Below are positions 1 through 35,955 of a stretch of 35,955 nt of DNA, one piece after another (the stretch's first letter is position 1; the number at the start of each line of letters is the position of its first letter). Source of the DNA: Erysipelotrichaceae bacterium. Lineage in GTDB: Bacteria; Bacillota_I; Bacilli_A; Erysipelotrichales; Erysipelotrichaceae. The notes below the pieces were generated by a model, which was given only the letters and a program-made list of their open reading frames with translations, was not told where the DNA came from and made no database searches. Where the stretch lies: contig JAFRJA010000013.1 in the NCBI GenBank assembly GCA_017432545.1, positions 1-35,955 on the forward strand. The letters run 5' to 3'. Position numbers and translations under genes: made by a program.

Positions 1-553
1 GAAATGAAGAAGCCGCTTCCTCACTCAAGAATTCCAAATACATCCTGATCGCTTCTAAGAAAACAAGGCAAAGGCACGATGAGGATGTACAAAACGGAAA
101 GCTTGTCTCTAAGGAATCCGCATTGTTCAATAAACCGGAACAGAGAGCTTCAGGCAATATGGAAGAAAAGTACAGAGAACTGATCTCTTCCAATCAGCTC
201 TTATTCACCATCGATCTTGTCAAGGAACAGCTCAACGATATGTTTTCCTCCATCTTTGAAAAAGATGCCAGGGATAAACTTAATGAAATACTCGATACCT
301 GCAAGGGGACAGACAATAAACACTTCCTATGGTTTGCCAGGCTATTGGAGAATCATATCGATGGTATTGTTGCCTACTCCAAATATCACATTTCTACCAG
401 TAAGCTTGAAGGAATCAACAATATGATAAAAACGGAACGTCGTTTGGGATATGGCTATCCCGATGATGAATATTTCTTCTTAAGAATCATAGACAGAAGC
501 CATAAGAATGACAATTACAGCTGATCACTATACACAAAAGATTTACGAGGACC
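1..553 (+). mobile_element. ISL3-family insertion sequence, right part (left end outside window)
   Basis: The window opens inside an ISL3-type element. Its transposase stops at 522-524, and the terminal repeat ends at about 553. Read on the opposite strand the end is GGTCCTCGTAAATC, the GG-yy-CTTC-like start usual for ISL3 termini. Directly after 553 the DUF2075 reading frame resumes with N-L-L-K, so the element sits inside that gene. The predicted 8-bp target duplication would be AAATTTAT at 554-561, but its partner lies outside the window. The element differs from the complete ISL3 element at 960-2542 in both transposase and ends. Confidence 0.75.
3..524 (+). CDS. ISL3 family transposase, C-terminal part
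   Basis: This is the C-terminal part of an ISL3-type DDE transposase that carries out cut-and-paste transposition of the element it lies in. The frame is open to the left edge; TTG or ATG codons inside it are not starts. Visible are the helical segment before the last catalytic residue and the typical block HFLWFARLLENHIDGI followed by STSKLEGINNMIKTERRLGYG. There the Glu of KLEGINN corresponds to the catalytic Glu of the family (EAVNN in the neighbouring element). Only about 173 residues of an expected 400 or more are seen. The stop lies 29 bp from the end of the element. Whether the full protein is intact cannot be judged here. Confidence 0.85.
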   Translation, partial: NEEAASSLKNSKYILIASKKTRQRHDEDVQNGKLVSKESALFNKPEQRASGNMEEKYRELISSNQLLFTIDLVKEQLNDMFSSIFEKDARDKLNEILDTCKGTDNKHFLWFARLLENHIDGIVAYSKYHISTSKLEGINNMIKTERRLGYGYPDDEYFFLRIIDRSHKNDNYS

Positions 554-951
554 AAATTTATTAAAAGATTTTACGGTGAAGGGTTATAATGCGGCTTATT
601 GTACTAAGAACAACGCGCCGAGAAATGCATATTTGAACTTGCTATCAAAATCCGATTTAAAAAAACAGATTAATATCAAAACATTATTCAGATCTCCTTT
701 CGGATTGTCTAACTGTCCTTCAAATTTTTATGATTGTCTGATCGTAGATGAAGCTCACAGATTGGTAAAAAAGATGTATCGAGACTGGAACGGAAAGAAT
801 CAGGTTGCGGAATGTATTAATGCATCGCTGTTTACCGTTTTTCTTATCGACGAGGATCAGAGAATTACTACAAAAGATATTGGTTCAGTCAACGAGATCA
901 AGAAATATGCAGCTGAATATAATAGCTCTGTTATTATGGGAGATTATACAA

Positions 952-959
952 AACTAACA
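952..959. repeat. 8-bp target site duplication, left copy (AACTAACA)
   Basis: AACTAACA directly abuts the left end of the complete ISL3 element and is identical to 2543-2550. Eight bp is the usual duplication size for the ISL3 family. Confidence 0.92.
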
Positions 960-2542
960 GATTCTTCTAACATCAAAGTGGGTACATTCTGACTGAGATA
1001 TTTATCTTTCCTATAGAAAAGAGGACACGATACTTTAAACTTATCAGTGACCAAACCGATAAGGAGAAAGTATACATATGCCCTCAACTAATAAAGTATT
1101 GAAAAAGATATTCAATGTCAATAAGATAAAGATCTGCAATTGCGAATTATACAAAGATCACAAGGGACAGGATCATCTGAAGATCAGCGTTGATCTGCGC
1201 AAGTCCGAGAAAAACAGATGTCCTTTCTGCCATAAGAAATGTATGAGCTATGATTCTCCCGACTACAAGAGAGTATGGAGACACCTCGATCTGGGAGGGA
1301 TCGTTTCCGAAATAGAGATGGAAGCTCACAGGATCGAATGTAAGAAACACGGCATATTATGTGAAGCTGTTCCCTTTGCCTATGAAGGATCGAAATTTAC
1401 CAAGGACTTTGATCTGACGGTTGCCTTTTTTGCCAGGAATGTATCCAAGTCCTTTGTATCAGAGTATATGAGGATATCCTGGTCAACGATCGGCAGATGC
1501 ATCTCCAGAGCCAGGAAAGATCTTGATCCCGATCTGAGAAGAAGATTGGACAATCTTGTCAATATCGGCATTGATGAGACAAGCTACAAGTCCGGTCATA
1601 AGTACATCACTGTCATTGTCAATCACGACACGGGCGAGGTTGTCTGGCTGCATAAGGATCATGGTAAACAGGTGCTGAAAACCTTCTTTGAAAGCCTGTC
1701 CGATGAACAGAAAGCCTCCATCAAGGCAATATCGGGTGATGGTGCCAGATGGATCGATGAGTGTATCGATGAATATGTGCCTTCAGTTACAAGGTGCACA
1801 GACGCCTATCATACTGTGGGCTGGGCGCAAGAGGCTTTGGATGAAGTCAGAGCTGAAGCCTGGCATAAAGCCAACGATGAAGTTAAGAAAGATAAAAAGA
1901 CGTATTCCAGGGGAAGACCTGCCAAAGATGACAAAGAAAGAGCACGGACCAAGGAAAAGAAGGAATACGCCAAAGCGATCAAGAATTCAAGATACGCACT
2001 AGGCAAGAATCCTGAGAATCTCACCGCGTATCAGGAAACAAAACTGCAGATGATCGCCGAAAGTGAACCACGCTTATTCAGAGCCTACAGGCTTAAGGAA
2101 GATCTGAGGCTGATACTTCACCTTAAGGATGTATCATCAGCTGATCAGCTGCTTAAGAAATGGCTGTGGAAAGCGTCGCATTCAAAGATCAAACCCTTTG
2201 TCGAATTATCCAGAAAGATCAGAAGACACAAAGGCCACATCCTCAACACCATTGAATACGGCTTGTCCAACGCCAGGATCGAAGCTGTCAACAACAAGAT
2301 CAAGCTGATCATCAGAAGAGCCTACGGTTTCAGGAATCTTGACAACATGTTTGACATGATCTATCTGTGCTGTTCAAATATCGAGATACCGCTTCCTAAC
2401 AGAGCTATAAAATCCGAAATAAATACCGCTTCATAATAAAACGAAACAGAAACAGGATACCGGATGAAGAAAAACACGATAAATACCAAGCAAAACAAAA
2501 GCGGGTATCCTCAGATTAACCCACTTTTATGAAAGAAGAGCC
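960..2542 (+). mobile_element. Complete ISL3-family insertion sequence (1583 bp)
   Basis: The boundaries come from the sequence itself. The left end, GATTCTTCTAACATCAAAGT... (960-984), and the reverse complement of the right end, GGCTCTTCTTTCATAAAAGT... (2518-2542), match at 19 of 25 positions. Exact 8-bp copies of AACTAACA flank the element. It carries one transposase gene. The clean duplication and the in-frame target on both sides suggest a recent, simple transposition. Confidence 0.92.
1078..2436 (+). CDS. ISL3 family transposase (452 aa), apparently intact
   Basis: Full-length DDE transposase of the ISL3 family. The N-terminus (about 35-75) holds a zinc-ribbon-like CPFCHKKC followed by KRVWRHLDLGG, then an HTH region near 130-150. 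Catalytic candidates are the Asp in NIGIDETSY (about 165), the Asp residues in AISGDGARW and CTDAYHTVGW, and the Glu in SNARIEAVNNKIK near the C-terminus, followed by RRAYGFRNLDNM. A lysine-rich insert lies at about 270-310. The ATG at 1078 follows GGAGAAAGTATACAT. Length and motifs match active members, so this copy could be functional. It belongs to a different subgroup from the fragment at the left edge. Confidence 0.93.
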   Translation: MPSTNKVLKKIFNVNKIKICNCELYKDHKGQDHLKISVDLRKSEKNRCPFCHKKCMSYDSPDYKRVWRHLDLGGIVSEIEMEAHRIECKKHGILCEAVPFAYEGSKFTKDFDLTVAFFARNVSKSFVSEYMRISWSTIGRCISRARKDLDPDLRRRLDNLVNIGIDETSYKSGHKYITVIVNHDTGEVVWLHKDHGKQVLKTFFESLSDEQKASIKAISGDGARWIDECIDEYVPSVTRCTDAYHTVGWAQEALDEVRAEAWHKANDEVKKDKKTYSRGRPAKDDKERARTKEKKEYAKAIKNSRYALGKNPENLTAYQETKLQMIAESEPRLFRAYRLKEDLRLILHLKDVSSADQLLKKWLWKASHSKIKPFVELSRKIRRHKGHILNTIEYGLSNARIEAVNNKIKLIIRRAYGFRNLDNMFDMIYLCCSNIEIPLPNRAIKSEINTAS

Positions 2543-2550
2543 AACTAACA
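2543..2550. repeat. 8-bp target site duplication, right copy (AACTAACA)
   Basis: Identical to 952-959. It lies between the right inverted repeat and the resumed DUF2075 frame at 2551. Confidence 0.92.
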
Positions 2551-3157
2551 TCTCAATTCAGATGCAATGGTTCTGATCAATATTTACAGTTAATTGATGA
2601 CATTCTGCAGATTGGGGAAACAGTCTCGATTGATTTTAACGAATTGAATTTTGATTTTAAGGTGTTTGATGATCCAAACGAATTCAGAAATGTTTTAAGA
2701 GAGAAAAATAAGATTAACAATAAAGCCAGAATGGTTGCTGGTTATTGTTATGACTGGAATGTTAAGAATAACAGAGGAGAATTCGATATCTTCCTAGAAA
2801 ATGATTTTAAAGCCAGGTGGAATCTGGATGGTGATGATATCTGGGCTATCAATCCAAAATCATTTGAAGAAGTTGGGTGTATACATACTGCACAAGGATT
2901 AGAATTTGATTATGTTGGTGTCATTATTGGAAAAGATCTTCGTTTTGATGAAGATTCTGGTAGAGTTATTACCGACAAAACAAAGATCTCAACTGATGAT
3001 AAATCATCAGGAATTAGTAGTTCTGATGAAATAACCGCTGAAAGATTGATTAAGAACACATACAAAACATTGCTTACCAGAGGGCAAAAAGGTTGCTACG
3101 TTTATTGTGAAGATAAGCCCTTAAGAGAGCATATTAAGAAAATAATAGAAACCAGTT

Positions 3158-3489
3158 ATGATAAATAAACTTCCTGAAAGCAACAGCATCGATATCAGAA
3201 GGCTTGGAAGGATCTTTGATAAAATGTCAGAGTCTTACAAGATCTTTTGGTTTAGGGCAATCATTGATTCTGTAAACAGAGGAATAACTGTTTTGACATA
3301 TGTGATGAGCTAATTAATGAAATGATTGCTTCAGGTTGGTATATGGTTTCTGAGTATAAACTCAATTTAGGTCCTAGTGATGGTTTAGAGAAAATCATAC
3401 TGACTGTATCAGATAAGTTAGATCTGAAAGCAAGTGAGAATAGAAGGAAGATCGTTGAAGTAGTAGGCGCTTATAACTGGATATTTTGA
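3158..3489 (+). pseudogene. HNH endonuclease-associated protein, N-terminal remnant, frameshifted
   Basis: An ATG at 3158 overlaps the last codons of the DUF2075 frame by 11 bp. It reads MINKLPESNSIDIRRLGRIF then SYKIFWFRAIIDSVNRG before a stop at about 3310. In another frame the same protein continues as DELINEMIASGWYMVSEYKL and LNLGPSDGLEKIILTVSDKL, ending at 3489. This pattern (SLSRLF...SYKYFWFLAIID...EMIAKAWY...KLNLG) is that of the N-terminal region of bacterial HNH-endonuclease family proteins. At least one frameshift lies near 3295, and no HNH motif follows, so the C-terminus is gone. The overlap suggests an original DUF2075-HNH gene pair. The family name is recalled from similarity. 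Confidence 0.6.
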
Positions 3490-3533
3490 TAATTGCAGGA
3501 GATCAAACTGAGGCTCAATAGTTATAACAGCTA

Positions 3534-3758
3534 TTAGTTTTCAATTGAAACTCCAAAATAGATAGAATTACCCCAGTCGTGGCTGCGAATGATCTTTTTT
3601 GTCAATGCAATGGCCTCATAGCCTCTGATACCTTCAATTTCGAAATATAGGGACATTCCTTCCTGTTTTACAAAACAAATCTTTATATCGTTATCCTGAT
3701 AACCATCCAAGACCTGTTTCACTTTTTCCGTCAGCATCGGGCTTTTTACTACAAGCAT
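3534..3758 (-). CDS. Small conserved-looking protein of unknown function (74 aa)
   Basis: I do not recognise this protein. It starts MLVVKSPMLTEKVKQVLDGY, has mixed alpha/beta character (KICFVKQEGMSLYFEIEG, then YEAIALTKKIIRSHDW) and no membrane segment or signal. Its ATG directly follows the stop of the MupG-like gene with no gap, so it is almost certainly the last gene of the PTS/MupG operon. The compact fold with ICFVKQ and LYFEIEG strands could be a small regulatory or sugar-phosphate-binding domain, but nothing catalytic is visible. Confidence 0.65.
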   Translation of the reverse strand: MLVVKSPMLTEKVKQVLDGYQDNDIKICFVKQEGMSLYFEIEGIRGYEAIALTKKIIRSHDWGNSIYFGVSIEN

Positions 3759-4883
3759 CTATTCCACCCCTTTCAGAACGAAAGGTATATTTCCTTTTTT
3801 TATGTATTTCAACAAGAGCCTATAATCGTCATCCACATCACCTATCACGTTTGCACAGTTAAATGAGTCAAGATCTTTCAATATGATTTGTATCTCTCCT
3901 TCATATTGGGCACTTAGTTCATTGTCGATCGTAACGCTGCCAAAAGGTCTTTTTTCGATGTTGAACGGTTTACTTTTGATTCCCCTATATTTACAGCATC
4001 GAATCAAATAATCCGGTTCATCAAATCGGTTGTACTGAATGATTTCCTTGCGTAATATCTCTTTTAAAGAGACAGGAACATTATGCCGATATCGAAACAG
4101 AATTTGCACAGGTTCATTTATGCATGAGTCTCTCAATTCGTTAAGTTCATCGTCCGGGACCAATGTATCGCCAAAGAAAATGTCTTCAATACCGGAACAT
4201 AACAATATCTTAGAAGCAACGTATGGTCTTATATAACGCAGAGATTCAACGCTCATGACACCGTGGCTTTCTTTATGTAGAAAGGAATAGGCTTTTGTTG
4301 AAGATATAAAAGCTGAGACTTTTATTCCATATTCTTTTAAAAATGAACACGTCTCTTCAATCGTTTTTATAGAAATGCCCGTGTCCTGGCGGGGATAATA
4401 GTTGAAGCAAGCTTCAACTTTGCGAAGATCCCCGTTTTCATTAATCGTCTTGATTGCTTCCAGATATTTATTTTTATATGCAGGAAGATCGATGCGGATA
4501 TCGGAAGCATTGATCTGCAGGATCAGGTCAGATGGATGTTTTGTAATATATGCGAGTTCATCGGCTTTTAATCCGCCGTCGATCCTTATTCCATAGACTC
4601 CGGCATCATGCAGATAATTAAGCGTATTATCCAAAGAACCAAAATAAGCAATGACGTTATCATTAAAATCGCAATATACTTTCAGATCCTTCTTTGCTGC
4701 AAACGCAATTGTCTGCCAGAAAATCGGATCATCAGGATTTGCGGCACCATCGAAGTGCTGATCAGCCAATATCATAGAAGTAAACATCTTTGTAAATCCT
4801 GACTCTGCAGCTTTACAGATATATTCTTCTGTTTTTGTTTTATCTGTAAGATCCGGAAAAACGCTGATACCAAATTCATGCAT
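3759..4883 (-). CDS. MupG-like 6-phospho-N-acetylmuramidase (DUF871 family)
   Basis: A cytoplasmic TIM-barrel protein of 374 aa, the usual family length. The start MHEFGISVFPDLTDKT is the typical DUF871 opening, followed by FTKMFTSMI, YCDFNDNV, GIRIDGGL, CFNYYPRQDTGIS (highly typical) and a C-terminal barrel-like domain from about 260 on. Characterised S. aureus MupG hydrolyses MurNAc-6-phosphate-GlcNAc after PTS uptake in cell-wall recycling. Here a PTS EIIC, an RpiR/MurR regulator and a phospho-sugar context support the same class of role. No MurQ etherase is present, so another phospho-disaccharide is possible. It is seven bp downstream of the RDD-like gene in the same operon. The name is by family; the substrate is inferred. 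Confidence 0.82.
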   Translation of the reverse strand: MHEFGISVFPDLTDKTKTEEYICKAAESGFTKMFTSMILADQHFDGAANPDDPIFWQTIAFAAKKDLKVYCDFNDNVIAYFGSLDNTLNYLHDAGVYGIRIDGGLKADELAYITKHPSDLILQINASDIRIDLPAYKNKYLEAIKTINENGDLRKVEACFNYYPRQDTGISIKTIEETCSFLKEYGIKVSAFISSTKAYSFLHKESHGVMSVESLRYIRPYVASKILLCSGIEDIFFGDTLVPDDELNELRDSCINEPVQILFRYRHNVPVSLKEILRKEIIQYNRFDEPDYLIRCCKYRGIKSKPFNIEKRPFGSVTIDNELSAQYEGEIQIILKDLDSFNCANVIGDVDDDYRLLLKYIKKGNIPFVLKGVE

Positions 4884-4889
4884 AAATAA

Positions 4890-5402
4890 TCACCTGCTTT
4901 CTGTCAACTTAAGCGCACAAATTTTCTCGATCAAAGTGCAACAGTTTTCGTCAGAAAAAACAAAGAAAAGGGAGATGATATACGGCATACTGTTAAAGAC
5001 GAAGATACTCAAGGCCGTTAATAATGCGTCAGCAAGATAACGAAGACAGGTTAAATAATATTCTTCCTGCTTCCTGCTTACCAAAGCCAGAGCGCAAATA
5101 TGCAGGCCAATAGTTTTTCCCTTAAAGAGCATCATCAAAGCACCTTTATAAGAGATTAGAATCTTCAGAAATGTCTGATAAAGGATCATGAATTGCATAT
5201 AGAAAAGAGAATATGCTTCATTGAAAGCTGTCGATTGATCGCCCATTCCTTCTGTCTGGTGCAATATATCAAAAACCGCTTTAATATCTTTGTTTCCTGA
5301 GAAAAAACAGAATAACTCTGTAAGGATGATCGCTATAAGCATATCGACCACAATAGAGATCATCCTTCTGATTTTCATGTTACTTAAGATCTGATCAAGC
5401 AT
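4890..5402 (-). CDS. RDD-like membrane protein (170 aa)
   Basis: A hydrophobic protein that fits the RDD family. It has an N-terminal KIRRMISIVVDMLIAIILTE helix with the Arg/Asp spacing of RDD domains, a central helix at about 70-95, the block FKGKTIGLHICALALV (the GKTIG/KxLGlkV motif of the family), and C-terminal helices at about 118-160. Four or so membrane segments are expected. The function of RDD proteins in sugar operons is unclear. It lies between the PTS EIIC and the MupG-like gene with short spacing, so it is co-transcribed with them. Alternative: an unrelated small permease-like protein. Confidence 0.6.
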   Translation of the reverse strand: MLDQILSNMKIRRMISIVVDMLIAIILTELFCFFSGNKDIKAVFDILHQTEGMGDQSTAFNEAYSLFYMQFMILYQTFLKILISYKGALMMLFKGKTIGLHICALALVSRKQEEYYLTCLRYLADALLTALSIFVFNSMPYIISLFFVFSDENCCTLIEKICALKLTESR

Positions 5403-5425
5403 GACTTTGTCATTTTGATTAACAG

Positions 5426-6700
5426 TTACTCTTCACCGTTTTCTTTCTTTAACTGTTCCTTATCCCAAGCCCTTACAAACGGCCACCAGATGACAAAAGC
5501 GATAAAGAAATTGATCACTTGAAGTATAAAACCGCCAATCTTTCCACCGGTAGTCAGATAGCCGCAGAGGAAATAAGGAATCGTCCAGTTGATCGAAATG
5601 CCACAGGGTTTCGGGAAGATATTCATGGACATTGTAATATAGGTAAATATGGCAATGACCAACGGAGCACAAATATATGGGATCATCAAGAACGGATTTA
5701 AAACAACAGGCATACCAAAGACGACCGGCTCGTTAATGTTGAAGATTCCGGGAGCAAGAGATAATCTTCCGACTTGTTTTCCAATCTTGCTTTTAGCAAA
5801 AACACAGAGCCAGATAACAAGCGGAAGCGTAGCTCCCGAACCACCGATCCACAGGAAGTTTTCTACAAACGATGTAGTAACGGCATAAGGGATCGCCTGT
5901 CCGGCCTGATATGCCGATAAGTTTGCCATCTGAGCATTGGACCAGATTGGACCCATGATTGAAGATACGACATTTGAACCATGGATACCAAAGCTCCAAA
6001 GGATCTGTTCTACCAGCGTTGTTGCAATGACTCCGCCTAAAGATGTGCCGGCTTTTGTCAGCGGTGTACCTACAACTGTCAAAATCGCTGTGGAAAAATC
6101 ACCATATGGCGTCTTTGCAAAAATGAATTTCACGATTAAAGCGAGAACAACAATGATCAGACCGGGTATCAGTGCCGTAAATGAACCGGATATTGCTGGC
6201 GGTACGCTTTCCGGAAGCTTGATCACAAGATCTCGGTCAAGAACAAACTTGTAGACATATCCCGCAAGAAGAGAAATTACCAAGGCTGAAAACAGATAGC
6301 TTGTTCCAAGATAGTCCGCATTCCAGCCCCACATATCGGAATCAAAGGTCGTAACGATCAGGTATGCGGCAATCGCCATCACTCCTGCCGGATCGCCTTT
6401 ATATCCATAACTTTCAACCAGCGACTTTGCAACACCAAATGAAGCAATAAGCGAGATGATCGACATCGTTGCAGGAAAAACCGTACTCCATACAAGTTTA
6501 TCGCCCCACCCTTCGCCAAACATACCGGCCATAAATGACTGATAAGCATCTGACGGGAAATCAGAAATGATAATGAATAAGGATCCGATGATCATTAGTG
6601 GCATCGCCATAACGATACCGTCACGAAGCGCACACAGAATCCTTGAATTTGCGATTCTGGTTGCAACAGGAATAAACTTTTCTTCAAACCATTTTTTCAT
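5426..6700 (-). CDS. PTS sugar transporter subunit EIIC, lactose/cellobiose (CelB) type
   Basis: A 424-aa inner-membrane permease that translocates and presents a sugar for phosphorylation. Family signatures are the N-terminal AMPLMIIGSLFIII segment, TAYLIVTTFDSD-type loops, IHGSNVVSSIMGPIW, GSGATLPLVIWL and the hallmark NINEPVVFGMPVVLNPF near 320-336. Around ten membrane segments are visible. It is the first gene of a minus-strand operon, with GAAAGGGG as ribosome site before the ATG. No EIIA or EIIB is encoded next to it, so those must come from elsewhere. With MupG downstream and an RpiR/MurR regulator divergent, the cargo is probably a beta-linked amino-sugar disaccharide. That is an inference. 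Confidence 0.88.
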   Translation of the reverse strand: MKKWFEEKFIPVATRIANSRILCALRDGIVMAMPLMIIGSLFIIISDFPSDAYQSFMAGMFGEGWGDKLVWSTVFPATMSIISLIASFGVAKSLVESYGYKGDPAGVMAIAAYLIVTTFDSDMWGWNADYLGTSYLFSALVISLLAGYVYKFVLDRDLVIKLPESVPPAISGSFTALIPGLIIVVLALIVKFIFAKTPYGDFSTAILTVVGTPLTKAGTSLGGVIATTLVEQILWSFGIHGSNVVSSIMGPIWSNAQMANLSAYQAGQAIPYAVTTSFVENFLWIGGSGATLPLVIWLCVFAKSKIGKQVGRLSLAPGIFNINEPVVFGMPVVLNPFLMIPYICAPLVIAIFTYITMSMNIFPKPCGISINWTIPYFLCGYLTTGGKIGGFILQVINFFIAFVIWWPFVRAWDKEQLKKENGEE

Positions 6701-6882
6701 ATTGCTTTACCCCTTTCAAAATAATGATTTGCACAAAACAAGAAAACAGAAAAAACACTTTAAACAAACGAATATAATTATTGATCTCTCTTCTGATTTC
6801 ATTTTTGTTCCAAAGCATTGTTATTTCAATATTTCAAAAACAAAGAGGCAGGAGTGACCATGAAATGTTATTTGTAACTATT

Positions 6883-6913
6883 ATGTTATAATTATGACAA
6901 AGAGGTATAACAT
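6883..6913. promoter_or_regulatory. Inverted repeat over the RpiR-gene -10 and ribosome site
   Basis: ATGTTATA (6883-6890) and TATAACAT (6906-6913) are a perfect 8-bp inverted repeat with a 15-bp spacer. The left arm overlaps a TATAAT (6887-6892). The spacer holds the GAGG ribosome site (6902-6905) of the regulator that starts at 6917. It could be an autoregulatory operator, or an mRNA hairpin that exposes the ribosome site in its loop. I could not place a clear -35 for it. Confidence 0.45.
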
Positions 6914-6916
6914 ATC

Positions 6917-7699
6917 ATGGCATTATTTGATAATCTTCCCGATCTTTCCGGTGTAGAACTCAAGATCTATAATTATGCCGTTTCCAATGCGAATGACGTC
7001 AGCTATATGAGCATTCAGGAACTGGCAAAAAAGACCTATTCTTCTACCGCCAGTGTTTTACGTTTATGTAAAAAACTGGACTGTTCCGGGTTTTCGGAAT
7101 TCAAATTCAAACTGAAACAAAGTCTTTCGGATGATAGAAAGCAGGGGTCGCTTCATTTCAGAAACGACGTCAGAGAAACACTGGAACTTCTTTATAACCA
7201 AACCAACACAGAGCCTTTTAATAACGCAGTCAAAAAAGCAGCACAGCTTCTCGCATCAAAATCCATGGTCATTTTCGCCGGATTGGGATCATCGGATATT
7301 GCCGCCAGTTATGGGGCAAGATATTTTTCCTATGTTGTACCATATTCGTTCCGCATCGAAGCGATCGAAGATTATACAGTCGGAGCACAGTTTGTTTCCG
7401 ATAATATGTATAAGGAAATATGTGTCGTCGCTTTGTCTATTTCCGGAGATACAAGAGATGTGTTGCACTATGTTAAGGGTATGAATCTGGCGCGCTGTTC
7501 CCTGATCGCTATTACCGCCAACAACTATTCCAAATTGGCGGGGATCGCCGATGTTGTCATACCTTATTCGCTGACCAAACTCACCCGCAATAATGCGGAT
7601 CTCAATTCACAGATACCATGCATGTTCATACTGGAACTGCTGGCACAGGAACTGTATAACATCAAATCGGGAATGAACATGATAGGAGACCAGCCATGA
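6917..7699 (+). CDS. MurR/RpiR family transcriptional regulator
   Basis: A 260-aa DNA-binding regulator. The N-terminal HTH_6 domain (1-75) carries MSIQELAKKTYSSTASVLRL and CKKLDCSGFSEFKFKLKQ. A SIS sugar-phosphate-binding domain covers about 100-235 (VIFAGLGSSDIAASYGARYF, then ALSISGDTRDVLHYV). The family senses phosphosugars such as MurNAc-6P. It is divergent from the PTS/MupG operon and separated by 216 bp, so it most likely controls that operon and itself. The GNAT gene overlaps its stop by the ATGA arrangement. Confidence 0.9.
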   Translation: MALFDNLPDLSGVELKIYNYAVSNANDVSYMSIQELAKKTYSSTASVLRLCKKLDCSGFSEFKFKLKQSLSDDRKQGSLHFRNDVRETLELLYNQTNTEPFNNAVKKAAQLLASKSMVIFAGLGSSDIAASYGARYFSYVVPYSFRIEAIEDYTVGAQFVSDNMYKEICVVALSISGDTRDVLHYVKGMNLARCSLIAITANNYSKLAGIADVVIPYSLTKLTRNNADLNSQIPCMFILELLAQELYNIKSGMNMIGDQP

Positions 7700-8250
7700 T
7701 ATTAATAAGGAACGCTCAAGACAAAGATCTTGAATCAATTTTTTTAATCAATCAGCTCAATTCATCCAATCCCAATAAACCACCGAAAGAAAAAGAATTC
7801 TGTCTTTATCTTTATGCCGGCTATTACATGAAAATGGAAAAAGAAAACTGTTTTGTTGCATACGAAAGCGAAACGGATGAAGTACTTGGTTACATTCTTG
7901 GTTCCAGAAATTATGAATCTTTTCTATCCATGATAGAAAACGATTATCTGGAAAAAGCGGAAGAACTTGGCTTCAAACAGCGTTTCTTATCCGAAATACA
8001 TGCTTACGAAAGATTCAAAGATGAATATCCCGCACATTTCCATATCGATGTCAAACCGGGAAATCAGCATAAAGGAATAGGTTCCAGATTGCTTGATGAA
8101 CAATTGAAACATCTGAGGAACGAAGGTGCTAAAGGGGTCATGCTGCTGGTAGGAAAAAACAAAGAAGCAGCAAACCATTTTTATGAGAAAAACGGTATGG
8201 CTGTCATTGCTGAAAGTCAAACCACGTTTGCACGAGGAAAAAAACTATAA
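7696..8250 (+). CDS. GNAT family N-acetyltransferase
   Basis: A 184-aa acetyltransferase of the GNAT fold. It starts ILIRNAQDKDLESIFLINQL (strand 1/helix 1) and contains the acetyl-CoA loop HIDVKPGNQHKGIGSRLLDE (motif A, Q-x-x-G-x-G/S). It ends with NHFYEKNGMAVIAESQTTF (motif B). Its ATG overlaps the RpiR stop (ATGA), indicating translational coupling, so it is probably part of the amino-sugar response. An amino-sugar substrate is plausible but unproven. Confidence 0.85.
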   Translation: MILIRNAQDKDLESIFLINQLNSSNPNKPPKEKEFCLYLYAGYYMKMEKENCFVAYESETDEVLGYILGSRNYESFLSMIENDYLEKAEELGFKQRFLSEIHAYERFKDEYPAHFHIDVKPGNQHKGIGSRLLDEQLKHLRNEGAKGVMLLVGKNKEAANHFYEKNGMAVIAESQTTFARGKKL

Positions 8251-8260
8251 AGCAAGAAAA

Positions 8261-8596
8261 TCAGACCAATTTCTCCGTACCCGAAATGATAGCCTGTATC
8301 GTTTCAGATAAATCTTCATATGATCGACAGCGGATGAGGGCGTTGATGTTTGCTTCGCTGCTTAGGATGTTTACGATGTGGTTGAAGACAAAGCGGAAGT
8401 CTTTTCTTTCGCTGTAGGCTATTCCAAACAGGATCAGCAGTCTTATGTCTTCATTTCCCCATTTCTGGTTGTGATCGTAGGTGACGATAGATATGAAATT
8501 AAGAGGGTGGCTGTCTTTTTGTTCTGAATCAAATTTGAAAAAACGGCAGACCTCAATATGGTCTGCCTTATAAACAGTGGTATACCGCTGTATCAT
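8261..8596 (-). CDS. PTS EIIA type-2 (fructose/mannitol-like) domain, C-terminal fragment
   Basis: This 111-aa ORF looks like the last two thirds of a fructose-type EIIA domain, as fused to BglG/MtlR-type regulators. NFISIVTYDHNQKWGNEDIRLLIL matches the strand after the active site, and HIVNILSSEANINALIRCRSYEDL the final helices. The phosphorylatable His region (IPH) is missing, so the piece is likely inactive, a remnant or a stand-alone regulator. An AAGGA sits 9 bp before the ATG. An 18-bp near-palindrome, TTTCGT-N6-ACGAAA (8598-8615), lies directly before the start. It converges on the GNAT gene. Confidence 0.5.
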   Translation of the reverse strand: MIQRYTTVYKADHIEVCRFFKFDSEQKDSHPLNFISIVTYDHNQKWGNEDIRLLILFGIAYSERKDFRFVFNHIVNILSSEANINALIRCRSYEDLSETIQAIISGTEKLV

Positions 8597-8665
8597 CTTT
8601 CGTCCTTGAACGAAATCGATGTTGATGTCAGCGTATTATAATGTGTTTTCAATTAATAGATTTGG

Positions 8666-9064
8666 TCAGTTTTTGTATTTCAGAAATTCGATGATTTCGC
8701 CGCTGGGACCATATACTGCTCCGATATGGATAGGATATGGTATCTCGTTGTCTTTTATTTCACCCTTTGGTTTTGCGCCTAAAGATATAGCTTTTTCAAC
8801 GGCTTCTTCAACATTCTCAACTTCAATGGCGATATGAATATAAGAACCCGAAACTTCTTCAAAATCACTTCTCAATTCATCTTTTCCGCTTCCTAACATT
8901 TCGATCGTTCCCCCGCCGTTTAAAGTAAGGAAACAGGCCGTAAATCCTTTCCAATGCTGCCATTCAGTATAAACTTTTGCATTCAAGACCTCAGTGTAGA
9001 ATTTTTTGGAGACTTCGTAATCTCTGACTCTTACACATAAATGGTCGAGTTTCATTGTTTGCAT
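8666..9064 (-). CDS. VOC family protein (glyoxalase/dioxygenase-like)
   Basis: A 132-aa vicinal-oxygen-chelate fold protein. It opens MKLDHLCVRVRDYEVSKKFY with the first metal-type His in DHLCVRV. It continues with GFTACFLTLNGGGTIEMLG (Glu), YIHIAIEVENVEEAVEKA (His) and GAVYGPSGEIIEFLKY (C-terminal Glu), so all four usual metal-ligand positions are occupied. It may be a lyase, isomerase or epimerase acting on a small carbonyl compound. It is the last gene of the minus arm of the rhamnose-isomerase locus, 8 bp after a YhcH gene. AGGAGG lies 4 bp before the first ATG; a second in-frame ATG 9 bp later is possible. Confidence 0.85.
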   Translation of the reverse strand: MQTMKLDHLCVRVRDYEVSKKFYTEVLNAKVYTEWQHWKGFTACFLTLNGGGTIEMLGSGKDELRSDFEEVSGSYIHIAIEVENVEEAVEKAISLGAKPKGEIKDNEIPYPIHIGAVYGPSGEIIEFLKYKN

Positions 9065-9072
9065 AATTCCTC

Positions 9073-9540
9073 CTAGATCTTAACTTTAACGATCACTTTT
9101 TTGTTGTTAACGGGTTTGTTTTCGACTAATGAACATTGCGTTTTATGACAATCCTGAGGGAAAAATACCGCTACTTCACCTTTTTCCATGTGAAGTTCAG
9201 TGCCCTGTTTCTGAGGATCGTTATAGAAAGTTATGTCATTTTCGCTGTTATAGGGAATATTGACAGGGCCGATCTTATCTCTGCCGATGACTTTGATCTT
9301 TTCTGAGCCTTCGATCATATATTGAACATCAATATAACGGTCGTGGCTTTCGTAATTGATAAGATCTTCATTTCTGGTATTGTAATGCTGAATGTTGGCA
9401 AAGATCTCATCGCCGTCGATCTCAATTCTTCCTGGTTCTTCATTTGAAAGATCATTTGACTCTATAAATTCAAAAGCTCTTTTCAGTTTTGCTTTGATCG
9501 AGGTGTAATCTGATCTGTCTTTGATATGATATACAAACAT
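9073..9540 (-). CDS. YhcH/YjgK/YiaL family protein (DUF386), copy 2
   Basis: A 155-aa cupin-like protein of the YhcH/YiaL/EbgC family. The motifs are NYESHDRYIDVQYMIEGSEK (E-x-H-x-x-Y-x-D-x-Q), NDITFYNDP, and VAVFFPQDCHKTQCS, whose His and Glu line the beta-barrel pocket. Family members sit in sugar-acid and sialic-acid operons and are thought to act as sugar anomerases or isomerase-like accessory enzymes. Its start overlaps the stop of the preceding paralogue (TGATG), so the two are translationally coupled. The pair differs enough in sequence that the two are not a recent duplication. Confidence 0.88.
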   Translation of the reverse strand: MFVYHIKDRSDYTSIKAKLKRAFEFIESNDLSNEEPGRIEIDGDEIFANIQHYNTRNEDLINYESHDRYIDVQYMIEGSEKIKVIGRDKIGPVNIPYNSENDITFYNDPQKQGTELHMEKGEVAVFFPQDCHKTQCSLVENKPVNNKKVIVKVKI

Positions 9541-10007
9541 CAGAGATCCTCCACTTCAACTTTTACGACACATTTTCTGATCTTTGTGATATCTCCTTTG
9601 TTGGGATCGCAGATCATGCGGTGCCCGTCATCAGGAAATAAGATCGCAAGCTCACCGGGATACAAGCGAAGAGTGGTGTATGAGGGGGATTCCTGATAGA
9701 AAATCACATCATTCAATGGATCATACCCACTCGTCGGTGTAAGACCGGTCCTGTCGGTAATGTGCAGTTTTAATACGCCTTTTATAACGTATTGAATATC
9801 CAGATATTTCTTATGCGTTTCAAAGGGAACATCGATCTTTTCTTTAACATCAAATGACTGCAGCATCGCATAGACATGTTTGCCATTGATCTCATAAGTA
9901 CCGTCATCTTCTGATTCAAGATCTGTATTTTCGATAAAATCCAGAGCAAGTTTTATCCTTTTCTGCAAATCTTCACTTATATCAGGAAGATTTTTTACAG
10001 TGATCAT
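9540..10007 (-). CDS. YhcH/YjgK/YiaL family protein (DUF386), copy 1
   Basis: A 155-aa paralogue of the next gene, with PFETHKKYLDIQYVIKG, NDVIFYQESP and LAILFPDDGHRMICD as the conserved pocket motifs. The open frame extends to 10112. The likely start is the ATG at 10007 (MITVKNLPDISEDLQKR), because it gives the same length as its paralogue and overlaps the stop of the PPC-domain gene as ATGA. Two tandem copies in one operon suggest that the pathway uses two related sugar (or sugar-acid) intermediates, or a heteromeric barrel. This is inferred. Confidence 0.88.
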   Translation of the reverse strand: MITVKNLPDISEDLQKRIKLALDFIENTDLESEDDGTYEINGKHVYAMLQSFDVKEKIDVPFETHKKYLDIQYVIKGVLKLHITDRTGLTPTSGYDPLNDVIFYQESPSYTTLRLYPGELAILFPDDGHRMICDPNKGDITKIRKCVVKVEVEDL

Positions 10008-10441
10008 TCCTTGTTCTCCAGAGCTAGAGGCCCCCAATCGGTCGGCTTCCTGGTAAGTTTCATGTTTGCGTGTTCGTAAATGACGATCTCCGCAAGATAT
10101 ACGACTGTGCACCCGTTTTCCAGGTGGCCGCCTGTAGCTTTGCCCTTGTCGGAAATGACCGCATGGATATGCGGAATTCCATCGGCTATGATACCGGTCA
10201 TAGAGACCAGCTCCAGTGGGTAGTTATCCCAATGAATGAAATCTTCCTGTGCAGGAAAAACATCATTGGTATTGATCATATGCAGGGTACAGTTGTCTAA
10301 TGTTCCGTATCCGCAGACAAGAGCGCCATCAGTGATCTCGTGCTGGGCGATTGCTTCTTTAACAGATTCCAGAAGCAAATCTCCTTTGTTGAGACGGATT
10401 ACGATCACTCTTCCGCCTGCCTGTGCCTCATAAGTTTTCAT
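10004..10441 (-). CDS. PPC-domain (DUF296) protein
   Basis: A 145-aa protein of the PPC/DUF296 fold (plants and prokaryotes conserved). Signatures are GGRVIVIRLNKGDLLLESVK, DGALVCGYGTLDNCTL, the central PLELVSMTGII, and PHIHAVISDKGKATGGHLENGCTV, with the His pair and G-G-H-L-x-x-G core. Stand-alone bacterial members form trimers. Their role is poorly defined, and most have no DNA-binding AT-hook, as here. It lies between the aldo/keto reductase and the two YhcH genes, which points to a metabolic rather than DNA-binding role. The ribosome site is AGAGAGGA. Confidence 0.85.
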   Translation of the reverse strand: MKTYEAQAGGRVIVIRLNKGDLLLESVKEAIAQHEITDGALVCGYGTLDNCTLHMINTNDVFPAQEDFIHWDNYPLELVSMTGIIADGIPHIHAVISDKGKATGGHLENGCTVVYLAEIVIYEHANMKLTRKPTDWGPLALENKE

Positions 10442-10455
10442 TATTTATGTCCTCT

Positions 10456-11403
10456 CTAGAAATTAAAATCTTCTTTGCAGAATTCGATATTTGTACTGCC
10501 AAGAGCTTCTTCCAGCTGCGGTATCGTGACCGTTCCCACCAGAGGAATGATCGGGAAATCCTGATAGTAATAGAAAGCCAATAGGACCTGAGTGATCGTG
10601 CAGTTGTATTTTTCGCAAAGATCATTGATCTTCTTAGCTACTTCCAGATTTTTCGGCGTGTAATATGGACTTTCCTTTACCGCTTCTTCACCTTTGTTTT
10701 TAAGGTTGTGGAAGAAACCGCTACACAGGCCGAAATAAGGCATCGGTGTGTTGTTGGAGTTGCGATAGAAATCCAAAGCTTCGGCATCAACCGTCACCAT
10801 TGTTTTATCAGGGAAGGGTTTCATGTATTTTGCTCCGGCATTATAAAGGTTCTGATTGGCGATAAAACCCGAATATCCGTGCTGTTTTGCGTATTCGTCA
10901 GCTTCTTTCATACGCTCTGTTGTCCAGTTGGAACAACCGTAATAGCGGATCATGCCTTTTTTTCTGAAACCTTCCATTCTTTCGATAAGTTCGGCAACGC
11001 TCTGGTTCTTATCATCACGATGATAAAAGTAAATGTCTATCGTATCGATGCCCAGTTTGTTCAGGCTCAGATTGATATCATATTCCATATCAGCCTGTGA
11101 CATTCTGCTGACATCCATACTATCCTTATCCGGATGTCCGCCTTTTGTCATGAGAACGATCTCATCTCTTCTGCCGCATCTTCTCAGCCAGTCACCGATG
11201 ACTCTTTCGCTTCTGCCTATCTCGCCTGGTGCCCAATCGTAGTAAACTCTGGCGGTATCGATCAGATTTCCGCCGTTATCAACGAAGTAATTCAGCAGAT
11301 CATCTGCATCTTTGCCATCATAATCCAGACCGGCATTGACTGTACCGAATGCAAATGGGCTTACCTTAAGATCGGTTCCTTTTAATAAGATGTCATGTTT
11401 CAT
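10456..11403 (-). CDS. Aldo/keto reductase
   Basis: A 315-aa NADPH-dependent oxidoreductase of the AKR superfamily. It begins LKVSPFAFGTVNAGLDYDG. The catalytic tetrad positions are DTARVYYDW (Asp, Tyr), LMTKGGHPD (Lys) and IDIYFYHRDD (His). RYYGCSNWTTERM and the C-terminal IPLVGTVTIPQLEEALG (cofactor loop) follow. It could oxidise or reduce a deoxy-sugar, sugar lactone or lactaldehyde from the rhamnose-type pathway. Its ATG overlaps the stop of the ASRT-family gene (ATGA), so it is translationally coupled. The substrate cannot be read from sequence. Confidence 0.92.
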   Translation of the reverse strand: MKHDILLKGTDLKVSPFAFGTVNAGLDYDGKDADDLLNYFVDNGGNLIDTARVYYDWAPGEIGRSERVIGDWLRRCGRRDEIVLMTKGGHPDKDSMDVSRMSQADMEYDINLSLNKLGIDTIDIYFYHRDDKNQSVAELIERMEGFRKKGMIRYYGCSNWTTERMKEADEYAKQHGYSGFIANQNLYNAGAKYMKPFPDKTMVTVDAEALDFYRNSNNTPMPYFGLCSGFFHNLKNKGEEAVKESPYYTPKNLEVAKKINDLCEKYNCTITQVLLAFYYYQDFPIIPLVGTVTIPQLEEALGSTNIEFCKEDFNF

Positions 11404-11768
11404 TCTCCTACCCCCAGCGTTGTCATCAACGCCAAATTGCCTTGAGAAGTATCTACTCTCGTGTATTGTGCGACGACCGGAACATCCGATTCCAGCATCC
11501 CGGCATAGCCGACTTCTTTTTGAATCGGATCTCCGTTTCTGTCTTTGACCTGATCAAGACGGATATGGTTTGTTGTTCTGGCTTTGCATACAAAACATAG
11601 ATCTTCGATTGGTTCACTGTTTTCATAAAACAGTGTAAGTTTCAATGAAGCATCCTGGTTTGAGGGGTTCAGAACACAGATGGCTTCATGAGATACATAA
11701 CCGTTAAGTTCTGTACTGGCAGGGTAGAACATATCCGGGAAATACCAGGTATTTTTTAAAGCCGACAT
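11400..11768 (-). CDS. ASRT family protein (sensory rhodopsin transducer-like small-molecule-binding domain)
   Basis: A 122-aa single-domain protein that matches the anabaena sensory rhodopsin transducer family (PF07100). It shows TWYFPDMFYPASTELNGYVS, HEAICVLNPSNQDASLKLTLFY, RTTNHIRLDQVKD and SDVPVVAQYTRVDTSQG, the usual order. Despite its name, the family occurs mostly without rhodopsins and is proposed to bind carbohydrates or related small molecules. No rhodopsin is present here. The frame is open to 11795, but the start at 11768 (MSALKNTWYFPD) gives the family length. Between rhamnose isomerase and aldo/keto reductase, it may be a sugar-binding accessory or an enzyme not yet described. 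Confidence 0.8.
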   Translation of the reverse strand: MSALKNTWYFPDMFYPASTELNGYVSHEAICVLNPSNQDASLKLTLFYENSEPIEDLCFVCKARTTNHIRLDQVKDRNGDPIQKEVGYAGMLESDVPVVAQYTRVDTSQGNLALMTTLGVGE

Positions 11769-11770
11769 AT

Positions 11771-12991
11771 CTATACCCCCGCTTTTTCCAGCCAATTATC
11801 ACAAGGTGTATCGTTTCTTCTGCAGAATTCTTCCCATACCAGACCAAACGGAAGCATTTTGATTTCTTCGACTGTTTCCAGACGTCTTGTGAAATTGCCG
11901 CTTTCCTCGATCTTTTTCAATTCATCCGTAGGTTCAAGCAAAGCATAGAGGATAGCTTTCTTGATCGCTCTGGCACCGATAACTGTTGCAGCTACACGGT
12001 TGATCGAAGCATCGAAGTAATCTGAACCGATATGCACTTTGTCGAATGCGTTCGCTCTCTTGATTTCCAGCATGACTTCTTTCAGCTCGTCATCGAATAT
12101 GACTACGTGGTCGGAATCCCAGCGTACAGGTCTTGATACATGCAGCATCACTTCTTTTCCAAAGACAAGATACGAGGAAAGCTTCTGTGAAACTACTTCG
12201 GTCGGATGGTAGTGGCCCATATCCATACAGATTATGGAGTTGTTTCTGATGGCAGAATAATTTGAATAGAATTCATGAGATCCTACCGTATAGCTTTCAA
12301 GCCCTAGACCGAACAGTTTGCTTTCAAGGGAATCGATGTTGTATTTCGGATCGATCTTTTCTTCAAAGATCTTATCCAGTGAATCGATGAGCAGCTTTCT
12401 TGGGCCAAGCTTATCGACCCGGTAATCTTTACTTCCATCAGGGATCCAGTGGTTCGTAATGCAGACTTCTCCGAGTTCTTTTCCGAAATATTCGCCGATC
12501 TTCCTGCATCTTTTTCCATGTTCGGTCCAGAAATCACGGATCGCTTTATCAGGATGAGATAAAGTCAGGTCATCAGCTGCTTTTTCATGAGAAAAATAAG
12601 TCGGATTGAAATCCAAAGTGATGTTATTCTTTTTTGCATAATCGACCCAGAAAGTGAAATGTTTCGGTTCGATCTGATCACGGTCAACGAAACCTTCTTC
12701 ATTATTTAAATAGATCGCATGCAAAGCCAGCTTCTTTTTTCCCGGTATCAGCGACAGGGCCAGATCGAGATTCTCCATATATTCTTCTTTTGAATTCGGT
12801 TTTCCAGCAGCGGAACCGGTTGCAGCAATTCCGCCTGACAGTCCTCTTTCCGGAGCTTCAAATCCGGAAAGGTCATCTAATTGCCAGCAGTGTAGGCTGA
12901 TAGGAATGTTCTGAAGGGTGTCTAATACTTTTTCTGTATCTACACCATGTTTGGCATAGATCTGTTGAGCTACATTATATTGATCTGACAT
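11771..12991 (-). CDS. rhaA: L-rhamnose isomerase
   Basis: A 406-aa cytoplasmic TIM-barrel isomerase that converts L-rhamnose to L-rhamnulose (some members also act on other deoxy- or aldohexoses). Motifs are PISLHCWQLDDLSGFE (31-45), LDFNPTYFSHEKA (126-138), CITNHWIPDGSKDYRVD (177-193, compare NIWIPDGMKD in E. coli), YTVGSHEFYSNYS (234-246), MDMGHYHPTEVVSQ (256-269) and LHVSRPVRWDSDHVV (283-297). These carry the metal ligands and catalytic His/Asp. It is the first gene of the minus arm; the ATG follows AAAGGAGGAAAA. It fits best with the L-xylulokinase-like FGGY kinase of the plus arm acting on the ketose product. The usual rhamnulose-1-phosphate aldolase (RhaD) is not in the window. Confidence 0.95.
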   Translation of the reverse strand: MSDQYNVAQQIYAKHGVDTEKVLDTLQNIPISLHCWQLDDLSGFEAPERGLSGGIAATGSAAGKPNSKEEYMENLDLALSLIPGKKKLALHAIYLNNEEGFVDRDQIEPKHFTFWVDYAKKNNITLDFNPTYFSHEKAADDLTLSHPDKAIRDFWTEHGKRCRKIGEYFGKELGEVCITNHWIPDGSKDYRVDKLGPRKLLIDSLDKIFEEKIDPKYNIDSLESKLFGLGLESYTVGSHEFYSNYSAIRNNSIICMDMGHYHPTEVVSQKLSSYLVFGKEVMLHVSRPVRWDSDHVVIFDDELKEVMLEIKRANAFDKVHIGSDYFDASINRVAATVIGARAIKKAILYALLEPTDELKKIEESGNFTRRLETVEEIKMLPFGLVWEEFCRRNDTPCDNWLEKAGV

Positions 12992-13022
12992 TTTTCCTCC
13001 TTTTTTGTTTTTAGGAAATAGA

Positions 13023-13039
13023 ATTCCGCGATACGAAAT
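13023..13039. promoter_or_regulatory. Palindromic operator 1, next to the rhaA start site
   Basis: ATTCCG-cgata-CGAAAT is a near-perfect palindrome (five of six arm positions pair). It is repeated in the same orientation at 13176-13192, with only one base of the spacer changed. It lies just downstream of the predicted +1 for the minus arm (about 13044), a repressor position. Confidence 0.75.
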
Positions 13040-13050
13040 TGATTAATTTC

Positions 13051-13080
13051 ATTATAGCATCGAAATTTTCCTATAAACAA
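13051..13080 (-). promoter_or_regulatory. Predicted rhaA-operon promoter
   Basis: On the minus strand, TATAAT (13056-13051) is a perfect -10. A -35-like TGTTTA/TTGTTT lies 18-19 bp upstream (about 13075-13081). The spacing is slightly long, so the -10 is the firm part. Operator 1 follows the start site by a few bases. Confidence 0.55.
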
Positions 13081-13131
13081 TACAAAAATGGTTTAAAATC
13101 TGCAAAAAACACGATTTTTAATGAAATGGTG

Positions 13132-13160
13132 TTGTTTTTTTGAGAAAAAGATATTATGAT
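13132..13160 (+). promoter_or_regulatory. Predicted promoter of the aldolase operon
   Basis: TTGTTT (13132-13137), a 17-bp spacer and TATGAT (13155-13160) make a good sigma-A promoter with +1 near 13167. Operator 2 at 13176-13192 lies immediately downstream. Confidence 0.65.
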
Positions 13161-13175
13161 GAAAATGAAATAACA

Positions 13176-13192
13176 ATTCCGAGATACGAAAT
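13176..13192. promoter_or_regulatory. Palindromic operator 2, next to the aldolase-operon start site
   Basis: ATTCCG-agata-CGAAAT is the second copy of the 17-bp palindrome seen at 13023-13039. It is placed equivalently, 10 bp or so after the predicted +1 of the plus arm. The centre-to-centre distance is 153 bp. Confidence 0.75.
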
Positions 13193-13215
13193 CATTCAAT
13201 TAAAAGGAGGAAATT

Positions 13216-14025
13216 ATGTTACCGGAAAGCAGAGTTAAGCAAAAACTCAGAAACGGTGAAGCAGTCAGTCTCGTCTTTTTACAGTCTACTGACCCGAAGA
13301 CGGCTGAGGCTATCGCTTACGCAGGCGTCGACATGATCGTTATCGACGATGAACACAGTTCATTCACGACAGAACAGATCACCAACACAGCAAGGGCGAT
13401 CACTTCACTGGGAAAAGCAGCTATTCTTCGTACCACGATCGATGACAGCAATCGTCTGGCTCATCTGATGGATACGGGTATCAGCGGCGTGTTTGTAACC
13501 ATGATCAAGGACTCTAAAGCCTGTCAGCAGGTCATTGATGGCGTCAAGTTTGCGCTGCCTAATGGTGAACCTGGTGGAAAAAGAGGAGTCTGTTTTAATT
13601 CCCGTGCCGCAGCATATGGAATGCACGGTATGAGCAAGGAAGATTATTTCCGTTGGAACAACCGCAACTCCATCATCATGGTAGATGTCGAAAGACCATC
13701 TGCTATTGAAGATCTCGATAATATCTGCGCTCTGGATCAGATCGATGTCGTCCATACCGGAATGTGGGATCTGGCCAGTGCCTATGGTCATCCCGGCCAT
13801 GCAGAAGATCCGGAGATCGTGGAGCTGAATAATGCGGCAATTAAGAAGATCATTGACAAGACCGGCTGGTGCTGCGCTTATGCGGAATATCCCGAATCCG
13901 TACCAGGCGTTATACAGCGTGGTTTCAAAATGGTCAACTTGGGCAATGAGGATGAGATCCTTGCCCGCTATTTCCGCGAATGTCAAAAGCATGTTGACGA
14001 ATATAATGAATCATTAAAGGGGTAA
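13216..14025 (+). CDS. HpcH/HpaI family aldolase (2-keto-3-deoxy sugar-acid aldolase class)
   Basis: A 269-aa class II pyruvate aldolase, which splits 2-keto-3-deoxy acids into pyruvate and an aldehyde. Motifs are VDMIVIDDEHSSF (His47), ILRTTIDD (Arg72), IMVDVERPSAIEDL (metal Glu159) and VVHTGMWDLASAYG (metal Asp185, usually PNDLSASMG). The changed block TGMWDL instead of GPNDL points to a divergent subgroup. By context the substrate may resemble 2-keto-3-deoxy-L-rhamnonate, but this is inferred. It is the first gene of the plus arm, with GGAGGAAATT before the ATG. Confidence 0.88.
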   Translation: MLPESRVKQKLRNGEAVSLVFLQSTDPKTAEAIAYAGVDMIVIDDEHSSFTTEQITNTARAITSLGKAAILRTTIDDSNRLAHLMDTGISGVFVTMIKDSKACQQVIDGVKFALPNGEPGGKRGVCFNSRAAAYGMHGMSKEDYFRWNNRNSIIMVDVERPSAIEDLDNICALDQIDVVHTGMWDLASAYGHPGHAEDPEIVELNNAAIKKIIDKTGWCCAYAEYPESVPGVIQRGFKMVNLGNEDEILARYFRECQKHVDEYNESLKG

Positions 14026-14037
14026 AGGAGGTTTAAC

Positions 14038-15387
14038 ATGCAAGTATTTATCGGTATACTGCTGCTGATCACGTTCTTCGGCCTGGTTATCTATGCTGTA
14101 CGTGGCGGCAACATGGCACTTGGCGTCATTATCATGGCGACTCTGTGGTCACTGCTGGCTATCATCGGTCACTATACATCAAGTCCTGACTTCCTGGCTG
14201 CCAATCCTACTGCCGGCAACCTGACGATTATGGGGATCATCAACGATGTATTCCAGACCGCTTTCACCAACAACGGTGCCAACACGATCCTGTTCTTCTT
14301 TGGTGCCTTCTTCGGAAGAATCATGCTGGAAACGGGTATCGCACAGGCTCTTATCAAGAAAACCGTTGAGTTGGGTGGCGACAGACCTGTTGTTACAACC
14401 GTTCTGTTGACAATCGTTGTTGCAGCGATCTTTACATCCATGTTCGGTACGGGAGCCGTCATTGCCATGGGTGTCATCGTCTTGCCGATCGTATTGAATC
14501 TTGGCATCAACAAGAGAGTTGCTCTGACTTCCTTCATGCTGGCTATCGGTGCAGGCCTTTATATGAATGCTTTGCCGTTTGCTCAGTATCAGGCATATTA
14601 TGCAGATGGAGCTGACTACTTATTCAATGGCATTTATGTCAAGTATGGTGTCACTGCTCTGATTGTTCAGCTTCTTGTTACGATCGTCTATATCGTTATC
14701 ACCTCAAGAGGAAACAAGAAAGTATCTGCCTGGGCTGCTCCGAATGATGCCGTTCCAGAAACAAAGAGTGTTCCGACGATCGCTTTGATCTGTCCGATCC
14801 TTCCGGTTATTGAAGTTATCGTCTTCAATCTGCCGATCTGTTTCGCCTTCCTGATCACCGCTTTATTTGCTCTGATCATTACAGGCAAACTCACCAGCTT
14901 CAATGAAACTGCCCGTATCATCACAAAGAACTTCGCTGATGGTGTTATCGACACCGCTCCGCTTCTTTGCTTCATGATGTTCATTCAGGCATTCAACAAG
15001 GCTGCTTCTTACTGTGTTCCTTATTTCAATGCCGTCTTAGGTGGTGTCATTCCGAAGAACGCTCTGATCATCTGCATCATATTCGCTGTCTTCGCACCTT
15101 TAGGACTCTTCCGTGGACCATTCACGCTTGCCGGCTCCGGTGCAGCTATGCTGGGTATCCTTTCAGGACTTGGCTTTGCTACTCCGTTCCTGTATCCTTT
15201 GTTCTATGCTCCGACTATGACGATGAATATTTCCTGCTGTATCACACAGTCATGGATCGTCTGGGGTCTGAACTATACGAACAACGATACAAAGGAATAT
15301 ATGGGTCATTCGATCCCGTGCGGATGGATCATCTGTATTATCCTTGCATTGGCAACATACGTTTATTACGGAGGCTTGGCTTTCTAA
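14038..15387 (+). CDS. Multi-pass carboxylate-type transporter (ion-transporter superfamily, GntP/CitMHS-like)
   Basis: A 449-aa integral membrane protein with about 12 hydrophobic segments and two similar halves. The first carries NNGANTILFFFGAFFGRIML, the reentrant-like FTSMFGTGAVIAMGVIVLP and SFMLAIGAGLYMNALPF. The second carries ITKNFADGVIDTAPLLCFMM, APLGLFRGPFTLAGSGAAML and the final helix. The arrangement fits the ion-transporter superfamily that moves organic acids (gluconate, citrate and C4-dicarboxylate types) with cations. It lies 12 bp after the aldolase and is co-transcribed, so the cargo is probably a sugar acid. The exact family was not settled from sequence alone. Confidence 0.75.
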   Translation: MQVFIGILLLITFFGLVIYAVRGGNMALGVIIMATLWSLLAIIGHYTSSPDFLAANPTAGNLTIMGIINDVFQTAFTNNGANTILFFFGAFFGRIMLETGIAQALIKKTVELGGDRPVVTTVLLTIVVAAIFTSMFGTGAVIAMGVIVLPIVLNLGINKRVALTSFMLAIGAGLYMNALPFAQYQAYYADGADYLFNGIYVKYGVTALIVQLLVTIVYIVITSRGNKKVSAWAAPNDAVPETKSVPTIALICPILPVIEVIVFNLPICFAFLITALFALIITGKLTSFNETARIITKNFADGVIDTAPLLCFMMFIQAFNKAASYCVPYFNAVLGGVIPKNALIICIIFAVFAPLGLFRGPFTLAGSGAAMLGILSGLGFATPFLYPLFYAPTMTMNISCCITQSWIVWGLNYTNNDTKEYMGHSIPCGWIICIILALATYVYYGGLAF

Positions 15388-15402
15388 TAAGATCAAGTAT
15401 TT

Positions 15403-15436
15403 AGATCAGCGGAGCCTAAACTCCGCTGATCTTTTA
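15403..15436 (+). terminator. Strong intrinsic terminator inside the plus-arm operon
   Basis: AGATCAGCGGAG (15403-15414) and CTCCGCTGATCT (15421-15432) form a perfect 12-bp stem with a 6-nt loop, CCTAAA, followed by TTT. It separates transporter from hydantoinase gene. Unless partial or read through, it lowers expression of everything downstream. Confidence 0.85.
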
Positions 15437-15459
15437 TAATCATAAAGAGAGGTAATTAT

Positions 15460-17589
15460 ATGGCAAGACAGATACGTATCGGTATTGACGTAGGTGGAAC
15501 TTATACAAAGGCGGTAGCCATCGATAACGAAACACACGATATCATTGGCAAATCTCAGGTCAAGACGACTCATGATGATCCCAGCGGAGTCGCTGCAGGT
15601 GTCGTGCAGACTTTCAACAATGTTTTACGTGAACACAATATCGCTCCGGAAGAAGTGATCTTCGTAGCCCATTCCACGACCCAGGCAACAAATGCTCTGG
15701 TCGAAGGAGATGTTGCGAATGTTGGTATCGTCGGTGTTGCCGGTGGTGGACTTGAAGGTCTGCTTGCTAAGAGACAGGTCAGATTGGATGATATCGATAT
15801 AGCTCAGGGAAAGAAGATCAAGATCGCCAACGAGTTTATCCAGAAGAACAAGGGTTTCAATGACGAAATAATCAGAAACGCTATTGAAAGTCTACGTGAT
15901 CAGGGTTCACAGGTAATCGTGGCATCTATGGCCTTTGGTGTCGATTCTTCCAAAGAAGAGGAACAGATACATCAGGTGGCAGATCAAATGGGTCTTGCTT
16001 CCACGGTTGCTTCCGATATCACCAAATTATACGGTCTTACCAGAAGAACAAGGACTGCCGCGATCAATGCCAGTATCCTTCCTAAGATGCTCAATACCGC
16101 AAACAGCACTGAAAGCAGTGTCAGATCAGCCGGCGTCAATGTTCCGCTCATGATCATGCGCGGTGATGGCGGCGTCATGGAGATATCTGAAATGAAGAAA
16201 AGACCGGTACTGACGATGCTGTCGGGTCCTGCCGCCTCTATTATGGGATCTTTGATGTATCTGAGAGCTTCTAACGGCGTATACTTTGAAGTCGGCGGAA
16301 CTACTACGAACATCGGTGTCATCAAAAACGGAAGACCAGCGATCGATTACTCTGTTGTCGGTGGACATTCCACCTACATCAGTTCTCTTGATGTCAGAGT
16401 TACCGGATGTGCCGGCGGAAGTATGGTTAGAATCGATAAGAGCGGAGTCAAAGATGTCGGACCGCGAAGCGCTCATATCGCCGGATTGGAATATGCAGTC
16501 TATACTGATCCTTCTGAAATTGAAGATCCTCAGCTTGAACTGTTCTCTCCCAAACCGGGAGATCCGGAAGATTACGTTGCAATCAGATTAAAGAATGGCA
16601 AACGTATTACGATCACCAATTCCTGCGCAGCGAATGTTCTGGGCTTGGTAACACCTGATCTTTTCTCTTACGGAAATGCTGAAGCAGCACGTAAAGCCAT
16701 GAAACCTGTCGCAGAGTATCTCAACATTACGGTTGAAGAGCTGGCAACACAGATCATGGAAAGAGCTTATGACAAGATCTCGCCGATCGTTCTTGATCTG
16801 ACGGAAAAATATAAAGTTGAAAAAGACCAGATCAATCTGGTTGGTGTTGGCGGTGGCGCTGCATCTTTGATCATCTACTTCGCAAATAAGATGGGTGTAC
16901 GTTATTCGATCCCGGAAAACGCTGAAGTTATCTCATCGATCGGTGTTGCCCTGGCAATGGTCAGAGACGTCGTTGAGAGGATCATACCGAGTCCGACGGA
17001 AGAAGATATCAGATCTATCAGAAAAGAAGCTTTGAACAAAGCGGTCGAATCCGGAGCGATGCCCGACAGCGTTGAGGTCCACATCGAAATCGATTCACAG
17101 ACTTCAAAAGTTACAGCAATTGCTTTGGGATCGACTGAAGCCAAAACGACCGATCTGTTAAGCGAATGTTCACTGGAAGAAGCTACAGCGATCGCACAGC
17201 GTGATCTGGGCGATTCAGTGACGGGTGCCGTCTCTCTGGATGCAGAGACAAGATCATTCTATGTTTTCAGTGGTGTCAAAGGAAAACAGACACCTATCAG
17301 GATTGTTGATAAGAAAGGCTTCGTCCGTGTACAACGCAATAATGGACAGGCAGTTCTGTGCAAACAGAAAGAAGCCGAAAGCGTCATCAGAAGATTCCAG
17401 GATGACCTTGCCAGCTACAATTCCGATTCGATCCTAAGACCGGATTATTATCTCTGTGTAGGTGGAAAACTAGCGGATATCGCAGGTACATCCGATATCA
17501 ATCAGCTAATGATGCTTGCGAATATTGAACTGTCTCAGGCTGATCCGGATGATGATGTCATAGTTGTTGGAGCAAGAAACCAGCTCTAG
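15460..17589 (+). CDS. Hydantoinase/oxoprolinase family protein (HyuA-like)
   Basis: A 709-aa ATPase-fold enzyme of the hydantoinase A/5-oxoprolinase group, which uses ATP to open or carboxylate small ring or acid compounds. N-terminal RIGIDVGGTYTKAVAID (phosphate loop) is followed by FVAHSTTQATNALVEGDVA, the catalytic-domain block VPLMIMRGDGGVMEISEMKK, LTMLSGPAASIMGSLMYL, YFEVGGTTTNIGVIKNG and INLVGVGGGAASLI. It is a single subunit without the HyuB partner (hydantoinase_B). It lies 72 bp after the transporter beyond a strong terminator, so it may also have its own promoter. The substrate is unknown; it may activate a lactone or acid in the pathway. Confidence 0.88.
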   Translation: MARQIRIGIDVGGTYTKAVAIDNETHDIIGKSQVKTTHDDPSGVAAGVVQTFNNVLREHNIAPEEVIFVAHSTTQATNALVEGDVANVGIVGVAGGGLEGLLAKRQVRLDDIDIAQGKKIKIANEFIQKNKGFNDEIIRNAIESLRDQGSQVIVASMAFGVDSSKEEEQIHQVADQMGLASTVASDITKLYGLTRRTRTAAINASILPKMLNTANSTESSVRSAGVNVPLMIMRGDGGVMEISEMKKRPVLTMLSGPAASIMGSLMYLRASNGVYFEVGGTTTNIGVIKNGRPAIDYSVVGGHSTYISSLDVRVTGCAGGSMVRIDKSGVKDVGPRSAHIAGLEYAVYTDPSEIEDPQLELFSPKPGDPEDYVAIRLKNGKRITITNSCAANVLGLVTPDLFSYGNAEAARKAMKPVAEYLNITVEELATQIMERAYDKISPIVLDLTEKYKVEKDQINLVGVGGGAASLIIYFANKMGVRYSIPENAEVISSIGVALAMVRDVVERIIPSPTEEDIRSIRKEALNKAVESGAMPDSVEVHIEIDSQTSKVTAIALGSTEAKTTDLLSECSLEEATAIAQRDLGDSVTGAVSLDAETRSFYVFSGVKGKQTPIRIVDKKGFVRVQRNNGQAVLCKQKEAESVIRRFQDDLASYNSDSILRPDYYLCVGGKLADIAGTSDINQLMMLANIELSQADPDDDVIVVGARNQL

Positions 17590-17597
17590 GAAGAGAT

Positions 17598-18365
17598 ATG
17601 GAGCAGAATAATATCTTCACTAAACTGATCGGTTTTTACCAGAAACGCTATCTGGAACTGGCCGGATATAAGGCACCGGAAAATGATCCTCCAATGAGAG
17701 AAATGCTGGATCACCTGGTTAATATTCCGGATCTTGTTTATGGCCGTTATGCCTTTTTGAGGGAACCGGTTGCCGGTAGATTGTCGGATGATAAAAAGGA
17801 TGAATTGATCCTGAAAGCGATCGAAGAAGGTGAGGCATATGCCGAAGAATACCGTAAAAAATTCGGTGACATCAGTCTTCTTCAGATGGCGGAAAAACTG
17901 GGCATCGAGGTCTCTTTTCCAAAGATCCCCGCAAAGGGAGGCAATGTCAGATTTGCTGAATTCGAAACTCCAAACAAGATGCGGATCTTTACAGATACAT
18001 TTGATAAGGCAAACGCTCTGATCGAACAGGAAAAACTGAAAAAACGAATGAAGAATATCGACATCCAGGAAGTTCTTATAGGTCATGAACTGTATCATTA
18101 TGTGGAGAACGAAAATAAAGACACAATCTTCTCATTAAATCACAGAGAAGTGATCTGGAATATCGGAGCTTTCAAATACGACAGTCATATTTCGGTGCTT
18201 CCGGAGATCGCAGCAATGAGCTTTTCGAAAAAGCTTAATGGAATTCCTTTTAGCCCTTATTTGTTTGACGTCTTTTTGACTTATTCTTATAATAAGGAAT
18301 TAGGAATTGTAACCTATAATAAAATTATTCAGTTAATGGAAAATTACAAATCTACTAGGAAATAA
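17598..18365 (+). CDS. Putative HExxH metalloprotein (ImmA/IrrE-like fold) of unknown role
   Basis: A 255-aa soluble protein without a signal or membrane segment. It has the zinc-protease motif HELYHYVENE (HExxH) at about 159-168, followed about 45 residues later by PEIAAMSFSKKL, where the Glu could be the third ligand, as in ImmA/IrrE-like peptidases. The strands before it (ISLLQMAEKLGIEVSFPKI, then KMRIFTDTFDKA) also resemble that fold. I cannot assign a substrate. It lies 8 bp after the hydantoinase gene and 9 bp before the IclR gene, so it is co-transcribed with the regulator, and proteolysis of the regulator or of an enzyme is conceivable. Alternatively the metal site is structural. Confidence 0.6.
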   Translation: MEQNNIFTKLIGFYQKRYLELAGYKAPENDPPMREMLDHLVNIPDLVYGRYAFLREPVAGRLSDDKKDELILKAIEEGEAYAEEYRKKFGDISLLQMAEKLGIEVSFPKIPAKGGNVRFAEFETPNKMRIFTDTFDKANALIEQEKLKKRMKNIDIQEVLIGHELYHYVENENKDTIFSLNHREVIWNIGAFKYDSHISVLPEIAAMSFSKKLNGIPFSPYLFDVFLTYSYNKELGIVTYNKIIQLMENYKSTRK

Positions 18366-18374
18366 AGGATATAT

Positions 18375-19154
18375 ATGAGTGAAGTAAAATCGGCAGAAAC
18401 TGTAAAATCTCTTGGCAGAGCCTTTGAGATCATAGAATACCTTGCCAAAAACGGGGAAGAAGCCGGTGTAAAGCAGATCGCCGATAACATCAACGCTTCT
18501 ATGAGTACCGTCTATCGTCAGTTGAATACTCTGAAAGACATGGGTTATATTTTTCAGAATCCGAATAATTCAAAATACTGGCTTGGACTGCGTTTTTATA
18601 TGCTTGGAAACCTTGTTAAGAATAATCTGCCGATCGTCAATCTCATGTCTCAGCAGGCGGATGAGCTTGCCCAGAAATACAAACAGACCGTCTATATTGC
18701 TGTGCCGGATTACACATCCGACTTTTGCGCACAGCAGGCTATCATTTATAAAAAATCATATAACCCGATCATCTTCCGCAATGAGGCTGTTGTCGGAACG
18801 ATATCACCATCTCATTCTGCAGCTTCCGGAAAATGCATGATGGCATATTATCCGGAATCACTGATGAAAATGTATCATCAGTATCCTCTTTCAAGGATCA
18901 CAAACAGAACGATCAGTGATTGGAATGTCATGGATCGGGAACTGGAAACGATCAGGATTAGAGGATACGCTCTTGACAGCGAAGAAGAAGAGGAAGGAAA
19001 GACTTGTATCGCCATTCCTATTCTTGATTCGTATCAGAACGTGATCGCTTCGATATCTTTATCAGGGCCGACTGCAACTTTGCTGCAGAATCCTATAATG
19101 GAAATCGTTAATAATCTTAAAGACGTTGGGAAACCAATAATCGCCGAAATATAG
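18375..19154 (+). CDS. IclR family transcriptional regulator
   Basis: A 259-aa regulator. An N-terminal winged HTH (about 9-72) includes LGRAFEIIEYLAKNGEEAGV and ADNINASMSTVYRQLNTLK. The IclR effector-binding domain (80-255) includes the typical PSHSAASGKCMMAYYPE and RIRGYALDSEEEEEGKTCIA. IclR proteins bind palindromes near promoters as dimers or tetramers. The paired 17-bp palindromes at 13023 and 13176 are its most likely targets. The gene sits in the plus-arm operon, 9 bp after the metalloprotein gene and 22 bp before the kinase gene. Its counterpart in the enterobacterial yia operon is YiaJ, also IclR family. Confidence 0.9.
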   Translation: MSEVKSAETVKSLGRAFEIIEYLAKNGEEAGVKQIADNINASMSTVYRQLNTLKDMGYIFQNPNNSKYWLGLRFYMLGNLVKNNLPIVNLMSQQADELAQKYKQTVYIAVPDYTSDFCAQQAIIYKKSYNPIIFRNEAVVGTISPSHSAASGKCMMAYYPESLMKMYHQYPLSRITNRTISDWNVMDRELETIRIRGYALDSEEEEEGKTCIAIPILDSYQNVIASISLSGPTATLLQNPIMEIVNNLKDVGKPIIAEI

Positions 19155-19176
19155 CGAATCAATACAGGAGAAAACC

Positions 19177-20712
19177 ATGAAATATTACTTAGGCTTGGAT
19201 AATGGTGGCACCACTACAAAAGCCGCTCTTTTTGATATAGAAGGAAAACAGATCTGTGTCGTCAGTAACGAAACAAGGACAATTTCAGAAAAACCGGGTT
19301 TTGTTGAACGTGATCTGAACGAAATAAAAGAAACAGTCTATTCAACGATACGAACTTTGCTGGAAAAGACTTCCGTCAAAGTAGAAGATATCTCGGGTAT
19401 CGGCATCTGCGGCCATGGAAAGGGACTGTATCTGGTCGATGAGAACGGTGATCCGGTCAGAAATGGTATCCTGTCGACCGACAACCGTGCTTATCGTTAT
19501 ACTAATCAATGGGCCCAGGATGGTACAGAGGAAAAGGTGATGAAGATCTCGTGCCAGCATATCATGCCTTTCCAGCCTGTCGCCTTATTGGCGTGGCTTA
19601 AAGACAATGAATATGATTCTTACAAGAGAATACATTATATTTTTGAATGCAAAGATTATGTCCGTTTTATTCTGACTGGTCAGGCTAATGCGGAGATCAC
19701 TGATTATTCCGGTGCAAACCTTCTAAATCTGTATACGAAAGATTATGATGTCGAACTGCTGAAACTGTTTGGCATTGATGATCTGAAAGACGCTTTGCCG
19801 CCATTATGTGGTTCGCTTGATATAGTTGCTGGGATCAACAGCGAAACAGCAAAACAGACAGGTCTCTTAGAAGGGACGCCGGTGATCGGGGGCATGTTTG
19901 ACATTGATGCCTGTGCACTTGGCGTAGGTGTCATTGACGAAAACAAACTCTGCATGATCGCCGGAACCTGGTCTATCAACGAATACATTAGGAAGCAGCC
20001 TGTTACAGATGGAAGAGTCAAAATGAATTCGCTTTTCTGTTTGGATGATTATTATCTTGTTGAAGAATCTTCTCCGACTTCTGCCGGAAACCATGCCTGG
20101 TTTGTAAAACAGCTTCTTCCGGAAGCAAGTGCAGAAGCCAGGAAAAACGGTGTAAGCATTTATGACCAGATGAATGCGGATGTGGAAGAAGTATCTCCTT
20201 ATGAGTTTGTTCCGGTATTCCTGCCATTTACAATGGCCTCCAATGTTCATCCCAATGCCAAAGGAAGCTTTGTCGGAATCAGTGTCAGCCATCAGAGAAA
20301 GCATCTGGAAAGAAGTGTATATGAAGGGATTGCCTTCTGTCACAGATATCACTTTGAAAAACTGATGAATACAAGAGATTCGGATATTGAATGCATCCGT
20401 CTGGCAGGTGGTGCAACAAAGTCAAAAGTATGGACGCAGATGTTTGCGGACGTTATGGGTTATCCTATTGAGACAATTGGTGAAGATGAAACAGGAGCGC
20501 TGGGATGTGCGATCGCTGTAGCGGCATCTGCCAAAGATTATCCTTCTTTGGAAGAAGCAGTGATGCATATGGCTAAGCCTTCCGGAAGATTTGAACCCAA
20601 TAAGGATCTGAAGGAAATTTACGATCAGAAATACGATCTGTATCTCAAGACGATCGATGCACTTGATCAGTTATGGGATCCAATGCAGGACCTGATCGAG
20701 CATAGTATTTAA
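19177..20712 (+). CDS. FGGY-family carbohydrate kinase, L-xylulokinase (LyxK)-like
   Basis: A 511-aa sugar kinase with the actin/hexokinase fold. N-terminal YYLGLDNGGTTTKAALFD (phosphate 1) is followed by IGICGHGKGLYLVDENGDPV, GVIDENKLCMIAGTWSINEY (adenosine/phosphate region), VEESSPTSAGNHAWFVKQLL and C-terminal CIRLAGGATKSKVWTQMFAD. The combination GHGKGL...DNRA and ASPTSSGN-like blocks is closer to E. coli LyxK (L-xylulokinase of the yia operon) than to rhamnulokinase (RhaB). It would phosphorylate a ketose, possibly the product of the isomerase. AGGAG precedes the ATG. It is the last gene of the plus arm before a terminator. Confidence 0.88.
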   Translation: MKYYLGLDNGGTTTKAALFDIEGKQICVVSNETRTISEKPGFVERDLNEIKETVYSTIRTLLEKTSVKVEDISGIGICGHGKGLYLVDENGDPVRNGILSTDNRAYRYTNQWAQDGTEEKVMKISCQHIMPFQPVALLAWLKDNEYDSYKRIHYIFECKDYVRFILTGQANAEITDYSGANLLNLYTKDYDVELLKLFGIDDLKDALPPLCGSLDIVAGINSETAKQTGLLEGTPVIGGMFDIDACALGVGVIDENKLCMIAGTWSINEYIRKQPVTDGRVKMNSLFCLDDYYLVEESSPTSAGNHAWFVKQLLPEASAEARKNGVSIYDQMNADVEEVSPYEFVPVFLPFTMASNVHPNAKGSFVGISVSHQRKHLERSVYEGIAFCHRYHFEKLMNTRDSDIECIRLAGGATKSKVWTQMFADVMGYPIETIGEDETGALGCAIAVAASAKDYPSLEEAVMHMAKPSGRFEPNKDLKEIYDQKYDLYLKTIDALDQLWDPMQDLIEHSI

Positions 20713-20773
20713 TGTCATAAAGGAAGCTGTTTTCTTCAGAAAAACACAACAAAGCTCTTCAAACATTACGAAT

Positions 20774-20817
20774 AAGAGGTGGCTAACGGGTCTGATCCTG
20801 GAAGCGACCTCTTTTCT
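20774..20817 (+). terminator. Terminator after the FGGY kinase gene
   Basis: AAGAGGT (20774-20780) pairs with ACCTCTT (20807-20813), with an additional G-C pair inside, and is followed by TTTC. The loop is long (about 26 nt), so the structure is less ideal than the one at 15403. Confidence 0.55.
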
Positions 20818-20825
20818 TGATGGTA

Positions 20826-20850
20826 ATAAAAAATGCAGATAAACTGCATT
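20826..20850 (-). terminator. Terminator for the minus-strand genes ending at 20888
   Basis: On the minus strand AATGCAG (20850-20844), loop TTTAT, CTGCATT (20838-20832), then TTTTATT. A 7-bp stem with a T-run, placed 38 bp after the stop codon. Confidence 0.7.
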
Positions 20851-20887
20851 ATTCCTTTATTGTCTAACAATTTGTGAAACGATCACT

Positions 20888-21415
20888 TCATTCCTTTTTA
20901 CTCAAAAAAGCAAGGAAACAAATAATTGAAACCACAAAAAATACTCCGCTGATAATGTAATTCAGAATCGCCAGCGATCCACTGTATTTCTGTGATATGA
21001 TGTTGAAAATCAGCATGATACCGATTACCAGCATGACGATCGAATTTGTCAGCAGCTTGGATCTGGAATTGTTTTCTTTGAAACGGTCCAGCATACCTGT
21101 CTTTTCAGGGACATTGAACTTCGGATATTCGGGTAGTTTTCCGATAAATACAAAACGAAAGACACAATATACTGCCAAGGCAATAAGAACGCCGATCGCT
21201 ATTGCCAGGTAATAATTTTCTGTGAAATAGGCAATCAATCCGGCAATAATGCAGGCAGCAGGGGTTCCCATCTGAAACAGAATGAATGATTTTTCGTCGC
21301 CCTTAGTGATCTGATGGGCTTTCTTGGTCAATGGATCATAATAAATCAGTCTGTTATTATCGACGTATACATTTTTGACGGCTGTAATATTTCTTCTTGC
21401 TGCTTTATTGCTCAT
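20888..21415 (-). CDS. Small membrane protein of unknown function (175 aa)
   Basis: I do not recognise a family. From the start at 21415 (MSNKAARRNITAVKNVYVDN) there is a soluble N-terminal part of about 45 residues, then four hydrophobic helices: ACIIAGLIAYFTE, AIAIGVLIALAVYCVFRFVF, NSIVMLVIGIMLIFNIISQK and YIISGVFFVVSIICFLAFLS. The open frame extends to 21442, but AAGGAAG is correctly spaced only for the ATG at 21415. The gene overlaps the preceding TPR-like gene by 11 bp, so the two are translationally coupled and likely work together at the membrane. Confidence 0.7.
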   Translation of the reverse strand: MSNKAARRNITAVKNVYVDNNRLIYYDPLTKKAHQITKGDEKSFILFQMGTPAACIIAGLIAYFTENYYLAIAIGVLIALAVYCVFRFVFIGKLPEYPKFNVPEKTGMLDRFKENNSRSKLLTNSIVMLVIGIMLIFNIISQKYSGSLAILNYIISGVFFVVSIICFLAFLSKKE

Positions 21416-22040
21416 GATCATCTTCCTTTTGTGCCTTGGCACTTAAATCTTCAATATATTTAGCAGCGAAATCCAGATACTCATCTGCTTTTGTCTTATC
21501 ATTCATATTCTCATATATCTTTGAAAGCAATGCTGCACATTTTGCTTTGTTTTCCATTTCGGCATTTTCAAATTCTTCAAGAGTATCATCCAGATACTTG
21601 TTTCCCTTTTTGATATAGATATCATAGAGCCTGTCCATCTCATAATTGTATTTGTCAGGATCCAGATCATAATTCTTCTTGTAGTAAATTTTTGCGTTGT
21701 GATAGTTTTCTGAGGACAGGTAATAATAAAAGCAGCGTGAGTAGATTTCCGACTTCTGATTAATGGTCAAAGGGAGCTTTTCAAGCTCAGATACGCATGA
21801 TTCGATCTGCTTCTCATCTGCTTCCATGATAGCCTTGGAAAGATCGATATATCTCAAATTAAACTTACTGATAAATGTGCTTGCCAGACGGGAATTTCTC
21901 AACTGTTCAAAACGATCGATCTCATTCATATATAAATGTTTGACAAGTTTGCCTGAAACGATATTTGCACCGATCAGTCTTCCAAAGAAAACGACGAAGA
22001 ATACGATCAGACAGATTATGGCTGTGATTTTCCAGTTCAT
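21405..22040 (-). CDS. Membrane-anchored TPR-like protein of unknown function (211 aa)
   Basis: From ATG 22040 (GGAG 8 bp upstream) the protein begins MNWKITAIICLIVFFVVFFG, one N-terminal membrane helix. It continues with a helical cytoplasmic part of repeated pairs, such as CVSELEKLPLTINQKSEIYS, CFYYYLSSENYHNAKIYYKK, NYDLDPDKYNYEMDRLYDIY and LLSKIYENMNDKTKADEYLD, which read as TPR-like helices. No enzymatic motif is seen. It lies beyond a terminator after the alcohol dehydrogenase gene, so it is probably only weakly linked to the PTS operon. Its partner is the overlapping downstream membrane protein. A scaffold or adaptor role is a guess. Confidence 0.65.
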   Translation of the reverse strand: MNWKITAIICLIVFFVVFFGRLIGANIVSGKLVKHLYMNEIDRFEQLRNSRLASTFISKFNLRYIDLSKAIMEADEKQIESCVSELEKLPLTINQKSEIYSRCFYYYLSSENYHNAKIYYKKNYDLDPDKYNYEMDRLYDIYIKKGNKYLDDTLEEFENAEMENKAKCAALLSKIYENMNDKTKADEYLDFAAKYIEDLSAKAQKEDDHEQ

Positions 22041-22054
22041 AAGTAAATCTCCAT

Positions 22055-22089
22055 GAAGAAACAAGCGGGAGAATCGCTCCTCCCGCTTG
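22055..22089 (-). terminator. Terminator after the alcohol dehydrogenase gene
   Basis: CAAGCGGGAG and CTCCCGCTTG (22062-22071 and 22080-22089) make a perfect 10-bp stem with an 8-nt loop. On the minus strand it is followed by TTTCTTC. It lies 10 bp after the dehydrogenase stop, ending the PTS operon. Confidence 0.8.
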
Positions 22090-22099
22090 TATACGGCTG

Positions 22100-23164
22100 T
22101 TATTCCCAGGTGTGGACAGATACCCTGAATGATCCAGGCGTTGAAGCAAGTTCATAGGCTTCCTGAATCTGATCTAGTGTGAAAACCTTTTCAATCAGTT
22201 TATCGACTTTTATAAGGCGCTTATCCAGCATGTCGACTGCCATCTGGAAATCGTCCGTGTCTGATCCGATGGTACCGATCAGTTCAAGCCGTTTGTAGTG
22301 AATGATGTTCGAATCGATGTGAATCTCCGGAGCAGGGTAGCCTGCAGCAAAATATACGATCCTGGTATCGAGGTCAGCAACTTCCTGAGCCTGTGCATTT
22401 GCTATGGAGTTGCCAACACAGACGATGATCACGTCGAGCCTGCTGTCATGACCGATCAATGCCTGAATCTGTTCTTTAAGATCTTCCTTCATAGGATCAA
22501 CAAATTCGGTAAATCCTAATTCTTTTGCAACGTTGATCTTCTTTTCCAGCGGTTCAGAAATAATGACTCTGCCTCCGAAAGCTCTGGCAACCTGAGCATT
22601 TAACATACCCATGGTGCCGGCTCCAATAATCAATACATTTTCGCTGGGAGATACTCTGCCTCTCTTGATGCTTCTGATAGCTGTCGATAAAGGTTCAATG
22701 AAACCGGCCTCATCAGCAGCTATGTCAGTTTTGAATTTGAAACAATAGCGTGCAGGGGCTGTTTTATAAGTAGAGAAGCCGAAGAAACCGTAGTAGCCGT
22801 CATCACTTGCAGGGAAGGTTTCACCCTTATACATGCAAGCGAAATTATGACCTTTGCGGCAATCCGCACATTCTCCGCAGAATTGCGTCAACATGATTCC
22901 GACACGATCGCCGATTTGGAAATTATCGCCGACTTTTGCGCCTTTTGCGACAATGATACCCGAGTTTTCGTGTCCACCTGCCATCGGTGTTGGCTGCTTG
23001 CCTTTTCTCTGACCGTTCCAGAGTTCATAATCGGTAGTGCATATATTGCATGCTTCGATTTTGATCAGAAGCTCATCTTCCTTTACTTCCGGAATCGGTC
23101 TTTCGCAGACTCTGGCATCCCTTGTGTCGAATATGACACCAAATCTCATTGTTTTATCTTCCAT
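22100..23164 (-). CDS. Zinc-dependent alcohol dehydrogenase (medium-chain; polyol dehydrogenase-like)
   Basis: A 354-aa MDR-family oxidoreductase. Catalytic zinc ligands are visible in IEACNICTTDYELW (Cys) and MAGGHENSGIIV (His-Glu). Structural zinc cysteines are in LTQFCGECADCRKGHNFACM. The Rossmann dinucleotide loop is ENVLIIGAGTMGMLNAQVAR, followed by a C-terminal cap. It resembles sorbitol and threonine dehydrogenases. With a PTS and an aldolase in the same operon it may oxidise a polyol-phosphate or a deoxy-sugar. The first ATG is taken as start, though the ATG 15 bp later (23149) has the better-spaced GGAAG. Last gene of the operon. Confidence 0.9.
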   Translation of the reverse strand: MEDKTMRFGVIFDTRDARVCERPIPEVKEDELLIKIEACNICTTDYELWNGQRKGKQPTPMAGGHENSGIIVAKGAKVGDNFQIGDRVGIMLTQFCGECADCRKGHNFACMYKGETFPASDDGYYGFFGFSTYKTAPARYCFKFKTDIAADEAGFIEPLSTAIRSIKRGRVSPSENVLIIGAGTMGMLNAQVARAFGGRVIISEPLEKKINVAKELGFTEFVDPMKEDLKEQIQALIGHDSRLDVIIVCVGNSIANAQAQEVADLDTRIVYFAAGYPAPEIHIDSNIIHYKRLELIGTIGSDTDDFQMAVDMLDKRLIKVDKLIEKVFTLDQIQEAYELASTPGSFRVSVHTWE

Positions 23165-23182
23165 AACTTGTGTATTACCCTT

Positions 23183-24031
23183 CTAAGCAGCTTTTCCGGC
23201 ACTTCCGGTGATAGTCATCCAATGTTTCAGCACCTCCTTGTAGGAGTTATACATTGCATCGAATACACCATAAACTTTTGAACCGGAAAGGTCTGCATTT
23301 AAAACGCCATCTCTGCATGCCATGTATGTATCTGTTCCAACATTGACTTTGCAAATACCGTTTTGGCACGCTTTTGTTACATCCTGTTCCGGAATGCCTG
23401 TTGCTCCATGCAAGACCAGAGGAACATCAGTAGCTTCAACCAGTTTCTCCAGGAGGTCAAATTGAAGTTCCGGTGTTCCTTTATACAATCCATGCGCATT
23501 TCCGATCGAAACCGCCAGACTGTCACATTCAGTGAGTCTTACATACTCTGCAGCTTCTTCCGGAACAGTGAAGACATTGCTGTCTTTTACCAGATCAAGA
23601 CCAAGACCTACATGGCCAAGTTCAGCTTCAACATCCACACCGGCAGCATGACACACTTTTACGATCTCAGCAACCTGTCTGACATTCTCTTCGAAAGGAA
23701 GCTTTGATCTGTCGGCCATAATGCATTGGAATCCGGATTTGATGCCAATAATGGCGTCTTCGTATTTGTAGGTATGATCTCTGGTAAGAGCGATCGGGAC
23801 GGACGCCTCTTCGCAATAATGCAGGAAGGTGTGCGTTCGATAGTCCAGATCTTTCAATTCTTTATCATTGGAATACTCTTTGAAGCCGGCCAGAACAATG
23901 AGGGGGGATTTCATTTCTTCCGCTGCTTCAATTGCACTGCGCATGCAGTTTTCATCCTCAACCGCAAATGCAGGTATTCCGTATTTGTTTTTCTTTGCTT
24001 CTAATAAAAGTTCGGATAGCTTAACGATCAT
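23183..24031 (-). CDS. Class II ketose-bisphosphate aldolase (FbaA/GatY/KbaY-like)
   Basis: A 282-aa zinc-dependent aldolase that cleaves a ketose-1,6-bisphosphate or a related 1-phosphate. Motifs are GIPAFAVEDENCMRSAIEAA, ALTRDHTYKYEDAIIG (catalytic Asp and zinc His in RDH), VDVEAELGHVGLG (zinc Glu), VSIGNAHGLYKG (His), VLHGATGIPEQDVTKAC (His) and KVNVGTDTYMACRDGVL (phosphate loop). The usual LDHG is replaced by TRDHT, marking a less-studied branch. The start is the ATG at 24031, one bp after the IID stop; a TTG 9 bp earlier has closer ribosome-site spacing. It probably degrades the sugar phosphate imported by the adjacent PTS. Confidence 0.85.
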   Translation of the reverse strand: MIVKLSELLLEAKKNKYGIPAFAVEDENCMRSAIEAAEEMKSPLIVLAGFKEYSNDKELKDLDYRTHTFLHYCEEASVPIALTRDHTYKYEDAIIGIKSGFQCIMADRSKLPFEENVRQVAEIVKVCHAAGVDVEAELGHVGLGLDLVKDSNVFTVPEEAAEYVRLTECDSLAVSIGNAHGLYKGTPELQFDLLEKLVEATDVPLVLHGATGIPEQDVTKACQNGICKVNVGTDTYMACRDGVLNADLSGSKVYGVFDAMYNSYKEVLKHWMTITGSAGKAA

Positions 24032-24032
24032 A

Positions 24033-24854
24033 TTATGCAAGGATTCCTAACAGATTCCCGACAACGCCAATCGCCGCAATGAGAAGCATCAGTTTAACAG
24101 CTGTAAAGTTCTTCTTCAGAAGAGTATAGCAGCCTAAGCAAAGCAGAAGCGGAAGCATCTTTGGCATAATCGCATCAAACAACTGGCTCTGCAGATTGAA
24201 AGTCGAACCAGCAGCCGTGATCGTTATACCGCATGCAACGCCAACATAGCTTGCAGCCAGGGCGCCCATTACTGTGCAGCCCATGATGTTGAAAGCAGCA
24301 ATAACTCTGTCAAGAATTCCACTGGCGATCAAGTCAAGAACCGCATCGCTTCCTTTGTTGTAGCTGTAGAAGAAGATCGCATATGAGATCGCTGCGGAAA
24401 GGGCAGTGATGACGATTGCGTAGAGGACCGGAGCAGCGATCATTCCGGACATCGTCATATCGATGAAAATGGCCAATACGATCGGAACCAGAATTCCCTG
24501 GAAGAAGGTGTCGCCCATGCCGGCTAAAGGACCCATCAGAGATGTCTTAATCGAAGTGATCATGTCTCCAGTGATAGGTTCGCCGTTGGCTCTCTGTTCT
24601 TCCATGGCAATTGCCAAAGCGTGACAGACAATACCGATTTCCGGCTCAGTGTTAAAGAATTCCATTTCTCTCTTCAGCATTTCCTTCTTTGCTTCCGGAT
24701 CGTCTTTATAAAGTTCTTTTGCAACAGGAACCATCGTGTGTGCGAAGCCGACGCCCTGCATTCTTACCCAGTTATAGCAAGCGTGTGACCAGAATGCCCA
24801 GTTTGCCCAGGCATTAACTAACGCTTTCTTTGATAATGCTTTCTTTTCAGCCAT
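24033..24854 (-). CDS. PTS mannose/fructose/sorbose family subunit IID
   Basis: A 273-aa membrane subunit. The N-terminal part is amphipathic and soluble (NWAFWSHACYNWVRMQGVGF). It continues with EIGIVCHALAIAMEEQRANG, SIKTSLMGPLAGMGDTFFQG (highly typical) and PIVLAIFIDMTMSG, then helices to the end. Together with IIC it forms the membrane channel. It follows IIC by one base and is followed directly by the aldolase. The family has no fixed sugar; ketoses, mannose, gluconate-type and amino sugars occur. Confidence 0.95.
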   Translation of the reverse strand: MAEKKALSKKALVNAWANWAFWSHACYNWVRMQGVGFAHTMVPVAKELYKDDPEAKKEMLKREMEFFNTEPEIGIVCHALAIAMEEQRANGEPITGDMITSIKTSLMGPLAGMGDTFFQGILVPIVLAIFIDMTMSGMIAAPVLYAIVITALSAAISYAIFFYSYNKGSDAVLDLIASGILDRVIAAFNIMGCTVMGALAASYVGVACGITITAAGSTFNLQSQLFDAIMPKMLPLLLCLGCYTLLKKNFTAVKLMLLIAAIGVVGNLLGILA

Positions 24855-24855
24855 T

Positions 24856-25593
24856 TTATCTTTCCTCCAGTTTGCGAGTCAGATTATAGTAGATGACTGC
24901 ACAGATCGCACCAACAGCACCAACCTGAACAAGGCTGAAGCCGAGAACGGCAGTCAACAGGAAACCGACATAAAGGAACGGTTTGGCATCCTCTTTATAG
25001 ATGTAAATAAGAGTAAGACCAATACCGACTGCCGGCAGCATGCCACCGACCGTACCCATAACGGATACCAGACCCGATAATGAGTTGATAATGCCGGAAA
25101 CAGCGTTAGCTCCATAGTAGCAGGCAACAGCACAGATACCGCCGCCGATGAATAAGAGCAGCAGCTGAGGAAGCAGAACGTTGATCAGCCAGAGGTTGTC
25201 ACCTTTTCCGTTATCGATCATTTTCTCTGCCATAGGGATCCAGATGGAGTTCCATGTCATACGTCCATAGTGAAGCAATGTTCCTAACAGACCGCATGGG
25301 ACGGCGATAGCCAATGCCGTTTCAGCATCCAGATTGTTTGTGATGGCAAGAGCTGTTCCCAGAACACCGGCAAGCGTTGTATCAGCGGGAATAGAACCAC
25401 CGGCACCAACGTTTCCGATATAGACCAAGCTGATCGTTGCACCAACCATAGCACCTTTTGCAGGATCACCGAGAATGCATCCCGCAACGAAGCCCAGGAA
25501 TAATGGCTTTTGGAAGAACCAGATTACTGTTGTGATCCAGCTAGCTCCTGTCCAATACAGAATTCCCAGCATAATAGCTTGAAACCAAGTCAT
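24856..25593 (-). CDS. PTS mannose/fructose/sorbose family subunit IIC
   Basis: A 245-aa integral membrane protein with IIC signatures: QKPLFLGFVAGCILGDPAKG, GATISLVYIGNVGAGGSIPADTTLA (the conserved substrate-loop region), SLSGLVSVMGTVGGMLPAVGIG and a last-helix region VGFLLTAVLGFSLVQVGAVG. Seven or so hydrophobic segments are visible. It follows IIB by 12 bp and precedes IID. No IIA is coded next to it, so a IIA from another locus must phosphorylate IIB. Confidence 0.95.
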   Translation of the reverse strand: MTWFQAIMLGILYWTGASWITTVIWFFQKPLFLGFVAGCILGDPAKGAMVGATISLVYIGNVGAGGSIPADTTLAGVLGTALAITNNLDAETALAIAVPCGLLGTLLHYGRMTWNSIWIPMAEKMIDNGKGDNLWLINVLLPQLLLLFIGGGICAVACYYGANAVSGIINSLSGLVSVMGTVGGMLPAVGIGLTLIYIYKEDAKPFLYVGFLLTAVLGFSLVQVGAVGAICAVIYYNLTRKLEER

Positions 25594-25605
25594 ACATTTT
25601 TCTCC

Positions 25606-26076
25606 TTATAATAATTTTTCCAACTCTGTTGGTTTTGTTTCAGGAATATCCTGATAATAAACTCTGATACCTTTTTCGCACATGCGTTTCATGCATTCTC
25701 TTTCTTCCTTGGAAGCAGCAGCATTTCTTACCAGAGACGTTCTGTTTGCGTTCGAAGCCATACCGCCAAGCTGAACTTCTGTAAGTTCAACACCGTTCTC
25801 GATCAGTGTCTCGAATGTCATAGGCGTCTTGGTAATAACACACGTTGCCGTATCGTCTCCCGTTTTCAACTGCTCGATTGCATCAGCTACATTAAAGATC
25901 TTGACGTTCAGATCTTTTGGAGCGATTGCCAGCAACAGCCTGCATGTAAAAGCATCCTTAGAAACAGCATCATCAACAACGAAGATGTTTTTGAAAAACA
26001 GCTTCTTTGCCCACTTAGCAATGACCTGACCATGAATCAGTCTGTCATCAATACGGGCGAGAACAACATTTGACAT
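25606..26076 (-). CDS. PTS mannose/fructose/sorbose family subunit IIB
   Basis: A 156-aa cytoplasmic phosphotransfer protein. The active-site block VLARIDDRLIHGQVIAKWAK contains the phosphorylated His15. The fold continues with NIFVVDDAVSKDAFTCRLLL, NVADAIEQLKTGDDTATCVI and LTEVQLGGMASNANRTSL. The open frame extends to 26100, but the ATG at 26076 with GGAGGGG upstream gives the normal family start MSNVVLARIDDRLIHG. First gene of the operon, under the promoter and operators at 26132-26219. Confidence 0.95.
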   Translation of the reverse strand: MSNVVLARIDDRLIHGQVIAKWAKKLFFKNIFVVDDAVSKDAFTCRLLLAIAPKDLNVKIFNVADAIEQLKTGDDTATCVITKTPMTFETLIENGVELTEVQLGGMASNANRTSLVRNAAASKEERECMKRMCEKGIRVYYQDIPETKPTELEKLL

Positions 26077-26131
26077 ACTTTTTCCCCTCCATCTCAACAA
26101 TTATCTATCTGTTGTAAGTATGCAGTACTTT

Positions 26132-26147
26132 TTGAACATTTGTTCAA
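26132..26147. promoter_or_regulatory. SorC-type operator 1 (TTGAACA-TT-TGTTCAA)
   Basis: A perfect 7-bp-arm palindrome with a 2-bp centre. It lies about 15-30 bp downstream of the predicted PTS start site. A matching palindrome is at 26242-26257, 110 bp away centre to centre. The partly symmetrical AAGTAC-N4-GTACTT at 26151-26166 covers the +1. Confidence 0.75.
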
Positions 26148-26168
26148 CAAAAGTACATTTGTACTTAT

Positions 26169-26197
26169 ATTATAAAACCAGCCATTTCATTATTCAA
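26169..26197 (-). promoter_or_regulatory. Predicted promoter of the mannose-type PTS operon
   Basis: On the minus strand TTGAAT (26197-26192), 17 bp, TATAAT (26174-26169). +1 is near 26162, within the AAGTAC-N4-GTACTT palindrome. Confidence 0.75.
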
Positions 26198-26205
26198 TAT
26201 GTAAA

Positions 26206-26219
26206 TTTAAGCGCTTACA
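26206..26219. promoter_or_regulatory. Catabolite-responsive element (cre)-like site
   Basis: On the minus strand TGTAAGCGCTTAAA; compared with the cre consensus TGWAANCGNTNWCA it has one mismatch. It sits just upstream of the -35 of the PTS promoter (about -45), a position from which CcpA could act. Confidence 0.6.
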
Positions 26220-26241
26220 AGTTAAAAAATTCACATGCAAA

Positions 26242-26257
26242 TTGAACAAATGTTCAA
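26242..26257. promoter_or_regulatory. SorC-type operator 2 (TTGAACA-AA-TGTTCAA)
   Basis: The same palindrome arms as operator 1. It overlaps the predicted -35 (TTGAAC, 26242-26247) of the regulator's own promoter, so binding here should repress the regulator gene. Confidence 0.75.
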
Positions 26258-26270
26258 ATTCTGCTAGTAT
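26242..26270 (+). promoter_or_regulatory. Predicted promoter of the SorC-family gene (near-leaderless)
   Basis: TTGAAC (26242-26247), 17 bp, TAGTAT (26265-26270). The expected +1 is about 26277, only 3 bp or so before the ATG at 26280. No ribosome site precedes the gene, so the transcript would be essentially leaderless. Confidence 0.5.
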
Positions 26271-26279
26271 TACTATGAA

Positions 26280-27227
26280 ATGACACAAGACAGAAGAAAT
26301 TTAATTGTCAAAGCCTGCTATATGTACTATATGGAAAACCTGACACAGGCAACCATTGCCAAACGCTTAGGTGTTTCCCGTCCTCAGATCTCGCGATTTT
26401 TGACCTACGCAAGAGAAAACAATATTGTTACCATCACCATAAATGATCCGCAACCTGGCAAAATCTTTCTGGAAGAGAAAATGTGTCAGCTTTTCAATCT
26501 TAAAGAATGTGTGGTTGTTGACCGTGTCGCCAGTGATAGACATGAAATTATGCATTTTTTGGGAGAAGAGTCCAATGGGCTTTTAAGAAGGAATCTGAAT
26601 GATGGCGATATTGTTGGTGTTTCTGCAGGAAAAACTTTATATCATGCATCACAGACTCTGACAGATCCACAAAAGAAGAACCTCAAGGTTGTCCCCGTCT
26701 GTGGCGGAACAGGTTATAAAGGAGAAAGGTGGCAGACAAACAAGATCATTTCCAATATTTCTGAAAGATGGGAATGCGAATCTTTCCAAATGAATTCTCC
26801 TACATTCCTTTCTTCCGAATCACTGAAAAACCAGCTTGTCAAGGAGACCGAAATCAAGAATACTCTTCAGCTTGCAAAAAAGTGCAATCTGATCATTGCG
26901 GGTATTGGCATTCTGGAAGATGAAGGAACACTCATGGAAACAGGCTTTTTGAATGACAAAGATATTGAAGAACTTAAAGAAAAGAAAGCCGTCTCCTCAA
27001 TATGCAATTCCTTCCTTGATGAAAATGGCAACGATATCAATTTCTCAGGTTACAAGAGAATGATCGGTTATAAAATCGATGAGTTTGACGAAAATACAAA
27101 GATCGTAGCTTATGCGTTTGGTGACGAGAAAATCAGATCGATCGTATCGGCTTTAAAAACCGGAAGGATCTACGCTCTGGTATCAGATATCTTTACGGTG
27201 CAGCATATTATTGATCAATATAGTTAA
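26280..27227 (+). CDS. SorC/DeoR-type sugar-binding transcriptional regulator
   Basis: A 315-aa SorC-family regulator. The N-terminal HTH (about 5-55) is KACYMYYMENLTQATIAKRL, GVSRPQISRFLTYARENNIV. The sugar-phosphate-binding domain (from about 60) includes GDIVGVSAGKTLYHASQTL, VVPVCGGTGYKGERWQTNKI, ADIVIAGIG-like NLIIAGIGILEDEGTLMETG and C-terminal GDEKIRSIVSALKTGRIYAL. Phosphosugar binding usually releases it from DNA. It is divergent from the PTS operon, with shared operators. The first ATG is used because the sequence before it in frame offers no ribosome site or alternative. Confidence 0.92.
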   Translation: MTQDRRNLIVKACYMYYMENLTQATIAKRLGVSRPQISRFLTYARENNIVTITINDPQPGKIFLEEKMCQLFNLKECVVVDRVASDRHEIMHFLGEESNGLLRRNLNDGDIVGVSAGKTLYHASQTLTDPQKKNLKVVPVCGGTGYKGERWQTNKIISNISERWECESFQMNSPTFLSSESLKNQLVKETEIKNTLQLAKKCNLIIAGIGILEDEGTLMETGFLNDKDIEELKEKKAVSSICNSFLDENGNDINFSGYKRMIGYKIDEFDENTKIVAYAFGDEKIRSIVSALKTGRIYALVSDIFTVQHIIDQYS

Positions 27228-27259
27228 CAAACCCATATTCCCATTAAGAATTCTTGTAT

Positions 27260-27297
27260 AGGTATACATCGCTTATCTTCTGTATACCTTTTCTTTT
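27260..27297 (+). terminator. Terminator after the SorC-family gene
   Basis: AGGTATACA (27260-27268) pairs with TGTATACCT (27281-27289), a 9-bp stem with a 12-nt loop, followed by TTTCTTTT. Confidence 0.75.
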
Positions 27298-27428
27298 GGA
27301 AAAATATACAAATACGGACATCAGTCCATTTCAGATAAACATTAGTTTTTCTTCAGCAGGAATTCACAAGGGGTTTCTATGATCGTTATAAAGGAGAATC
27401 TCCCTTTATTGTCAGGAGGAAAACTGTG

Positions 27429-29015
27429 ATGAAAAGAAAATATCGCATCATTTTAGGGTTTCTATGTGTATTGATGTGTGTATCTTTGTTTGGCTGCAGT
27501 GTTTCGCAAACAGCTGAGAAAGACACAGAAACAGTTCAGGAAAAAGAAGAAACGAAACAGACAAATGAGGTTGTACTTGATCTGGCGATGATCGATAACA
27601 GTAAATGGCTGTATAACGAAAGTGATGATGTCTATTATCAGACAGGTATCTTGTATTGTGCAAATCCGGCGGATGAGACATATGAGACTTTAGGTATCTT
27701 TGTGCCCGGAGCTTATATGAGTGCTGAGGACAATGGTGATGGTACTTATACCTGTACAGTCAATGAAAGCGGAAATATCGGATCTTATACGGCTAAGAGT
27801 GCTCCGATCATGTTTCCGGTAAATACGCCGGGTCATAAGGCCCAGGATGCACCGGAGGGTTATGTCAAAAGCTGCAGCACCTATACCGATGAAGGATTCA
27901 TCTATGTGGTAGCGGGATGTAGAGGTAAGGAATCGGGAGTTCCTGCCGGTGTTACGGATCTTAAGGCGGCAATACGGTATATAAGATATATCGAGGAAAG
28001 CATACCCGGTGATACCGATCGTATCGTCGTCTTTGGCCATAGCGGTGGCGGTTCGCAGGCCTCTGTTTTAGGCAGCAGCGGCGACAGTGAACTGTATCTG
28101 CCTTATCTGCAGGATATCGGAGCGGCCGATACCAGCGATGCGGTAGCGGCAGTCATGGCTTGGTGTCCTATTACCAGCTATGATACTTCCGATCTTTCTT
28201 ATGAATGGAATATGGGTAGTACAAGAAGCGGACTATCGGATGAAATGCAACTGATATCCGATTCATTGGCTGAGGCCTATGCGGATTATGTCAATGAAAT
28301 GGAATTTTATGATGAAAACGGAGAATTGCTGAGACTGGAAGAATCTTCGGAGGGTATCTATCAGGCAGGTTCCTACTATGAATATCTCAAGGATGTGATT
28401 GAAACGTCTTTGGAGCACTATCTTGAAGATGAAGGTTTTTCTGTAAAGGAAGCTCAAAACTATATCGCTTCGCTAAACAAGGATTATGAATGGGTCAGCT
28501 ATGATGGTAAAGAGGTAAGTATCACTTCGATCGCAGCCTTTGTCGATCATTTCAAGTCGGCCACCAAGCCGATCGCCGCTTTCGATAAGCTTGATGAAGG
28601 TGGTCATGAACTGTTCAATACGGGCGATGGTGAAAAGACCCATTATGATGCGATATTGTATGAAATAGTCAAGGGAACGGAATATGAAGATGAAGTTGCT
28701 GAAGATATCGAAAAAAGAGATCATCTTGGCTATGATATGGCATATCGTCTCAAAATGTTTTCGCCATTATATTATCTTTTAAGTAAAAGCGAGGGCTATC
28801 AAAGCAGTTCAGTCGCTTCCTATTGGCGGATCCGCAGCGGTATTAATCAAACCGATACGGCTTTGACGACGGAAGTCAATCTGGCCTTGGCTTTGGAAAT
28901 GTATGGTGCTGATGTCGACTTTGAGACCGTTTGGGAACAGGGCCATACCCAGGCTGAAAGAAGCGGGAAGGCCAGTGATAACCTTATTGAATGGGTAAAG
29001 GAATGTTTCAAATAG
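27429..29015 (+). CDS. Tannase-like alpha/beta-hydrolase lipoprotein
   Basis: A 528-aa secreted lipoprotein. The signal peptide RKYRIILGFLCVLMCVSLFGC has a lipobox LFGC with Cys near residue 23, followed by a charged linker. The hydrolase part carries ETLGIFVPGAYM, an oxyanion-type region and the nucleophile elbow VVFGHSGGGSQAS (Ser in G-H-S-G-G-G) at about 205-215. The C-terminal half has DVDFETVWEQGHTQAE (candidate catalytic His). The pattern fits bacterial tannases and related cell-bound esterases; feruloyl-type esters are possible. ATG 27429 is 9 bp after AGGAGG; a GTG 3 bp earlier is the alternative start. It stands alone, with a hairpin at 27388-27410 in its leader. Confidence 0.75.
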   Translation: MKRKYRIILGFLCVLMCVSLFGCSVSQTAEKDTETVQEKEETKQTNEVVLDLAMIDNSKWLYNESDDVYYQTGILYCANPADETYETLGIFVPGAYMSAEDNGDGTYTCTVNESGNIGSYTAKSAPIMFPVNTPGHKAQDAPEGYVKSCSTYTDEGFIYVVAGCRGKESGVPAGVTDLKAAIRYIRYIEESIPGDTDRIVVFGHSGGGSQASVLGSSGDSELYLPYLQDIGAADTSDAVAAVMAWCPITSYDTSDLSYEWNMGSTRSGLSDEMQLISDSLAEAYADYVNEMEFYDENGELLRLEESSEGIYQAGSYYEYLKDVIETSLEHYLEDEGFSVKEAQNYIASLNKDYEWVSYDGKEVSITSIAAFVDHFKSATKPIAAFDKLDEGGHELFNTGDGEKTHYDAILYEIVKGTEYEDEVAEDIEKRDHLGYDMAYRLKMFSPLYYLLSKSEGYQSSSVASYWRIRSGINQTDTALTTEVNLALALEMYGADVDFETVWEQGHTQAERSGKASDNLIEWVKECFK

Positions 29016-29017
29016 AG

Positions 29018-29044
29018 TAAAGGAGCAGGGACAGTGCTCCTTTA
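29018..29044 (+). terminator. Hairpin terminator after the tannase-like gene
   Basis: TAAAGGAGC (29018-29026) pairs with GCTCCTTTA (29036-29044), a perfect 9-bp stem with a 9-nt loop. The T-run is short (CCTTTA), so termination may be partial. Confidence 0.6.
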
Positions 29045-29049
29045 TGGTA

Positions 29050-29175
29050 TAACTATGATATTATTATCCGGTCATAAAGATGAAATTGCTGATTATCAAC
29101 CCGGGTTCAACTTCGACAAAAATAAGTGTTTATGAAAATAAGGATCTGATATATTCAAGATCATTTTCATGATGA
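29050..29175 (+). repeat. Repeat copy A: 5' end of a butyrate kinase gene, truncated
   Basis: From 29050 to about 29175 the DNA resembles 30736-30859: the upstream AACTATGATATTATTATC..., then ATG at 29080 reading MKLLIINPGSTSTKISVYEN and KDLIYSRSFS before a stop at 29172. Only 30 residues remain of the phosphate-binding N-terminus of a butyrate kinase. It is a decayed partial copy of the pseudogene at 30763. The two copies bracket the ATPase gene. Confidence 0.7.
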
Positions 29176-29249
29176 TTTTAAGCTGATTCGTGAATCAATC
29201 AGGAACAAGGTTTATCAAACAACTGATTCTGTAACTTTAACATATTTTC

Positions 29250-29329
29250 TTGAAAAAGTGTCATAAATGGGGAAATAAGAATTGAAAAAGTGTATATAAA
29301 TTAATAAAAATAATTGAAAAAGTGTCATA
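29250..29329 (+). repeat. Three direct repeats, TTGAAAAAGTGTCATA, 32-bp period
   Basis: TTGAAAAAGTGTCATA occurs at 29250-29265 and 29314-29329, with TTGAAAAAGTGTATAT at 29282. The starts are exactly 32 bp apart, about three helical turns. The last copy supplies the -35 (TTGAAA) of the predicted promoter at 29314-29342. Evenly spaced copies suggest a protein-binding site array that controls the ATPase gene. Confidence 0.85.
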
Positions 29330-29342
29330 TCTATTCTATACT
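29314..29342 (+). promoter_or_regulatory. Predicted promoter of the DUF4143 ATPase gene
   Basis: TTGAAA (29314-29319), 17 bp, TATACT (29337-29342). The -35 lies inside the third repeat copy, so the repeat-binding factor would compete with or recruit RNA polymerase. Confidence 0.7.
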
Positions 29343-29376
29343 GATTTTATTCCCGACAGAAGAGGAGGAAAATGCT

Positions 29377-30714
29377 GTGTTAAAGCGCAAAGCGGAAGAA
29401 AGAATCAGAGATTGGATAGAAGGATCAAAGAAAGCCTTGCTTGTAAGCGGAGCCAGACAGGTGGGGAAGACATATTCCATCAGGAAATGTCTGACAGAAG
29501 TTGGTTGCAACTATCTGGAAATAAACCTGATCGAACAGCCGGAACTGATTCCTGTATTTGAACGATCCATGTCAGTTGATGACCTGAGAGTCAATCTGTC
29601 TGCAGCGACAGGTTATTCGTTTGCTAAGGGAGAAAGCATACTTTTTATTGACGAGATCCAGGAAGTCAAAGATATTGTGACACGAATCAAATTCTGGGTG
29701 GACGAGGGCAGTTTTCGGTACATATTGAGCGGATCGCTTCTTGGCATTGAATTAAAAGGTCTGCGCTCGGCACCTGTGGGATATCTGGAAGAGATAAAAA
29801 TGTATCCGCTTGATTTTGAAGAGTTTTTAATAGCTTCCTCAGTCAATGAAGACGTCCTTGAGCACCTTCGTCGCTGTTTTGAAGAAAGCAAGCCTGTCGG
29901 AGAACTGATTCATGACAAAATCATGAAACATTTCCACAGATACCTCGTTGTCGGGGGGATGCCAGATGCCGTAAGGGAATATGTGGAATCCGGTGACATC
30001 TCCAAAGTTACGATCATACAACAGAATATCAGGGAATTATACAAGCTTGATTTCACAAAATATGAAGCAGAAGACAAGAAACTCATGATCATTTCGGTCT
30101 ATGAGACAATGCCGTCCCAGCTGCTCAAACAGAACCGCAGGTTCAATTATGCCGATATAAAAAAAGGTTTGCGCTTTGAAAAACTGGAAAGCAGTTTTTT
30201 GTGGCTGACTTCGGCAGGAGTTGTGATCCCAACCTATAATGCAACCGAACCAAGGGCATCCTTAAGTCAGAATCAGAAAAGCAGCCTGCTTAAGCTCTAC
30301 TCATCGGATGTCGGTCTTCTGACAGCGAGTTACGGAAATGCCCTCAGGACAAAAATACTTGTGGCTGATGACAAAGTAAATCTTGGAGGGATCTACGAAA
30401 ACGCTGTTGCACAGGAGTTGAATACTCATGGCTTCCAATCCTGGTTTTACAACAGCCATAAGAACGGAGAACTCGACTTCGTTATCGAGGAGGATAACGA
30501 AGTTGTCCCTATCGAAGTAAAGAGCGGGAAAGACTACTATGTTCATTCTGCAATTCCAAAGGCGATAAACAATCCGGAATATGAAATAAACAAAGCTTAT
30601 GTCTTTACAAATTATGATGTCGAAACAGATGGAAAGATAGTGTATCTGCCGGTTTACATGGCCATGTTCATCAATGATGATACGATTCTTCCTGTTCTTG
30701 ATCCAATTATCTGA
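29377..30714 (+). CDS. AAA ATPase with DUF4143 / PD-(D/E)xK-like C-terminus
   Basis: A 445-aa protein of the AAA/DUF4143 group. Walker A is LVSGARQVGKTYSIR (about 22-36), Walker B/sensor is SILFIDEIQEVKD followed by the family's YILSGSLLGIEL and EIKMYPLDFEEFL. The middle has YLVVGGMPDAVREYVE, and the C-terminus has KNGELDFVIEEDNEVVPIEVKSG, a D-x-n-E-V-K arrangement like PD-(D/E)xK nucleases. The frame is open from 29314 (TTG), but that lies inside a repeat. The GTG at 29377, 9 bp after GAGGAGG, gives the normal N-terminus (LKRKAEERIRDWIEG). Such ATPases are widespread, poorly understood, and often found in accessory DNA. The function is unknown; a defence or addiction role is a guess. Confidence 0.88.
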   Translation: MLKRKAEERIRDWIEGSKKALLVSGARQVGKTYSIRKCLTEVGCNYLEINLIEQPELIPVFERSMSVDDLRVNLSAATGYSFAKGESILFIDEIQEVKDIVTRIKFWVDEGSFRYILSGSLLGIELKGLRSAPVGYLEEIKMYPLDFEEFLIASSVNEDVLEHLRRCFEESKPVGELIHDKIMKHFHRYLVVGGMPDAVREYVESGDISKVTIIQQNIRELYKLDFTKYEAEDKKLMIISVYETMPSQLLKQNRRFNYADIKKGLRFEKLESSFLWLTSAGVVIPTYNATEPRASLSQNQKSSLLKLYSSDVGLLTASYGNALRTKILVADDKVNLGGIYENAVAQELNTHGFQSWFYNSHKNGELDFVIEEDNEVVPIEVKSGKDYYVHSAIPKAINNPEYEINKAYVFTNYDVETDGKIVYLPVYMAMFINDDTILPVLDPII

Positions 30715-30735
30715 AGGAGACCACAAACAAAAGGG

Positions 30736-30859
30736 AACTATGATTATTATCTGGTCACTGACATGAAATTGCTGATTATAAACCCTGGTTCGACCTCGAC
30801 AAAAATAAGTGTTTATGAAAATAAAGATCTGCTATGTGAAGACAGCGTTTTTCATGATG
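30736..30859 (+). repeat. Repeat copy B (5' end of the butyrate kinase pseudogene)
   Basis: Homologous to 29050-29175: shared upstream AACTATGAT-TTATTATC and the first about 30 codons, MKLLIINPGSTSTKISVYEN then KDL, up to TTCATGATG. The two copies differ at scattered positions, so the duplication is not recent. Confidence 0.7.
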
Positions 30860-31334
30860 CACCGGTATTGCTCAAATATATGTCAATAATCAGATACCTT
30901 TCAGAAAGGAAGTTATCCTGAACTTTTTGGCTGAAAACGATATCGATATAAAAGATCTTGATGTTTTTGTAGGAAGGGGTGGCAGTGCCGTTCCCGTCAG
31001 ATCCGGGGTAATGGAAATAAACGAACTATTATATGGCGATACGATAAGTGCCAAAGGCGGCAGTGAACATCCTGCCAAACTGGGCGTTATGCTGGCATAT
31101 GAATTCGCCTTGGAAAACAATAAAAAAGCCTATACTCTTGATCCTACCAATGTCGATGAACTTTGTGATGAAGCCAGACTGACGGGTATTAAAGGTTTAT
31201 ACAGGAATGCCCAGGCTCATGTCTTGAATCAGAAGGCCGTTGCCCGAAAACACTGTCTTTTGCATGACCTTGATTATGATGACTGCGATCTGATCGTCTG
31301 TCATATTGACGGAGGCATAACAGGAATCCTTTAA
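30763..31334 (+). pseudogene. Butyrate kinase, frameshifted and 3'-truncated
   Basis: The frame opens with MKLLIINPGSTSTKISVYEN and SVFHDAPVLLKY, then shifts near 30882. In the next frame it continues as NNQIPFRKEVILNFLAENDI, VFVGRGGSAVPVRSGVMEIN, SEHPAKLGVMLAYEFALENN, VDELCDEARLTGIKGLYRNA, HVLNQKAVARKHCLLHDLDY and ends at CHIDGGITGIL. These are consecutive conserved blocks of butyrate kinase (acetate/butyrate kinase fold), which makes butyrate and ATP from butyryl-phosphate. About half the protein is missing after GGG(I)-like IDGGI, so it is inactive. No phosphotransbutyrylase gene is beside it. The GTG-started ATPase at 29377 lies between this gene and a partial copy of its own 5' end. Confidence 0.85.
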
Positions 31335-31407
31335 CAGCTGAATATGAACTCATCAGTGATGAAAAAGGTTTTCTGGTCAGCAGAAAGAAGGATAACGAAG
31401 GATAACG

Positions 31408-31566
31408 ATGAAGCTGGGTGTGAAGGAATATGAACAAAAGAGGATATTGAATAAAACAGGAGGAATGCCTGTGACTTTTGATGATGATTCTCCGGAATTA
31501 AGTGAAAAACAGCCGATGGAGTTCAGAAGGATATTTGATGGTAATAGATCAGAAAAAGTGTATTAG
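31408..31566 (+). CDS. Small ORF with antitoxin-like segment (52 aa), possible remnant
   Basis: ATG 31408 (AAGGA 6 bp upstream) reads MKLGVKEYEQKRILNKTGG and MPVTFDDDSPELSEKQPMEF, RRIFDGNRSEKVY. The DDDSPELS-EKQ-EF segment resembles the short stretch before the DNA-binding part of BrnA/CopG-like antitoxins, but no RHH or HTH part remains and no toxin gene is seen. The last codons overlap GAAAAAGTGTATTA (31552-31565), a copy of the 32-bp-period repeat upstream of the other ATPase gene. It may be a shortened antitoxin or chance; low confidence. Confidence 0.3.
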   Translation: MKLGVKEYEQKRILNKTGGMPVTFDDDSPELSEKQPMEFRRIFDGNRSEKVY

Positions 31567-31674
31567 CGCCAGAATAAGCGATAGATAACGGCGCTAAGTG
31601 TCTAAAAAAATGACTTAGCGCCAGAATTAACGATTGATTACGGCGCTAATGTGAAATATAATATAGTTAGCGCC
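31563..31674 (+). repeat. Iterated TTAGCGCC repeats, 52-bp period
   Basis: Two complete units, TTAGCGCC-N19-GGCGCTAA (31563-31597 and 31615-31649), and a third half unit TTAGCGCC (31667-31674) start exactly 52 bp apart. Each full unit is an inverted repeat whose inner 19 bp are also similar (AGAATnAnCGATnGATnAC). The promoter of the next gene is embedded: -35 in the second unit's spacer, +1 near the third half-site. Confidence 0.88.
31634..31662 (+). promoter_or_regulatory. Predicted promoter of the second ATPase gene
   Basis: TTGATT (31634-31639), 17 bp, TATAAT (31657-31662). The right arm of repeat unit 2 lies between -35 and -10. The third half-repeat covers the predicted +1 (about 31668). 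Confidence 0.75.
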
Positions 31675-31701
31675 GTAATTATGTGTTTTGGAGGAGCAAA
31701 A

Positions 31702-33120
31702 ATGTTGATAGGTCGGGAGAAAGAGCAAAAAGTATTGGAAGAAGCATACCTTGCAGAAGAATCCAAATTTGTTGTTGTTTATGGCAGACGCAGAGTAGGA
31801 AAAACTTATTTGATCCGTGAAAGCCTAGAGAAAAGATTTGTATTTCAGCATGCAGGATATTATGGAGGGAAACTTTCGGATGAGCTATTTGAATTCTGTG
31901 CTTCCCTTAGGGAATATGGTTTGCATGACTTTTCAAGGCCAAAAAACTGGTTGGAGGCATTTGAACTGTTAAAAGAGCTGATCCGCAATTCATCAAAAAA
32001 AAGGAAAGTTATTTTTCTGGATGAGTTATCATGGATGGACACCAAAGGGAGTGATTTTATCATGGCTCTTGAAGGTTTCTGGAACAACTGGGCTTCTGCC
32101 AGAAAAGACGTTTTTCTGATCGTTTGCGGTTCCGCAACTTCCTGGATGCTGAACAAAATCATTCATAATAAAGGCGGGTTGTACAACCGATTGTCTTACC
32201 GGATACACCTTCAGCCATTTACACTCAAAGAATGTGAAAGATATCTTATCTCCAGAAACATTATTTTAAATCGCCATCAGATCCTGGAGTGCTACATGAT
32301 AATGGGTGGCATTCCATACTATTGGAGCTTTCTTGAAAAAGGACTGAGTTTGTCTCAAAATATCGACCGTATCTTTTTTGCCAAAGATGCGCCATTAGAG
32401 CAGGAATTCGACTATTTGCATGCCGCATTATTTGCAAAACCTGATCTTTATATCAAAATCGTGTCCACTTTAGGAAGAAAGAAAGCAGGCATGACCAGAG
32501 AAGAACTTTTAAAAGAAACGAATTGTGCGGATTCAGGCAATTTTTCTAAACGCCTGGAGGAACTGGAAAGCTGTAGTATCATTCGAAAATATAGTCAATT
32601 TGGAACAAAAGAAAGAAATGCAATATATCAGCTGATCGACAATTTTTCTCTTTTCTATTACAAGTTCCTGAAAGAAAAGCCAACTGATGAACACTTCTGG
32701 AGTAATCAGGTAAATACACCGGTCGTAAATACATGGTGTGGTTTGGCTTTTGAACGTGTCTGTTTGGAACACGTTTCTCAAATAAAACAGGCTTTAGGGA
32801 TTTCCGGGGTATTAAGTGAGACTTATTCCTGGTTTTGCAAAGAGGATCAGGCAAACGGCATTCAAGGCTCACAAATCGATTTATTGATCGTGAGAAAAGA
32901 TCAGGTAATAAACTTGTGCGAGATGAAATTTTCCTCAAAAAAATATGCGGTTACAGAAAAGATCGATAATGAAATCAGTAAAAAAATATCAGATTTCAAA
33001 GCGCTCGCCAATTCTCGCTACGCTATTCATGTGACATTTATTTCGCCTTATGGAGTAACTGATAATTCATATACAGGAAATATTCAAAATATCATAACTG
33101 CTGATGACTTATTTTCCTGA
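31702..33120 (+). CDS. AAA ATPase (archaeal ATPase family), PD-(D/E)xK-like C-terminus
   Basis: A 472-aa protein of the archaeal-type ATPase family. MLIGREKEQKVLEEAYLAEE opens the domain. Walker A is FVVVYGRRRVGKTYLIR (about 24-38), Walker B is RKVIFLDELSWMD, the sensor is FLIVCGSATSWMLNKII, and the family block YMIMGGIPYYWSFLEKGLS is present. A winged-helix part follows (TREELLKETNCADSGNFSKR). The C-terminus has GSQIDLLIVRKDQVINLCEMKFS, a D-x-n-E-x-K nuclease-like motif (DUF234-like). The open frame starts at 31651, but ATG 31702 with GGAGGAG is the real start. It shares the general architecture of the ATPase at 29377 but not its sequence. The role is unknown. Confidence 0.9.
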   Translation: MLIGREKEQKVLEEAYLAEESKFVVVYGRRRVGKTYLIRESLEKRFVFQHAGYYGGKLSDELFEFCASLREYGLHDFSRPKNWLEAFELLKELIRNSSKKRKVIFLDELSWMDTKGSDFIMALEGFWNNWASARKDVFLIVCGSATSWMLNKIIHNKGGLYNRLSYRIHLQPFTLKECERYLISRNIILNRHQILECYMIMGGIPYYWSFLEKGLSLSQNIDRIFFAKDAPLEQEFDYLHAALFAKPDLYIKIVSTLGRKKAGMTREELLKETNCADSGNFSKRLEELESCSIIRKYSQFGTKERNAIYQLIDNFSLFYYKFLKEKPTDEHFWSNQVNTPVVNTWCGLAFERVCLEHVSQIKQALGISGVLSETYSWFCKEDQANGIQGSQIDLLIVRKDQVINLCEMKFSSKKYAVTEKIDNEISKKISDFKALANSRYAIHVTFISPYGVTDNSYTGNIQNIITADDLFS

Positions 33121-33239
33121 GTATCAATAACATATTCCAAGAAATGCTAAACGTGCAGTAATTTTCAAATAGATTTTTCAATATGCTGATCGTCTTTCAT
33201 AGAATGATAAAGATAAACCGATAGAATTATAATGATATT

Positions 33240-34022
33240 GTGGAACATGAACATTTTGATCAGCTATTCATAAGATCCATTGCTCTTGATGACAGGCCGT
33301 TTAATAGAGATGAATACCTTAAAGAAATACCTGCCATAAAACAATTGGAAAAACAGGAACTTGTTTTTGATAAGAGAGTATCTTTTCTGATTGGGGAAAA
33401 TGGTACGGGGAAATCGACACTATTAGAAGCGATAGCTGTCGCCAGTCATTTCAATCCGGAAGGTGGTACGAAGAACTTTTATTTCTCCACCAGCAATTCC
33501 CATTCCGAGCTGCATGAACACCTTCTTTTAAGCAAGAGTGCTCATGAAAGGGATGGCTTCTTTTTAAGAGCGGAAAGCTTTTATAACGTAGCTTCCTATA
33601 TCGATGATCTGGATAAAGCGGGAGGTTTTGGTCCTCCCATCATTGACAGCTATGGCGGTGTTTCTCTTCATCTGCAGTCGCATGGGGAGAGTTTTCTGGC
33701 TCTGGTGAAAAACAGATTTGGTGGCAATGGCTTATATCTTTTGGATGAACCTGAGGCGGCTTTGTCACCAAGCAGGTTGATGTCGCTGCTGATAATGATC
33801 AACGATATCGCCAATGCCAATTCACAGTTTATTATTGCGACCCATTCACCGATACTGATGTCTTATCCTGATGCGGATATCTTTGAGCTTGATGATATTG
33901 GTATCAGAAAAGTCGAATACAAGGATACCGATCACTATAAGATAACCAAGGATTTCATTGAAAGACCGGATTATATGTATAGGCTGCTGTTTGAAAGCGA
34001 TAAAGAAAACGATGATAGGTAA
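33240..34022 (+). CDS. AAA family ATPase (ABC/SMC-type, AAA_21/AAA_23)
   Basis: A 260-aa ATPase. Walker A is FLIGENGTGKSTLLEAIAVA (about 48-67). The ABC signature-like SLHLQSHGESFLALVKNRF has the Q-S-H-G-E-S-F core, Walker B is GLYLLDEPEAALSPSRLM, and the switch His is FIIATHSPILMSYPDADIF. These make it a compact single-domain ATPase like those in OLD/AAA_21 groups, without an attached nuclease. It starts at GTG 33240, directly after TATAAT (33228-33233), so +1 would coincide with the start. No ribosome site is seen. It may be a defence or conserved housekeeping ATPase. Confidence 0.88.
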   Translation: MEHEHFDQLFIRSIALDDRPFNRDEYLKEIPAIKQLEKQELVFDKRVSFLIGENGTGKSTLLEAIAVASHFNPEGGTKNFYFSTSNSHSELHEHLLLSKSAHERDGFFLRAESFYNVASYIDDLDKAGGFGPPIIDSYGGVSLHLQSHGESFLALVKNRFGGNGLYLLDEPEAALSPSRLMSLLIMINDIANANSQFIIATHSPILMSYPDADIFELDDIGIRKVEYKDTDHYKITKDFIERPDYMYRLLFESDKENDDR

Positions 34023-34070
34023 ACCCGGAGTTTGCTTAAAAATGCGATAGTTGAGGTGCAGAAATAGGTT

Positions 34071-34129
34071 ATCTTCATAAATTTGACAAAACTATATTCA
34101 AAAATCTTCATAAAATTGACAAAGTCATA
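34071..34129 (+). repeat. Direct repeats, ATCTTCATAAA-(N)-TTGACAAA, 33-bp period
   Basis: ATCTTCATAAATTTGACAAA (34071) and ATCTTCATAAAATTGACAAA (34104) start 33 bp apart. Each carries TTGACA, a perfect -35 hexamer (34083-34088 and 34116-34121). No convincing -10 follows at 16-18 bp. They lie upstream of the AbiEi-like gene, the same layout as at 29250 and 31563. Confidence 0.75.
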
Positions 34130-34253
34130 GTGCAATCATCACGAATGATGATGTTTGTGTTTAATAGAGTTATTATAATTCCCTTTACAGAAACATGAAA
34201 TAATAGCTGAAATCTCTATGAAATCCAATGGAATTGGATTTGAAGGAGCAAAT

Positions 34254-34853
34254 ATGATAGTTACAACATCGATGCTGAAGCAACAATACGCGAATTATTC
34301 CAATCCTTTGGATAAGATTCGTCGTGATGCGAATCAGGGGATCATCTTCAGATTGAACAGGGGCTTGTATGAAACGGATCGGAGCACGGATCCTTATCTG
34401 CTGGCTGCTCCAATACTATCACCGTCATATCTGAGTTTCGAACTTGCGCTTTCTTATTACGGTCTGATACCGGAGAGAGTCTACGGGATCACATCGGCAT
34501 CTTTGCTTCAGAGAAAAAACAGGACGATCACAAATGTTTTCGGAAGATACGAATACAGCGATATTCCTCCGGCTGCTTTTTCTGAAGGGTTATGTTATAT
34601 CGGAGAAGGAGAGTATATTGTTAAGATCGCTTCAAAAGAGAAAGCAATCTGTGATTCTTTATATAAATGGCCGGTCGTTAACAGTTTAAGGGATTTACGG
34701 GAGCTGCTATTCGATGATAAAAGAATTGATGAAGAGGAATTTGCTTCCTGCGACTTTGAGTTGATGAAACGGCTGGCTAAGCTGTATCATCGCAAAAATC
34801 TGAAACTGCTGATAAAGCTGATCGAAAAAGATTACAGTTCTAGGGAGAGTTAG
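34254..34853 (+). CDS. AbiEi-like type IV toxin-antitoxin antitoxin/regulator, without partner
   Basis: A 199-aa protein that matches AbiEi antitoxins. The N-terminal wHTH (MIVTTSMLKQQYANYSNPLD, IIFRLNRGLYETD) is followed by the typical AAPILSPSYLSFELALSYYG, VYGITSASLLQRKN and RYEYSDIPPAAFSEG, then KIASKEKAICDSLYKW. Such proteins autorepress their operon and neutralise the AbiEii nucleotidyltransferase. No AbiEii gene follows, so it is an orphan or has another partner. The open frame starts at 34218; the ATG at 34254 has GGAGCAA in place. The direct repeats at 34071 could be its own operators, since AbiEi binds repeats. Confidence 0.75.
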   Translation: MIVTTSMLKQQYANYSNPLDKIRRDANQGIIFRLNRGLYETDRSTDPYLLAAPILSPSYLSFELALSYYGLIPERVYGITSASLLQRKNRTITNVFGRYEYSDIPPAAFSEGLCYIGEGEYIVKIASKEKAICDSLYKWPVVNSLRDLRELLFDDKRIDEEEFASCDFELMKRLAKLYHRKNLKLLIKLIEKDYSSRES

Positions 34854-34940
34854 AACATTGTTACAAGATCTTTATACTACTGGTATACTTATCAAACCGG
34901 TAAAGTTCTGTTATATTAAATGAGAAAAGGAGAAAGACTT

Positions 34941-35072
34941 TTGATTAATGTTGCATACTTATTCTCAGATGTGAAAATGAGAGAACATGACGTTCAGATA
35001 AATCTTGTGTCGAATTGTGAGGGCATGATTTTTGTTGCGTCTGTTTCAGTATGCGGTGGTTTTGTGATCTAG
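34941..35072 (+). CDS. Tiny ORF with TTG start (43 aa), doubtful
   Basis: TTG at 34941, 8 bp after AAGGAG, reads MINVAYLFSDVKMREHDVQI, NLVSNCEGMIFVASVSVCGG and ends FVI. Nothing is recognised; a C-terminal hydrophobic stretch is present. Apart from this and the hairpin at 35104 I see nothing in the gap 34854-35164. Confidence 0.2.
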   Translation: MINVAYLFSDVKMREHDVQINLVSNCEGMIFVASVSVCGGFVI

Positions 35073-35103
35073 GGTTAACTCTATAACGCTTCCTATAATT
35101 GAT

Positions 35104-35143
35104 GACCGCTTGCTGAGCAGATGAAGAGTAAGCGGTTTTTGTT
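35104..35143 (+). terminator. Intrinsic terminator upstream of the XRE gene
   Basis: ACCGCTT (35105-35111) pairs with AAGCGGT (35130-35136), followed by TTTTGTTT. The loop is 18 nt. It probably ends transcription from the left. Confidence 0.6.
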
Positions 35144-35164
35144 TGATGAAAGGAAGTGATTTGT

Positions 35165-35389
35165 ATGTTCGTGAAGATCGATGTATATGGGACAGCAAAC
35201 AAGATAAATACATTAAGAAAAGAAAAGGGCCTGTCTGTTAGAGATGTACAGGAGGCTCTGGGTTTCAATACTCCGCAGGCTGTTTATAAATGGCTTAGGG
35301 GTGATTCTATTCCTTCGGTGGACAATCTGGTCGTATTGTCGGATCTGCTGGATGCGACGATCGACGAGATCATCGTGAGGGAAAAATAG
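35165..35389 (+). CDS. XRE-type HTH regulator (74 aa)
   Basis: A small cytoplasmic DNA-binding protein consisting of one XRE domain. NKINTLRKEKGLSVRDVQEA and LGFNTPQAVYKWLRGDSIPS form the HTH, followed by VDNLVVLSDLLDATIDEIIV, the usual end of the domain. ATG 35165 is set by AAGGAAG 8 bp upstream (a GTG three codons earlier is weaker). As a single domain with no partner it is probably an autoregulated repressor; the element or operon it controls is not visible. It lies just before the tRNA array. Confidence 0.85.
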   Translation: MFVKIDVYGTANKINTLRKEKGLSVRDVQEALGFNTPQAVYKWLRGDSIPSVDNLVVLSDLLDATIDEIIVREK

Positions 35390-35405
35390 GAATAAATATT
35401 CCTTG

Positions 35406-35430
35406 GCTTCGGATCATTCGTATCCGAAGC
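35406..35430. other. Perfect hairpin before the tRNA array
   Basis: GCTTCGGAT (35406-35414) and ATCCGAAGC (35422-35430) form a 9-bp stem with a 7-nt loop. No T-run follows on either side. It lies 17 bp after the XRE stop and 5 bp before the first tRNA, so it may help end the XRE transcript or act in processing the tRNA precursor. Confidence 0.5.
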
Positions 35431-35435
35431 AATAT

Positions 35436-35510
35436 ACCAGATGGAAGGTCGGTATCTGGTGCAGCTTCATAAGCTGTTTCAACAGGGTTCGACTCCCTGA
35501 TCTGGAACCA
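35436..35510 (+). tRNA. tRNA with CAU anticodon (Met or lysidine-type Ile), non-canonical D arm
   Basis: Anticodon arm GCAGC-TTCATAA-GCTGT, T arm CAGGG-TTCGACT-CCCTG and encoded CCA are clear. The acceptor pairs ACCAGAT with ATCTGGA, with an A-A mismatch at the first pair. The D arm is weak: three pairs (AGG/TCT) around a 6-nt loop TCGGTA, and the usual T8 is G. CAU could be Met, or Ile if the C is modified; the anticodon stem lacks the three G-C pairs of initiators. Confidence 0.7.
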
Positions 35511-35511
35511 T

Positions 35512-35585
35512 GGTTCTCTAGCCAAGAGGAAAGGCAAGGGTCTGCAACACCCTGATCGTGAGTTCGATTCTCACGGGAACCTCCA
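35512..35585 (+). tRNA. tRNA-Cys (GCA)
   Basis: A regular tRNA of 74 nt. Acceptor GGTTCTC/GGGAACC (one G-U pair), D arm GCC/GGC, anticodon arm AGGGT-CTGCAAC-ACCCT with GCA, T arm GTGAG-TTCGATT-CTCAC, discriminator T and encoded CCA. T at the discriminator is the normal identity element for Cys. One base separates it from each neighbouring tRNA gene. Confidence 0.9.
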
Positions 35586-35586
35586 T

Positions 35587-35660
35587 TGTCTTGTAGCTTA
35601 ATAGCAGAGCAGACGCCTTATAAGCGCCAGATCCCGGAGCATAACCGGGCAAGACGACCA
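35587..35660 (+). tRNA. tRNA-like gene with UAU anticodon (Ile), non-canonical D and T loops
   Basis: Acceptor TGTCTTG/CAAGACG (one T-G pair) with encoded ACCA. D arm GCT/AGC with loop TAATAGCAG, which lacks the GG pair. Anticodon arm GACGC-CTTATAA-GCGCC (one A-C mismatch), anticodon TAT. T stem CCCGG/CCGGG has the loop AGCATAA instead of TTCRANN. The usual D-loop/T-loop contacts are therefore absent. UAU is an uncommon bacterial Ile anticodon, since AUA is normally read by a lysidine-modified CAU tRNA. Confidence 0.65.
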
Positions 35661-35955
35661 ATTTTCTTATAAAGAATTTGACGCTACAGACGGTAAACTT
35701 TATTCTTATCAAGTTTATTTAATACTCATCGTGAATTGCAACAATATTTGAAATGCTTAGAGGTTCAAAAAAGAGTCGGATTTTCTGACATTTTTGAGCA
35801 AACCCGTTTTCTATAAACGCTATGTTCAAGAAACCAGTTGATGAACATTTTATGAAAACTCTTATCATTTCTTGAAATATGGATATCTATTTCAATTTGC
35901 TATATCGACAACACTAGATTCATATCCGGCTAATCGCTCAGAATATAAAGTTCAA
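35661..35955. other. Right-edge stretch without a recognised gene
   Basis: An AT-rich stretch with stop codons in all frames that I checked. The plus frame around 35768-35955 gives short readable pieces (ESDFLTFLSKPVFYKRYVQE, then TFYENSYHFLKYGYLF) broken by stops, perhaps a degenerate gene that goes on beyond the window. I could not identify it. Confidence 0.3.

Follow-up and report, generated by a model that had tools for sequence, protein, structure and literature searches.

Introduction

Two ATPase genes in a window of 35,955 nucleotides from an Erysipelotrichaceae bacterium (the whole stretch of DNA analyzed here) are each preceded by short, regularly spaced words. What purpose do these words serve, and which protein recognizes them? 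The original prediction held that a DUF4143 ATPase gene, an archaeal-type ATPase gene and an AbiEi-like gene, regarded as unrelated, each lie behind their own direct repeats, and that the products silence their own genes through these repeats as in addiction modules. The two ATPases belong to PDC-S01 and PDC-S27, which are single-gene phage defence candidates in PADLOC (PMC12988326). PDC-S01 is reported to rank fourth in abundance among prokaryotic defence families and to be the single locus met most often in rumen genomes, and its experimental validation is pending (PMC12988326, PMC13356809). Here, we describe genomic evidence that this candidate anti-virus family, among the most common yet least understood in bacteria and archaea, usually has a private word array in its own promoter. 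This array is most likely a docking site through which, as we predict, the gene's own protein controls itself.

Repeats in the window

The features of the window are listed in Table 1. In front of the PDC-S01 gene, two exact copies of TTGAAAAAGTGTCATA enclose TTGAAAAAGTGTATAT at a period of 32 bp in both steps, and the unit common to all three is TTGAAAAAGTGT. The array scores p=0.005 (z 7.7) against 200 dinucleotide shuffles. The claim that three copies with a 32-bp period stand here is therefore correct, and the -35 hexamer of a good sigma-A promoter lies in the last repeat, as proposed. In a pattern scan of the 3.4-Mb genome, exact TTGAAAAAGTGTCATA was found only at this array, with one further site that has one mismatch.

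Table 1. Features of the two ATPase loci and the AbiEi-like locus, in window positions.
Feature	Positions	Strand	Evidence
PDC-S01 array unit 1, TTGAAAAAGTGTCATA	29250..29265	+	sequence, array score
PDC-S01 array unit 2, TTGAAAAAGTGTATAT, first 12 nt identical	29282..29297	+	sequence
PDC-S01 array unit 3, TTGAAAAAGTGTCATA; -35 hexamer formed by bases one to six	29314..29329	+	
PDC-S01 promoter -10 hexamer TATACT, 17 nt behind TTGAAA	29337..29342	+	sequence
DUF4143 / AAA_14 ATPase, PDC-S01 family	29377..30714	+	Pfam, PADLOC, AlphaFold2
PDC-S27 predicted operator half-sites 1 (TTAGCGCC, 31563-31570) and 2 (GGCGCTAA, 31590-31597)	31563..31597		sequence
PDC-S27 predicted operator half-sites 3 (TTAGCGCC, 31615-31622) and 4 (GGCGCTAA, 31642-31649)	31615..31649		sequence
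PDC-S27 -35 TTGATT, within the second palindrome (between half-sites 3 and 4)	31634-31639		
PDC-S27 -10 TATAAT (31657-31662) and half-site 5 (TTAGCGCC, 31667-31674)	31657..31674		sequence
Archaeal-type ATPase (PF01637), PDC-S27 family	31702..33120	+	Pfam, PADLOC, AlphaFold2
Two 20-nt direct repeats, period 33, upstream of AbiEi-like gene	34071..34123	+	sequence, p=0.04
AbiEi-like antitoxin gene without AbiEii partner	34254..34853	+	PADLOC AbiEi 8.1e-60

The promoter of the PDC-S27 gene had been described as carrying direct iterons with a period of 52 bp, with the -35 in the last full repeat. The period holds for the three copies of the 8-nt word TTAGCGCC, and the repeats are significant (p=0.005, z 7.1, dinucleotide shuffles), but two interleaved copies of its complement, GGCGCTAA, had been overlooked. 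Because the complements lie between the TTAGCGCC copies, the promoter contains five half-sites of alternating direction (steps 27/25/27/25) rather than direct iterons. The promoter, with 17 nt between its hexamers, is embedded in the repeats, but its -35 is inside the second palindrome and not in a last full repeat; the -10 sits between two half-sites. In the 3.4-Mb genome, the pattern GGCGCTAA-N17-TTAGCGCC matched this locus and one further site with two mismatches.

The two repeats in front of the AbiEi-like gene, ATCTTCATAAA(T/A)TTGACAAA, begin at 34071 and 34104, are 95% identical and lie 131-183 nt before the start codon, with no -10 behind the repeat. In most relatives in the order, an AbiEii nucleotidyltransferase gene lies directly behind the AbiEi-like gene; here, no ORF of more than 51 aa starts within 200 nt downstream. 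The 33-bp direct array was absent from eight relatives matched at full length, one of which has partly masked upstream DNA, and most of these relatives instead have a short inverted repeat close to the start. The repeats thus exist with the period claimed, but we rejected them as a third case of a PDC-S01-type array given the relatives without an array, the presence of just two copies and the p value of 0.04. A tRNA cluster (Met-Cys-Ile, the last with anticodon TAT) is located further downstream, at 35436-35660.

Domain architecture and fold relatives of the two ATPases

Pfam assigns AAA_14 and DUF4143 to the PDC-S01 protein of the window and ATPase_2 to the PDC-S27 protein, and the corresponding PADLOC models match both at full length (residues 1-434, E=2.4e-178, and residues 2-471, E=1.1e-196, respectively). 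AlphaFold2 models of the two (pLDDT 88 and pTM 0.89 for PDC-S01; pLDDT 91 and pTM 0.89 for PDC-S27) have the same order of domains: AAA+, winged helix and a PD-(D/E)XK fold. The winged helix had been anticipated and is present in both models; the genes had been called unrelated, and in this shared architecture the two ATPases are not. In PDC-S01, the domains span residues ~1-205, ~231-308 and ~336-430 (numbered from 29380), and the PD-(D/E)XK residues E340, E364, D366, E379 and K381 are invariant in 78 PDC-S01 sequences. In PDC-S27, the winged helix lies at ~247-311 and the PD-(D/E)XK fold at ~370-447.

A sequence search for solved relatives of the two ATPases gave none that were useful, and relatives were found only by fold. 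Both models are near SSO1545/PABY2304, the CED-4/NLR proteins and Orc1/Cdc6, and the matches to SSO1545-type, CED-4/NLR and Orc1/Cdc6 proteins span the AAA+ domain plus the winged helix. For example, the Orc1/Cdc6 structure 2qby_A matches the PDC-S01 model with Z 11.0 (214 residues, rmsd 5.3) and the PDC-S27 model with Z 13.7 (293 residues, rmsd 6.6). The NLR Rx1, which binds DNA, is a precedent for DNA recognition by such proteins (PMC4599002). In the annotated records examined, neither ATPase has a conserved toxin or antitoxin operon partner; the gene stands alone with varying neighbours, which leaves the addiction-module idea without support.

Arrays in front of PDC-S01 homologues

We examined the upstream regions of the best 80 relatives of the window PDC-S01 protein in genome_contigs, 78 of which were usable, with start codons assigned automatically. 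They come from Bacillota, Bacteroidota, Fibrobacter, Treponema, Bifidobacterium and other Actinomycetota, Akkermansia, Kiritimatiellae and two archaea; picked by similarity to the window protein, they cover its subfamily. A significant tandem array precedes the start codon in 65 of the 78, compared to 6 of 110 taxon-matched controls, which were neighbouring genes on the same DNA pieces (Mann-Whitney p=3e-26). At least three copies are present in 64 of the 65 arrays. The unit words differ from gene to gene, and the spacing is 32 or 33 bp in 145 of 155 steps. In a second set, from IMG/VR contigs, 17 of 22 PDC-S01 genes have a significant array, every one with a period of 31-34 bp; near-identical loci occur in both sets (L146/L147, L264/L265), so that the counts slightly overstate the number of independent cases. 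Arrays with p=0.005 were also found on Acinetobacter and Criblamydia plasmids and on one faecal phage contig. A first test had given median z values of 2.7 for the source genome (n=30), 5.9 for relatives (n=41) and 0.1 for controls (p=2e-9).

The array is not universal. A direct array was not significant in L136, L138, L140 and L167, members of the same subfamily, or in the distant homologues of Vibrio (L239), Fusobacterium (L241) and B. thetaiotaomicron (L234). At locus L171, a 33-bp array of palindromic words (GTGTATTTCAGATACA) precedes a control neighbour gene and not the PDC-S01 gene.

Unit words, promoter position and covariation with the protein

The typical array consists of three to five direct copies of a 14-16-bp word laid over the core promoter in steps of 32-33 bp, or three turns of B-DNA. 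Words as different as TTGAAAAAGTGTCA, GTATTTTTGACAAA, TTGGAAAAACGGACAAA, AAAACGGGGCAAAA and GAAAAACGTTACAAA recur at this constant step. Identity between loci is 55-78% in unit columns 0-13 and 31-35%, the background level, in the spacer, a contrast that is large though inflated by the choice of a unit frame that maximises matches. The -35 lies within a unit in 18 of 27 Bacillota promoters, where 8.8 would be expected. The original prediction called for constant-period repeats that overlap the -35 and change from subfamily to subfamily, and upstream of the DUF4143 homologues all three were found. Units occur 199 times inside promoters and four times in 409 kb of flanking DNA, against three for a reversed-word control. 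These counts and the pattern scans rule out the window repeats as genome-wide elements, an objection that had been raised in advance; the words stand at their own promoters.

Chance or functionless AT-rich low-complexity repeats would suit an AT-rich region in which some words are A-tracts, but this explanation, contradicted by the dinucleotide shuffles, the control genes, the second set and the fixed 32-33-bp step, is hardly credible.

The similarity of words tracks the similarity of proteins (Mantel r=0.40, p=0.002), also between different phyla (r=0.34, p=0.001), which indicates that array and gene travel together; as a linked array and gene that are inherited together would correlate even without contact, the result is consistent with binding. 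The association of the word with host phylum is weak (0.13 after correction for protein). For example, TATTTTTGACAAA-like words are common to members from Fibrobacter, Treponema and Clostridia. Among the protein columns that best follow the word, the winged helix contributes 17 of the top 40, compared to 75 of 381 tested columns (p=4e-4), an enrichment that is suggestive since related sequences are not independent. A sliding-window partial Mantel test gave weak peaks at 41-80 and 201-260.

Inverted repeats in front of PDC-S27 genes

A search of IMG/VR for PDC-S27 relatives by exact peptide gave none with a single sequence; with an alignment, relatives were found. None of 16 PDC-S27 members from IMG/VR has a significant 33-bp direct array. 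Inverted repeats are significant in 18 of 27 PDC-S27 homologues, compared to 6 of 60 controls and 3 of 29 PDC-S01 genes. The expectation of repeats upstream of archaeal-type ATPases is thus borne out, but in inverted rather than direct form. With direct repeats in PDC-S01 and inverted repeats in PDC-S27, two sister architectures have two operator symmetries. The direct repeats would fit a head-to-tail AAA+ assembly and the inverted repeats a dimer.

Proposed autoregulation and its alternatives

We infer that self-control by the encoded ATPase is the best explanation of the repeats. The array is very probably the PDC-S01 protein's own binding site, and the main outcome of this putative binding is probably repression. 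For the combined prediction, that PDC-S01 is a site-specific DNA-binding protein that targets the array in its own promoter and represses that promoter, we estimate a probability of roughly 0.6. Binding would occur via the Orc1/Cdc6-like AAA+/winged-helix module. Each word would take up one protomer, and the protomers, all on one face of the DNA, would line up head to tail in the manner of AAA+ assemblies. Such an assembly would cover the -35/-10 region and give cooperative negative autoregulation; it is from one protomer per word, three-turn steps and the overlap with the -35 and -10 that cooperative autorepression is predicted. Autorepression might keep a dangerous nuclease rare, and candidate signals for its release are infection, loss of the protein, if unstable, and ATP state. 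That the protein acts in anti-phage defence is a candidate role to which we give even odds. PDC-S27 may control itself in a like way, through half-sites whose inverted order is what two-fold symmetric binding would predict.

An extension of this model is that the array is both sensor and operator, and that an inactive AAA+ nuclease assembly is parked head to tail on a private address by its own gene. Phage replication or transcription would then strip or remodel the complex, so that the nuclease fires and the promoter opens. We consider this extension unlikely. If it were true, each genome would hold a set of nuclease-armed sentinels, orthogonal to one another and each with its own address, and the Orc1/Cdc6-ORB principle would have been put to use in immunity.

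Of similarly low probability is positive or switch-like autoregulation. In this case the array would be an enhancer-like platform for the ATP-bound protein, which would recruit RNA polymerase or activate it, and a trigger would set off a feed-forward burst. A precedent is IniR, an ATPase modelled on SSO1545 that activates iniBAC from just upstream (PMC5760070), and some PDC-S01 loci have an array whose last unit, at -68 to -82, is still far upstream of the start codon. However, a protein bound to a unit that contains the -35, as in most of the Bacillota promoters, should block polymerase, and a self-activating nuclease gene would need a further brake.

Two other explanations are more doubtful still. 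The arrays could be iterons of an origin or a mobile element, with an Orc1/Cdc6-like initiator or homing protein for which they are the replication or insertion site and the overlap with the promoter is secondary. This is suggested by the fold match of PDC-S27 to Orc1/Cdc6 with origin DNA (2qby and 2v1u, Z 13.5-13.7 over 289-293 residues), by haloarchaeal cdc6 genes, each dedicated to the diverged ORBs next to it (PMC3936714), and by the occurrence of the genes on plasmids and IMG/VR contigs. We find it improbable in view of an array that is one-sided and tied to the start codon and core promoter, of the many copies per genome (27 DUF4143 genes in the source genome) and of units that are almost absent outside the promoter. 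Equally improbable is a separate host regulator, such as a defence-island repressor, that binds the arrays and has the ATPase only as its target. Separate regulators of defence genes do exist, such as WYL-domain proteins (PMC9122601), but no regulator is regularly adjacent in the annotated records examined. Moreover, words differ between paralogues of one genome and are common to different phyla when the proteins are similar, and one regulator would be needed per gene.

Comparison with known systems

Self-control by PDC-S01 would resemble several described systems. Plasmid iterons and the DnaA boxes in the dnaA promoter are regularly spaced words whose initiator also controls its own gene, but no replication function is indicated for the PDC arrays. 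DnaA autoregulation is referred to in PMC3936714. AbiEi is likewise a defence-related protein that represses its own promoter via cooperative binding to repeats (PMC7319586); it uses 23-bp inverted repeats in a two-gene pair, whereas PDC-S01 is a single gene with three to five direct words at 32-33 bp. Orc1/Cdc6 proteins have the AAA+/winged-helix fold, and each gene has diverged repeats of its own nearby, to which its action is specific (PMC3936714), but ORBs flank an AT-rich origin, whereas the PDC repeats overlay a promoter and the PDC protein has a nuclease-fold domain. IniR, an ATPase of the same fold class, binds a promoter (PMC5760070), although it does so via a different C-terminal domain, controls iniBAC and has no nuclease domain described.

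The window proteins match the models of the PDC-S01 and PDC-S27 candidates, in which an ATPase is fused to a PD-(D/E)XK fold (PMC12988326); promoter repeats, present here, were not found described for them. The main text of that paper contains neither "promoter" nor "autoregulat". As the original prediction had supposed, we found no description of arrays before PDC-S01 or PDC-S27 genes in the open-access library that was searched.

Conserved in groups as far apart as Bacillota, Bacteroidota, Chlamydiota and archaea, the PDC-S01 array is a concrete molecular handle, which offers a DNA target and a binding domain, both predicted, and a geometry of one word per three helix turns. Its promoter is a ready-made reporter for a trigger search, and the many natural protein-word pairs with a fixed geometry are a data set for the winged-helix recognition code.

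Other repeats in the source genome

Upstream of many DUF4143 paralogues in the source genome, the promoter carries repeats of its own, either direct or inverted; in some distant clades, no repeat was detected upstream. The words differ between paralogues. One subfamily (L009, L010, L011) has CAAATCA-type units in steps of 22-23 bp, or two helix turns, and other clades (L004, L005, L020, L022) have palindromic putative operators at the promoter, e.g., TGTCGAATATA(A/C)TCGACA.

On either side of the PDC-S01 gene of the window, at 29081-29155 and 30764-31410, lies a copy of the 5' end of a butyrate kinase gene (MKLLIINPGSTSTKISVYENKDLL). The two copies have diverged, and the downstream one, a decayed remnant, stops short of the PDC-S27 promoter.

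A repeated sequence of ~150 nt ending in CCCCCCTATGGCACCA precedes several DUF4143 paralogues (L013, at 716-890, 3804-3978, 6632-6816 and 10546-10730; also L007, L015 and L038). A tRNA, tmRNA and Rfam search of this sequence gave no match, and a tRNA or Rfam origin was rejected. It has promoter-like and hairpin-like parts followed by a terminator-like hairpin, and is possibly a small RNA of a new kind or a cassette boundary.

Follow-up and report, generated by a model that had tools for sequence, protein, structure and literature searches.

Divergent tRNAs, a small XRE gene and a codon-matched leader: a probable attenuation-controlled tRNA operon in Erysipelotrichaceae and Clostridia

The tRNA trio and its locus

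The window, by which we mean the whole stretch of DNA that was analysed (35,955 nt), is an entire contig (C47) of an Erysipelotrichaceae genome of 3.4 Mb in 219 contigs. Close to its end, a leader ORF, a hairpin, a small regulator gene and three tRNA genes follow each other on the same strand:

34941-35072, + strand: leader ORF of 43 aa with a TTG start, MINVAYLFSDVKMREHDVQINLVSNCEGMIFVASVSVCGGFVI; an in-frame ATG at 34920 is an alternative start
35038-35057, + strand: antiterminator segment CGTCTGTTTCAGTATGCGGT, inside the end of the leader ORF, predicted to pair with 35105-35123 (-27.2 kcal/mol)
35105-35140, + strand: terminator-like hairpin CCGCTTGCT..AGTAAGCGG, then TTTTT (-15.8 kcal/mol, z -4.6)
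35165-35389, + strand: XRE/HTH_3 regulator gene of 74 aa (Pfam HTH_3, 1.2e-11), with the motif GFNTPQA...W.RG...P..DN
35436-35510, + strand: tRNA with a CAU anticodon, a displaced, weak D arm, an A.A pair at 1:72 and G8
35512-35585, + strand: regular tRNA-Cys (GCA), found by ARAGORN and the Rfam tRNA model
35587-35660, + strand: tRNA-Ile (UAU) with an altered elbow (A18-G19, A54-G55-C56, U58)

The initial annotation had described the three tRNAs, and ARAGORN returned exactly these three at the same coordinates, with 1-nt spacers and encoded CCA. Their placement behind an XRE gene was also correct, the first tRNA starting 46 nt past the stop codon of the 74-aa HTH_3 gene. What had been missed was the regulatory leader 5' of the XRE gene, together with a second array in the same genome. 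With the Rfam tRNA model the Cys tRNA, described as regular, scored 57.1 bits and the UAU tRNA 43.2 bits; the CAU tRNA fell under the 29-bit cut-off. The reported oddities are all present, namely A1-A72, G8 and a weak D arm in the CAU tRNA, and in the UAU tRNA a D loop (AATAGCA) devoid of GG and the T loop AGCATAA. The statement that all stems of the UAU tRNA are formed applies to nearly all of them, but positions 28 and 42 of the anticodon stem are mismatched (A-C). The anticodon loops of the trio look ordinary.

Several other features of the window were recorded. Directly 5' of the leader, an AAA_21 ATPase gene is followed by an AbiEi-like gene (33240-34853; no Pfam match for the latter), and from its sequence this pair resembles a type IV toxin-antitoxin or abortive-infection pair. 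Two further ATPase genes (AAA_14 with DUF4143, and ATPase_2; 29314-33120) lie in the accessory region 5' of the tRNA operon, and an ISL3-family transposase is encoded at 1078-2436. The contig stops 295 nt 3' of the trio, which is why no repair gene is visible here. Its last positions, 35870-35955, are identical to the end of contig C54 of another genome, G030. That contig carries a lone Ile-UAU tRNA (L080, 8840-8913) which is 100% identical to window 35587-35660; the identity extends into the 3' flank, and no XRE gene lies nearby. The identical tRNA and contig ends suggest that the two contigs have a repeat or IS in common and that tRNA genes move singly.

Homologues of the CAU tRNA were found at five loci (L073, L074, L077, L079 and L082). 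The 1:72 position is weak in 6/6 members of this family, being A.A in the window and A.C or U-A in the others. In spite of this initiator-like pair, the GGG:CCC anticodon stem is absent from the family. The D arm hardly varies among the four same-genus homologues, or in 5/6 homologues overall, and hence offers no covariation test. This tRNA may be an initiator, an elongator Met or an Ile2 tRNA.

A possible reading of such unusual genes is that they are pseudo-tRNAs left behind by decay. The low score of the CAU tRNA and the lone UAU copy in G030 would fit this reading; the UAU tRNA and its relatives argue against it. Pairing is kept in 95.7% of the stem cells of 10 distinct Ile-UAU/GAU array homologues, and both-sided changes were observed in 16 of 21 stem pairs, compared with 8.8 in shuffles, so that this group has the conserved cloverleaf and compensatory changes of functional elongator tRNAs. 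The UAU elbow recurs, again with compensatory stem changes, in a genome of another genus (G057). Stem covariation thus largely refutes decay, which we regard as hardly credible for the trio; the argument from compensated stems in the initial annotation was sound, and the odd loops, whose conservation it had named as a sign of support, are conserved across genera. These patterns indicate that the Ile-UAU array tRNAs are under selection and not decaying.

XRE-linked tRNA modules in other genomes

A search with an XRE alignment found homologues of the regulator in many genomes. The 80 XRE loci in genomes with names belong to Erysipelotrichaceae, Solobacterium, isolates of Ruminococcus flavefaciens and R. 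albus, and other Clostridia. A tRNA on the same strand starts within 150 nt downstream of 58 of these 80 homologues, and on the opposite strand of none. The module starts with a short leader ORF and an antiterminator/terminator hairpin, followed by an XRE gene of about 75 aa and then by 1-19 divergent tRNAs in an array. A terminator-like hairpin precedes the XRE gene in 70/82 loci, mostly by 26-60 nt, and often shares the motif CCG..GCAG..CGG-U5. We considered a DNA operator in place of this hairpin and rejected it; the stem is retained but the loop ranges in length from about 4 to 23 nt, which favours an RNA hairpin. At some XRE homologues neither hairpin nor tRNA was found. The genome of the window holds a second module on contig C99 (L031), where the XRE gene is followed by 11 tRNAs by Rfam and 8 by ARAGORN. 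The module is widespread and apparently undescribed: in a full-text literature search, with subscription papers mostly outside its reach, leader attenuation of a tRNA array was nowhere reported.

Genes for RNA repair recur beside the arrays. An RNA ligase (PF09414) is encoded directly 3' of the XRE gene or of the array's final tRNA at 17 loci, the gap being usually about 30 nt, and R. flavefaciens ATCC 19208 has no second copy of this ligase. RlaP (2.5e-82) is encoded 3' of the C99 array, and other arrays lie near genes for RtcB, RlaP, DUF2828, macro-domain proteins or ADP-ribosylglycohydrolases. At three loci (L136, L167 and L174) the RNA ligase gene is directly 3' of the XRE gene and no tRNA was detected; the leader and terminator are of the same type. 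At three others (L116, L120 and L122) the array is followed by an opposite-strand gene with weak WYL similarity and a DUF2828/DUF7788 gene, and an RtcB gene comes next in L116 and L120.

The initial annotation had raised the possibility that the tRNAs are encoded by a mobile element, and this was mostly unsupported, since viral and plasmid collections rarely contain the module; the megaplasmid pRUMAL01 of R. albus 7 does carry it. A fuller version would see the module as an XRE-repressed tRNA array with which a mobile element or phage evades host tRNA nucleases, the resemblance to a leader being secondary. The XRE protein does resemble phage repressors, phage tRNAs have anticodon-loop changes (PMC10264068), and modules occur on pRUMAL01 (2 XRE genes, 14 tRNAs) and on one putative phage scaffold with 4 tRNAs. 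Yet an IMG/VR scan gave a single match, without tRNAs, most loci are on chromosomal contigs, those of isolates included, and no recurrent integrase or structural genes lie nearby. We therefore hold this reading to be rather improbable. By reading, the genes of the window are metabolic, and no phage structural genes were noted among them. As to a phage origin of the trio itself, the phage matches were nearly all tRNA-Cys genes of Enterococcus phages, and this origin was rejected. A plasmid origin was likewise rejected, the XRE matches in Ligilactobacillus plasmids having no tRNAs in the one inspected (L231). This plasmid is pMP118 of Ligilactobacillus salivarius, and the XRE homologue occurs on megaplasmids of many strains of that species.

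The array tRNAs differ from housekeeping tRNAs in the anticodon loop. C33 was seen in 38/333 array tRNAs as against 2/149 housekeeping tRNAs (Fisher 5e-5), Phe tRNAs have G37 in 25/26 array copies and A37 in 5/5 host copies, and array Asp tRNAs often have U37. Gln, Cys and Glu tRNAs are enriched in the arrays, and Ala, Val, Thr, Gly, Arg and Met tRNAs depleted. In most array Gln tRNAs (for example L162, 4241-4317) the acceptor is TTC..GAA with U1-A72 and the D arm is UCGUCUAA; host Gln tRNAs differ in this, which suggests common descent of the array copies. For phage tRNAs with altered anticodon loops, evasion of anticodon nucleases has been proposed (PMC10264068), and on the strength of the substitutions above it is plausible that the array tRNAs are nuclease resistant.

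The elbow of the window UAU tRNA is also found in array tRNAs of L138 and L146 and in the Asp tRNAs of L031, L118 and L122. Array tRNAs with G55 lack G18G19 in 8/9 cases in one parse and 9/9 in another, and nearly all with U55 retain the GG. The 54:58 pair is U-A in most array tRNAs and A-U in 9, compared with U-A in 147/147 parsed housekeeping tRNAs of five comparison genomes. These two tertiary contacts vary independently, as T loops of the types AGCRUWA (both changed), UGCAAAU (55 only) and AUCRUA (54/58 only) were all observed. Among the exceptions to these elbow patterns are Gln tRNAs of L124 and L153. The arrays are thus a source of natural tRNAs with a re-paired elbow (18:55, 54:58), useful for studies of tRNA structure; in the elbow of the UAU tRNA, A18 is predicted to contact G55.

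Leader codons and alternative RNA pairing

The leader ORFs usually have 35-50 codons and lie just 5' of the hairpin. For each locus we took the longest ORF ending 12-62 nt 5' of the hairpin, a rule whose picks at L140, L146 and L165 look wrong-frame. The window leader has an SD-like AAAGGAG 5' of its TTG, and contains AUA, UGU/UGC and AUG, the codons of its own Ile-UAU, Cys and CAU tRNAs. This match is weak on its own and not significant, all three codon types being present in 14/34 leaders, and the case rests on a family-wide test.

In this test, the amino acids of 34 dereplicated leaders were correlated with the tRNAs of their own arrays (r=0.371, z=8.2, 0/20000 permutations), with amino-acid and locus means removed, and with permutations that only partly remove relatedness. 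The control frames +1, +2 and antisense gave r of -0.05, 0.05 and 0.05. The correlation was significant within Erysipelotrichaceae (0.335) and within Clostridia (0.360) separately, rose to 0.436 on dereplication at 45% (20 loci), and was 0.404 (P=0.023) in five held-out loci, whose controls were below 0. At the codon level the match was 0.339 for own arrays against 0.236 for permuted ones. The codons served by the array tRNAs may also be predicted from the leaders.

Individual loci illustrate the match. The leader of L127 (Trp, Phe, Gln) is RQYVFFAQQFQFRFFRQWQEK, that of L128 (Tyr, Glu, His, Ser) is YLYSEHYEKGFYHESEE, that of L123 (Lys, Gly, Gln, Asn, Ile, Thr, Met, Arg, Pro) is MSRKQGRGFTPIMNTR and that of L149 (Glu, Gly, Lys, Leu, Tyr) is KGLEYGKELYELQGKLYG; the array of L184 has Asp only, and its leader contains five Asp. 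R. flavefaciens ATCC 19208 has two operons, one with the array {Gln,Cys,Phe} and a Q/F/S-rich leader, and the other with the array {Tyr,His,Glu,Ser} and the leader MRQFTMIYLYSEHYEESFYHESEEALF. Since arrays and leaders differ correspondingly within one genome, an artefact of genome composition is disfavoured.

Among single codons, UGG is present in 8/9 leaders of loci with a Trp tRNA and in 4/25 of those without (p=0.0002), and Asp and Pro codons go with Asp and Pro tRNAs. For Cys there was almost no enrichment in the leaders of loci with a Cys tRNA. AUA occurs in the leaders of 9/10 loci with an Ile-UAU tRNA and of 6/24 without (p=0.0015). This bears indirectly on the earlier suggestion that the UAU tRNA decodes AUA without lysidine: the part concerning AUA gains some support, but absence of tilS had to be rejected, as the genome carries this gene, and the UAU tRNA is therefore not required as a substitute for lysidine decoding. 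Third-position bias of the leaders, tested as conserved peptides, was weak (78/78/93), as is expected if codon content and not peptide sequence is selected. From the match between leaders and arrays we infer that the leader is translated. Promoter-like sites 5' of the leader were no commoner than chance, and at 12 loci examined with Rfam no leader family was found, only tRNAs.

The end of the leader is also predicted to engage in alternative pairing. For the full window segment the predicted MFE fold is the antiterminator pairing (-34.6 kcal/mol, z -3.2), and when the leader end is removed the terminator forms. Over 34 loci the late leader pairs with its own terminator 5' arm at a mean of -20.5 kcal/mol, against -15.7 kcal/mol for swapped leaders (0/10000). 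A short leader with codons for the regulated resource, a terminator-like hairpin before the first gene and a mutually exclusive antiterminator overlapping the leader, which are sequence hallmarks of trp-type attenuation, are thus found here.

A proposed attenuation mechanism and its relation to known systems

Judging from these sequence features, the trio is probably produced by an operon that is controlled by attenuation and provides spare tRNAs. In such an operon a ribosome would translate a leader ORF enriched in codons of the downstream tRNAs. With these tRNAs available, the ribosome would reach the leader end and cover the antiterminator, and the terminator would stop transcription 5' of the XRE gene. 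If a tRNA is short, the ribosome would stall early and the late leader would pair with the terminator 5' arm, allowing RNA polymerase to transcribe the XRE gene, the tRNA array and, at many loci, RNA ligase or other repair genes. The array tRNAs diverge from normal isoacceptors in their anticodon loops or elbows, probably because they have to function once nucleases have cut the ordinary ones.

Toxins, bacteriocins and phage defence often target tRNAs. We infer that read-through is governed by ribosome stalling, that the trigger in nature is tRNA cleavage and that the array tRNAs resist such cleavage. We give about an even chance to the wider proposal of a class of self-sensing tRNA-replacement operons, in which the leader would act as a multi-codon tRNA meter, and shortage, probably by nuclease attack, would release cleavage-resistant copies and repair enzymes that protect against tRNA-targeting toxins or defence nucleases.

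The main rival to a cleavage trigger is amino-acid starvation, with the same attenuator operon adjusting tRNA supply and not replacing cleaved tRNAs. Starvation is what trp/his-type leaders classically sense, and the mixed codons of the leaders are compatible with it. However, extra tRNA is no remedy for a missing amino acid, the downstream genes serve RNA repair and not biosynthesis, and the anticodon loops are altered; we consider starvation unlikely. Another reading would take the tRNAs out of translation altogether, for example as aminoacyl donors for cell-wall or peptide synthesis. It would explain the weakened elbows, since some non-proteogenic tRNAs have altered D/T loops, but it is very improbable: arrays reach 19 tRNAs of many specificities, a matching leader implies codon reading, and no enzymes of the aminoacyl-donor type recur nearby.

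If the replacement proposal is true, it would show how bacteria notice and repair the loss of specific tRNAs. Reporters could address the question directly, and the module is present in R. flavefaciens and R. albus isolates. Leader attenuation, a textbook device of amino-acid operons, seems to act on tRNA genes here, and the sensor codons correspond to the tRNAs that the array encodes. As in trp, his, leu and ilv attenuation, there is a leader ORF with regulatory codons, a terminator hairpin and an antiterminator overlapping the leader ORF. The differences are that tRNAs, an XRE gene and RNA repair would be controlled, that the codons are read by the operon's own tRNAs and that many amino acids would be sensed together.

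Phage tRNA clusters (PMC10264068) similarly contain divergent tRNAs whose anticodon loops are altered and which could stand in for host tRNAs once these are depleted; the modules described here are mostly in cellular genomes and have a conserved regulator and leader, and their resistance is putative. Mycobacterial tRNA array units are likewise dense clusters of variant tRNAs, with a proposed anti-defence role (PMC5966550, PMC12803027), but an XRE gene or leader is unmentioned in PMC12803027. The RtcR-RtcAB / Rsr operon also ties RNA repair genes to a tRNA-damage response; its activation is by the CARF-domain protein RtcR and not by attenuation, and the abstract of PMC7790460 describes no replacement-tRNA array. 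In Anabaena, the trn operon is an additional, silent tRNA array that translational stress induces, and rtcB belongs to the same regulon (PMC10272220). The trn repressor, TrcR, is an RHH protein whose gene lies elsewhere on the chromosome, whereas the XRE protein here is linked and of the HTH_3 type. As a stress-induced tRNA array with an rtcB link, the Anabaena trn operon is the closest functional precedent for the module.
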